From contig MU832582.1 of assembly GCA_029204225.1 (NCBI GenBank), positions 1 through 64,000 of the forward strand: 64,000 bases of DNA, in the 5' to 3' direction. The stretch is from Diphasiastrum complanatum (lineage: Eukaryota; Streptophyta; Lycopodiopsida; Lycopodiales; Lycopodiaceae). Below are positions 1 through 64,000 of the stretch, piece by piece; position 1 is the first letter of the stretch; each line of letters opens with the position of its first letter. The notes beneath the pieces were generated by a model, which did no database searches, had not been told where the DNA came from, and saw nothing but the letters and a program-made list of their open reading frames with translations. The translations under genes were made by a program, and so were the position numbers.

Positions 1-151
1 TTCTTGTATATTTTTCTCATGATTTAGAGAAAATTTGTTGGCCCTTCGATATGCAATTGTATTTTGATGCGTAGAAATTTGAAGCTTGTAATGAAAAGCT
101 TGACTTTGATCCATGTAGCCCTCCTTAAGGATAATCTGAAAAGCTTTTTCT

Positions 152-157
152 CACACA

Positions 158-188
<31 letters not shown>

Positions 189-245
189 CACGTATCTATA
201 TCACAGTTTCCAGATATAGACATATGTGTGTGTGTGTGTGTGTGT
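152..245. repeat. (AC)n / (TG)n inverted microsatellite pair
   Basis: A CA tract (about 152-191) and a TG tract (about 224-245) flank a short spacer holding TCTATATC and its exact reverse complement GATATAGA. The strand can therefore fold on itself: CA arm, 8-bp inner stem, short loop, inner stem, TG arm. No coding content. Confidence 0.85.
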
Positions 246-3200
246 TTGTTGGTTTTCATTTTCATATAAATTAGTGATCAGATATGGTTAATTTCATGTT
301 GAACCATAAAGATCATACACACACAGTGAATAGCATCATAGGAATTTAAATGAAGGGGTAAAACAATTTAATTTATTGTTTAAGTGCTTTGTATCGAAAT
401 TTGGACCTTGTGAAAATAGAAAAAACAAGCTTTTGGCCCATGAATTTCTGAAATGAATATTATGATTAATTTTTGATCGGTTGTGTTAGATTGTAAATGC
501 AACATTCTTAATTTTCAGAGCATATTTTGAAGACAATTATTGTCAACATTTTATGTATAAGGTAACGTAGAGGCAATCACTCAATTGAAAAATCGTAGAA
601 GTCTATCAATGTTTTTTGAGGTCTAATTTTTAGACCATAGTTAAACATGTTATTTTGCTTCTCAAGTATTGGTCACAATGTATCACTTGTTGCATTTGAT
701 TCATGAAATTGGAAGAATAGAGAACATGGGTTTTTTTTTAATTCTCTTTACATTGAAGATATGCATGAAGGGTTGGGTAACATAGAGCCATTCCACTTGG
801 AACATCATTTGTCCAATATGCCTACCGGTGTACCAATTGTCCCAGATTTTAAAAATGTACATTGTCTAAATGACAATCAATGCCTCATTACTCGTGGAAT
901 ATTTCACAAGAGCTCATGTGCCTGAAACCTTTAGTAGGTAATATTCGGAAACCTTAGTGGCAGATTTTTATCAAGTTGATTATTCAATTAAGAAATTCGA
1001 AACATCAATGTGAAGAAAGCAATGCACATATGATGTACATTAACAATTGTTTTCATTAGAAAACCTTGGGCTTATTTTCCTTAGGAAGACTGACAAAATG
1101 ATGTAAATAGCATAAATAAAATAAATAAAAACATAGATAATATTTTATCAAAGAGAAACAAAGCGATTTTTGAGTGAAGATAAATGAAAGACAAAATCCA
1201 ATACACAACATAGACTAAGCCATTGACATTAGAAAATACATAGATTGCCCATAATATGAGATCATAATATAGCCAATCAATGTTTCTGCCTTTGACCATG
1301 AAAATATTGGGAGTTTACATTGTCAAAATGTAGAATGTAGCTTTGCTACAATTGGATCCTCCACTGATTAAAATGTCAACGTTAAAGAAAATGTATATCA
1401 ATCTCATTACAATAATGATTGGTTTGGTGTTGTGGACGGGAAGTTGGGTACAAATTCCGATCAATAAATGGGTAATTGTTTTAGATTCCATGATTCCAAC
1501 ACTTGGGAGATTTACACTCAATATTGTGGGTAATTGTTTTAATTGAGAATTATTGATAGAAAGCATTAACATTATGAATTTTGAATGTTTACCAAGATTC
1601 TACATCTTCATTCAACGTTGGAGACAATAACTGGTGGAAAGCCCAAAGGACTAACAAAGAAATAAATTTGATGGATTCACGATGAAAAGACAATTTGAAA
1701 GTCATAAAGAAGTAAGTTTCCAACAATGAAGATGAAAAACTATCATTCCTAGAATGTTAAGTAAGTTGGAAAATCCAAAAGTTGATGAAGATGTTGCAAC
1801 TATAAGAAAAACCTTTCTAAGGTTTGACATGTATTATAATCCAGTGCCGCAAGTGTGTGAAAAACAAATTGTTGAGTGGTTCGCAAATGCAACATCATCA
1901 TGAACAACACACCTCTTCAATATGCACGTGATATGCATTAATTGCATTTTGAAAATTTGAGATACTCTTTTGTTTCTTAGAATTATTTTGCAAGAACAAC
2001 AACTAGAGCATGGCTCAAAGTAGATGAAAGCGTGCACAACCTCTTGTTTGATGAATTAAAACTCAAGATAAAGAGTTTGCAAGCCAACATAGTACATCCC
2101 AAACAACGGACATGAGAGAGAGAGAGAGAGGACTACTCTTTAACCACCAAGTTTTGTTGGAGTTACTCATACTTCTAGGTCACCGTCATTTTGCCTTCTG
2201 AGATCCTTCAGCTCATTGTAAATACCCGAATAGTTTGAAAGTGTGAAAGTACTTGTACTTTAGGACCATAAATGGATCTACAAAAGATCCACAAGAGTGA
2301 TTGGATGCTTGCTTAACAATCTATCAAAAAACTAGACACAAAAAAGTTGATCTAGATTGGCAATTTGACAAACAACAAGCATTAACAATCAAAAGCATTG
2401 ATAAACATTGAAATCCGAGCCCACACGTGTGTACTACAGGTTGTAGTACGGCCTTAAACCTGAGAAACAAGTAGAATTGATTTGGTTTCATTGGATCACA
2501 AAAACTCAATGTACATAGTGAACTAGCTTGAGATTGCCAATGAGCTCCAAAAATTTTCTATCTTCTCACTATGGAGAGAGGGAATACATAGCAAATTCGA
2601 CTTCCTTCTTGAAGTTAGGTGGATTTCCAGCATGTAATAAGGAAGTTAACTCACTCTCCTTGACCTAAAATGAAACCCTAGTCTATTTCCTAGAGTTATG
2701 CTTGGTAGGTAGCTAGTTGGTCAAATTTTCACCTTAAACTTAGGTGTAGGTCCTATAAAGTAGGGATGACCACCAAATAGACATGACCAACTCTCTTGAC
2801 TTGACCTAACCTACATTAGGATGGGTTTCCCATGTGGCATCATGGCCTCACATGTGTGGGACCCACTTGTGTACACAATTTACACTATTCTACATGGTTT
2901 TCGATCAAGCTAGATTTGCCAATTTTTGGCAATTCTTCACAGAAAGACACGGACAGTTTGTAGTTTTTCCTTGCATATATCTAACAATCTATCGAAATAT
3001 ACGAAGTTCAGTACAATTAGCATTTTCTCTACAGAAATACACAAGATTTGACACAAATAGCATCTTCTACACATAAATACATGGAGGTTGGGAAAAATGT
3101 CGAAAGGCATAAATCCTAAAAATGTCAAAAGGCGTAACTCCTCAAAATCCCGACTCGGTAATAACTTGAAAGACATTGGTTGGTAGAAATTTCGACTTTG

Positions 3201-4260
3201 ACCATTCAATCTAAAATGCTGACTCAGTGGAAATGCCACCCAAAAAAAAGCCAATCGACTTTTTTTGACATTTTCAAGGTACCACTCGGATTGAAGATCT
3301 CGCTCATCTCATGCCCTCCCTCCCAACATCGATTAATACATTTCTTCAAGCTATGGTGAAATCCTCTACAAACTTAGAAGAAATGAGATTTTTTCTAGTG
3401 CTCTTCATGTTGCCCTTCTCTTTTATACCACCACTTGTCTTTATATTATTAGAATTCCCACCTGAGACATGTTTAGTAGTTTTGAGCCTGACAAGTCTCA
3501 AGTATTTTCTTTTACAAGAAATATTGAATGAAATTTCTTGACGAACATTGTTCATCAAAGCTTAGTTGTCTGGCACGCACTTGGATAGTTCATGGTCATT
3601 CTTGACGAACGTCGTTCGTCAATGTGACTTTTCTAATAGCCTATTTAAGTACATGGCTTAAGTCCCAAAGTACTCAACAAGTCTCAAATTTTCTAAACAC
3701 CCCCTCGAGTCTATTAAAGACAACAAAATGGACCTAAACTCCAACTTCTCTACAAGTGACACATGGAAGAGCATTGCCCCAAAACTTTTTTTTAGTCGAG
3801 AACCATTTGAAATTTTAGAAAAAGAAAAAAATTTGAATCTAAAATAAAGTTTCAAACCTACACGTGGTTATGCCAAACAAATATTTAAAAAAAAAAAAGA
3901 TTTTGCATTGTAGCATGGACTACCAAACATATCAAAAAAATAAAAAAGGTAAGCGTGGTGTTGGATGGTTTGCGTACATCGAGGCAACCCTAACCCTAGT
4001 TAATAAGTGGGAGGGATTTGGCACCCTACATGTGTAAGTCCAAGTTTCCGATGATCACATGTTATTTGATTAGTTAAAAGTTAATAAAAGGAATTTTTGA
4101 ATTGGTTCCCTCCAATTTTCGAATTCAAATAGTTAGGGAAGTGGAAATTGACCAATAGGATTTGAGGCCAAAGCCCTAAAATCCACTATATAAAGTGGTA
4201 AACTCGAATTGTTAAACACTTCCACTCTTCATTTCAACATCTAGATATTACAAAGTTTTG
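246..4260. other. AT-rich DNA without recognised gene
   Basis: Only short ORFs (60-105 codons) occur, on both strands, and none resembles a known family. The stretch holds a short GA run near 2,115-2,130, CACACGTGTG at 2,422-2,431 and CACATGTGTG at 2,849-2,858. The same palindromes lie inside LTRs elsewhere in the window, so parts of this region may be old LTR sequence; I could not set element ends. Confidence 0.5.
3540..3620. repeat. Two copies of a 17-bp imperfect palindrome
   Basis: The segments at 3,540-3,556 and 3,604-3,620 share the form GACGAAC-N3-GTTCGTC. The second has a perfect 7-bp stem; the first has one stem mismatch. Both sit in a TTCTT...CAA context and are 64 bp apart. They could be protein-binding sites or part of an old LTR; the sequence does not say which. 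Confidence 0.55.
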
Positions 4261-7056
4261 CTGAATTCCAACTGAATTCAGTGGTTATCCTTGATATTAG
4301 TTAGCTATGTCATACAATATGTGCTCACTAGGATACAGTCAATAACTTAGGATATTTCTCCTTCAAGAAACATTCTATATCAAAAATCTTTAATATTCTA
4401 TGCACACAATTCTCATAAATGAATCCAAATGACTCACAAATCATGTGTCTTATAAGCAATTAGATCAGAATAAATTGTTTCCGGTGAATTCTCTTCACAC
4501 TGCTTATTCTACCAGTTATCTTCAAATCAGGAGTAATCAAATTACTCAAGTCAATTGTAAATGATTCAGAAATCTTAAATGTCTAAGTGTCGCGACTAGG
4601 ATAACACCACATTTAGATCTTCTTCCAAACCATCATTAAGTTAATGAATTATCCTTTCCATAGAAAGAACCATTAACTTGCAAGTAACTGTTCCTCACAT
4701 TACTTGTTCATATGTCTATGCACTCTGATTAGTTTAAGTATACAGTATAAACTCATACATAGGAAACGCATAGTAGATCCACAAGATTAAGATGTACATA
4801 AAGCAACATATCCAACTATGTTCCTATACATAAACATAGGCTATAAACTGGTAGATATCCATAATCTGCATATGTTACTCATTGAGAATCTTGCAACTCA
4901 GCTACAACAAAACTCTATTTCTCATGAGTAAATAATATATATGGAAAATCTTCGAAGCGAATAATTCCACATCACAAGTTTTCCAACCATTAACTCTTAT
5001 TAACAAAATTTCTTCAACCAATCAGCCTACATCAGATCTTAGTGTACAAACCAAGATTAGGCTAACTTATACGTACATCTTTGGACATAATGTTAAGATT
5101 AAAGCTTTACTGATGGTACTTGGTAACAATTAGAGAACCTTAATTTAATCTTCACCACTACTTCCCATATTCATGAATATCTCACATCTCAAAACCCCCA
5201 ATACTCCTCTAGTTCCAGATTATTCAAAATAATCACGTAGAGAGTTCCTCTATTCCCAGCGGATAGTTCTACCTTTGCACACATACTGGATTTTTTTTCA
5301 AAAATCTATGCAACTGGTTGATTCCACGAAATTCTTATTCCTATATTTTCTTCTCCCCCTTTTAAAAAGAAACTCCATAACCTCGATTGAAAAGTTCTCA
5401 TGAGACAACGTATAAGATATCAAAGATACAAAAAAGTCAGTAATGAATATCCGCCAATACTATTACAAACCAAATTTTTTTCCTCATAATCACAAAATAT
5501 CTTATCTCGAGTGATAGAAATATCACTTCTCAATAACCAACTATCTAATAGAGATAAACATTTGGGTTTAGGAAGCCTAAAATTTCAACTTAATCGATTG
5601 AAAACATCAATAAATTCTGAGCTATATTCACAAATCATATAAGGAAGTTCATTTTCATATAAATTTATCACTTTGTCAGAATCAAGTTCTACATTGGAAG
5701 GAATCATATGAATCTCAATCCAATTGTCTTGTATTTAAGAAATTTCTAAAAAGTAGAGATTTAAAAAAAAATAGATTTAAGGGTTTCCAGATTTTGTAAT
5801 TAATGAGATACCATATAGGGATTGATCTTTATCTCATAATTTTCCAAAATATCCTAAATAAAAACCAATGAGCTATGTTAGTGTTACCATTAAATCAATC
5901 ACTAACCATCAGTCTACTGATCATTCTAGCCAAGAAATCCCCTTTGGAATCACTGATGTCCCATACCACCAGTTTTCCCTCCAAGAATTCTCTGCTTCTA
6001 GATTTGTTTTCCAAAAAGTCAAAAAGACTATTTGACTATCCTATATCTAGATATAAGATCAGATTCACAACCAATTCCAATAGATACTTCTAGCCATTGA
6101 ATTCTCTCATGCCCCTTAAGCGTTATACAAAGAATACCACTCCGCATTGTACCCCGACATGGACGAGACAAAATGTATCATTCAAGTGCAAGTGTATTCA
6201 CTAACCCAAAAGGAACATGGATTTTAACAAAACTGAATATCATACTATCCTAGATATCCAATATCTATTTCAGAATCTAGTAAATATAACTTTTTTTATA
6301 GGTTAGAATTTCTCTTGGTTGTTACCGTCATTATTAAGAAATACTCTATAATAGGAACGAATCCAAATTACTAGATTCATGTATGGAACACCTTCCATTT
6401 GCTTTCCTTTGCAAGACCCAAATCTAATTACTAAACAGAGATGGTTCCATAAATGGATTATCAGTCTTGCCACTCACTTTTTTCTTAGATTCATTGATTT
6501 CACAAAAATCTAATTAACAATGGGAAAAAGGAATTCAAATTCCCAGAGGCAGTCTTCTTAAATAATTCCCAATTGTTCTTCTCACTTGCAATTAAATATA
6601 CTTTAGGAATCGAAAGAAGATTAATCAAACCGATCAACTTAGTCAACCAATCAACTACCCCTCAGGCTTCTTCCTTTTTCCTCCCTTCCAAAAAATGGTT
6701 CAAATTAAAAAACCGCAGATTTGTACTAGGAAAAAATTCAATTTGGTATCGGTAACTTAACAACTAACTAACTAGACAATTTTGACTGTCCAATCATTTA
6801 GTGCCGCACTTAATTCCTGGCACATCCCCTTATGGATCAGCATAGTAACTGTTCCAATTATATTTACGTTAATTTTGGTCTTTATTGATCCATAGAAACA
6901 AGAAATGCTCCATAAGTGAGAGATTCACAAAATCTTCAACTAAAAGTGAAGGGTACAATGACCTTAACAACTGACTGATTTCAACTCAGTAAGATCATTC
7001 ACTTTAGTGCAAAGGATTCATATCATGCGATACAAATCACATTCCATTTAACTACC
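4261..7056. other. AT-rich DNA without recognised gene
   Basis: No ORF longer than about 72 codons and no recognisable protein similarity. Position just upstream of a + strand gypsy gag relic suggests that part of it is the 5' LTR or leader of that element, but I found neither a clear TG...CA pair nor a primer-binding site here. Confidence 0.4.
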
Positions 7057-8240
7057 TTTCAGATGGTAGGCCGTGCTGATGTCTGATCAGTTGGATTCTA
7101 CACCTAAGCCACCAAGATCCCTTGAAGAGTTTAGAGCGATATTAACACCTATATTAAGACATAGATATCCTACAAGGAGCTAGGTTGGAAGCTTGGGTCT
7201 ATCAAATTTGCAATTTCCTTTTGATTCTATTAATGAGTCTGGTTCTAATTTAGAACCGATACTTGAAGTAACAAACCCCATGTTTGGAGGTGCATCCTCT
7301 CTTGAGAGTCTAGCTTTAAAGGGAGCATCCTTTGTTGATTACACCAAATTTGATATTGTTAGGCCAGATAGTCCAAATAGAGAAGATCCTGATAAGCAGT
7401 TTGAAGTAGGCATCAAAGAGGTTTCTGATAATGACTCTGAGAGGGCATTTGAGGAAGATCCTGACAAATCATTTGGAACTCTTGATTCTAAGACTAATAG
7501 TCTCTCTGTACACTCATCTGAATATCTTCCAGACAAACCTTCTGAGCATTAATCTGAAACCTTTCTGTAAGTTCTATAGGATATAAAATGGCTAACCCTC
7601 CTAATGTAAGACAAGGAGTGCAGACCATTAATGTATCACCTACGGTTACAAAAACTTAATCGCTAACACAGCCTATGCCGCAATTCTGGGCCATCGTGCA
7701 GGAAGATCCTAAAAAACACGGAAATGACTTTTATAGATCTTGTTCTATCAACAAGATAATAGATGAAGGCCATCAAATGTTGTTATTCAGTGGCAATTTA
7801 TGCAGTGGTGTCAGTGACTGGTATTATTGGATGGAGTGTCTTTCTATCAATAATATGGAGGATTTCATTTCCACATTTCTAAGCTAGTTTTAGATAACAA
7901 AGTCTCGTGACCACCTGATCTATGCTTTGACTGACGGCCATCAAGAGGATTATGAAACCATCAAACAATACACTTGGCGTATCAAGGAACTAGTCAGACA
8001 GTTCGGAATCATCAAGCCACCCGACGATTGGGTTGTGTCTGTTTTTTTGAAAGGACTTAGATATGCAATCCAAATTGTGGGTTAAGTGCCCAACCATCAT
8101 CTTCAACTCGGCTTCAACATAACAAAACCACAATACACAATTTGCTGTTAACAGTGGATGGGTGAAAATTTGTCGATAGACTCTAATGAGAAAAATAGGT
8201 CATCAACTTCTTCAGATGAAAATGAGAGTCTTGATAATAT
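7057..8240 (+). pseudogene. Ty3/gypsy-type gag relic
   Basis: Relic of a retrotransposon capsid gene. An open frame at 7,193-7,552 (119 codons, acidic, with EDPDK repeated) precedes a second frame, 7,675-8,086, that reads like the gag domain of plant gypsy elements. Visible blocks are WYYWMECLSINNMEDFISTF, KSRDHLIYALTDG, IKQYTWRIKELVRQFG and KPPDDWVVSVFLKGLR. The second frame is cut by TAG at 7,885-7,887, where FLSQF is expected, and by another TAG two codons later. The two frames are not in register. It may be the 5' part of the same + strand element whose knuckle, protease and RT lie at 12.7-18.6 kb. Confidence 0.75.
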
Positions 8241-8927
8241 TTCGAGCACTTAGTTGAGAGGAGTTACTGATAATTCCTTGGAATTTCAATTGTAAAAAAA
8301 ATAATATAAAATTTATTTTCAATGTTTTCAACATTTGTGAATTTAGCATAACTGGCTTCAAAAATATTTTGCGAGTTATTTCTATGAGAGTCAATTTAGA
8401 CTATTAAAATACCATAGTTGTTTGTGTATTTTGTTCACTTTGATATCCATTTTAAAAGATTGTGTTATGGGCAAATGAAAAACACAATTCTCATGATGTA
8501 ATTATCTAATAGCTTCTATGGTATTATTGCAAACTAGCACTCAAATGATTGCTTCATAATAACATAAACCTCGCTATAGTGTTGTGACACTATCAAGGAA
8601 CACACAAAGTGTATCACGAGGCAAGGAGGCCTCAGGTTTCCTTTAAGGAGGAGTAGCTATTTTCAAGAAGCTTCTTTGGGATCAAATATCTTTACTCAAT
8701 ATGGAAGGAATCAATGCCAATGGTGCTAGGATGGTGCAAAGTTTTCTATCTCATCTTGGAGCTGACCAATTTCAAGGAGGCGCTTTCATGGATGTGGTGA
8801 TAGTGCATCATCAGTAGTTTAAGTGGCTGATTTTCAAACTTATGTACTTGCGCAAGATGTACTTATCAAGCCATAACCAGCCCTTGAAGTTATGTATAGT
8901 TTAATCAAGCTATTTTTTGAGGAAGAC
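8241..8927. other. Spacer between gag relic and LTR candidate
   Basis: No coding sequence recognised. The 5' part could be the remaining linker of the gypsy gag; the rest is unclassified. Confidence 0.4.
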
Positions 8928-9759
8928 TGTGTTGGGGACTTAGTGGGTCCCGCCACTAAAGTACTACTGGCTAAGCTTACCAAGTGGGCCCCGCCACAAA
9001 ACACTGTACATGTAGGGTAATAAGTGCGAGGGCACTGACTTCCTATGAGTATAAGCCCAACCCAATGAGCACGCAAAGTACTTTTGTAGAACTTGTAAAA
9101 CTAGGAATAAGTGACTAGGGGCTTAAAACTTTAAAATGACAATAGAGGCCCTGAGTCAAGTTGTTAATAAAAAAGCTAAAAGGGCCCAAATTAGAACTCA
9201 CATGAAACATGTGAGTGCCCTTGTGCTTTCTTAGGACCATTTGATTCATTTTGTGTTAGTTTAGACGGCTTGGATTAGGATCCTTGCCATTGTAAGTAGC
9301 CAATAGGAGAAAGGGGCAAGGGCCTCCCCCATCTATAAAAAGGCATCCTTTGTACCATATTTTCATGTTCAATCAGGAGGAAGAGATAATGCCCATTTGA
9401 TAATCCGAACATCCTTGCATCTCACTCTCTCTTCTCTCTCTTTCTCTTGTTTTGCATTTGTGTGTGATTTCTAACGTAGTTGCTTTTGCTATGTTCTTGT
9501 GTCTTTGGAGAGGAGAGAGAGGGGAAGGTGTAAGAGACCTCCCTTGTCTTATGTTCTGGTGTCTTTGGAGAGGAGAGAGAGGGGAAGGTGTAAGAGACCT
9601 CCCTTGTGTTATTGTGTATGCTTTTGTGGTTAGTTAGGGTGGTTAATCTAGGTGTGGTTAGAGTAGGAGGAGGGGAGAGTTTGCAAGTTGACTTCGCAAG
9701 AGAAGCACTATTCCCTTGGGAATGAATCGATGTGTGACAGGTGAATTAAGGTCGCTACA
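8928..9759 (+). mobile_element. Solo-LTR candidate
   Basis: Begins near TGTTGGGGACTT and ends near GCTACA, so it could be a TG...CA long terminal repeat of about 830 bp. A TATA-like CTATAAAAAGG lies near 9,335, followed by a pyrimidine-rich stretch, as in an LTR promoter on the + strand. Flanking 5-mers GACTG and GAGTG differ at one base, so a target duplication is only suggestive. No second copy was found in the window. Confidence 0.4.
9501..9620. repeat. 60-bp tandem duplication
   Basis: Two nearly identical 60-bp units begin at 9,501 and 9,561. Each holds GTCTTTGGAG, a GA-rich block and CCTCCCTTGT. It lies inside the LTR candidate, downstream of its TATA-like box. Confidence 0.9.
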
Positions 9760-9952
9760 GAGTGTGAAAAATATGTCAAAATATAGCTTGATTAAGGCCA
9801 ATTTTATGTACGTAATGTTATTCCACATATGTGGAGCCCACATGTGTAAAACAGTTCACATTAGTCCAAGTCTCAAGCTTTTTGTATATACTCCAATTTG
9901 GAGCTCATTTGGTAAGGACAATTTGAAAAGATCTTGAGGATTTTGCATCAAG

Positions 9953-10112
<160 letters not shown>

Positions 10113-10139
10113 AGCTTGAGGTTCTACTTCAGTATCGAA

Positions 10140-11020
10140 CACGCAAGTGTGATTCTGGGTACAAATGGGACACCAAACATTGTCCTGGCAAGGATACTAC
10201 TGCTAGTAAGAATTTGGTTGTGGTGTATTCTGAAGAGCCTTTAGTTTGTGGTCAAACTGGGAGCTCCTCCATTTGCTACTTGTATAGCTTCGTGATATGT
10301 TCCATCAACGATTCATTGGACAAGTTCGTAGAGGTTGAGGTCAGTGCAATTGAAGGAGTTGAAGCGTGAATAGTTGTAGTTCATGGTGTGGAATCATCAT
10401 CTGATCCCTCATTGCATCTTCCATAGCTTCATGTAGCATGGCATGCTATTCCCTTCTTTCAATTTCTTGTCTGATGCTTCTAGTTAGTCTCGCTAGGAAC
10501 GATATAATGACCACATGATCAGAAGTCAGCTTTGCATTATACTTGGATCGTAGGTGTTTGATCCGTTCGATGTAGTCTCAGACCCTTTCTCTTTTTTCCA
10601 TCATGATTTTGCTAAGTAGGAGGAATGGGTCTTCAAGGAACTTGCATGGATTAAATCTTGTGATCAAAGCTGCCTGTACCACTTCCCAGTTTGTTCATTC
10701 TTGCATTGTCTGATTGAAAAACTAGTCTAAAGTCGCTCATGTCAGGGACACTGGAAACAACTTCAGCTTCTCTACTGAGGTGGTTTCACCATAGATCTCG
10801 CACGCTTGCCCATAGATTTGCAAGAATCTGATAGGATCGGTGGATCTCAAATTTGGGCAATTCCAATCTAGGAGATCTTTTGATTGCCTGTAGAGGTACC
10901 GTTGGCATAGAAATATCTTGATCTATTGGATTTTGTTGATTTGGCCGGATCTCTTCTGTTGCTGCTTGATATAGCTTTGGATTTTCTATAGGTAATATTC
11001 TACCATATCTCAAACTCATT
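10140..11020 (-). pseudogene. Ty3/gypsy gag relic (minus strand)
   Basis: Minus-strand reading gives a retrotransposon gag domain: LPKFEIHRSYQILANLWAS (frame-shifted), then FNQTMQE, AALITRFNP, ERIKHLRSKYNAKL and SIRQEIERREY. Three conserved Trp codons have become stops, at 10,737-10,739 (TGA), 10,722-10,724 (TAG) and 10,695-10,697 (TGA), each explained by one G-to-A change. It lies 3' of a PBS and LTR (11,676-12,735) in the correct order for a minus-strand element. The pol genes and the 3' LTR are missing; the CT microsatellite sits at its broken end. Confidence 0.75.
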
Positions 11021-11675
11021 CACTGTGCATATTTAATACAGAGTAAAGGCTTTTGGTAATAGTGGATATTGTTCGGGTGATGATCAATGAATGAGGATAG
11101 AAAGGGATGAGAGAAATACGAACAACATTCAACTGTAAACAATTGGAATGATTATTGAGAGATCAATGGATGGTGGCACAAATTTGAATGGAGATGGTCA
11201 CAAAAAATGGGTGATGTAACGGCGCAGTTGATAACAATAGTGAGTGATAGATGGCAATGATGGTGCCGGTGTGGGTGAGCCCCGAGCACTAAACGATATG
11301 ACTTGTATAGGTTCGAACGAGTATTTCACGGGTCAAGTCACTAGTAGTTAAGATAATTCTTTTGGATTTTTTTTTCAGATTTTCTTGACAGGAACCTTTT
11401 CCTGACTTATATATGATTTATCACAATGTATTACCACTTTAGAGAGCTTGGCAAGAATTTTTGTTGGCGAAGGATGGTTCGGTTCTAAAAACAATTTGGG
11501 CACGATTAGCACTGGAAACCTTCGCCACTATCCTTCTGATGGAGACTAGCCTTCACTGACTAGCAAAGAAGTACAGATTGATGACCTGGCGAGGGTTAGA
11601 CGAAGATTCTCATTGGCAAGAGATAGTCTGACGAAGGGATGCAAAGATACCACTGTATCAACTTTAATTTTGTAT

Positions 11676-11687
11676 GGTCTGATACCA
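11676..11687 (-). other. Primer-binding site (initiator tRNA-Met type)
   Basis: The minus strand reads TGGTATCAGACC, one mismatch from the plant retroelement PBS TGGTATCAGAGC that pairs with initiator tRNA-Met. It directly abuts an LTR end (CTACA) on its right, as expected for a minus-strand element with its gag to the left. Confidence 0.7.
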
Positions 11688-11688
11688 C

Positions 11689-12735
11689 TGTAGGAAAAAT
11701 AGTAATTATTCTTCCACTGAGAACACGATGCAAGTTTGAATAAATCAAACTGATATAAGTGTCTTCAATCACGATTTATCTGATCTATGTACTAATAGAA
11801 CAATATTTTTTCTGATTGAATATACGTGCAAAAATTATATGCGGAAGTAAGAGACAACTTAAGACAATTTAGACAATAAGAAACTATTGATCAAAAATGA
11901 GTTTTTATAATTTTGAATCTATTCACCAATATACATCTCTTGTTGTCTTATCTCGTTGTTGTGTCTTTGATTGAATGAGTGTGTTACAACGAGTAGTGCA
12001 TATGTATTTATATTGCTACAGGACAGGTCTTTTGGCCTTTTATTTACAGGTTTTTTGGACTTTTAATACTGTAACAGTAGATATCTAACCATTTACGGCG
12101 GTTGATATTCAAATAAACGCTCTGTTTCCAGGCTCGAATAAAATCTGTTTGCCCTAAATTCGCGATAGTTCATATCTTCGTCTCAGCTTCGTGTTTCACG
12201 AATTGTTTGCGACACTTGTCTTTTCGTGACATTTTCGTCTGTCGTGAATTGTTCGTGACAGATGACAATTCTTGAGCTTGAAGAAGAAATATAGAATATT
12301 TCGCAAACTGTTTGAGATAGTTTCGTGACAAGTGAGCTTGAAGAACAGTCCAGAAAATTTTCCAAATTGTTTGCAACAATTTTGCGACATCTGAGACTTG
12401 AACAAGAAAAAAAAAATTTGTGACAAGATTCTGTTCGCGAATCTTTCGAGCTTCAACAAGAAAGCCACGAGCTTCTACAAAAAACTATTTTGTGAATCTT
12501 TCGATTTGACTGCAAGACAAATTTCGTGAATCTTTTCGAGTTGGTCACAAATAGAAATGTTTTGAGTTCGCGTTCGTTTCTTTCTCATCCTTTGTCAAGT
12601 AAACTGTGCACTTTGTTAGTAGAACCAAAATCTGTTTGATCAGTTGTTCTACAAACCAAGATGGCTCTGATGCTGAAAATGAAGCCAGACGAAGGTTGTC
12701 TGGGTTGTTTTGGGCTGCTGTGAGATTCTGAAGCA
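11689..12735 (-). mobile_element. 5' LTR of the minus-strand gypsy relic
   Basis: On the + strand it starts TGTAGGAAAAAT next to the PBS and can be closed by GAAGCA at 12,735, giving TG...CA ends and about 1,047 bp. The minus strand has a TATAAATA-like box near 12,005. Its right half is a degenerate 60-bp tandem repeat. The right border falls exactly where a + strand gypsy knuckle frame begins, so this LTR probably marks an insertion into that older element. Confidence 0.55.
12213..12540. repeat. Degenerate 60-bp tandem repeat
   Basis: GAGCTTGAAG-type units recur at about 12,273, 12,333 and 12,393, with TTCGTGAC/TTTGCGAC blocks between them; later units are more diverged. Short minus-strand ORFs over this array come from the repeat and are not genes. 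Confidence 0.7.
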
Positions 12736-12887
12736 TTGGATCCACCAAAATGCAAAGGACATAGGATTGTCGAATGTCCAAACAAAGGAATTTATATGCC
12801 CTTATGCCGTGAGTGTGGATATGGACACTGCTACAAGAATTGTCGACTGAGACCTAGCACCGGCATGCCATGGAATTCGATTGTAGT
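12736..12887 (+). pseudogene. Ty3/gypsy gag zinc-knuckle fragment
   Basis: Short open frame read from a TTG codon, with Cys/His spacing CPNKGIYMPLCRECGYGHCYKNC, resembling a nucleocapsid knuckle region. It ends abruptly at 12,887, where the LTR of the gag-only element begins. The next piece of the same kind of element (protease) resumes at about 15,520, on the far side of that insertion. Confidence 0.6.
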
Positions 12888-13461
12888 TGACAAAATTTCC
12901 AGAATTCACACGTGTGGGGATGATCCACAAGTATGATAGATATTATTAAGATTTATGATTAGCACAATAACCTGATTCTAGATTGAATAGCAAGATCTAA
13001 TACAGAAGTTATGGCTTAACCACAATCTAGCATGCTAAGAATCAGAGAATGATAGCAATGAATCATAAATGAGCAAAAGTACAAGAAATTAGTGTATGAG
13101 CATTATCCTCGACATGAATTAGAGAGAGAAAGTGAGAGAGATATCAAGCAAAAATGGTGTAGATCCAAATGGCATGAGATAGCTGCAAAGCTTTGGTTCT
13201 TCATAAAAAATTATGAGAATGGCTACACATATTTATGGAGTTTGAGGTAGCTCGAGGTAGAACCATATCCATCCACCTTTCAATGTCATCTAAAGTGAAA
13301 ACTAGAGTCTATGTGACATTTATCACATCTCATGCATGTATCTCTACCTACTTTTACCAAGTGTCCTAGTTCTAGCTAGAATTGTACAAATCATCATGCA
13401 TGTGTCCATTTTGCTTTGTGCATTCCTTCCATGTCACTATGGATCACTTACAATTAATGCA
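12888..13461 (-). repeat. Left (3') LTR of gag-only element
   Basis: Pairs with 14,922-15,495 along its full length, with scattered substitutions. It starts TGACAAAATTT, has CACACGTGTG 19 bp in, and ends TTAATGCA. Just outside its right end a short copy of CTTACAATTAATG is repeated, hinting at a local rearrangement. Confidence 0.85.
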
Positions 13462-13493
13462 TATCTAGCTAGATATCGCTTACAATTAATGGA

Positions 13494-14155
13494 TCACTTA
13501 CTCCTTCCTTTATGCTTGTCCTTGACAAAAAGGGCTTTGTCACTTCCACCATGCTCGAGTTTGTTCATCCTAGAAAGTTTATAACTTTGCCTAGCTTCTT
13601 GAAAAATGACAATTCCTTGGAGAGTTTCTAAATTAGGCAACTCCTCCTTAATGGCAAAGGATTGAACAAGATTATCATAGTCATCTTTCAAGCCATTTAG
13701 AATGACTTGTACTAGCTCATCTTGGTTAATAGTAACACCAACACAAGAAAGCTCTCTATGAAGATCTTCTACTCTTAGAACATAGTTTAATGCACTCTCC
13801 TCACTTCTTTGAAACTTTGGAAAATTTGATTCCTAAGAGTGAGTATTCTAGAAGTATTCTTTGCTTCATAGATGGATTTAAGTGCATCCCTAGCATCTTT
13901 AGCTGTGGTGCAAGATCCTATCTCTCTCAAAATTTCATTAGATACATTCATCTTAATGAAATGTAGAGCCATTCTAGCTCTCTTCATGTACTTAGGTATT
14001 TCAAGCTGTGCTTGAGGCTCCTCCTCAATACCAAGCACAATGTCCATAACATCCTGGAGTATCAAAATAGACTCCATTGTAAACTTCCAAATTGAGTAAT
14101 TAGAAGTATTTAGTCTTTCATTTGCTTTTACGAGATATCCTCCCAAAGGTGCCAT
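13494..14155 (-). pseudogene. Copia-type gag (UBN2-like) with frameshift
   Basis: Starts MAPLGGYLVKANERLNTSNY and shows the copia gag N-terminal pattern: W-x-F-x-M-E-S, then DALKSIYEA and TLRNQIF. The first frame ends after about 122 codons. A one-base shift near 13,800 restores a gag-like frame (NYVLRVEDLHREL, QVILNGLKDDYDN, LVQSFAIKEELPNLETL). No zinc knuckle follows. The 750 bp between this gag and the PBS (14,156-14,906) holds no recognisable protein. Confidence 0.8.
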
Positions 14156-14906
14156 TATATGAAGACTTACTTATTGGACAACAATATGTTTGAGCTTGTT
14201 CCAATCAGACTTAATGTTGCTGCTCTCTTCCACTATAGGTATTTTCAAGGATATGCTACCTTCCTATGTGAAAAAATTGCAACTGTATTTGAGATGAATC
14301 TCAAATATTCCACAAAACAAGATTATCTAGATCAGACACTCAAAATGGTTTAAGGCACATTGACAAGTTTGAATCCTACTTTTGGCACATGTGAAATGCT
14401 TCAAAAGAAAACACTATTGATACACAAAAGGCTCAAAAGTTGTTCAATTACTTCAAACTTAGTCTTGATCTTCAGTTTCTTGTGTAGGATGCTCAAAACA
14501 ATGGACTCAGAACAAAGCAAGGTTGAATCAGATCAAAAAGTGGTCACTTGGATTTTGGACCTCTCCCTACCCTCTTCAAGAGCTTATAACTCTTGATAGA
14601 CACATTAGACTGATTTGATTTCAATTTCTATGGAAAGTACACTTCATAAGCTTTCCATCAAGCTATAACACCACTATCTTTGGATTAACTAGCAAGGAGA
14701 TAGAAGGGACTGAAAAACTCTAATTTTCACACATGCAGAGTTCCAGGATTCCGTACTATCACTTTTCAAACTTGAAAATTCAGTTTCAATCCGATTTGAT
14801 CCAAACACTCTTCAAAGATAGATAAGAAAAAGTAAATAATTGCTTTTTTGCTTGAATCAGCTCTCAAATCTTGTAGAATCAGAGATGTTAGCATGCAAAG
14901 CTCAAT

Positions 14907-14921
14907 TTGGCTCTGATACCA
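14907..14921 (-). other. Primer-binding site (tRNA-iMet)
   Basis: Minus-strand TGGTATCAGAGCCAA, the canonical plant retroelement PBS, directly next to the LTR end at 14,922. It fixes the orientation and the LTR boundary. Confidence 0.9.
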
Positions 14922-15495
14922 TGACAAAATTTTCAGAATTCACACGTGTGGGGATGATCCACAAGTATGATAGATCTTATTAAGCTTTATGATTAGCACA
15001 ATAACCTAATTCTAGATTGAATAGCAAGATCTAGTATAGAAGTTATGGCTTAACCACAATCTAGCATGCTAAGAATCAGAGAATGATAGCAATGAATCAT
15101 AAATGAGCAAAAGTACAAAAAATTAGTGTATGAGCACTAGCCTCAACACAAGTTAGAGAGAGAAAGTGAGAGAGATATCAAGCAAAAATGGTGTAGATCC
15201 AAAATGGCATGAGATAGCTACAAAGCTTTGGTTCTTCACCAAAAATTATGAGAATGGCTACACATATTTATGGAGTTTGAGGTAGCTCAAGGTACAACCA
15301 CATCCATCCACCTTTCAATGATATCTAAAGTGAAAACTAGAGTCTATGTGACATTTGTCACATTCATGCATGTATCTCTACCTACTTTTACCAAGTGTCC
15401 TAGTTCTAACTAGAATTGTACAAATCATCATGCATGTGTCCATTTCACTTTGTGCATGCCTTGCATGTCACTATGGATCACTTACAATTAATGCA
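14922..15495 (-). repeat. Right (5') LTR of gag-only element
   Basis: Same length and ends as the left LTR. CACACGTGTG lies at 14,941-14,950. Sequence identity with the left copy stops at 15,495, where gypsy-like sequence resumes. Confidence 0.85.
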
Positions 15496-15519
15496 TGTGA
15501 AATGCCACGAGTTTCTACA

Positions 15520-15870
15520 AGCATATTTTTGCTATTTCTAAGTCTACACAATATAACTCTTCTTATCAAGCACAAACTCTTCAAAGAAGAAGTTGCTGTT
15601 GTAGATGGAGGAGTAGGTGTCAACCTTATCTCCACTACTTTGTATGAGAAATGAAATCTACAAGGCTTGAAAGTTGCCAAGTTTGCCATCAAACTAGCTG
15701 ATCAATCATGTGTGTGGCTGAAGGAAATTGTAGAAGACATTCCAATCAAGATAGCAGGAGTACAATTTGTCATTACATTTGTGGTGATAGACATTCTTTA
15801 AACACCCACTGCCTATCGAATTTTTTTGGGACAACCCCAGTTATGAGTTACACAAGTAGTTCACCAGCAA
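15520..15870 (+). pseudogene. Ty3/gypsy retropepsin fragment
   Basis: Reads EEVAVVDGGVGVNLISTTLY, where DGG stands at the active-site position of plant gypsy aspartic proteases. KVAKFAIKLADQS, VEDIPIKIAGVQF and FVVIDI follow, the usual retropepsin order. TGA at 15,652-15,654 replaces an expected Trp; a second stop follows near 15,799. It continues the gypsy element interrupted at 12,888. Confidence 0.75.
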
Positions 15871-16079
15871 AGAGTGGGCAGTAAAGGTGGATCCCTCCAC
15901 ATGGGTGGTGAAACCTGAACCACCCAAGGCTGATGACACTTCTTCTACAACAGACCATAACATTGATCACACGAAAGTCTCAATGGGTGTTCATGATGAT
16001 TCACAAATAGATACCATGTTGTGCACATATGTGAATGGTCAATTGTATGGATGGGCATGCATATCATCATGATCCAAAT

Positions 16080-17332
16080 CCAAATTCAGAACCCAACGAA
16101 TCACCACCATGAGGATTCACCTTGGACAAGCCAATCTCCTACGGGGTGAACATGATGAATGTAGCATCGCTGTCAACAACGGAACCTATTCCAAAACCTG
16201 TTGAAGATGATTTAGTTCCATTGTCCTACAACGAGGGAGCTGAGCTGATAGATGAGCAGATTCTACACCACATGGATTCCACACGTTATGGAGTTCAACG
16301 AATATCTGCTCAACCTTCTCAGAAATCTCCACATGCTAAAGTCTCCAAGACGCCACCACCGAAAGCACCTATACCAAAAAAATCAACAAAAGCAGAGATA
16401 CAATCAGGTGATCAAGTGGAGTGATTTATCCGAAGAGGTTATAGCAATAGTGGATGAAGACATTTGGAACTATGTAACGAATGTCAAAGAACCTCAATAT
16501 AAGACAACGAGCAAAGAAGCAGCAACAACCAACAACGATGTACACAAAAAGACTAAAGTTGATGAGCATCTAGCTCAAGGGTCATCCGACCAAGCTTTGA
16601 CATCAACTTCAGAAATGTCAAAAGCAATGCAAAAACTATCACTCACAAATGGAACTAAGATCAACCTTTTGAAGGAGAAATGAACAAGGCACCAACCCAT
16701 GATGTGCTAGAATACTTCAAGAGTTATACCCTTGGATGATATGGTGATAATGTTGCCAAAAGCGCAAAGGGAACCTGATGCAAATTAAAAAAAAAAAAAA
16801 GAACAAGTCTACAAGAGACTGGATCGCACTCAACTGATGAATCTAGCAATGCTAGATAGGTGAAGAAGACAAAATTGTTCATGTGGGAGTGCAACTCACG
16901 CCCTCACAATTCACCAAGCTGCATAAACTATTGATGGAGTATAAAGATTGCTTTGAGTGGTCTTACAAAGATCTCAAGGGAATTCCAACATCTGTAGTCC
17001 AACACATCATATCTTTGGTTGAAGAAGCAATGCCAAAGGTGAGCCGATATTATCGTTGCAACCCTAACTACACCAAGTTGATCAAACAAGAGTTGTAGAA
17101 GTTGCTTGATGCCGATTTCATCTATGAAATTGAGCACATGGAATGGGTGTTGCCCATAGTCATTGTTCCCAAGAAGAATGACAAAATATGAATTTGTGTC
17201 AATCTGAAGGCACTTAACGCTATGACGCAGAAGGACCACTTTCCCTTATCGTTCATAGAAAGCGTTCTAGATCGAGTAGCTGGAGCGAAAGCCTACAGTT
17301 TTTTAGATGGCTTCAACGGCTATAAACAAGGG
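16080..17332 (+). pseudogene. Ty3/gypsy linker and reverse-transcriptase N-terminal half
   Basis: A Pro/Lys-rich linker (about 16,122-16,690, two overlapping frames joined by a shift) precedes a gypsy RT. RT landmarks are KDCFEWSYKDLKGIP, VLPIVIVPKKN, CVNLKALNAMTQKDHFPL, VAGAKAYSFLDGFNGY. A stop ends the frame at about 17,096, and TGA at 17,189-17,191 replaces an Arg codon. The frame breaks after GYKQ at the solo LTR and resumes at about 17,996. Confidence 0.8.
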
Positions 17333-17337
17333 AAAAT

Positions 17338-17990
17338 TTTCAAAAAAATCAAAGATCAAAAGACATTTAGTTCATCAACTATCTTTAGCCAAATTTGGTT
17401 GCACACCTAGAAATAGCTAGAAGGTAGAAATCACTACTTTATGCATGCTAGAACTTAGAAACGCATAATGATCTGATCATCAACACTTGAATATGACTTA
17501 TTATTGTCCATGTACATACATCATCAGTGTGTTATTGTACTTCACACGTGTGAAAGCTAGATCAACCATAAAATCAACATTCTACACATAGAAACTCAAG
17601 ATATCAAGAGAGAAGCACACAAGGTGGACATAGAAACACAAGAGATGAATTCTTCACAAAGGGAAAAACTTTTATGATTATTTCTCCATGCCGGTACAGC
17701 TATTTATAGCTTCCAAAATGTCATTTGGCCACTTGCCCCAAAGTTGACCTAATTTGAAAACTTCTAGATACTTCATGAAAAACCTAGAAATTATAGTCTA
17801 GATGCAATGTACCAAAATTAGCCAATTAGAATGGGTCCAAATACGACCTCATCCACTTATCTACTTGTCAAAAATAGTACAAACACTAATTAGGCCTTAT
17901 TGACAATTATGAATCTATCTCTAAGTTGAGATTTCATTTTGGCCTCCAAAAATGCCAATAAACCAACAAACTAGTTGCCAATTTTTCACA
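17338..17990 (-). mobile_element. Solo LTR inside the gypsy RT
   Basis: The RT reading breaks at KI and resumes with KIAPEDQHKTTF. The flanks carry the same 5 bp, AAAAT (17,333-17,337 and 17,991-17,995), a typical LTR-element target duplication. The 653-bp insert reads TGTGAAAAATTGG from the right on the minus strand and has minus-strand TATAAATA at 17,701-17,708. CACACGTGTG is at 17,542-17,551. No coding sequence. The left end lacks a clean CA, probably through mutation. Confidence 0.7.
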
Positions 17991-17995
17991 AAAAT

Positions 17996-18577
17996 TGCAC
18001 CTGAGGATCAACACAAGACTACATTTGCTACTAAATGGGGTACATATGCCTACAAGGTTATGTCATTCGGTCTTTGTAATGCCCCTAGCTCTTTCCAGTG
18101 CGTCATGCAAAAGGCATAAGAATATTTACAGAAGTTCCTAGAGATCTTCCTAGATGATCTTTGCGTCCACGAATATAATGATAAACACTTATCTCACTTA
18201 GAGAAGGTGCTTATACAATGCCGCACATTTCAAATATCATTGAACTGAGAGAAATGCCAATTTTGGATCACATATGGTCTTATCTTAGGCCATATTGTAT
18301 CTAGACATGAAATCACCACTAATCTGTCTAAGATACGTATCATGGATCTTTAACCCCTTGGAATGATTCGTGAAGTCTACGTGCTTATGGAACATACCAA
18401 TTACTATTGGATCTTTATTCTATCCTTTGTGAATTTGGCACGTCCTATCTACAAGCTAGCAATTGATCCACATTGGATGGAGGAAGCCATGCAAGCTTTC
18501 CAAAAGCTGAAAAAAACACTTATATCTACGCCAATCTTATGGCCTCCGAGTGCATATCCTTCACACATATCCTTCTA
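17996..18577 (+). pseudogene. Ty3/gypsy reverse-transcriptase C-terminal half
   Basis: Continues the RT past the solo LTR: PEDQHKTTFATKWGTYAYK, MSFGLCNAPSSFQ, then LEIFLDDLCVH, where the catalytic Y/F-x-DD region reads FLDD. Connection-domain sequence follows (ILGHIVSRHEI, LARPIYKLAIDPHW). Several stops break it. It ends near SAYPSHIS, before an RNase H domain would begin. Confidence 0.8.
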
Positions 18578-19740
18578 GTGTAGCTCGGATTTGAGCTAGA
18601 TAGGTTCAATTATGATGACATGCAGATGTTTAGATAGCATGCAAAGTCTTACTGTATGCATGCAAGCCACATGCAATCAGTGCATGCAACATGCAAAGTA
18701 GTTTCAGTGATCTACACATGTCTAGGCAGTTTTATGAGTTGACATGCAGTACATGCAACATACATGCATGCAATTACATGTGGATCTCTGGTAGGTGAAT
18801 TAGTTCAGTTAATTGGACTTTCCATGCAACTCCATTGTAGGAATTCGAGTCTCTCTCATGTAGGAAAAGTTGAACATGTTTTGCCACATTGTGAATATTG
18901 AGATTTTGGTGTTTTGAACTCATTCTCTCTTGACCCGAGTTTTCTATGCTTAATTTTCTCTCTCTACCTGAGAACAGCCTTTTTTTCCCATACTGAGCAC
19001 TTAGAATTATATCTGACATTCATTTCTCATAGTGAAGAGTTAGATTTTTTCATCTGATGTATGCCATTGTGCTCTTGCCTTAGATTTTTCAAGCATACTG
19101 TTCTTTGATCAATCTTGTGCAATCACAACACCTCAGTAAGATCTTGTAGGGTGTGTGGTGAAGTTCACACGTGCTAAAAACTTCACACATGCAACTACAT
19201 ATATCGTATTCAGAATGAATTTGAACGAATCAAATTTTGTCCTATTTGATCACAGCTTTGAAGTCACTAGATCAAAAGAGTCAATTCATAGCCATGCATG
19301 AAGTAACTGAATTCTAGATTTAGATTTTATGAGTGCAGAAGCATTTTAGGAGCGGTGATTAGAATGACGAATTCAACTTATGCTATCAGTCACACAAATA
19401 GTTTAATCTATGAATAATGTATCTACAAGCATGGATCTATTTGAACAGCATTCAATTAGAACATACACGATTCTGATTATGAAACGAATATTAATTAGTC
19501 ACAAATGATAACAGTTTGAATGCAGATAGAGTCGCACTCTTTTTAAGACAATACTTTGTAGTAACAGAGAGAAATAACAAAACAATTGCACTCTGGATTG
19601 ATCGAATCAATCGCTTAAGCTTTGTTCAGAAATCCAATAGTGCTACTTTACAACTAATAAGTTGATAGGTATTTGTACAGATGGCTAGCTATTTACAAGA
19701 ATGGTTAATCTATACTCTACAAATGAGATTAATCCACTAC
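18578..19740. other. Unclassified spacer rich in CATGCA
   Basis: No gene recognised. Between about 18,640 and 18,780 CATGCA-type hexamers recur many times. CACACGTG lies at 19,166-19,173 and a related CACACATGC 20 bp on, the palindrome seen in the LTRs of this window. Confidence 0.5.
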
Positions 19741-20460
19741 GTGCTGTTAGTAGTCACTTTCGGATAGTATTTGAGTCTGTTCAAGATCCTGCCCGTCATG
19801 ACGATGTGACTGCTGAAGCCATGATGATATATCAGACTTGGGTATACGAGTGGCTGGGTGAATAGGGCTGATGTAATCAAGTCCCCATTTCTCAAATGGC
19901 GCTTGAGCCAATATAGGATGTAACGGCTCATAGTTCACCTTTGTTGGTCTGCATGCCCTCTGGCATACATTGCATTGCTTGATGTACACTTTAGTATCCT
20001 TGTGCATTGTTGTCCACCAGTAGTCGAATTGTAGGATCTTTCGTACTGTTATTCCACTGCAAAGTGTTCACCTCCCATTGCTTCATGCGAGAAGGACATG
20101 ATCTGACTTGTCTCATGGGGCAGGATACAACGACGAATGATATTATCTGCCCCTCTTCGATACAGTTGGTCGGAAATCAGCTGATATGGATGAGCTTTAA
20201 GTACAAGCTTCCGCTGTTGCGCCTTGGATAGTGATCGATCAGGATTCCGTTCATCGATCAGGCGGCCCAACCTTTTACAACATCCATGTAAAATAAAACA
20301 ACATCCAGTAGCTCATCATCAGGCTGAGGATCCTTTTGCATTGATTCGATTCGAGATACATGATCCGCCATATTATGTTGCTCGCCTTTGTGTACTCTTA
20401 TTCGGAAATCGAACTATAGCTCCTATAGCATACTTTGATGTGTTGGCATGCACATGAAAT
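19741..20460 (-). pseudogene. Ty3/gypsy RNase H-integrase fragment with internal deletion
   Basis: Minus strand, right to left: FHVHANTSKYAIGAIV (RNase H start), a deletion, ADHVSRIES (RNase H end), then an integrase part. The latter shows KLVLKAHPYQLISDQLYRRG, the HHCC zinc-binding region (SHEAMGGEH ... CNVCQRA) and EKWGLDYISPIHP, close to the first catalytic Asp. The catalytic core is truncated and the frame is shifted between the two halves. Opposite strand to the RT at 17-18.6 kb, so it comes from a different insertion. Confidence 0.75.
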
Positions 20461-20556
20461 TCAATTGTCCAAATATTGTAATAATCTTCACAGCATGCAC
20501 TGAGGATTCTGCTTGCTTCTGACTGTTGCGAGGTGAATTGTTTCAAATCCCAATAG

Positions 20557-20935
20557 TGGCAAGGGGGTTTTCACAGACTCCCAATATCGACTACTTCAAA
20601 ACCTTTAGCCCGGTGGTCAAGTATTATTCTATCTGACTGTTGCTATCATATGATGTTGCAGCCAACCTTGAGGTACACCAGATGGATGTACAAACAACAT
20701 TCCTCAATGGAGTCATTGAAGAGGACATATATATGATCCAGCCAGAAGGCTATGTCCTCAATGGTTAAGAAGATCGAGTATGCAAGCTCTCAATCAATCC
20801 TAGATTTCACTCTAGGAGGAAGCACATCGAAATTAAATACTACTATATCAAGAGCAAGATACTCAACAACGAGGTGAGTCGGAAGTTTTGGAGAACCCAG
20901 TACATGGCAGCTGATATCTTTACAAAAAGTTAAAT
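20557..20935 (+). pseudogene. Ty1/copia pol with large internal deletion
   Basis: The start of a copia RT (DYFKTFSPVV, then LEVHQMDVQTTFLNGVIEED, MIQPEGYVLNG) is joined after about 200 bp to the end of RNase H (FHSRRKHIEIKYYYI, YMAADIFTK). Roughly 300 codons between them are gone, including the YVDD catalytic motif. TGA at 20,634-20,636 stands where Trp is expected, and TAA at 20,766-20,768 probably replaces Gln. Confidence 0.8.
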
Positions 20936-22885
20936 AAAGAAGCACACAAGAATTTTTGTGCCATCTTGAATTTGAAAGTCAAGGCATTCAAGGATCTATC
21001 CTCTCCATCCCTTATCTCATGGCTAATCTAGATCCATTCATTTGTTGTATGTAAACACTTGTATAGTCACATACTCTACAAAAATACAAAGGAATCAATA
21101 ACAACGTTCTGTTGACACTACCGAACTATCAAATTGAGTATCATAATCTATTTTGTAGTCATTATCAACTATTCGACCATCATCATCGAAACTATCAGCA
21201 ATCTTCATTGACTATTCGAGTCACACTTTTTAGAAGAGTTCTTGCACCCCCCCTAATGGAGACAATGGAATTCTTATTTATACAAGAATGCTAATTGCAT
21301 CTTGAATAAATTTACAAGACTCTTTGATAGTAGTGACTACTACTAACAAATATGTGGTTAGCTATAGTAGAACCTCCGTTGAAAGACTCTGTGAAAAAGA
21401 ACATCATTATTGTTGGTTGTGAAGTTCAATATTCATTTCGACCTTGACTCAAAGGTGAAGTTGTGGTGAACTGGTCTTTGGCTTCTACTTGGTTCTACAA
21501 CAAATTTTAGAGAAAATATCAATGCAATGTCCACTTCCTTAAATGTTAGCCCAAATTGATGTATGATAGTGGTTACCAGCCCCTTTTTGCAAGGTGCAAC
21601 TTAGAAATTTTCACTATAGACTAGCAAGTGCCCCTAAGCCACAACAAGTCTCTATACAACCCACTACACTTATTCCCTAGTTCATTTATCCTTGCAAAAT
21701 TCACACAAGTTCCTTTCCATGTGAGATGGGTGTCATTAAGTAAATAAAACCTAACAATAGAATTTATATTTCTCATTCCTCAAAAATATCATCTCACTTA
21801 GAGTTGGGATTTTTAGTAGTCAATTAGCCTTCAAAGTTTTCTCCAAAAAACAAGAATTTATGTGGTCTAATCACACTTTGAGATCTTTTCTTGCATCCTA
21901 GCATTTCCCTCCATTGTTTTTAATCCTTGGAAATATCCTATCACATTTATTTCATACCATCAACAAAAGTGGGGGTAGATTAGAACAAGTAGTATTTGGT
22001 AACTTCATCTATAGTTTCAAGAAGTGAAAAGAGGAGAAAACTGCCAAGAGAATGAATAACATTTGGCGTTCATGTAGATTCATGTACATGGACAAGGGAA
22101 ATTGTAGAATAAAGTACAACATTGGCATTCTATACTATGATCTCAAGTTGTAGCTTAGTTATATCTATAATTTTCAAGAAGTCTATTGTTGACCACATTG
22201 GGTATTCATGTTCCACCTATATTTATTGGTTCGCACTAATCTATCACAGGCCATTAATAATCTAGATTCTATCTGGTACTCCTAGCTACATACATCTCTT
22301 GCATATATTACAAGTTTTTGCAAGTGAGGATGGCAACCAATTGTCCTTTGATCCTTCCTAGCTAAACTCAATAGTAAATGTTCTTGTCATTGCCACATCA
22401 AATATTATTTTTCCCAATTTTGTTTTGCCACATTCAATACTACTTTGTTGCAACAACGAATATTTTATCTTTTCCCCCTATATGTACAACAGAAACGCAT
22501 ATGATTTTTGATTTTTATTAGTCCACTTGCCTATCCTGCCGTATATAAGGACCACTAATTGTTGAATATGTATGCAAAAAAAAAAATAATTATGATAATT
22601 AAATTTTTAAGACATCTTGATTGTGACGTACTAATTTCTTTGAAGTCTAGCTATGAAAATCAAGGGCAACCTTTGGTAGTGAGAGGATTTTGGTCCATAA
22701 AAGTTTGAAGGTTTCAAAAGGGAAAGTTGTTTCTAAAACCTACATGCCTAAAAAAAAAACTCCAATTTTGAAAGGACACTCTAGGGAAGTTGCCCCAACA
22801 TTGCCCGCCCCCATTGGCCAAACACTTGACGCTGCCATTGGCCCAACACTTGTTAAGACAAACTAAAAAGTTTAGATGAAGTTCA
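20936..22885. other. Region between copia scrap and LPAT gene
   Basis: The first few hundred bases may be the decayed 3' LTR of the copia scrap. The rest is AT-rich without a recognised gene. A TATA-like CCGTATATAAGG lies near 22,540, about 350 bp upstream of the LPAT open frame; it is the only promoter-like element I noticed there, and nothing shows it is used. Confidence 0.4.
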
Positions 22886-23257
22886 ATGATTGGTGCTCGG
22901 GTTTTCCAAAAACCAACCACCCTCCCAATTGGCTCACACTTGCCTCACATTCCATTCTCAACTGTTTCAAACTACCAAGTAGGACCCCCCCACCCCCCTC
23001 TTCATCATCCACCACGACCACTTTATTTGCTCCAAGTAGCCCACAAAAGTGACATGAACCTAGGGTCTCGTAGATTGCTTGTTGGTTGGTGCCTTGGAAG
23101 TTGGTCCTGGGGCCTGGCCTTGAGAGCAGTTTTGTTTAGCAGCTTCTGGGCAGCGCTGGGACCCTGGGTTGCTGGCTGGTCTTGCGTGGGGTCGGAAGGA
23201 TCGTGCCTTGTCTCCGATGGATGGATTGATCACGCCATCGCTGCTGCCACAAATCCC
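22886..23257 (+). other. Open upstream frame / probable 5' leader of the LPAT gene
   Basis: In frame with the acyltransferase and without stops, but Pro/His-rich at first, then Trp- and Gly-rich (possible starts at 22,886 and 23,054). The region is GC-richer than its surroundings and other frames are open too, so absence of stops is weak evidence for translation. Confidence 0.4.
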
Positions 23258-25913
23258 ATGGGAGATTCCACGATCCAACCTCTGCAGATCGATTCTATTT
23301 TGGGGAAGAATATCCCGGACAAGACCGAGGGATGCATTGCTTCTGAGGGCAGTAGCGTTGGGGGCACTGCTGAATGTGCTGATGGGTTTGGGCAAAGGAA
23401 GGATGAAGTGGTGATCTATGGTGGAAGAGATTTTGATAAGATGTTGAGAAAATCGCTCGGGAAGGATGGATCCGGGTTTGTTGATAGATTTGTAGAATCT
23501 GAAGCGCTGGGGAAAGCGAGCGAGGACGAAATCCAGCTATGGAAGGCGCAGCTTCTTGATGATGGTGAGGTTATGGGTGGGAGAATTTCCACCAGGGTTG
23601 ATGATAAGAATGGAATGGCTACTGAAACCACCAACCTCCTGGCAGGGCATTCTCACCGTCCTTTGACAGCTTTAATGGCAATAAGGGGATTGTTTTGTCT
23701 GCTGGTGCTGGTGTCGACGTCCTTTACGTTGCTGGTGTTTCTTGCTCCAATTGGCTTTGGGCTTGCACGCTTCTTCAGCGTGCACCTTGCGCGGGAAATC
23801 AGTGCTTCCGTTTTTGGAAATTGGCTCTCCATGTGGCCTATTTTGATTGAGAAGATAAATCAGACAAAGGTGATCTTTGCGGGTGATAGAGTCCCCAAGG
23901 GTGAGCGAGTATTAGTGCTCTGTAATCATCGCACAGAAGTCGATTGGATGTACATATGGAACTTGGCCGTTCGCAAAGATCGCATTGGGTATGTTAAATA
24001 TATGTTAAAGAGCAGTGTTCGTAACTTGCCCATCTTTGGATGGGGCTTCCACATCCTTGAGTTCCTCTTTCTTGATAGAAAATGGGAAGTTGATGAACCT
24101 GCCATCAAGACGTATGCCTCCAGCTTCAAAGATCGAAGAGATCCATTGTGGCTGATTCTTTTTCCGGAAGGCACAGATTTTACGTAAGGAATTAAGGGTC
24201 ATATTTGCTTTTAGCTTACCATCCGAGCCACTGTTAAAAAGTTATGTAGAGAAGGTTCATATATTCGCATGTTTGCGATCTTGTTTTTTGTGAGGACCGT
24301 TTTGATCAGGCCTAAGACTTTCTGTTTACTTTATGATATAATTTTGTACAGTAAGAGTAATTTTCGACCTAAGGTTGCTCTTCTTGCAGAGCAACCAGAA
24401 ACAAAAAGTTTCAGTGTTTCGGGTCATAGCTGTCGATGCTAATCATGAACTACGTGCATAGTTTCGTTTCCCGCTCACATGTATAATATACACTAGGAAA
24501 GCGGTTCATTAGCAGCGCAAGTAAGACTGCGAATGTCAACTGTTATGGCAATCGAGATTGGGTCCTTATCTTATGGGATAAAATTCTGCATTTATACATA
24601 GAAGAAATTGTTTTGCTATCAAGCACGACTTTGCTTTTTCCTGCTGAAATTAAATTTTCCTACCAATTGCTGACACTGAATAGCCTCTGATTCAAGAAAG
24701 TCCGATTTAAGAAAGCAATCTGCACCTATAGATCAAAATCCAGGAGATTACACCATGTTACAAATTAGAGCCACAGGAGCAAGCTCAAGTCATAGTATCC
24801 AGTTCCGTAAAATCCATAAGTTCACGTAAATCTCATGGTGTTACATTTGAAATTAGCTGTTTGAAAACTAATAAGCTGTTTATGAATTTGGATAGCGCTG
24901 GAAACCTTTTTAGCCCCAATATTAATTTGGCATTTACCTTTTTGAATTTTGAATAAGGGAAGGTTGATTTCCAAGATCCCTTTCCTTTTGCAACCGATTT
25001 TGTAACACCATGGGGTGCATAATCTCCAATTGCTATAGCTTTTGCTCATGAGTCTTTTCCTTAAGATTCTGTTGACTGATTTGCTGAAGGTTTTTGTTTT
25101 GATTTTACAGGGAAGCCAAAAGGGTGAAAAGTCAACACTTTGCAAAAATGCATGGGCTGAAAAAGCTCAATAATGTTTTACTACCTCGCAGTAAGGGTTT
25201 TGTCGCCTGTCTCTCACATCTTCGGCAGTCCTTGGATGCAGGTGATTTTCCTCTTATTTTTTTGTTGTGCATGTAGTTTCTCTTTATTTCCCGTTTGATG
25301 ATGGTCTGCAATCACTTTTTGTACTTGTCGTTGTTATATAGGAAGGTGGTATGTAGGAACTTTCACGAGTTTGATTAGTTTGTTTAGTTTGCTGTCCCAT
25401 TTCGGTTCTGTATCATTTTATTGGGTCCCAAATATGTGCATTTTCTGGTTATTCCATTTTAATCTTGAGGCTGCTTGTGCATGCTTGACCTTTTCAGTTT
25501 ACGATCTTACCATCGGATACAATTACCGATGTCCTTCGTTTCTCGACAACTTGTTTGGAGTTGATCCGGCAGAGGTTCACGTCCATATTTGTCGCATTCC
25601 TTTGGCTGAAATTCCCATAACAGAGGATACAAGTTCAGCATGGCTTCAGGAAATTTTTTACAAAAAGGATCAATTATTGGACGTTTTCAGGAAGGATGGT
25701 TGTTTTCCCAATAGTGGAGTGGAACGAGATCTAGACATTAGAGGTTATTCCTTTACAATACTTGTCATGTTTGTTGTCACTATCATGTTCTTGACATTTG
25801 CCTTCTCATCAAATTGGATTAAAGCTTATGTGGCTTTCAGTTGTGTTTACCTCACCATTATCACATACATCAATTGGAGGCCCACACCATTTTTTACACG
25901 AGGAAGAAGTTGA
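23258..25913 (+). CDS. LPAT4/5-like: 1-acyl-sn-glycerol-3-phosphate acyltransferase, LPAT4/LPAT5 type
   Basis: Transfers an acyl chain from acyl-CoA to lysophosphatidic acid to make phosphatidic acid, in ER membranes (family knowledge). Exons: start-24,183, 25,111-25,241, 25,498-25,913; introns of 927 and 256 bp with GT-AG ends and matching phases. The PlsC domain carries NHRTEVDW (catalytic His224 and Asp229 counted from 23,258) and FPEGTDFT across the first splice. Hydrophobic segments precede it (RPLTALMAIRGL onward), and two more close the C terminus (FTILVMFVVTIMF and after). From the ATG at 23,615 the protein is 371 residues, the usual family length. The frame is also open upstream: ATG 23,258 (chosen; CCCATGGG context) gives 490 residues, 23,054 gives 558 and 22,886 gives 614. 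Function is sure; the start is not. Confidence 0.9.
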
Positions 25914-26925
25914 CATGATGGCCATAAAGGCACAACGCAAAATTTGCTGTACATTTCTATAATTGACTCGTTTGAAAGTATAATTCTGATACAGACACCA
26001 TACATCAAATTCTTGTTTCCTGATTTGATGTTTTATCCGTGTAATGTTAAAAGCTTTTCCTTTTCCTATTTTGAAAAAGCATTCATAGCAGCTGCAAAAC
26101 TTCTCAATGTTCATGATTGAGCAAAGCTATCTTACTATGAAAGCTATGTGCATTTTAGATCTAAAGTTGAACTTGGGCATTTTAGATTAGCTGCAGTCTG
26201 GTTTCATTGAACAAGTGATGAAGTATTTTGTTTTTTGTTGGAAACTAACTTTTTTGCAAAAGAACAAGTATAACTTGCTATGTTATCATTTTCAATATGC
26301 ATTCTTGGTTTGATAATCTCAGTTATTGGGTTTGTATGGGCATTTGAGCAGTTTAGTGCAACAAAAAGTGTTTTTTTGCCTTTAATGTATTGTTTTTGTT
26401 CATTTCCTTTCTTTTCAGTATTGTTGATGGCAGGAGTTACCAGCTTTGAGTTAATGTGAGTGTTGGCATTTTGTAAGAGTTTTGGGAGTACAGTTTTTTA
26501 AGTTTTATAGAAAAAGGATAAAGGTAAGCTACAAAATCTTCAAGCATTGCCAATAATTATGTGCCGTACATGCATTTCCATGTATTTTAGGTTTGTTCAA
26601 GTTGACAGATGAAATCAAACTCACACCACGCTATCCCATGCACTCATCATCAATTGAAGCACAACATTAGCATAGGTAGTGCAACCAACAACAAAAATCA
26701 AAACAGGTTCACTATGAAAGATGGTTTGGATAAGAAATAATCGTCAACATATCACGGTCCATAGTAAAAGTGAGCTCATGAGAATACCTTCAATATCTTT
26801 TAGAAGCACCAAATTTACCAAGATTGTGAGCTAGAATGATCCAAACAATATGCAAGTTGTATCAAATTATGGTGAAACATGGATTTTAAGTATTCCTTTG
26901 GTCACATATGTTCATGAACAAAGGT
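25914..26925. other. LPAT 3' flank
   Basis: Presumed 3' UTR followed by AT-rich DNA. No clear AATAAA close to the stop codon was seen and no gene is recognised. Confidence 0.5.
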
Positions 26926-27555
26926 TGTGTACTTTTCACACGTGTGAGGACATCTCAAACAATGTGATTGATCTTCTAAGGTGTGTGTGTGATTGCACAT
27001 AGATCTATCATTCAAAAGATACAAGCTATCTAGCTTGAAGAATATAAGGCAAGAGCACTCAATATATGCACCTACATTCATCATTGAACGTTCACAATGA
27101 GAGGCAACGGATGAAAAAAACTTAGTATGAAAATGGCTTGCTCTTGGGTCAAGAGAGAATACAACATGTAGCTCTCGCGTAGAGAGAATGTCAAGAAAAA
27201 ACTAAGTGTGTTGGCTCTCACTCCAAATTTCTAATCAGACAACAGTGTGGACTCAATCACACTCACACTTATAGTAGCTCGAGATCCATGAATAGTAGCA
27301 ATGAAGCTCAATGATTGGACCTCTCTAGAATCACCTCTTGCATTGATTGGAGCACTCCTACATCACCTCTTAGTGGTCAAATGAGATTATGAGGTGCAAT
27401 GTCACTAGCCCTCTACCATCAAGCCAAGTGTGAGCAACCTACACTATTACAAGCTAATCAAAGTCTAAATTTGGCCTAATCACTTTATTACAATGGGTGG
27501 TTTTGACATAGGACCCCCAAACCTCAAGATAGATGGCTTTTACAATTTTCACACA
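26926..27555 (-). mobile_element. 3' LTR of a minus-strand copia element
   Basis: On the minus strand it begins TGTGAAAATTGTAAAAGCC just after a purine tract (AAGGAGG) and the end of a copia RNase H (27,565-27,740), the right order for a 3' LTR. CACACGTGTG lies at 26,937-26,946, near the far end. The sequence is clearly related to 49,519-50,006: shared blocks include GTTGATCTTCTAAGG-like, CTCGAGATCCA and GTCACTAGCCCTCTA. Confidence 0.65.
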
Positions 27556-27564
27556 CCTCCTTAA

Positions 27565-27740
27565 AAGATATCTATGTACTTCAACATAGATCAGATCTAA
27601 ACTTGAAGAAAGCGTTCTTGAGCAATGGTTTTGTGAGAAGATCGGCAATACATGAAGACGATCCAATCTGCTCCAAGATGATCTCTCTTCCAATGACTTT
27701 CTCCCTTATGTAATGTTGTCTCGCTCGGGTTCTCTTTGTA
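27565..27740 (-). pseudogene. Ty1/copia RNase H C-terminal fragment
   Basis: Minus strand reads RTRARQHYIREKVIGREII, then IADLLTKPLLKNAFFKFRSD, the typical end of copia pol. Only this tail remains; upstream pol is missing to the right. Confidence 0.7.
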
Positions 27741-27900
27741 TATTGGAGTGACCTCCACTTTCAACCACACAATTGCAGTGCCACAATATTTGGAAAAGCC
27801 AGTTGGCTACTGGGACATTATGCTGGAATGACTACAATGACAACTGGCTTACTGATAAATTTTGCCAGAATTACCACTTGGACAGCTATCACTTTAATGT

Positions 27901-28042
27901 CAATTGACAGCTGGCAGTAGGTTATTTAAAAAAATTAAAAAATAAGACAATTGACAGCTGGCAGTAGGTTATTTAAAAAAATTAAAAAATAAGACAATTG
28001 ACAGCTAGTAGTAGGTTATTTTAAAAAATTAAAAAAATAAGA
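27901..28042. repeat. 47-bp tandem repeat, 3 copies
   Basis: Units begin at 27,901, 27,948 and 27,995. Each has CAATTGACAGCTGGCAGTAG followed by an A/T-rich half. The third copy carries a few changes. Confidence 0.95.
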
Positions 28043-28199
28043 CAAATGATTAATTTAATAACACACAAATTAAATGTAATTTAAAATATTGTAGCCATTT
28101 GCCTGACTATCTAAATTAAAAAACAATGCTCTAGAACCTAACTAGTTTTTTTTTTGTTTTCTAAACATATTTCTTAACAAGAGAGTACTTTAGCCACTA

Positions 28200-28560
28200 T
28201 ATGCCATGTTTCAGCCATGATATACATAAGAGGAGATTTTCAAAAATACTTTTCGAAGAAAAGCAAAATTTTTAGCTACTTTTAAATGTGTTCAGTAGCA
28301 ATGCTCCAACAAAAAGAACAGCATTCTGGAAAGCATGTTTTGTAAGCGTTCCATAACATTATGCAGCTGTGAAATTTAGAAGTTGAGTTTTAGCCATATA
28401 TCCATCATAATATACACGAGCAAATTTTCATAAATACTTTTCGAGGAAAACATAATTATTTTGAACTACTTTTCACAATGTTATGTAGGAATGCTCCAAC
28501 AAAAAGGAGAGAATTCTGGCACGCTCGTTGCATATGTGTTCCGTAACATTGACATACAGT
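28200..28560. repeat. Diverged ~189-bp tandem duplication
   Basis: Blocks TACTTTTCGA and AATGCTCCAACAAAAAG recur 188-190 bp apart (28,246/28,434 and 28,300/28,490). Each copy ends at GTTCC-TAACATT. No coding content. It borders the recombinase-like locus. Confidence 0.8.
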
Positions 28561-28756
28561 ATCTCTAAGGAACCTTAAACTTTCAATAAAAGAAAAAAAT
28601 ATTATAACATAATTAAACAATTAATGTTCTCAAAAAAAAAACCATGATATTGTTTGTAAACTCAACAAAATGTCGTACAAAAATGATGTTCAGTTATGAC
28701 GAAATCAGTTCCTCTGTAGATGATTTGAAATTACCAAAGCTGTCTAAAACTAAAAT

Positions 28757-30144
28757 CTACTTTTTGCTCAAATCTTTTAATATTCCTGTGGCCACACTGG
28801 CATCTGAAACATTGAATGTGATATGGCAATTACTAAGATTCGAAAAAGTATGTCTGACACTCACGTGTGTACTATTCACTGAAGGTGGAGATACTAAGCG
28901 AGACTTGTAATACTTTTCAAAAGCATCATCAACAGCCTTAATGTTTAATGGGTTACACCAAAACTCATCATCATGATGAAGATTGAGATTGTTTGCATCA
29001 CGAGAAACATCCACCAAAGGATGCTTAACTTCCCTAGAAGCATCATTTGAAGAAGATGGAACACCAAAATTTTCTGCAACAAATTTTCCCTTGAACTGTA
29101 TCGCGATATGTTTGTCCATCTCAGCAGCCAACGCATCCTGAAATTTATTTTCATTACCAGAAATGATGCGCTGCATTGCATGCTCTTTAATGCCCATGTT
29201 ATCTCGATCATACTTGAATTCCAACAACAAATAAAATTAGTCATAGACAAATAAACATATAGCTAAATGTAAAGCCCAAACTAATTTAGCTATATGTCAA
29301 TTCACAATTTAGGAATAATCATTGCATCTGACAAATGAGAGTTTCTATTTTCCAACTACATCAGGTGAATGGCTGGCGTCTAGATAATTGAATTCCATAT
29401 TTTGATATACATAAGTTGATACAGATTTTGTGATTGTTGGTGCTACACTCATTGCTCTATCATGCGCAGAGCATGTATGCATAGCTTTTGAGTTTCTTAA
29501 GTTGCACTTATTCTTGAAGTCATGACTAAAATATGGCTCTTCACCAAAAGAAGGTATAAGTGGAGTGGTAAGAATATACACAGAAAAAGCCATACTAGTA
29601 TCATCTGGGATCATATGAGTATCAAGTGAGAATCGCTCCACTTCACCTGAGAGGTAAACTCAGGTTGAACAATCTGTGTAGAGAAACACAAAACAAAACA
29701 AATGACATAATTAAACAAACTTACTTCATGTATGCGCGAACATCGTGATGACCAGTTATTTTCATGCCACATTCTGTAGGGACTCCAGCATAATTCAGCC
29801 TATTTATACCAGCAACACATCCAGATTTATTGCTAAATACACCCACAACTCCGAATTGAAATAGCATGGACTTCACCCACTTTGATAAAGTGCATTTCCC
29901 AACTCAGTATAAAATAAGTGAATAAAAGCACATCTCATACTATATTTGAATTCGTACGATTAAAATTGGTGTTAAAAACAAAGCATGAGGTGGCGGCTCA
30001 TCATTATCCCAAATAGGATGATTCCCAATTAAAGCTTTATAAGTCACAACATCACTATGATAACAATTCAGGTCGTCTTCTCTTTTCTCAAGAGCACAAT
30101 GTGCAATATCCAGCTTGTAATTTTTGGAAGCATCTTGTGAGGAC
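28757..30144 (-). pseudogene. Tyrosine-recombinase-like gene or relic (Crypton/ZMYM-type fold)
   Basis: Minus strand, three coding segments: about 30,144-29,958 (ends PPPHALFLTPI), 29,902-29,725 and 29,219-28,757. Segment 2 reads SKWVKSMLFQFGV, FSNKSGCVAGINRLNYAGVP, TECGMKITGHHDVRAYMK; segment 3 opens YDRDNMGIKEHAMQRII. This matches the C-terminal catalytic box of tyrosine recombinases: an H/K-x-x-R position, then TGH, then Tyr nine residues after the His. The Arg position is Cys (TGT, one C-to-T from CGT), so this copy is probably inactive. Segment 3 ends in a 155-residue tail without recognised domain. Splice phases as I read them are off by one base at both junctions, so either decay or wrong boundaries. 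A 98-codon ORF (29,345-29,641) lies in the second gap; it may be an extra exon. Confidence is moderate for the fold, low for the gene model. Confidence 0.5.
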
Positions 30145-31296
30145 CTAAAACCAAAAAAAAATCCAAATTACCATGTGAAATGATGGGGCAAGGGAGATAG
30201 AAGAACGCGAACGGAGAAGAGAGCAGGAATATTGCGGAACAGCTCTCTCATTGTAATCGGCTGCTAAATGCAAAAATAGTCTAATAGACAGCTTATGCTA
30301 AATGTAATCACAGCTTTAAGTGTTCTAATTGCCCAACAAGACCTTTAAAAATTAATTCATACTTTGAAACAAGAGTACAGTCCACCGAAAAGATTAGAGA
30401 TGGCTTGTATGTGGTAGAACTGAAATCAGATTCAACGTGAAGTATAGTTCTGAAATAAATGGAAGAGCAGTATGATAACGTGAGTTCCTCAAGCGTCAAA
30501 GATAGCCATCGTCTGATCAGAAATTGAGGAGTCATAGACGTCCGTGTTCTAATTAGAGTGAGTAAACAAGCGCGATCAAACAACAATGAAGGTGCATTCA
30601 ATCACAACAAGCATTCATCTACGTTGTACACAGATAAAAACAAGCTCCTGTTATATTACACTGAAGCACAATAAAAAATAGCAATTACAACAAAAAATGA
30701 CGGCTTCATTGGGAAGCTCAAATAATGTGTCTCATGGACGGAGCAACCCGTAATCTGTGCTTGGATGATCTATTTATAGACTTCATCTATGTATTAATTA
30801 CATTGAATGCTTGTCACCTAATTAGGAAAGTCATTGTACTTGGAAGTATATGGCTTATGTGACAACTGGTCAATAATTTAGCATCGTTGACGCGGATGAG
30901 GACATCGCTGGAACGTTTCTCATTTATTTGAGACAACCTTCGGAATTTTCTCTCTCTTCACATTTTTCACAAGAAGCCGAAGATGCCCCATAAAGACGGT
31001 GATGTCTTTAAAACAGCTTAATGCATGAATATAGATGACCTTAGGGATTTTCTCTCTCTTCGCATTATTTGCAAAGAGCTGAAGGTGTGTTAAAAGCAAT
31101 TAAACTTTTGAACTATATAAGTGTCGCATTTTGGGAAAATGCGAAAAAGCCGAAGTTGTTGAAAATATAGTGTATTTCTGCAGACTGTTGAAAAAGTAAT
31201 GTATTTCTGCAGACTGTTGAAAAAGTAATTTATTTTTGTAGACTTTGTTCTAAATGCAAGTTTTGTGGAAGTCCTTGAAGATGGCCAAGTCTTCAG
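30145..31296. other. Upstream of recombinase-like locus
   Basis: No family recognised. A 97-codon minus-strand ORF (30,308-30,601) could be an upstream exon of the recombinase-like gene, but nothing in it identifies it. From about 30,900 onward TTTTCTCTCTCTTC and GCCGAAG-like blocks recur, suggesting old repeats. Confidence 0.4.
31160..31240. repeat. 29-bp tandem repeat
   Basis: TGTATTTCTGCAGACTG plus TTGAAAAAGTAA occurs twice in a row, and a third partial copy follows with TTTATTTTTGTAGACT. Confidence 0.9.
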
Positions 31297-32016
31297 TCAC
31301 ATTGTGAAGACACCATATACCTGTATCGCGGCAGTCTCTTGTATACGGTACTCGGTCACTGGCAAGTGCTCTCGTCGATCTTTGAAATGGCCCCAATGAC
31401 CATCCTTGTAAAATCCTCCTGAACACAAGAATGCAAACAAATCGATGGGAGGTTGCATAGGACGTGGCTCGGAGAGTACCTTAAATATCAGTTGTGCCAA
31501 AATGATCATGGGCACATTGTACCAAGCTTTTTGTTGTGATTTTCTTTCTTTGTTCATCTCTATGTCCATCCATCTACAATCTTCCGGGGGCATGTGTTTC
31601 AGGATTGTCTCTTTGTTGGACAATCCGAACTTTTGTAGCATAAAAATGTCATGTGCTAAGGTATGCGGCACATGGATCTTGGTCAACCTACAAATAACGA
31701 TGTAATGGGTTAGAATAGAACTTGATGGATTGCAACATGATGGCAACACAAACTTCGACAATAACTTGTTCATCCCATCAAGTGCTAGAATAAGCTCCCT
31801 CTCTTGAGTAGGAGCAACTTCCAAAAATGTGCACTCAACTCGGATGTGCTTTTCCTTCGCATTCGAGAATGCTAGTACCACAAATGAGGCACACATTTTA
31901 GATTGACCGCGCAGAATAAGAGAGAGAGCCCGTAGAATGGGAGAGAGAACATCGTGATGTTGTGGGGGCGATGAGAACGTCACGATGTCATGGGGGCGAT
32001 GGGAGAGGATCTTCAT
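31297..32016 (-). CDS. Hypothetical protein, 239 codons
   Basis: The longest uninterrupted ORF in this part of the window outside microsatellites. It starts MKILSHRPHDIV, has a Leu-rich N-terminal half and a mixed C-terminal half (PEDCRWMDIEMNKERKSQQK, PPIDLFAFLCSGGF). I recognise no domain. Composition is not repetitive and the opposite-strand frame is shorter. It could be an orphan gene, a transposon-borne gene fragment or a chance ORF; no neighbour suggests a role. Confidence 0.35.
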   Translation of the reverse strand: MKILSHRPHDIVTFSSPPQHHDVLSPILRALSLILRGQSKMCASFVVLAFSNAKEKHIRVECTFLEVAPTQERELILALDGMNKLLSKFVLPSCCNPSSSILTHYIVICRLTKIHVPHTLAHDIFMLQKFGLSNKETILKHMPPEDCRWMDIEMNKERKSQQKAWYNVPMIILAQLIFKVLSEPRPMQPPIDLFAFLCSGGFYKDGHWGHFKDRREHLPVTEYRIQETAAIQVYGVFTM

Positions 32017-32984
32017 GGTGGGATATGGGAGAGGAGTGTTGCCTCTTTTTTGTTGTTCAGTGGGCCATTGGTAGAGGAGCGTCTTCTACAATGCAGCATG
32101 GGAGCATATGTATGATTTCTTTCTTGAATCATTGTGATTGAGATTCAGGTTCATTGGTAGGTCGACGGCCACTGGTTGTGCCTTTTTCCTTTGCATTTTC
32201 TTGATGCTATTGATCTACTGTGGTTTGTTGTTGATTGGCGCTTTATCCTACTATGGTGTTTGGATTGTGTCGCCTTGCCTCTTGTTTGGTGATGGTGGTG
32301 GTCTAACAGTTATTCGTGGCTTGTGTTGGCTACTGGATGTTGGCCCTATTTGTGAAGATTTTATATGGGAACGGCTTGTCTTCCTTACTTGCTTTTGGCT
32401 TATGTTTGTCGCTTTTGGTGTTTCTCACTCTATCGCTTGGTTTGCTACGATTTTCTACTGTCCTACCATGTCATCTGAAATGGTATGGCTCTCTGAACTA
32501 TACCAAATTATCTGGAAGGAATAAGGAGGCACTTATCTATTTTCATTGCTTACTTTCTGGTTGGTAGGAGTCGTCTGTGAGAAAATGAAGTAATTTAACA
32601 GTATTTCAAATCACGTACGTTATTTAAGGTCATGTCTAGAAAGGCAACTTATCGAGAGAAGAAACAAGACAAAATATTATAGATTCTAAATGTTTCCTTA
32701 CCCATTACCTAGACTTGTTCTCAGTCGTAGGGCTATGAACACTATATGAGATTTGTATATGGATTCCTTTGTTATTATCTTGTTTAGAACGTAGATCCAG
32801 CTAGCAGTTGTTTTGGTCAATATTGACATGTTTTGTGGGAAAAAGCATCCATGGGCTATTTCATCATCTGCTGCATCTGGCCAGATTAATTAATATCTTG
32901 AATGCTGGCAACCATTGACCGAGCATATTGAAGATATTCGCTACATCATTGAGTTGTAATAGGGTTCGGGAGGAGATGACACAA
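32017..32984. other. Unclassified DNA
   Basis: Overlapping + strand ORFs (128 and 83 codons at 32,138-32,567) encode Leu/Phe/Cys-rich strings typical of T/G-rich noncoding DNA; I do not treat them as genes. Nothing else recognised. Confidence 0.45.
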
Positions 32985-33546
32985 GTGGAGTTATGGCATA
33001 AAAAAATTAGACCATCCTAATCTTCAAGCAATGGAATCCAAGGTCTCCAAGGAGCTTTCTCTCGGCCTCCCCAAATCATTCTCAAGATGTGGCAAAGGAT
33101 GTGAGGCTTGTGGCCTTTCAAAGTCTCATAAGGCATCCTACAAGAGATCCTTGACAAGATCTACCTCTCCTTTAGATCTCATTCATTCTGATGTACATTC
33201 CTTTTCACATGAAAGTAATGGAGGTGACTTAATGTATGTGATTTTCATAGATGATTGTACTAGATTTACTTGGATAGATTTATTGTCAAAGAAGAGTCTT
33301 GTATATGAAGCTTTTGTGAAGTTTAAATCTCTTGTTGAGAAGCAACTTAGTTCTAATATACCCATTTCCTTTTGGAAGGAAGCTATTACATGTGCTAGCT
33401 TTTTCTATAATAGGCTTCCAAGTAATGCTATTGGTGGGATCTTACCATATCAAGCTTTGTATGGCAATAAGCCAAATGTAAAAGATTTAAAAGTCTTTGG
33501 ATGTATTTGTTATGTCCATTTTCCTTTGGAAAGAATACCGTTTTAG
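32985..33546 (+). pseudogene. Ty1/copia integrase fragment with internal deletion
   Basis: Begins with the gag-pre-integrase zinc region (LWHKKLDHPNLQAMES; one extra A in a run near 33,000 shifts the frame), then CGKGCEACGLSKSHKASYK. The integrase core starts at DLIHSDVHSF and MYVIFIDDCTRFTW, so the first two catalytic-region Asp blocks are present. After KFKSLVEKQLSSNI it jumps to ISFWKEAITCASFFYNRLPS and LYGNKPNVKDLKVFGCICY. The part with the catalytic Glu is deleted, yet the frame is kept across the join. No RT follows. Confidence 0.85.
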
Positions 33547-35058
33547 TAATTTTGGGAAAATCCCGAGTTCCATTCTTTGCAAAAAAACATGAAATTTGAT
33601 TTCTTATTTGTTTTTTCATACTATTTGCACATGTTTTTTGTTTGGAGATTGATTGAAAGAAGGTAATCCTTTCATGCATCTCTCTTAATCATTTTATGCT
33701 GACTCTATGGTTTGTGCATGGATAACATTTTATATTTATATGTCACTCTTAACCAAAGTTGAGAACTATAGACATCAAAAACATCATACAATATTTTCGA
33801 GTTATATTTTTAACAAAATATGATTTGTGGACTTTTTTTTTTGTTAAGCAACTGGCCAGTTGTAGTCAACAACTCTATCCATACACCCCCACTGTGATTT
33901 GTGGTCATATTTTAACACCAAGCAACATTTTGATTTAATGAATTCATAAATGCTTTATCTTGAAGTGTGTTTCTGTTTTAAAAATAATTCAATTTTGTTT
34001 GTTTTTCTTTCAACTTGAGCACATCTCAAGTTTTCAATTGCACCTTATTTTTGGCTAGTTTTATATCGCAATTTACAATGAATGAAGCTTTTTGGTGGAT
34101 GTTATGTTCTCTTTTCTAAAATCGCACTAGATAAATTTCTCTATTATATATGGACATTGTGAAATTTCTAAGAAATTGATGCATTTGCCAAATGTAATTG
34201 CTATATATTTTACTAAAATAGTAATCATATTGTAACAACAAATCATGTTTATATCACGAGTCAAAGTATAAAAAAAATTGTGTACACACATCTTTACCCT
34301 CAAGTAAAGAAACCAACAATTATTGACTACTTGATTTTACTTAATTATGTTACAAACTTTTATTGAGTTGCAATTTATTCACGATAGGTTTTGAGGTGCA
34401 TGTGATAACCTTCATGATTATTTGGATTTAATTTCTCATGTGATTATGATTGTACAATTATAAATGTATAATTTTAATAGCTAGAACATAAACAAAAGAC
34501 AAAATTGTTAATTTATGTGCAAGGTATTGGCTTTTCTTGTGATTGTATAGTTATGAATGTATATTATTAATAGTTGAAACACAAACAAAAAACAAAATTG
34601 ATAACATATGTGCAATGTATTTGGATTTTGTTGTAACTAACGCATGATTTACACAGTACTTGATAGTAGTTAAACATGTACAAATAAAAATATGCACAAT
34701 GCTCTATATTGTGAACCACCACTCATATTTCATTGGGTATAACATATTTGAAAATGCAACATGAACAATGATTACTACAAGCATAACCTATGCATTTTTA
34801 ATCTCTGTGATTATCATTGAACAAGCCAAATTACTTAGGTATGATTTTATAATATAAAAATAATTAATTCAATTTACATCCAATTTTGAAATTCAAGAAA
34901 ATCAAACATAAAACTTGATATCCAATAAATAAATAAAAACCATCATATTGATAGATATAAGATACACACATGAACATTAAACTTATGAAAGATAAAATAT
35001 AAAATATATCATTTGAATAATGAATGTACAAAATGGATTGTATGAGATTTGAACAATT
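33547..35058. other. AT-rich spacer with a 93-bp duplication
   Basis: No ORF of note. GATTGTA-C/T-A-A/G-TTAT blocks with AACA-AAACAAAA-GACAAAATTG recur at about 34,448 and 34,541, a diverged tandem duplication of 93 bp. Confidence 0.6.
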
Positions 35059-35690
35059 TTAAAGTCTTTTCCATTTTTCCAATAGGCGCAAATATCTCTT
35101 TGCAGCAGTTCCAGTCGTGTAAGGTTTATAATAGCCAAGCTCTATTGCTTTTAGGCTAGCTTCCATGTCACTCATACTTTGTACTGGTCGCATGTCCTCT
35201 AATATTTCAATTGACTTGATGTCAACTTTACAGGTGGATCAGGTCTTCGTCTTTTTTGTTGCTCTCCTTCGAGTACCTGTGAATTGGTAGCCTCAATTCT
35301 TGGTGATGAAGAGTAACTTAAATGCAATAAATGTTCTGATGAAACCCGAGTACTTGTACTACTAAGGAAACATCTTTATAACATATTGAAAATGTCCATA
35401 CAAAGGATGACCTTCTATCACTGGCAGTTATCCATATCTTGTTGCTTCTATGACTATCCGAACATCAAGAACTTGTGTTGATTTGAGAAGATACAAAAAA
35501 AGCTTGTTGTTGAGTACATCATCTTCAACTTCTCCTATAAATGGATTGGGAAATATGCAATTTCCGGGATTGTTAAGACATCCTTTGTATGGACTATCAT
35601 CTATTAATATGGTAGTTCTTTCATCACAAAAACCTGTGAAATTTGCCCACACCCGAGATAGTGGCTTGAACATTGATTCCGGGCAAGATG
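35059..35690 (-). pseudogene. FCP1/NIF-type (HAD) phosphatase fragment
   Basis: The 35,428-35,673 minus frame reads MFKPLSRVWANFTGF, TTILIDDSPYKGCLNNPGNC, FPNPFIGEVEDD, LFLYLLKSTQVLDVR, closely following the C-terminal half of the FCP1 homology domain (KxLxxVW, TLLIDDSPYKA, PxNxIFP, L-x-YL). These enzymes dephosphorylate CTD-like substrates; the DxDxT nucleophile motif would lie upstream and I did not find it. A stop follows TRYG. Further left a coding-looking stretch (EGEQQKRRRPDPPV, then SMSDMEASLKAIELGYYKP, LRLLEKWKRL, stop near 35,059) may be the C-terminal exon, one frameshift or splice away. It could be the 3' end of a multi-exon gene or a captured fragment. Confidence 0.55.
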
Positions 35691-36769
35691 CTACTACATA
35701 AAGAAGAGCTTAAGGTCTTGTATGCAATAAGCAGAATATCTAAGGCATGTTGGGCGAGATCGGATGAGGCTTAAAATAAGAGCTTTATTTCGACACTGAA
35801 GCATAAAGGATGAGAGGCTAAGCAGTGGGGCATAGTTAAGTTGTTCTAGGTCATATTCATCCCATCAAGTAGCACCCTTCAAGGGATCTTAAAATAGATC
35901 ATATAAATCTATGCAAAATGGTAAAAGCCTTATGAAAAAAAAGCTAAAACAATCATCCAAAAGAAACATGAACTTGGAAATAACATTGGCAAATTGACAT
36001 AAAGTTGCATTTTTGGATTTTTTTGTACATTCTAAAATGTTGTTTTTTCCACCCCAACACACTATTTGGCAACGTTCCGATCCGGAATGCTCCCTGATCC
36101 CTAAACCATTATGGAACTTGCATCTAATATCCCTAAATCGTTTTGGAACTTGCATCTACGACTACTCTACTTTCAGAACCTTAAATTTAAGAGGGGGGAG
36201 AGTTAACAGTCATGTTTTGGGAAGCTCCTTAGGCCAAAGTTGACTATATTATTTGGGCAGTTGGGGCATTGATCATTTATATGAATAATGAGCCAGTTTC
36301 CATTCCAATTCTTACAAATTGTACCATTCAGTCTAGTGTGGTTGTTCACTTCAACAACTATTACGGGATTTTCATATTGTATTCATTTTATCAAAACATT
36401 TACATTTCATTCAAGGTTAATCATACATTCGATCAATACTTGAGTTGTTTTAGGGTTAGCTTTATTATGGACTTCAATTAGCAAAACCACATTGCAGAGG
36501 GCGGCGGGCCTATCAATGACAACACTTGGAAACTCAAGGTTTAGGGTTCTAGTACTCTTTCATTAATAGAATCATGTGATGGGATTCTTCGTGAAAAGCA
36601 ACTACTAAGCAAAATTGGGAGGCTGAAAATCACAACTACACCTTTTATCAGAATGGCACAAAATTTCCTTCATGCAAGTGAGAAACACATGAATCGGACA
36701 CAAGAAGCAACCGCTTCAAGCAAAATTGTGCAATTGATTTCATGGAATATAAACTAAGCAAATAAATCA
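35691..36769. other. Unclassified DNA
   Basis: Short ORFs only. CCCTAAA-CC/GTT-TTGGAACTTGCATCTA is repeated in tandem near 36,100-36,160. No evidence for upstream phosphatase exons. Confidence 0.4.
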
Positions 36770-37510
36770 TCAATAAGCAAGTGAATGATCAATAGGTTTT
36801 TCTTTGAAGAGAAGTCTTACTGAAACAACAAAACTTGGATAGCTTTGAGAAAAAACAAAATCACTGCATGAATCGCTAGTTTCCACCTTAATATCTAGAT
36901 CTGCACTCAAATGTTCCTTCAGCTTCTTATCACCAAAGGCTCCTGCTCGTTTTTGGCTCACCAAATGCTCTTGCTCTTTTTTGCCAATTCTGTTTTCGCT
37001 CTAAGAAAAGCTCTTGTTCGTTTTTGCTCAACAAAAGCACCTGCTCCTTGAATCAAATCACGATTTTGTTGACCAAAGCCTACCCGTTTTTTGCATTTCT
37101 CATCAACAAAAGCCTCTGCTCGTTTTTGCTCAGAATCTCCTGCTCGTTTTTGGTTAGAATCTCCTACTCGTTTTTTAAGATCTTCTGATGCTTGTTTTTC
37201 CTAGGAAGCTACTGTTCGGTTTTGCTTGTCTGATGCTAGTTTTTTGGTCAAAGACTCTGCTCGTTCTTGCTCAGAAGCTCCTGCTCTGATGCTCATTTTT
37301 TCAGCTATGTGTCTGTTCATTTTTGCAAATCTGATGTTCAATTTTTGCTTAGAAGAACCTGCTCGTTTTTGTTCAGAAGCACTTGGGTTTTTCCTCAGAA
37401 GCACTTGATCGTTTTTCCTCAGAAGCTAATGTTCGTTTATGTCAATCTGAAGCTCGTTTTTGGCTCAAAATCTCCTTGCCAGCTCTGAAGTGTTCGTTTT
37501 TGCTATTGGA
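36770..37510 (-). pseudogene. Decayed ORF of KRAG-type peptide repeats (coding minisatellite)
   Basis: On the minus strand a degenerate 24-30 bp repeat (CTGCTCGTTTTTGCTCAGAA on +) reads as a peptide repeat close to S-E-Q-K-R-A-G. Examples are SASEQKRAGSSKQK, RAGASEQERAESL, KKRVGDSNQKRAGDSEQKRA and SQKRAGAFGDKK. One frame runs from about 37,404 to about 36,975 with a single TAG at 37,201-37,203; frameshifts near 37,390 and 36,970 link it to more repeats. The peptide would be basic, hydrophilic and probably disordered. I recognise no family. It may be a relic of a repetitive protein gene or a minisatellite with a chance frame. Confidence 0.4.
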
Positions 37511-37920
37511 GGGAGAATAGGTGGGCACCATCATTCTAGGCATGCAGTGGGCATGCAGCTCTGCATGCATGCATGCATGTTGAGCGTTTTGTAATACTTT
37601 TTTTTTCCATGCTATTTTGGGTCCATTGTATCCTTTTCTTGCTTTTTTGGCCAAAAAGGTAATCACAAAAAAATTTGCCTACAATAATTTCTGATTTGAC
37701 TTTATAGATTTTAGTAACTCTAATTTTGTTATGCTTCATGCATAGGGGTATTGTACTCATCAACTACTCAAATATCACTCGGGATCAAAATCGAAATTCA
37801 TTCAAACTACAATCGGGCTATATCAAGGCGTCTCAAACAATACTCGGACACTATCGGTTATTATTGCCTATCAATTACTATCAGTATTCGGATACTAGCA
37901 GTTACTATCAACACTATCAG
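37511..37920. other. Spacer with CATG clusters
   Basis: GCATGC/CATGCATG clusters at about 37,540-37,580 and (T)n near 37,600. No gene seen. Confidence 0.5.
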
Positions 37921-38090
37921 CTATTGTAGACACTATCATACTATCGACTCATTGTCGCTAGCTACTCTATCCAAACCTAGACATTGTCAGTTATTGTAGA
38001 CACTATCGTACTATCGACTCATTGTCGCTAGTTACTCTATCCAAACCCAGACATTGTCACTTACTATCGACTCATTGTCGCCAGTTCTTT
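37921..38090. repeat. 70-bp tandem repeat
   Basis: TAGACACTATC-TACTATCGAC units begin at 37,927 and 37,997, each followed by TCATTGTCGCTAG and ACTCTATCCAAACC. A third, shorter copy follows. Related CTATCAG/CACTATC words extend back to about 37,840. Confidence 0.85.
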
Positions 38091-38709
<619 letters not shown>

Positions 38710-38920
38710 GCCTACTGATTTCTGTCATGAATAGCTTCCAAGAACTATTCGAGATGAAGCGATGACATTTGCAAAGAATAATCTCAACTGTTAAAGGTAA
38801 AATATATTGAGTATGTCATGGTACAGACCAAATGTACTGCACGCAAAAATATGAGCTTGAGATATCTGTTGTGTAGGACTCTTACCATCAATCAGCTGTT
38901 CCAAAACTATTCCTTGTGGC

Positions 38921-39930
38921 TTAGGGAGTGTTAAAATTGGTCCAAATGTCATCCGGTCTATTACAATGTGTGCTACTAAACATTGTCCAATACCTCATTC
39001 CATGTTCCACTTTACCATTCACTATGTTTTTCATATGCAAAAAGTGTTTGCATCCGAAACCCTCCACCTTCATTTGCATCTGACGCCCTTCCTCAACAGT
39101 TCCATCTGACGTCCTCCATCTCAGTTGTATTCGATGCCCTATCTCATCAGTTCCATCTGACGCCATTGTATCCACCAACCTCCATCTGACGCCCTCTACC
39201 TTCATTTGCATTCAACACATTTGCATCTACTAGTGTATTTTGTTACATCCGACCCTGCATTCCCTTTGCATTCCATGGTTGGCATCCAACGAGTTTCAAA
39301 CTACATTTGATGAGATATCAGAGCTCCTCACCATTGCTCAAATTTTCATGGTTGATTTGACATATCAATCATATTCTATCAGTTCAATCATATTTGAGAA
39401 ACAATCAATATAGAATCTCATATTGCTAATTTGATTTTGCTTTATGATTCAATCAAAGACAAACCAGTCTGAGACATTTCCAATCATAACTAGGTACATA
39501 TGAGGCTGCAACCAACAAAAGATCCGCCAAATCTCTAAACTATAACTAAAATTACACCCGACAAGCACATCCGCAAGTCAGCGCATTTTATATATGACTC
39601 CTCAATCTCTTGTCACATCCAATTTTATGTCTGATGCTTGACTATTTTATATTGATTGAAATACATCCGATGACCAATTTTTTTATCTTACATCCGATGC
39701 TATATCTGATGGATCGTATACTACCAAAACCCATTGAATGTTAAATCCAAGGCTCTCTAGCTGAGGCTTTTATCCAGATGTTTTGAACCAACTCTCTTCC
39801 ACCGAACTCTTCAATCGGATCTTCACTAAGGAACTCAAACCGAGTCTCCTCAACCGAGAGGTTCAATCGAAGTCTTCAACTGTAGGCACTATCTGGCATC
39901 CACTCTCTGATACATAAAATTTTTGTTTGA
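38921..39930. repeat. Degenerate short repeats built on CATCYGACG and CAACCGA
   Basis: From about 39,050 to 39,240, CCATCTGACG or TTGCATCTGACGCCCT-like units recur irregularly; more ACATCCGATG words follow to 39,720. From about 39,790 to 39,930 CTC(T)TCAACCGA-like units take over. The first word is shared with the 52.6-52.9 kb array. ORFs here reflect the repeat. Confidence 0.6.
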
Positions 39931-41073
<1,143 letters not shown>

Positions 41074-41129
41074 TTCACCTTCTCTCGAAACCATGGTATG
41101 CTCTTGAAACTGTGTAAGAATGGCTTATC

Positions 41130-41520
41130 AGTGATTTTGCATGTCGGGCTATCAGTGGCCTATTGTCTATGCATGTCAGATCTAGAGCTTGCATGTCATG
41201 CCATCAGTGGCCTATTGTCTATGCATGTCAGATCTAGAGCTTGCATGTCATGCCATCAATGGCCTACTGTCCATGCATGTCAGACCTAGAGCTTGCATGT
41301 CAGATCTAGAGCTTGCATGTCAGATTTGAAGTTTGCATGTCACACCATGCATTGCCAAATGACCATGCATGTCACTTCATGACTGTTGCATGTCAAGATT
41401 CTATGAACCCTTATGATTGCATGTCAAGAATCTATGAACCCTTATGATTGCATGTCAAGAATCTAAGATCCATTCGGATGCATGATAAGAATCTAAGATC
41501 CAACATGATTGCATGTCAGA
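41130..41520. repeat. 52-bp tandem repeat rich in CATGCATG / GCATGTCA
   Basis: ATCAGTGGCCTA-TGTC units begin at about 41,151, 41,203 and 41,255. Each includes ATGCATGTCAGA and CTAGAGCTTGCATGTCA. To the right the array decays into shorter GCATGTCA-A/G units up to about 41,520. Confidence 0.9.
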
Positions 41521-41705
41521 AAGATTGAGATTGATGAAGAGATTTCTATGCTTTTGTTAAGCTAGATATGGAATTAAGATCATTGAATATGAACTAAGAC
41601 TATGTTAAGTTGATGTCCTACATCTGAGACCCTATTGGAATCCATTGTATATGTAGTTGGCATTGGCCAATTGGATTTGCATAATGATAAGAAAAGAATC
41701 CTTTT

Positions 41706-41724
41706 GGGGGGGGGGGGGGGGGGG
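41706..41724. repeat. G homopolymer, 19 nt
   Basis: Uninterrupted run of G. A run this long is prone to length error in assembly. Confidence 0.95.
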
Positions 41725-43429
41725 TTCCCATCTTGACCCCTCAGTGCTTCCACTATTGTGTGAATAAATCTATGTGATGTAATGTTTTTCGAGCTTTGAT
41801 TTAAAATCTTAGTTGATTTTCATTTAGTTGATTCGAGACTAGCTTCATGTGAATGATAAGCCAATTAGTTCTTTTGGCCTTTAAGATCTTAGGGCAGGCC
41901 TTCACCCTCGAGTTCATAGCTAAGTATCAGAGCTATGGTTTAATTTGTCGTGAACTTGATATGAAGACCTTGTATGTTCATGCATGTAGAAGAACACCAA
42001 GCTCCACCCGATGTTTAAGAGGCCTTGTGCTTCAAAAAGCAAGAACTTCTTGGAAAAGATCAAGAAGACCAAGATACCTGCTAGGCATGATGAAGAACCA
42101 GATGACCATGAAACATTGGAAGCCTACTTGTGGAGAACAGATGATCGAGAGCTGGTATACATGCAAGCTTATACCAGTAGTTAGGCCTTATCTGGGACCT
42201 ATTTCGTTGGGCATAAAAATGAGATTCATCACATTCAAAGTCAGGGGATAGGCTGCGAGAAGTCTCTTGACAAAAAGAAAGCTGAAAAAGACAAACAAGA
42301 GACATCAATTATACGCAGGCAAATGTTGATCCATGCCTTTCCAAGAATCAAGCGTCAAAGTTAAGGCATTGCAGTGAGACCTACAACACTATAGGAGAAA
42401 TTTAATGTTAGCTGATGCCATGCCCCTGACGTGTCGATGCAGTGTCTCATCACCCAAAAAGGATTTCCAGCAGAGATGAAGTTGAGAGCCGAGTCTGAGA
42501 GCATGAAAATTATTAGTGCTAGGCTAAATGAATATTCTGTGAGCCCCATGGTAATTCCCAAAAGATGGATAGTCATGTGGGAACTAGCAATTTAGACTAT
42601 CTCAACTTGAGTTACGTTTTTAATAAAGAGGCCTCCTATTATCAAGTAAGAGGTGGAACTCAAATTCTTATAGATTGGGATTCACTCTATTGTAAGAGGT
42701 GGACTCCAAAATATGATACAATTGGGTTCTACAGCTCATGGTTATAGATAGAGGCCTCCACCATGAGTTTCATAGCATGTGTAATGTACTAAATGATATT
42801 GCTTTGTTAATTGAATATTCTACTACTTGCATTTCATTCCATGCTCCATCTTCATGCATATAGTTTGGGTACTGATGTATGAATGTGTTTGTTGCTATTA
42901 ATTCTCTCTTAAGGATTGGTTTGAGATTAGTATCAGGTAGATGTGCAAGGCTTGGAGGCTGATCCATCATTCTACTCAGTTCATATGCTTCTTAGTTATC
43001 CGCTCCCCGAGGAGTTCTTCTTACAATTGTTGAGTGACAATTGTAACAAGCACTTTGTTGGATTTCCATCCGGTAGATGTGCAAGACTTGGAGATTGATC
43101 TATTATTCCACTGATTTTTGATGTTTTCCGATTTCTGGCTCCTTGAGGAGTTCTTCTTATAACTATCGAATGACAGCTGTAAAAAGCACTTTGTAGGTTT
43201 TATGATTTTAGTTTAGAGGATGTTGTGTTGATTCTGTAATTCCAGTAGGAGTAGATTTAGTTTAGTTTCATGATGTCTTTGTAGATTAGATTAATAATAA
43301 TTTGTAGTCTGTAATAACAAAGAACAACTGAAACAGTCTATAGAAAGTAGGAAATCGAGTTCCTGACAGATCCTATATCCAAGATGAGCTACCATTGTCA
43401 ATCAAGGATCGCAATCAGGTGGTAGGTGT
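41725..43429. other. Unclassified DNA with a 136-bp duplication
   Basis: A 132-codon + strand ORF (41,853-42,251) shows no family resemblance. GGTAGATGTGCAAG-CTTGGAG, TTCTTCTTA and AAGCACTTTGT blocks at 42,936-43,070 recur at 43,072-43,200, a diverged tandem duplication. It may be the decayed 3' part of the copia fragment to the right. Confidence 0.45.
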
Positions 43430-45480
43430 GCCTTTGACAAGCGGGTACATCACTGTTATACTACAACTAGATTCTGTGACTGAGCCATTGCATATAGATT
43501 TGTAACCACATGAATCCTTGCCAAACTGAATCTCTGTCAGATAGTATCAAACTAACATTCAATATAGAGAACCATTGCTGAAAACGCTATCAAGCTTCCA
43601 TTGTGATAGCCAAGTAGATGCCATCCGTAGTAGAATCATTCATGAGAGATCCTACTGCAACATGGCTAGTCATTGGTAAGCAGATTCTGTGAGGCAGAAT
43701 CGTTGCTAGCTGACAAAGAAAATGCTTCAGCTAACAATCAAATCTTACATCTTTGATGGTCTTGATTTGATTAGTTTCTGACATGTACAACTTGTAGTAT
43801 GATGAGTGTACATCATATCCAACAAGAAAACCTTGTTCGACTTTATCGTCCAGCTTCTTCCACTTCTTGTCTGGTATGTGTGCATATGCTACACATCCAA
43901 ATATGTGAACATGAGCTAGACTCGACTTGCTCTTCCACCAAACTTCGTGTGGTGTGGTATTTGGAATGCCATATTTACCTATTCTGTTTTGCAGATAATT
44001 GGCTGTAGCTACTGCTTCAGCCCATAAGATCTTTGACGCTTTGTAGTAAGCCATCATGGATCTTGCAACTTCCATGAGTGTGTGGTTTCTTCTCTCAGCA
44101 ACACCATTGTGTTGTGGTGTATAGGCTGCGATCTTCAAGTGTAAGATTCCACGCTCGCTGCAGAAATCAATGAATTGGTTGGAGATGTATTCTCCACCTC
44201 TGTTAGTTCTTAGCTGCTTCACTTTCTTATCGGTCCATTTATCGGCCCGGTTTACAAACTCTATAAACCTATCAAGTGCCTCAGATTTGTTTTGGATAAA
44301 GTATACAACAGCAAACTTGCTAAAGTCACTCAATAAATGTGATGTAGTATTTTGAACCTCCAAGTGAGACTACGTCGAAAGGTTCATAGATGTCAGAATG
44401 TATCATCTCCAAGAATTCTATTGTCTTTAATGCATCTCTTGTGAAGGTGTTCTTGACATCTTGTCTTTGTTACATGCTTCACAAGACTTTAGACTGTTTG
44501 TGTCTTTGATGGTTGCGCAAGTAAATACTCCGTTCTGATTGGCCTTGTATAGAGCCATCGTATTCATATGACATAGTCTTCTATGCCATAAGATATCAGT
44601 GGACTCGTGAATCTGGTGTGCTTGTTCAGTTGGAACTCGTATCTTCAAATGGTACTAGTTGTCTTGGAGCTTTCCATGCATGATGATGTGAGTGTTGTTC
44701 GCTTCGGTTCATTCACATGAGTCATCTGCAAAGGTAACCCTCATGTCTGCATCAACCAACTCGAGACAAAAAATAGATCCTTTTGAAGCGGTGGGACATA
44801 TAGCACGTTGTGAAGCTTCCTATCTTTGTCATTGGCATACAACCATATTCAGCCTATTCCACTGATCCATCTCCCGGAATGATTTATTTGGAGGAATCCA
44901 TCTAACGGTAATCAGCGATCATGTGCTTGTGGTCACAAAATGTGACGTAGCACCAAAGTCAAGAATCACTTCTTGTATATATGTTTGAGATGTGGTGCAC
45001 ACTTCGGTGCATAGGTAAGTGAATGGGTGTTTGTCGCTCTTCAAGGGCTCTGGCTCATCTACATATGATGAGCTGTTGGAGGGCTCCTTCCTGCTCTGTG
45101 TCTTCTTGCTTCTTGGGTTCTAAAAGTAGTCTATGTTGCATGACCCTTCTTATGACAGTGTACGCATTGAATGTTTGGATTTAACCAACATGTATCAACG
45201 ATGTGACCGTCACATCTGCATCTGACACAAAACTTCTTGTCACCATCTTGTTGTTTTTGCTTTTCATCTTTCTGATGAATGTCATGAGAAAGAAATAGGC
45301 TTTTCATCTTTCTGATGAATGTCATGAGATCTTTGCCATCCCAGCATAGGTATGTGAGTTGATCTTCCACAGGGTCTTTGAATGATGAAGCTTTCATACC
45401 ACTGATGGATCAACCCACTCTGACTCCACTGTTGGATATTTGAGAGATGAGGGACGATTGAGGCACTCTGACTCATGTTA
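43430..45480 (-). pseudogene. Ty1/copia gag-protease-integrase fragment
   Basis: Minus strand, right to left: gag tail (DGKDLMTFIRKMK) and zinc-knuckle Cys clusters CVRCRCDGHIVDTC and CVHCHKKGH (45,131-45,397); a protease relic (LDFGATSHFV, near 44,940); the pre-integrase H/C region (ILWHRRLCHMN, SCEACNKDKMSRT; 44,427-44,648); and an open 210-codon integrase frame (43,731-44,363). The integrase shows LRTNRGGEY, where NRGGEY marks the second Asp region with N for D; AAYTPQHNGVAERRNHTLME with the conserved Glu; and LVGYDVHSSYYKLY. Weak sequence follows to about 43,430. RT and RNase H are absent. A 40-bp tandem duplication (TTTTCATCTTTCTGATG; 45,261 and 45,301) disrupts gag. Confidence 0.85.
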
Positions 45481-46692
45481 GGTCTGATAATGCGCCCTCT
45501 GCTAAGATTCCTATGATTAAGCTAGATAGAGTCAAACTCTCGTCCATAGGCTACTACTACTAACTGAGATCTATGATGGACACTGCCTATCTAGTGTTGA
45601 TTTATAATCATTCAATTAACGAGCCTATGTGCAGAAAAACTTAATGACAGATGAATACACATGAACAATGGACAAGTATAAAGGCATTCAAGATTATACA
45701 CAAGGGGTCAAGATGTGCAAATAGCATCTGTATTCAAATGATCTTTGTAAGCGTTGCTTGGCATACCACACAGCACGTTGACGCAAGAGAATCTCGGTCT
45801 TTTATGAATTTTAACTCATCAATTGGTCTCGCTTACTAGCAAACTCTAACATCAATCAAATGGTCTCGCTTACTAGCAGATGTTTACATGAACCAACTCA
45901 TCCAATCTACGCATCAACCTACGTAACCTTCTCTCTTGCGTTCATCCTATATATATAGGAACGGAGTATGCTAATCATTTGATTACAAGAACTAGTTTAA
46001 GCATGTTCTAACGGCTTCCAGTTTGTTGTCTCCTTCATCCATGAAGTTCGTTCTGCATCTGGTCCTTTGATTGATCTTCCCTGTACTTGGGTCATGAAGA
46101 TCCACCATTTTTTGTAGCCGTCTATGATCGCAATCATTTGTCTATGATGCCTTATGGTCGTGAAGGTTCTTTGCGGTCATGAAGAGAGAACCATCATGAA
46201 TCATATTCATTGACTTTGTGGTGGCCTTCAGTCAGCCTTCGTGGATTGCCTTCGGTTTGCTTCGTAGGTGATCGCAAGTTTCATCTTGCGATGTCTTGGC
46301 AATGCGGTTTCGGTTCGTTGCCTTGGCCACAACTGACCGCATGCTGGTGCCTTGCAGTTCCTCATGTTGACTCCTTTCTATGGTCTTCACATTGTGAGTC
46401 CTTGCGGACTTGTTGTGGTGGCCTTCATTTCCTCTGTTGCTTTGCTTTGCAGGTGCATTTGGTGCGGTTGTGTTTCTTTGGTCTTCGCTTATAACCATAA
46501 CATTGACCCTTGCGGTGCCTTGCGGCTTGTGGTTGCCTTCATTGAAATTGTTTGCAGTGTGGTTGAGGTTGTCTACAGTTTTTGTCTATGGGCAGTTTCT
46601 GTGTATTTCTACAGGTTTTGGTTCATAAGCTAGCAATGCTTTGTGGGTAGAAACTTCATGTTTCTTCATGCATCGGGTAGAAAAGTCAAGTA
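45481..46692. other. Unclassified DNA
   Basis: Possible old LTR or leader sequence (TATA-like CTATATATATAGG near 45,950). At 46,200-46,620 GCCTTCAT/GTGGT and CTTGCGGT words recur, giving hydrophobic + strand ORFs that look spurious. Confidence 0.4.
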
Positions 46693-46716
46693 CCCCCCCC
46701 CCCCCCCCCCCCCCCC
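46693..46716. repeat. C homopolymer, 24 nt
   Basis: Uninterrupted run of C followed by ACCCCACCCC. Length is likely to be uncertain in the assembly. Confidence 0.95.
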
Positions 46717-46784
46717 ACCCCACCCCAAACTCACGATTAAGGCCTATTGACTAATCAAACTCTTCATAAATGATTTAAAAAGAT

Positions 46785-47515
46785 TATGGCTACCCTCCAC
46801 ATGTGGGAACATGCTTTGCACATGTGAGATTTCACTATGTACATGATATTGCAAAAGATCAAGCTAGATTTTGCCAATTTTCACACATAGGGACTCATCT
46901 GGTGATCTATGTAGATTGGAAACTAGACAATGTAGCAATTTTGATGTAGATTACTACCCAGCGGAAACCAAACTTGGATTTAATTTTCAAATATTGAAAA
47001 TACAACTCAAATTCAAAGACAATAGGGCATCGGGCCTATTTGTAGGTGGACCCCTCTATGAACAAAATGCAAAGTACAAAAATTGTGGAAAATACACCAA
47101 ATTATCTTTCTATCTTCCCTTTGATGAACTAGTCTTCAATCTTGCACAAAAGAAAAAAGAATTATCTCAATAATACCCTAAAATTTTTAAGATGCAATGA
47201 TTTATAGCCTTAAAACTTGAAAGATGCAAATTGGCAATCTTGGAATTTACTATGTATTAAAATCTTGCTTCCAAATTTATAAAGGATTCATATAAGATTG
47301 AAAAACTAATTCTAGTACATGACAAATATCACAATCATGATAGGAGATACACTTATTTTATCTACTAAAGCTAGCTTAGAAAGAGAAATACAAGTAAATG
47401 GTAGTGTGATCTCTTCTTTCCAATTCAAGACAATAAATGAGAGATACATAACAAATGAAATTCAGCCTATTTATAGCTATAATCAGCCACAAATAGAAAG
47501 GTCTAGAAACTAGGA
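46785..47515. mobile_element. LTR-like segment, family shared with 54.5 kb
   Basis: CTACCCTCCACATGTGGGAA, CATGCT and CACATGTGAGAT at 46,791-46,828 recur almost exactly at 54,551-54,589. The segment has no recognised protein (a 100-codon + ORF at 46,871-47,173 lies in it) and contains ATTTATAGC near 47,471. Likely one LTR of an unclassified family; ends not resolved. Confidence 0.45.
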
Positions 47516-49518
47516 TTGCATCTTGAATCATGGCCATCCAATATATTAGTGGTGTAGATCACTAAATTTACAATTATCCACTAGTATTGCAATTTATATG
47601 AAATAAACAATAAAGTAATGTCATCTGGACCCAGTCCCTTCCATAAAGTTTCCACATGTATGAGGTCAAACTTTGAATTTTGGTCAAATCATTTGAAAGG
47701 CCTCCAAGTTGACCTTAAGTTTACATTTGCTTGGTTTTCATAGTGTGACCTATTAGGTGATGCATTAGTAGATGCCATATAAAAGTAATCATATCCTCTT
47801 AATTGAATTCATATATTCAATATTTGCCAAATCCATCCTTATGACTATACTTATCTTTGCATTTTCCTCCTAATAGATCATATTCAGGTCAGTAGACATA
47901 AAGAGCTATGTTTATGTTTTTTTTGTACTATTTATTATGTTTTTTCTTAGGTCTAAACATGTTATCCATGATATTATATGTCATATTTGGGATTTTGAAT
48001 GATAGTTTATAATTTTCCATCCATTTTACATTTTAATTTCATTGCACATTTACCTCATCCAATTCATATATAAACTACAATGAAAAGTAGGATGCTAAAT
48101 ATTTTACATATTGATATCTTGTGTCAAACTGAACTATCCAGTAATGTTGAATCTTTTGTTATGCACCTGTAATCAACATAACAAAAATAAATCCATTACA
48201 ATCATTATAGTTTATATATCTTTTTGTTATGTCTTTTATGGATAAATGGATCATGTGGATTCTAATTTTAAGAAGAAATATGTGACCAATGTTTATGATA
48301 GTGTAGAATAGCTCTTAAAAAAACATGGTGCAAAACAAATCAATGTTTATGAGAAGAATTATTGAATTAGAGATCTCTTGAAACATATGTATCATGTGTT
48401 GAATTTACTTGTTTTATTTGGCTACATCAACAAAAATATACTCAACTTGAGGATACACATCTCTTCAAGCTTGACATGCAATCACTACTCATGTGATAGC
48501 TTAAGAGCTTGTGTATCTACTGTCATATGCACTATAATTGTATTTAATATTCACAAGTGTGTAATGATTCTCGTATAGATCTAAAATTCACCAGCAAACC
48601 ACATTGAGGAGACATATCCCTTGATACTTCACATGCAATCACTGCTCATGTGATATCTTAAGAGCTTGTGTGTCTAATGCCATATGCACTATGGTTGTCT
48701 AATGTCATATGCACTATGGTTGTACTCAATATCCCCAAGTGTGTAATGGTTCTTTCATAGTAGATCTAAATCTCACCATCATATTGTCATTTTGTGAAGT
48801 GTGACTTATCCAAATTGATGGATTAAACACCAGGAATCCCATATATAATAGATTGTGAGCACTTGTGATGAGGCATTTCATAATTCACCAGAAATTTTTT
48901 CATGTTATGCCTTAATAATGTGTAATTTGTGGAATTCAATATTGATAAAAATTTTAATCACAAAGACAACTTTGTCAATCGTGCCTTGCTAAGAGGCTCA
49001 CATGATTTCTAAGAGCCATGCAGGTTGGTTAAGTGCACAATTCAATGTTTTACCTTAATTTCAATATCTCAAAAAGTTAAAATAGGTGTTTTAGTTTTTA
49101 ACAATATTAGTATATTTTCACATGATGTCATTATTCTTGGTTGAGAAATGCTTCCCAAAACAACACTACATGTGATAATTTTTACAATATCATTCTCCTT
49201 GAGGAATCTATTCTTATGCATATGGTGGTTAGAATTTCCACTTTCCCTAGTATTTCTTTTTGTTTACGATAGTATTTTAATTCTTAAACTAAATATATGA
49301 GTTGAAAGATAAAAAGCCACAAGAATCTACATGTCATAGCTCCTAGAAATTTATAGACTTATTATTTACCATAACAAATTCACAAATTATCTGAGATAGA
49401 CAAATGTGAAAATTATATAATCATTGAAAATCCAATTGATGCATGGAAATAACTTTTGATGAAAATAATAGTCTAGTGTAGTATAATCTTATATTTCATA
49501 TGTTGAGAACTTTCCAAC
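47516..49518. other. AT-rich spacer with a 157-bp duplication
   Basis: CATGCAATCACT-CTCATGTGATA, TTAAGAGCTTGTGT and CATATGCACTAT blocks at 48,475-48,570 recur from 48,632, a diverged tandem duplication; the second copy has a further short internal duplication (GTCATATGCACTATGGTTGT). No gene recognised. Confidence 0.55.
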
Positions 49519-50629
49519 TATGTACTTTTTCACACTTGTGAGGACTCTCAATTCAATGTGGTTGATCTTCTAAGGTGGGTGTGATTGCAAAGAGATCTAG
49601 ACAAGATTGATTCACACAATCTAGATTGACAATTCTAAGGCAAGAGCACACAAAACATGCATCAAGGCTTCTCGAGTAGAGAGAAAAAGATGGAGAAAAA
49701 TTAAGTGTAGATGCTCTCAAATCTCTTTAAAAAACTGAGTGTAAAATGAGCTCTCTCACTCTCTAATAGAGACTCGAGATCCAAGATGAGTAGTGACATG
49801 TGAAATGATTGGATCTCTTACATAGCACCTCTAAATTTGATTGGTTCGTTGAGTTGTTATCTCCTACATTGATTGGACCATTTTTTATGCATCTCTCTCT
49901 TGTGATTGGTCACATGACAATATTAAAACATCAAAAGACATGTCACTAGCCCTCTATCATCATGTCAAATGTCAAAGGCCTACACTACCTCAAGCTAAGT
50001 CAAAGCGGACGCGACTTTTTGGCGAGCATGTCAAGGCGAGCGGAATTTGGCGAGCAATTTTAAGATACATTGTATGATGGCGAGCACTTCTCTAATATGA
50101 GGAATTGTTTTTGGCGAGCAATATTATGATAGATTGTACGATGGCGAGCACTTCCTTAATATGACAAATATTCTAATACTATTTTTTTTTCTGGTTTTAG
50201 GAATGAAGGTGTGGCAACACATTGACGATTGAGTTTATAATCTCAAATACATGAGCAAAGTACAATTTGTTTTAGGTTGCTTCTTTTTAGTTCAAGTTTA
50301 TGAGCCAAATTGAATTGAATCAAGATTGTTTGATTCAAACAATTTTTTAGTGGCAAAGCTTGACTATTGAAGGCTTTGAACCATAGTTGCCCATTCTGAA
50401 ACAAGTTCCATTTCAGAATGGGACTCCAAAAAGAAATAAAACAAAAACATATATTTTTCACAAGTGAAGTCCAAATGTCAGTTTCACATTTATAACTTGA
50501 AAATTGTACACATATGTATGAACATAAATCAAACTACAAATGTGGTTTTATTAGGCATCTACTTTCCAAATGCCACACTTGAAGATACTAGGCTTCGTAA
50601 TTTTAGACAAACACATTTTTTTTTCAATT

Positions 50630-51075
50630 TTTTTTCATGGGCACCCTGGCACTAATGCTCGGGTGCCCGAGAAAAAAATTTGCCCAAAAAAATTCAATTT
50701 TTTTTTTTGCCCAGAAAAAAATTTGAAAAAAAAAAATTCAAATTTTTTTCTCGGGCACCCGGTCATTAGCGCCGACGCTAACGCCCGGGTGCCTGAGAAG
50801 AAAATCGAATTTTTTTTTTTTCCAAATTTTTTTTTTTAAATCTTTTTCAAACACCCCGACATTAACGTTGGCGCTAATGCCCGGGTGCCCTAGAAAAAAC
50901 TTTCAAAATTTAAAAAAAAAAAAATGTGCCCGAGAAAAAATTCGAAAAAAAAAAAATTGAAATTTTTTTTTTAAAGAATTTTTTTTTTCAAATTTTTTTT
51001 TTGAAACTTTTTTCTCGGGCACCTGGGCATTAGCGCCGTCGCTAATGCTCGGGTGCTTGAGAAAAAAATTTCGAA
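50630..51075. repeat. Array of GC-rich inverted repeats in poly-A/T
   Basis: A unit of about 45-50 bp of the form CTCGGGCACC-GGGCATTAGCG-N4-CGCTAATGC-CGGGTGC-GAG recurs at about 50,636 (partial), 50,748, 50,848 and 51,012, with a short half at about 50,928. Each unit is a near-perfect palindrome and is flanked by A or T runs of 6-13 bases, which themselves can pair. Not coding. Confidence 0.85.
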
Positions 51076-51109
51076 ATTTTTTTTTTCAGGGCAAATTTTT
51101 GACAAATTG

Positions 51110-51345
51110 ACTCATAAGTGGCCTTTAATGAGTCTCATGACTCCTTGGCCGAAATACAAGAAGCTACCTCTCTTAAAAGCTCATTGATTACATTCATATT
51201 AATGCAATGTAGAGTAAGATTTGTCTTCTTCTTGTACCTTTGCAACTCTTGTCCACCTTGAGGCTCCTCCACCTTATCGAGGACAAGGCAAACAGGTCTT
51301 GGAGTAATAGCAATGACTCCATTCGAAGCTATTAGAGTTAATGTT
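51110..51345 (-). pseudogene. Copia gag relic inside the MULE-like element
   Basis: At nucleotide level it resembles the gag of the 12.9-15.5 kb element: CTCATTGATTACATTCATAT-TTAATG-AATGTAGAG, CTTGAGGCTCCTCC and GACTCCATT-GAA match the order at 13,920-14,080. It is shorter and frame-shifted. Either captured by the element or inserted later. Confidence 0.55.
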
Positions 51346-52082
51346 TAGATTAGTATCCCTAATGTTGTAATTTATGATTAATTATGATTATTGGGCCATG
51401 CTTGCATGCATTTTATAGGGGCTTAAAAAGCCTAAAAAGCTGTCTCCACACATGTGGAAGCTGTTTTCCCGTGGAAGAATAGGCCTAGGTAATGGTCTCA
51501 AGCAATGTGGTAATGGTCTCAAGCCCCATACACAAAATCCTGAACGATAGATTATGTGCTTGCCAACTTGTCAACATTCAAATGAAAATCTATAACATCC
51601 AAACATAGTAGAATTGCTATCTTTGTAGTCTTGATTATGTCATCAAATCATAAAATGATACTTGAATAGGTATAAAGTGAAAAGATTGGGATGAAGGGTG
51701 AGCAAATGACTGGGATGAAGGGCGAGCGGGTGCTCAAGATGCTCGCCTTTGTCATGGAACTGCTCGTTGAGAAATGCTCGCCAAAAATCATCCCCCAGTC
51801 AAAGCTACTTTTGGCCTAATCACCTACTTACATATGTACAAGGTGTAATTTTCGCATAGGACCTCCAAAACTCAAGTTTAAAGCCTATTGACTATTCAAA
51901 CTCAACATCTATATAGTATAAAACTATTTAGAGAGAGAATATGTGTTTGCCATAAAAAATGTCATGTTGTGCAGCCAAAAATGTCACGCTCTGCCCACAA
52001 AAAATGTCATGCTTTTGCAAAGGAAAAAGCTAAAATACATTTTTTTAAAAATCACGTAGATTTCAAATTTTATTTCCCCCCT

Positions 52083-52083
<1 letters not shown>

Positions 52084-52174
<91 letters not shown>
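52084..52174. repeat. (CT)n microsatellite, ~91 bp
   Basis: Pure CT tract, followed by unrelated sequence. A 115-codon ORF across it is spurious. Confidence 0.97.
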
Positions 52175-52177
<3 letters not shown>

Positions 52178-52626
52178 CAAGTGTGTGAGTATGTTCAGAA
52201 TAGATCCTAGATCCAAACCAAATTGCGCAATCTAGTCAGTGTTTCAGGTGCATTTCCAAGCTTTGTCTTGCGTAGATTTTTGTGGATAGCACACTAATTT
52301 TCTAGGCTAATTGGTCAGAAGAGGTGTGGATGCTATCAAGGAGCTGCCTCGGCTATCTACGAGTCTTCTCCATGGCCGGATAAATACAAGTCTGAGATTA
52401 GGCATAGCAGAATCTACAAGAAAAATGTAGATTTTTTACCCTGCATGTGAACTATACAGCATTACAAGTGCATTCTGCTTCTGCATCGAGGTTTTAAATG
52501 TTTGATATTATGTAGGGCTGCTTATTTCTTGCTATTGCAGACACGAGCAACTTCTTGGATGCTTAGAGCACACTGTAGAAAATTGAGACAATTCTGAACT
52601 GTAGATTTGATCTACAACAAAATGGG
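52175..52626. other. Unclassified spacer
   Basis: No gene recognised between the CT tract and the satellite cluster. Confidence 0.5.
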
Positions 52627-52915
52627 ATTACATTTTACGAGTTACATCCGATGAGTTATTGAGTTACATTCGACGAGTTACTGAATCACATCCGATGAGT
52701 TACACATGACGAGTTACATCCAACGAGTTATTGAATCACATCTGACGAGTTACATCCGACGAGTCATTGAATCACATCCAAAAAGTTACATCCAACGAGT
52801 TATTGAATCACATCCGACGAGTTACATCCACAAGTTATTGAATCACACACGATGAGTTACATCTGACGAGTTATATGTAGTGAGTTATTGAATCACATCC
52901 GACAAATCACTTACC
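52627..52915. repeat. Tandem array GAGTTACATCCGACGAGTTA
   Basis: Units of about 18 bp (GAGTTACATCCGAC / GAGTTATTGAATCACATCCGAC) alternate into higher-order units of about 36 bp, at least seven times. Variation is mostly at the CG step (CCGAC, CTGAC, CCAAC). Confidence 0.9.
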
Positions 52916-53045
52916 ACAGACATTCGGCTGGTCACTTACCTCAATCATTCGGCCAATCACTTACCTCAAACATTCAGCTAACCACTTATCTCAAACATCG
53001 ACTGATCACTTACCACAAACATTATGTTGATCACTTACCACAGAC
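52916..53045. repeat. Tandem array ATCACTTACCACAGACATTCGGCTG
   Basis: About five units near 27-30 bp: TCACTTACC-CA-ACATTCGGC-A/G. It directly abuts the preceding and following arrays. Confidence 0.85.
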
Positions 53046-53225
53046 AAATGCATGCCTAAAGCCTAACCCTAAAGCATAATGTCTAAAGCCTAATACCTAA
53101 TGCCTAATGCCCAATGCATAATCCTAATGCCGAATCCTACTAACCCTAATGCCTAGTTCCTAAAGCCTAATGTCTTATGCCTATTGCCTAAAGCCTAACC
53201 CTAATGATTAATGTTTAAAGCCTAA
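53046..53225. repeat. Degenerate telomere-like (CCTAATG/CCCTAAA) heptamers
   Basis: CCTAACCCTAAAGC, CCTAATGCCTAATGCC, ACTAACCCTAATGCC and similar 6-7-mers run for about 180 bp. CCCTAAA is the canonical plant telomere heptamer; here only some units match it, so this is an interstitial, diverged telomere-like tract. Confidence 0.7.
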
Positions 53226-53805
53226 CACACACACACACACACACACACACCCTCCATAAACACACACATACACACACACCACACACACACACAGCACATG
53301 CATATACACACTTGCACACACATACACAAGCATACACATACACATGTGCACACACACCACATGCATGCACAACACATACACATACACACGTGCACACACA
53401 CCACATGCATGCACAACACATACACATACATATACACACGCACCCACACACAATAGACACACATACGCACAATACACATACACACACACAACAGATACAC
53501 ACACACACACACACATGCAAACACACATACATACACAACATGCACACATACACACATAAAAATACACGCGCACACACACACAACACACATACATATACAC
53601 ATGTACACATCACACATGCACACACAACACACTCATGCATGTACACACCCACACACAACGTGCAAACACATACACACACATGCACATGCACACACACAAA
53701 CCTTTGTTGGGCTCTCAGAACCCTAAACCTACATACATCGCATACAAACACACATTTTGTGCTAACACATTCTCTGCCACCTTTGACCTCCAGTTGTCTG
53801 TCATC

Positions 53806-53892
<87 letters not shown>

Positions 53893-54490
53893 CATCATAA
53901 ACACACACACACCACACGCACATACACACACACCACACACACACAGCACATGCATATACACACTTGCACACACCTACACATACACATGCATACACATACA
54001 CATGTGCACACACACCACATGCATGCACAACACATACACATACACACGTGCACACACACCACATGCATGCACAACACATACACATACATATACACATGCA
54101 CCCACACACACAACAGACACACATATGCACAATACACACATACAAACACAGAACATATACACATACAAACACACACACACACACATGCAAACACACATAC
54201 ATACACAACACAAACACATACACACACACATAAAAATACACGCGTGCACACATACATATACACATGTACACATCACACATGCACACTCATGCATGTACAC
54301 ACGCACACACAACGTGCAAACACATACACACACATGCACATGCACACACACAAACCTTTGTTGGGCTCTCAGAATTTTAAACCTACATACATCGCATACA
54401 AACACACATTTTGTGCTAACACATTCTCTGCCGCCTTTAACCTCCAGTTGTCTGTCATCGACACACACACACACACACACACACACACCC
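53226..54490. repeat. AC-rich satellite with a 654-bp tandem duplication
   Basis: Long CA/ACACAT tracts with inserted CATGCATG and AATACAC variants. A non-repetitive island (CCTTTGTTGGGCTCTCAGAA, then TAAACCTACATACATCGCATAC, CTGTCATCGACAC) appears at 53,701 and again at 54,355, so a unit of about 654 bp is duplicated in tandem. The array ends at CCCCATCGGCCGCCCGTCATC. ORFs of up to 410 codons here are His-Thr repeats and not genes. Confidence 0.9.
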
Positions 54491-54544
54491 CATCGGCCGC
54501 CCGTCATCGACGGGCACACTGCGCTAGTAAATGAACTAAAATGA

Positions 54545-55740
54545 TTATGTCTACCCTCCACATGTGGGAACATGCTCCACACATGTGAGATCTACATATG
54601 TGAGCTCTAAGAACACCAAATTAGCCTAAGACCCATGCAATGTCAAAAATGGAGTTTTGAGAACCTTATGAAAATCTATCATGACCTACATGCATGTGAG
54701 GTTTCATATCTATCAAAGTTGAACGGATCAAATTGAACTGAACAAACTATCTACCACACTTTGAATCCAGGCAAGAGCTCAATCACATCAAAAGTTACAA
54801 TCATCCAAAGACAAGCAAGTTTCCACATGAAAAAACTAAGTAAAATTCACAATGAGAACCCAATCCAAGCACCTTGCTCTCGGGTAGAGAGAGAAAGAGG
54901 TCTTGCTCTCGGATAGAGATAGAGAATAGACCAAAAATGCTTCAAAGTGAAAATTGCATTCTCTCTCATAGCTAATTCTCACTGAGACGAGCTCACAGAT
55001 GAGTTTGTGAGAGTTCCTAAGCTTTCCCAAGATCCAAAAAGTGCATTTTCTACCCAAAACTCTCGCAGACCCCATTTTTAGAAGTTTCTATTGCAAGTAA
55101 CCTTTTTTCCTTCTACTAAAGCTTTCTCACACTGAGACTAGCCTACAAAAAAGTTGGCAAGAGTTCTTAATGTATCAATAAGTTGTGCGAGAGTTCATAT
55201 GAAGTTTTGATGAAGTTGTAAAGGAAAAAGTAACTTTTTTTATTAAACATCAATAACTTTTGCATATGCGAAAGTTAACCTTCGCCAATTTGACACAAGC
55301 CATATCTAACCTAGATCTAGGTACAGTTAAGAGGCCAAGAGTTAGATCCGAATTGATTGCAAACAAATTAATGTTTTGACTGCAAAATAGTACAAAGAAC
55401 CCTCGCACAGCCAACCCTCGCATTGAGTAACCCTAGCAAATATGATCACTAGGTAGATCTATCTCAGATTATTTACAATGAAAATTTTAGTGCAATTAGA
55501 GTGGATCAGAGAGATATCTAGAAAAAACCAAGAAAAAGGACTAAAATCACACTATTAGCCAATTGAATCTAGGTTGCAATCACAACATCCATCAATATCC
55601 AGCATCCCTGGACTGAACCAAGTGAATGAATCTCATATCAGGATGATCAGTACTCAGAAAAATAGAAAACATTTCAAAAAAATTGTCTCATTGGCTAGTG
55701 ACTTGACACATCAAATCACTCGCTCAATCACATACAAGTC
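54545..55740. mobile_element. LTR-like segment, second copy of the 46.8-kb family
   Basis: Starts with the same CTACCCTCCACATGTGGGAA ... CACATGTGAGAT block as 46,791. A duplicated TTGCTCTCGG-TAGAGA unit lies at about 54,871 and 54,902. No coding sequence. Ends not resolved; the right part (55,100-55,740) may be internal or unrelated. Confidence 0.4.
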
Positions 55741-56034
55741 ATACCATTAAGTCACAGTCCCCCAGACCCCTACGTTGGGGCATCACCAGGGATGCCCCAA
55801 ATTAAAGTTGGTGTGGATTTAGAATGAACAATTAGGCCGCAACAAAAATGAAGGTCGTTATCCCATCACCAACAAAGGAAGAACACGATGAAACGTGATA
55901 ATAGGATCTTGGATAACTTAGAGAATGAAATGATAGAGCAATTCTGATATGTGATGGTAATGAGTATCAGCGCGGATGTCATAGACAACCGTAAAAAGAG
56001 ATTGCGAAACAATTAGGCATTTGAGACAACCATG
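55741..56034 (-). other. Leader region 3' of a PBS on the minus strand
   Basis: Lies where the internal leader of a minus-strand element should be, immediately after the PBS at 56,035-56,046. It has a short inverted repeat CCCC-TACGTTGGGGCATC...GATGCCCC near 55,770-55,800. No gag recognised. Confidence 0.4.
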
Positions 56035-56046
56035 ACTCTGATACCA
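56035..56046 (-). other. Primer-binding site (tRNA-iMet type)
   Basis: Minus strand TGGTATCAGAGT, one mismatch from the canonical site, directly beside an LTR end (TCTCTTCA). Confidence 0.7.
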
Positions 56047-56047
56047 C

Positions 56048-56343
56048 TGAAGAGAATTGGGACCGAAAAAAATGCGCTGATGAACCACTGTTGGGAATCA
56101 GATGTCAAATTGGTCATTCTTTGTTTGAACCCAGATGGAGTTTGATCTGTTTGTTGGCTACACTACCTGCTAGATCAGATCTGCAATCCTCCAAAGTGTA
56201 GACAGACACTACTGACCTACGTTTAATTGTTTAAGCATCTGCAAGTATGAACCATTGTGCGGAATGAATAGTAAACAACTAGTTACGAACAGTTCTGAAC
56301 TTTCTTTTTAAGAAAATGAAATTGAACTTCTATATGTTTAGTT
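56048..56343 (-). mobile_element. LTR shared by copia A and a second internal region
   Basis: On + it starts TGAAGAGAATTGGG beside the PBS and runs to the end of copia A's RNase H frame at 56,344. It therefore stands at the 3' end of copia A while also carrying a PBS on its other side, as a 5' LTR would. The TG start on the minus strand is not clear. About 295 bp. Confidence 0.5.
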
Positions 56344-58700
56344 CTAGAATGAGTTTGTGGGTTCAGAGATAGAGCTATATAGCTTTGATTGTCGCGCTGG
56401 AGTATAGTTGGACTGATCTGTGGAAATTGTAGATTTTGTGGTAACCTTATGAGTCAAATAGTTTCCTTCACCTGATGTAGCTGCAACATATTTTGATTCT
56501 ATAGAGGACAACAAAATGCATTTCTGTTTTATGTTGTTCCATGAAATGGGTCCTCCTGCAAGAAAACAAATATAACCAGATGTGGACTTTCTAGTATCAA
56601 CATCTTCTGCCCAATCTGAATCTGAATAGGTGACTAATGTAAGTGCAGTTTCTTTATTATCATTATAGTACAAATCATAGTACTTTGTAGCTTTAATATA
56701 CTTCAATACTCTTTATAGAGCCTTCCAATGTTGTAAGCCTAGATTGGACATGTATTGTGACAGTGTGCTTACCGCATACGCTAGATCAGGTTGTGTGTAG
56801 ATCTTAGAATACATTATAGACCCAATTATCGACTGATAAGGGTGTCTGCACATCTCTTTATGTTCTGCTTGAGTTTTGAGGCACATGTCTTTTAGATAGT
56901 TTGGATCTTGGATCCATGGGTGTGTCTGTCGGCTTGCAGTCCTCCATACCATATCTGCAAAGTACATTGATTAAATAGGATTATTGGCTTATAGCGATCC
57001 TTCTGCTTGTGTGATCTCTGGTGATCTCCATACCAAATAGGTAATGAACTGGGTCATCTCAAATTTTGTTGAAAGCAAAGATTTTGTTTCATATAGTAAC
57101 ATTTGAATTGCTGATGATTAAAGAATCATCGACATATAATGATATTATGACATAACTTGACCCTTTATACTTGAGATACACATTTGAATCTGTAGAGCAA
57201 GAACTAAATTGGTGCTGCAACAATAAGTGATTAATTCTTTCATACCAGGCCATAGGAGCTTGAGAGGCCATAGGAGCTTGAGAGGCCATAAAGTGTCTTA
57301 TGCATTTTACATACCATATGCTCTTGGCCTTGAAGGATGTAACCTTCTGGTTGATAAATGAAAATATCTTCTTGTATGTATCCATGAAGGAATGTTGTTT
57401 GGATGTCCATCTGATAAATGTCCAAATCCTCTGTAGCAGCTATAGCCAGCAAAGTTCAAATAGATTGATGCTTTGCCACTAGAGTGCTAGAAGTGTCAGT
57501 GTACTTAATCTATTCCATATACTTGCTCGTATCCTTTAACCACCAATCGAGCTTTCCATTTGGATATTGATACATCTGGATTGAGCTTTAATTTGAAGAT
57601 CCATTTAGTGTCAATGAGTTTTGTACCTGCAAGAGGATTAACAAGACTCCAGATCTTGTTCTTCATCAATGAGTTGTACTCAGCATCCATGGCAGCTTCC
57701 CATTTGTTTGCATCTGACATTGACAATGCTTTTACAACAGAGGCTGGTTCATCATGACTGATAAATGTCTGAGAGATGAAACGATCAGGGTGTTGTCATT
57801 GTCGTGTAGATCTTCAAACTGTAGGTTTCTGAGCAAATGTCTCTCCTGGGTGAATGATTGGGATATCTTCATATTGTGGTTGAAAGATCATAGGTCTGGG
57901 CCTATCGATTGTAAATGGAGTTGTTGGAACAAATCTTGCATTTGCTGCTTCTGCTTAACATCATAAAATTGGTCTTCAAGGAAGACTGCATCTCAATTGA
58001 CTGAGATCTAACATGTTCATCATCAAGATGCGTTATGCTTTATGTGATGTTGAATAGCCAATAAAAATATACTTACAGCTGACTGGGTCTAACCTTTTCC
58101 TCATATTAGATGGTATTTGTGCATAGTAGAGACATCCAAATACACATAGGGGTTTAAGCCTTGGTTTGTAACCAAAGTAGGCTTCAAACGAAGTTTTAAG
58201 GTGAACTGCCCTTGTGTTGGAATAATTTTGCAGATAGCAGGCTATAGATATTGCTTCAGCCCAAAATTTCTTGGGTAGCTGAGCATTAGATATCATGAAT
58301 TGTGCAGCTTCCAACAACGTTTAATTCTTTCTTTCAGCTACATCGTTCTGTTGCGGTGTGTAGCTAGCAATGAATTGATGGTACACACGACATGAAGATA
58401 GGTAGTCCACCATTTCATCACTCCCCTTGAATCAGACAGCAGATCTTCTGACCAGTTTGAGTCTCAGCAAACTGTTTAAATTCTCTGAAACAGTTGAATG
58501 CCTCAGACTTGTTCTTTATGAATATAATTTTGGTGAATCTGGAGAGGTCATCAATAAAAGTGATGAAATATAAAGTGGGACATGCTCATAGGACCACACA
58601 ATTTGAGTTGAATTTGTCTGCTCAACCTTTGTCATCTTATCCTTGAAATTCTTCTTTTTGGAATGCTGCTTATTAGAGTACAAGGCCATTGTCTTAAAAT
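56344..58700 (-). pseudogene. Ty1/copia pol relic A (integrase-RT-RNase H)
   Basis: Minus strand, right to left: pre-integrase tail (NKQHSKKKNFKDKMTKVEQ; about 58,600-58,690), integrase core in shifted frames (FIDDLSRFTKIIFIKNKSEA), then KKFWAEAISIACYLQN and CVFGCLYYAQIPSNMRKRLD (58,033-58,317). RT: NKWEAAMDAEYNSLMKNKIW, LVVKGYEQVYGID (57,505-57,726), MDIQTTFLHGYIQEDIF, KTLYGL, and the catalytic YVDD in IISLYVDDSLIIS (near 57,140). RNase H: DSDWAEDVDTRKSTSGYI and SSIESKYVAATSGEGNYL. Frameshifts and stops divide it into at least six frames. A 21-bp tandem duplication at about 57,247-57,290 repeats MASQAP. Gag and protease are missing. Confidence 0.85.
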
Positions 58701-60030
58701 ATCCCATGCTTCTTTAGAAGTGTTACTATTTGATACATGAGCTAATAACACTCCAAGTGATGTCCTATGCTTCATGAACAAGTCTTTTCCCAATGCTTTG
58801 GTGAAGATATCAGCTACACATTCCCTTGAAGACACATGTTGAAGCTCCACCTCCTTTGCAATGACTTGCTCCCTCACAAAATGATATTGCACCTCAATAT
58901 GCTTGCTCCTAGCATGAAAGACAATTTTCTGGGCTGATTGATTGTCACAAAAGATTATTGGGATCTCTGAAAAATCCAGCAAGTGAAGATCCTTGATCGT
59001 CCTCTTGATCCATACCATCTCCTTTGTGCAATGTGTAAGAGCTTTGTACTCGACCTCACTAGATGACAATGAGATAGTGGCTTGTTTTTTCGACATCCAT
59101 GATATAGCTCCATCACCTATGAAAATACAATGAGCACTAATGGATTTCCTATCCATTACATCTCCAGCATAGTCCAAATCTGAGAATCCAAAAAGATTAG
59201 GTGATGATCTCTCATACAATATGCCAAAATCTCGAGTTCCAATGATGTACCTCAAAACTCACTTTCCTAGCTTCCAATGCTCCTCACTAGGATCTTGCAT
59301 GAATTGACTCAATCTTCCAACACAATAGCTTAAATTTGGTCTAGTAATGGTTAGATAGATGAGTGAACCAACTAGCTTCCTATAGAGAGTAATGTCCTCG
59401 AAGGATCTTTCATTACCTCTTATAGTTAGCTTTACATGAGACTCCATAGGTGTATCACTAGCTTTTGCATCTACCATATGAAAACTTTCTAGAATAGAAT
59501 TAGCATACTTCTCTTGACAAATGAAAGTAGTTTGAGAAGATCTAATGACTTCTATTTCCAAAATGTAATGCAAATTACCAAGATCATGCACCTCAAACTC
59601 CTTCTTATCCTCCACATCTTGATTGTCTCCACCACTCAAGATGATATCATCCACATAGATTAGCAAGATGATAACATCATTTCCAGCAAACCTATAATAA
59701 AGTGAATGATCATACTCACTCATAACAAAGCCTTGAGAGAGTAAAAAATGTTAAGCTTAGCATACCAACTCCTTGGTGTTTGCTTAAGGCCATACAAGCT
59801 CTTTTGTAGTAGACACACATGATTTGGCTTTGTTGATGAAATGTAGCTCTCGGGCTGCTCCATGTACATTTCTCCTCAAGATCACCATTCAAGAATGCAT
59901 TTGAAATGTCCATTTGCCATAGATCCCATCCATAAAGTGTAGCAAGTGAAATGATGACTCGAATGCTTACCATCTTTGCCATGGGTGCAAAGGTCTCATC
60001 ATAGTCACTGAACTAAAACCCCTTGAATAA
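58632..60030 (-). pseudogene. Ty1/copia pol relic B (RT-RNase H)
   Basis: Better preserved than A. RT begins DYDETFAPMAKMVSIRVI (just before 59,982), has MDISNAFLNGDLEEK, then a 154-codon frame (59,259-59,723) with LLIYVDDIILSGGDNQDVED (catalytic YVDD), HYILEIEVIRSSQTTFICQ and LVGSLIYLTITRPNLSYCV. RNase H (58,632-59,255, 207 codons) has DLDYAGDVMDRKSISAHCIF, SSSEVEYKALTHCTKEMVW, FCDNQSAQKIVFHARSKHIE, REQVIAKEVELQHVSS and FTKALGKDLFMKHRTSLG. At its end the frame runs on into SNTSKEAWDILRQ, which looks like copia gag, then meets relic A. Integrase and gag of B itself are missing. Confidence 0.9.
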
Positions 60031-60342
60031 GATCTTGGTTGTAATAGGCACGCATCCAAACGTGTGGCTGATATAGTAATCACCTTGTGACCTATTGAAA
60101 AGACCACGATAGACTACCTCTTACTAGGTTAAGCACCCTCTCTCACCAATGCTCTGGAAAACCGGCAAAGTATAGAAATGGAATTAACAAGTTTTCTAAA
60201 AAATTGGTATCATAAAATATTTGATGATATTTTATACAAGCATATAAAGCCTTTTAGGAGTAAAAGTCTTCAAAAAACTAAGTTCTATAAAATGCATGTT
60301 TTTTGAGGAAACTGAGGTTTCCTTGAGCACTACTCTCTCACT
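60031..60342. other. Spacer right of copia B
   Basis: Decayed pol sequence to about 60,110, then DNA without recognised features. Confidence 0.5.
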
Positions 60343-60540
60343 TATCTAGGAGCCTTGGATGTAAGTGGAATACAATAAGCATTTACTACCTCTTGCTAGG
60401 TCTCACACTTATCTAGGAGCCTTGAATTGGGATGCAATAAGCATTTTACTACCTCTTGCTAGGTCTCTCACTAATCTAGGAGCCTTGATGGAATTGGAAT
60501 TTGGGATGCAATAAGCATTTAAAGCAATTCTCATGTAGAG
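60343..60540. repeat. 63-67 bp tandem repeat
   Basis: ATCTAGGAGCCTTG recurs at about 60,344, 60,411 and 60,474, with TGCAATAAGCATTTACTACC and CTTGCTAGGTCTC between. Confidence 0.85.
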
Positions 60541-61295
60541 TCAAGACCATTGATTAGATAGTACATAACATTTGTGAGGAGTGATATTGGATACATGGCA
60601 TCATCCGGTTGGCTAGGAAGAGGCAGATTCTGAGCCATAACAGAGGTTCTAAAACGTTTTAAATCTCCACAGTAGATCTGCAACTGCTATGTCTAGTATT
60701 CGTCATCCAACGGTGAGCTAGCCACCCTCGCCACTCCAGCAGCTCGGAGTGCTAGAGGAGGTAGCTCACCTCAAATACCTAATCCATATTTCATTCCCAA
60801 TTCAAACGAAAATTTCTCTTAGGCAGGCAGGTCAAGGAAATAACTTTATAGGGATCACGATCCATAGCAGGGCCAGCAGAGGCTAGAGGCGACCTTTTAG
60901 AGTATTCCGGAAAGCTGGGAGGCCATGATGGGGCCACGCGTCCACAAGCTTAAAAAATGACCCGTTAACGCCAAAACAATGCTTCGATCACACCGCTTTC
61001 TCTCTCAGTCTCTCTCTCAACTCTTCTCCTTCTATTATTTGTCGTTGCTTTTTCTCTGTTCTTCTTCTGCGTATTGCAATTTGCCATGTTCCTGCCTTTC
61101 TCCTTCTCTTCCCTCCATTTTCTGTCGGCGACTCCTTCTTGTCTCCATCCTTTATCCATATCCTGCCTCTTTCTTTCCTGCTGATCACCGCATCCCGAGG
61201 AACATGCAGCACCGGCAGCAGCAGTAGCTGCAAAGGCTAGGGACTCGGGAGTGAAGGGGAGCAGACTACAGAGGGAGAGCTTTTGTGCGATAACT
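60541..61295 (+). promoter_or_regulatory. Upstream region and 5' leader of the C2-domain gene
   Basis: From about 60,990 the + strand is pyrimidine-rich (CTTTCTCTCTCAGTCTCTC, TCTTCTCCTTCTATT), typical of plant transcription-start Y patches and leaders. GGCCACGCGTCC lies at about 60,933. No clear TATA box was seen. Earlier ATGs occur at 60,979 and about 61,086, so the leader's uORF content depends on the start site. Confidence 0.45.
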
Positions 61296-61388
61296 ATGGC
61301 GTCGCATTCTGAGGGTGTGTGTGTTACCTTGCCTGCCTTTAATCTGCAGGAAGTGTTTGAGGAGGCCGGCCTAAGGAGCGAGGTTTAA
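61296..61388 (+). other. uORF 1 (30 codons) of the C2-domain gene
   Basis: ACTATGGCG start context, MASHSEGVCVTLPAFN..., stop TAA at 61,386-61,388. The stop overlaps the next ATG by one base (TAATG). It is not in a frame that can be spliced to the C2 frame with the sites I see. Confidence 0.5.
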
Positions 61389-61453
61389 TGTCTGCCTTGT
61401 CTTGCTGGAGTTCAAGTGCTCTAGTTTTTCTCAGTCAAAGGGAGCTGTACTGA
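61388..61453 (+). other. uORF 2 (21 codons) of the C2-domain gene
   Basis: Begins in the TAATG overlap and ends with TGA at 61,451-61,453, four bases before the main ATG (TGAGAAAATG). Together with uORF 1 it forms a head-to-tail chain leading to the main start, which suggests reinitiation if the leader is transcribed from upstream of 61,296. Confidence 0.5.
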
Positions 61454-61457
61454 GAAA

Positions 61458-63961
61458 ATGCCAGGTTGCGTCAAAGTTTCAGGTGAGAGGGATAGACAAG
61501 CAGAGGCGAGAGTCTTATTTGTGTGTTTTTTAAGGAGTATAGTTCTTTGTTAAAAACAAATTTCTTATCGCCCTTGCTACAAATGGTTCTCACCTCTATC
61601 ACTTCCGTAGACCTCAACTCAAACAAGAAAACTAAGAAATTGTAAGTGATGAGCTTCCGTAAGCCAGGAGTGATGAACTACCCTTTATGACAATGAAGAC
61701 AATCAAATCAATCTTTCGTGCAATTAAAAGAGAGCTCCTTACATGGGAAAAGCACTAAACATATTTTAGCTGAAGAACTAGTGCAAGTTAATTTCTGACA
61801 ACGGAGCATGCCAGCCTTTGGTGAGTTCTGTTTTTCAGGAAATGTATCTTCTGAACTACGCAAAACATTCACTTGATAGTCATCATGTACAGAAAACCTT
61901 GAAAGGATCTCATACTAGACCGTCTTATTGAGGGTTCTTTCTGAATTTGAGCGTATAAATCTTTCTATGACAATGCATTTGTGTTTAATGCAGTTCTGGA
62001 AGCGGAAAATTTGCCACCCACCGTAACAGGTGAGTCATATTGGCACTGCTTCTCTCACGCTGTGGATTTATGCAAGGATTTTGTTCTAGGGGGATTTATA
62101 ATTATCTGGACGGGGTGAATATACTTAACAGTGGGAATGTAGATATCTCCTTAAGTTTATTTCTTGTCGATGCTATTAGTTCATTTGGAGAACCTTTGTC
62201 ATTTTTTTATAAATATGTATGTGAACTTCAGTGTGGACGTGTTTAAATCATGTGGCTATAGAGCTGTCGCACTTTGTCCATGCCACGCATGTCGCGTTGG
62301 TGAACTGAAACTTTGTGAGTAGATGCAGTGTTGTATTGTCTTGCCATCCAGTAGGCCCTCTGATCAAGAATATTTGTATGTGCATGTTTGGCCAACTCTA
62401 TTGTACATGAAAGCAGAAGGCAAAGCAGTTTCTGTAAGAGGTGGGTATTATCAGCTGGCAGATATATGAAGACCTTTCGATACTTCTTTTTTTTGGGTGC
62501 ACCGAGGATTTTTTATACAGATTTCTTTAAATGCTGCAAAATTTTGTCTGGAAGAAAAATAAAATCTCACAACGCATTAACTGTCAGGAATATAAATTTA
62601 TATTTGATGAGTAGATAGTTGCAAACATCTAGATATGACTCAAGATTGACCGACTGGCTGACTGATTTATCTTTGCCAGTTTCTGTTGGGAAAAGGGAAT
62701 TTGACACTCCCACCAAAAATGCACAGGGTGGAAGGACTTCACCTTGGAACTTTGAGTTTTCTTAGTAAGAAGCTTCTTTGTCAACTATCTCACACCGCAC
62801 CAACGATCTTTTGATTGGCTACTTGCAAATAAGCTAGATTGACATTAATACTTTCTGTTGACTTGTGAAGATGTTACTGTTCTAACTTTACTTCTTCTTC
62901 TTAATGGCACAACGGCAGTCCTGTGTTTAATCTGCGAGATAACTTGGTGATATCAGTTCTGGGCAACACAGAAGAGATCATTACTAGAAGTGGTCAGTCA
63001 AACCATTTTCATCTCCAAAGATTTCAAAATGTTGACTGTTTAGAAGTATACTCACCTTGCAAGCTCCTAGTGACTAGGGTTATGATGATGCAGAAATTCA
63101 GACAGCCTCAATAATAGAGAGAGGTTATTGGGATGCATATTTTAGCTTTAAAGAGGGTGGAAAGATCCACTTGAAGCTTGGATTTGTACTTACAGATGAA
63201 GAAAGAAGAAAAGTTGAACAAATGGTAAGGGTGCCCTTGGATCCTCTGGCTTTTGATGACTGTTGTCCACTCTGTTGTAATCTTCTAGTTTTGATCTGCT
63301 GCTTATAATTTGTAAAACCTTTGGCCAAATTTTTGGGATCCAGTGGGTTTAAGCTATGTGAATGTGTGACCGTAAGAATGCAATTGATTATAGATCAAAT
63401 TACCTCAGCTTATGCACTGCTAAGAGTGTATTAAAAACCGCATTGCGCCAATGGTTACAGAGAGCTGCGACAATGAAAAGAAAGAAGCACGAAGATGTAG
63501 TGGTAAGAAAAAGTGATCAGATTCTATGGCCTGCTGCTAAAAGAGGTACTAAATCCTTTGTGTCTGGTGTAACCATCACCGAAATCCCTTCTGAATCTTC
63601 TGAATCTGAAAAGGGAAGTGGATATATGGGGGACCATTCTGGGGCTGTATCCTCTGTGGTCATTGCAGAAGACAATCTTTTCAGACCAACCAAGGATCAG
63701 AGTGATCCTAAAGCAGATGCTGCTTTTGCAACCGTTAACTTTCCAATTGAGCCACAGGAGGAGTTTGAGTCACAAACTTGTAAACAGATCGATTGTCAGC
63801 AGATACACAAAACTTCTGGCACAACTACTCTCTTGCCTCCTCTTTCAACTGAAACCTTTCATATGGGAAGTACTGGGCACAGCCATTCACAACAGGATTT
63901 TATGAGCGAGGATCATGCTTGCCACCAACCATTTTCTGCAGGTCTAAAATTGTCTTTATAG
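61458..63961 (+). CDS. C2-domain (Ca2+/lipid-binding-like) plant protein, probably continuing past the window
   Basis: Exons: 61,458-61,482; 61,994-62,029; 62,680-62,764; 62,919-62,992; 63,118-63,224; 63,377 to 63,941 (donor CAG|GTCTAA) or to the stop at 63,961. All introns are GT-AG (511, 650, 154, 125 and 152 bp) and the phases agree. Start: first ATG after an in-frame TAG at 61,422. The joined frame gives MPGCVKVSVLEAENLPPTVT, VSVGKREFDTPTKN, SPWNFEFSYPVFNLRDNLVI, ERGYWDAYFSFKEGG and IHLKLGFVLTDEERRKVEQM, the beta-strand pattern of a plant C2 domain (about residues 4-105) with few of the Asp residues used for calcium. The last exon is hydrophilic and Ser/Glu-rich (TITEIPSESSESEKG) without known domain. 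Such proteins bind membranes; the exact role is unknown. A longer C-terminal region is likely beyond 64 kb. Confidence 0.85.
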
Positions 63962-64000
63962 GAGTAACAGGATTTGCCATGGTAATTGGTTGTAAGTATT

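Follow-up and report, generated by a model that had tools for sequence, protein, structure and literature searches.

Cryptons, which one review counts among the subclasses of DNA transposons (PMC11630846), are patchily spread over fungi, animals and stramenopiles according to Kojima and Jurka (2011; PMC3212892), whose Table 1 gives elements of fungi, animals, oomycetes and a diatom, and none of a plant. The same account places a Chlamydomonas sequence in its tyrosine recombinase (YR) tree and mentions a DUF3504 gene in the mitochondrion of a green alga. It describes short terminal direct repeats for the fungal and stramenopile elements and their absence from the animal groups; the animal Cryptons are depicted there as lacking both terminal repeats and a C-terminal domain, and CryptonS as conserving a region at the C terminus and often bearing TATGG at the ends (PMC3212892). 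CryptonV, a cnidarian group, has been noted in microsatellites (PMC8869645), and an automatic table of transposable elements for Dracaena records 24 Crypton pieces with a total of 1,719 bp (PMC6294377). We found no described Crypton, DUF3504 or YR family of plants, ferns or lycophytes in a literature search that covered subscription journals thinly, and the newness of the family reported here is unproven.

The locus under study lies in a window of 64,000 nucleotides from the lycophyte Diphasiastrum complanatum (bases 1-64,000 of contig C1064, 71,127 bp), and is very probably what remains of a land-plant DNA transposon of Crypton-like type, now dead. As read from their frames, longer relatives in the same genome would encode, in about five exon blocks, an N-terminal part, a YR domain and a tail. 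The YR domain of these relatives contains Arg I in FFxRGAxEL, a Lys in SKN, a K-x-x-R box, the His and the Tyr, and the conserved C-terminal tail comprises about 150 residues. The corresponding features of the window are as follows.

About 27,711-30,181, minus strand: 5'-truncated copy of a Crypton-like element, its 3' end near 27,711, the homology of relatives stopping near 30,181
About 29,964-30,144, minus strand: exon A, SSQDASKNYKLDIAHC...HALFLTPI, a DUF3504-like stretch (tblastn with exon A of relative L046, E 1.3e-11)
29,725-29,902, minus strand: exon B, the catalytic box, with K-S-G-C and TGH
29,817-29,819, minus strand: Arg II codon in exon B, TGT (Cys) in the window copy
29,750-29,748, minus strand: His codon of TGH in exon B
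29,214-29,724, minus strand: phase-2 intron between exons B and C, donor AA-GTAAGT at 29,725/29,724, acceptor at 29,214
28,757-29,213, minus strand: exon C, with the putative catalytic Tyr and the conserved C-terminal tail, up to the stop
29,212-29,210, minus strand: putative catalytic Tyr codon in exon C
27,711-28,756, minus strand: 3' non-coding region, common to other copies, terminating ..ACAACATTA
27,901-28,049: 47-bp tandem array within the 3' non-coding region of the element

The motifs from which the initial annotation had proposed a recombinase can all be found on the minus strand: one frame (29,903-29,721) holds KSMLFQFGV, FSNKSGCVAGINRLNYAGVP and TGHHDVRAYMK, and another (29,236-28,757, with a stop at its end) holds YDRDN and the tail. 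The last bases of exon B are ATG-AA, followed by GTAAGT, and the first of exon C are G-TAT-GAT-CGA. The inferred splice would yield TGHHDVRAYMK-YDRDN, and it is with this phase-2 intron removed that the Tyr stands nine residues past the His of TGH, as had been claimed. L051, a relative without the intron between exons B and C, reads TGHRNIKTLERYDR, and another relative, L052, reads TGHMSREGYMRYN; because of these two sequences and the alignment of the family onto XerD Tyr279, the Tyr at His+9 is the likely catalytic residue. A second Tyr at His+6 (VRAY) was considered for this role and dropped, since L051 and the XerD alignment point to His+9. The 3' region of the element also contains a 160-bp unit in two copies about 75% alike (28,203-28,360 and 28,393-28,550), and similar matches to this unit are present in other copies of the element.

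Three lesions show that the window copy is dead. It is truncated, its homology to relatives ending inside the intron that precedes exon A, and no counterpart of the relatives' N-terminal and Arg I exons was found in the window. Its Arg II is replaced by Cys (CGT to TGT), and the acceptor of exon C at 29,214 is AA in the window haplotype, where it is AG in the haplotype represented by contig C9. The stretch from 27,000 to 32,595 is 99.5% identical to a stretch on C9 (L031), so C1064 is, from this identity, probably the other haplotype of that region. Between 27,600 and 30,300 the two contigs show three differences, namely two substitutions and one 2-base gap, the acceptor change being among them.

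About 1.8 kb from the 3' end of the element lies a host-like acyltransferase gene (22,880-25,913, plus strand), split over two frames and matching PF01553 (1.9e-16) and PF16076 (1.2e-16). On the other side, an open frame of 262 amino acids (31,297-32,085, minus strand) has no Pfam match at E<=10 and is also present in the C9 haplotype, and a repeat at 32,025-32,962 is 83% identical, in inverted orientation, to sequence lying 5' of the element in L032/L033. Pfam identifies copia fragments at 32,980-33,546 and 43,731-44,369. A further one, at 27,588-27,719, was recognized by eye from its likeness to the copia frame of L034, and because it adjoins the 3' end of the element, the insertion may have taken place within or next to a copia element.

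Searches of the window's own genome (1,744,706,496 bases in 5,176 contigs) bear out the initial annotation's expectation of a multi-copy family. The tail gave 49 matches at E<=0.001 and the exon B catalytic box 90 at E<=0.1, 53 of which reach E<=0.001; an exon from a distant member gave 53 matches, among them the window locus at 40% identity, and the Arg I exon of L046 gave 120. The rows from the tail (49), the box (53 at E<=0.001) and the distant member (53) group into 113 clusters. Contigs C1-C23 account for 94 of these, with at least one on each of 22 contigs, and the other 19 are on smaller contigs, some of which look like second haplotypes. When the Arg-I-exon matches were paired with 89 exon B rows, which took in part of the box and distant-member matches, a same-strand exon B match lay no more than 3 kb downstream for 37 of the 120, the order being wrong in one pair. 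Given the 49 tail and 90 box matches, and 37 ordered pairs against one misordered, the motifs exceed chance, and the window gene is, judged by its sequence, a member of a multi-subfamily YR family. At 20 of the 37 paired loci both the Arg-I-exon and the box match are free of stops, although three of the 20 (on C19, C3147 and C4601) seem to be a single locus represented on extra contigs as well. The live members that had been postulated find support as far as these stop-free matches and the past selection suggested by dN/dS, and no further. A C-terminal motif resembling FxNLxNCxIxLNVxD(A) is shared by the subfamilies (for example in L041, L043 and L046). One scan of prokaryotic genome contigs returned no relative.

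The profile search that the initial annotation had recommended succeeded with relatives and failed with the window: no YR model of Pfam matched the window exons, alone or joined, and the case for a YR therefore rests on the relatives. The joined exons of L046 match PF12012 (DUF3504) at E 5.8e-7 and 30.1 bits (cut-off 29.7), over positions 2-156 of the 162 in the model, and at 2.9e-7 in a second scan. Run blind on the genome, PF12012 gave 12 matches at E<=1, one of them above the cut-off; five of the 12 are at family loci and, when the tables are compared by eye, another four have an Arg-I-exon match no more than 0.5 kb away. This model matched none of 14 control genomes. PF00589 (Phage_integrase) matched L051 at 3.6e-4, which is under the cut-off, and over the whole genome gave three sub-threshold matches, the top two being the L051 locus and its second copy; all 14 control genomes matched this model. 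Among seven members scanned against Pfam at E<=1, two match DUF3504 and one Phage_integrase, the other single weak matches being to DAHP_synth_2 (0.051), Phage-tail_1 (0.088) and Retrotrans_gag (0.21). In the PHROG scan of the seven, the integrase families phrog_1 (1.1e-5, two members) and phrog_216 (7.9e-4) were matched, as was phrog_17808, of unknown function, at 2.8e-4. L052, alone or with its exon A, had no match in Pfam.

Aligned by hhalign to XerD, XerC, lambda Int and Cre, family profile A2 gave P 3.4e-4 and profile A3 gave P 2.1e-3 (a third profile, A1, includes short filler). The HH-suite probabilities of 38% for A2 and 13.2% for A3 are low by the usual yardstick; 30 column-shuffled controls of A3 did not exceed 0.6%. 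The profile alignment sets the family's Lys, Arg II, His and Tyr on His244, Arg247, His270 and Tyr279 of XerD, which we take to be its catalytic residues. The family resembles XerC/XerD, lambda Int and Cre in the aligned positions of Arg II, His and Tyr, its Lys standing where XerD has His244, whereas identity to these proteins is 12-17% over 75-77 columns and carries no sign of direct descent. Against the PDB (177,635 sequences), two profiles returned one match each, both to YRs and neither significant (2a3v, IntI4, E 0.65; 3nkh, an integrase, E 0.072), and L051 alone returned RPB5, which is not a YR, at E 1.1.

Where the H/K-x-x-R box of a YR is expected, the initial annotation had seen a block of small residues; in most relatives this block is rather a K-x-x-R box (NKTGR, NKSGR), and in the window copy it reads K-S-G-C. 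Across 13 chosen rows the His is kept throughout and the preceding Gly in 11; twelve rows have the Lys of K-x-x-R, L041 showing Gln in its place, and ten have Arg II, which is missing from the window copy, L022 and L017. The Tyr codon is TAT at 11 of 13 loci (a second, short row of L017 being dropped from this count), the near-identical duplicates L032 and L033 having TGT, so the TGH and Tyr residues are indeed conserved among homologues, as the proposal had presupposed. Seven loci show the Arg II codon: it is CGT in L034, L040 and L012, TGT in the window copy and L037, and CAT in L022 and L017; L016 is deleted there, and another two loci do not extend across this codon. TGT and CAT fit the two expected products of CpG decay of CGT, and the earlier view that the Arg-to-Cys change marks a dead copy therefore holds. 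The Arg I exon reads FFIRGASELRRL in L046 and FFVRGAKELRNL in L034, a putative Arg I being read here by position and by likeness to the motif xLRxSEL; L047 has lost this Arg. A YR domain with R, H/K-x-x-R, H and Y is accordingly found in relatives, and the window copy has neither the Arg I exon nor, with its Cys, Arg II.

The copies of the family are dispersed and have defined ends, the 3' end being well seen and the 5' end in subfamily 2 alone. In the window copy, L034, L032/L033, L016 and L012 (inverted in the last), 3' homology ends within 3 bp amid differing flanks, and the terminus is ..CATTA(TG) in most of subfamily 1 and TATTA in L016. Subfamilies 2 and 4 have 3' ends of their own, that of subfamily 2 lying about 0.55 kb beyond the last frame of L046, and a 5' end common to L042 and L046 is located 43 bp ahead of the ATG. 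No inverted repeats were detected in six of six stretches by blastn at E<=0.01, a search that very short ones would escape, and no terminal direct repeats were found, with 5' ends visible in few copies, all of subfamily 2. L032/L033 is internally deleted, its last intron directly adjoining the first exon block. In L012, the stretch 675-1120 (gene orientation), upstream of exon B, duplicates the element's 3' terminal region in inverted orientation, owing either to a rearrangement or to a nested copy.

Pairwise dN/dS ratios for exon C, calculated without a significance test, are 0.28-0.31 between the window copy and L035, L036, L037 and L040 of other subfamilies. Against its five closest relatives, L032, L033, L034, L038 and L016, the window copy gives 0.91-1.52. 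The split is not cleanly two-class: the window copy gives 0.55 with L012, 0.36 with L022, 0.41 with L017 and 0.76 with L023, and seven other pairs span 0.29-0.89, including the close pairs L035-L036 (0.49), L036-L037 (0.34) and L034-L032 (0.57), and L035-L040 (0.89). Most simply, active masters would have been under selection and inserted copies would have decayed, for the most part neutrally, the decay part being drawn mainly from comparisons with the window copy. The common 3' end, the lack of inverted repeats by blastn and the dN/dS of the window copy, about 0.3 between subfamilies against about 1 to its closest relatives, together make up the pattern of a transposon.

With Cryptons (CryptonF, S, A and I) the family shares a YR as the sole enzyme seen, dispersed copies in which no terminal inverted repeats were found, an internally deleted copy (L032/L033) and similarity to DUF3504. 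Unlike the listed Cryptons, it resides in a land plant and has several introns, one of which separates His from Tyr in some subfamilies, and it has K-x-x-R. Its tail is conserved, whereas in the published descriptions the animal Cryptons have none and CryptonS has a form of its own; none of the terminal direct repeats known from Cryptons of fungi and stramenopiles was detected in it, few 5' ends being seen.

The same data bear on whether these loci could instead be a domesticated, YR-derived host gene family of the kind of KCTD1, ZMYM and KIAA1958, with the window locus as its pseudogene. The similarity to PF12012 (in L046) is common to the family and to the DUF3504 genes KCTD1, KIAA1958, ZMYM2/3/4, QRICH1 and WOC, dN/dS between subfamilies is low, and some of the 20 loci that are stop-free over Arg I exon and box could be host genes. 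Such an origin is nevertheless improbable in view of the numerous copies scattered over 22 of the contigs C1-C23, the 3' end held in common amid different flanks, and a window dN/dS near 1 against the closest relatives. Furthermore, the DUF3504 genes are conserved animal genes without catalytic residues, whereas this family is multi-copy and most of its members keep them. According to Kojima and Jurka (2011), no DUF3504 gene preserves the catalytic site (PMC3212892), contrary to the initial annotation, which had ascribed the catalytic layout to ZMYM and KCTD1 as well.

It is decidedly improbable that the locus derives from a YR retrotransposon, DIRS-like or other, reduced here to its YR end. 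Elements of the DIRS type also carry a YR, and the ALOG domain has been taken to suggest that streptophytes encountered a DIRS-like element (PMC3537659), but the ends of subfamily 2 in L042 and L046 enclose only the frames of the YR gene among the open reading frames listed (judged by eye in two copies). No reverse transcriptase or DDE transposase was seen among these listed frames, again by eye, and the copia frame near L042 falls outside the element ends.

An integrase gene from an endogenous large DNA virus is very improbable, even though endogenous large DNA viruses with integrases are described from crustaceans (PMC10871703): two scans of viral contigs, both reaching close relatives only, returned no relative, the window frames searched included no viral hallmark gene, and the identified neighbours in the window are the acyltransferase gene and copia fragments. 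Of the three readings that the initial annotation had left side by side, the Crypton-like element is thus favoured, the viral one losing ground for want of a viral gene beside the window copy and the domesticated one through subfamily copy number and decay. Chance resemblance within decayed, intron-like sequence, which the failure of the window exons alone to match any YR model might have suggested, is refuted by the genome-wide family and can be dismissed with near certainty.

If the Crypton-like element moved as other YR systems do, its Tyr would attack the DNA at the element ends, the element would exit as a circle, and this circle would enter a short matching target by recombination, no inverted repeats being involved. 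Beyond the identity of the window copy, we incline, by a modest degree, towards the idea that the lycophyte lineage has an old and diversified Crypton branch of its own, multi-exon and with a conserved tail, in some subfamilies of which His and Tyr are spliced together, and with up to 20 open loci, some perhaps mobile or host genes. In those subfamilies His and Tyr would be joined only by splicing, and movement would therefore depend on the splicing machinery of the host. Should this be true, the host range of Cryptons would be extended by a diversified land-plant family, which would bear on whether these elements are ancestral to eukaryotes or have moved between kingdoms, and plant YR proteins would be possible raw material for new host genes, a role that YR proteins have played in animals.
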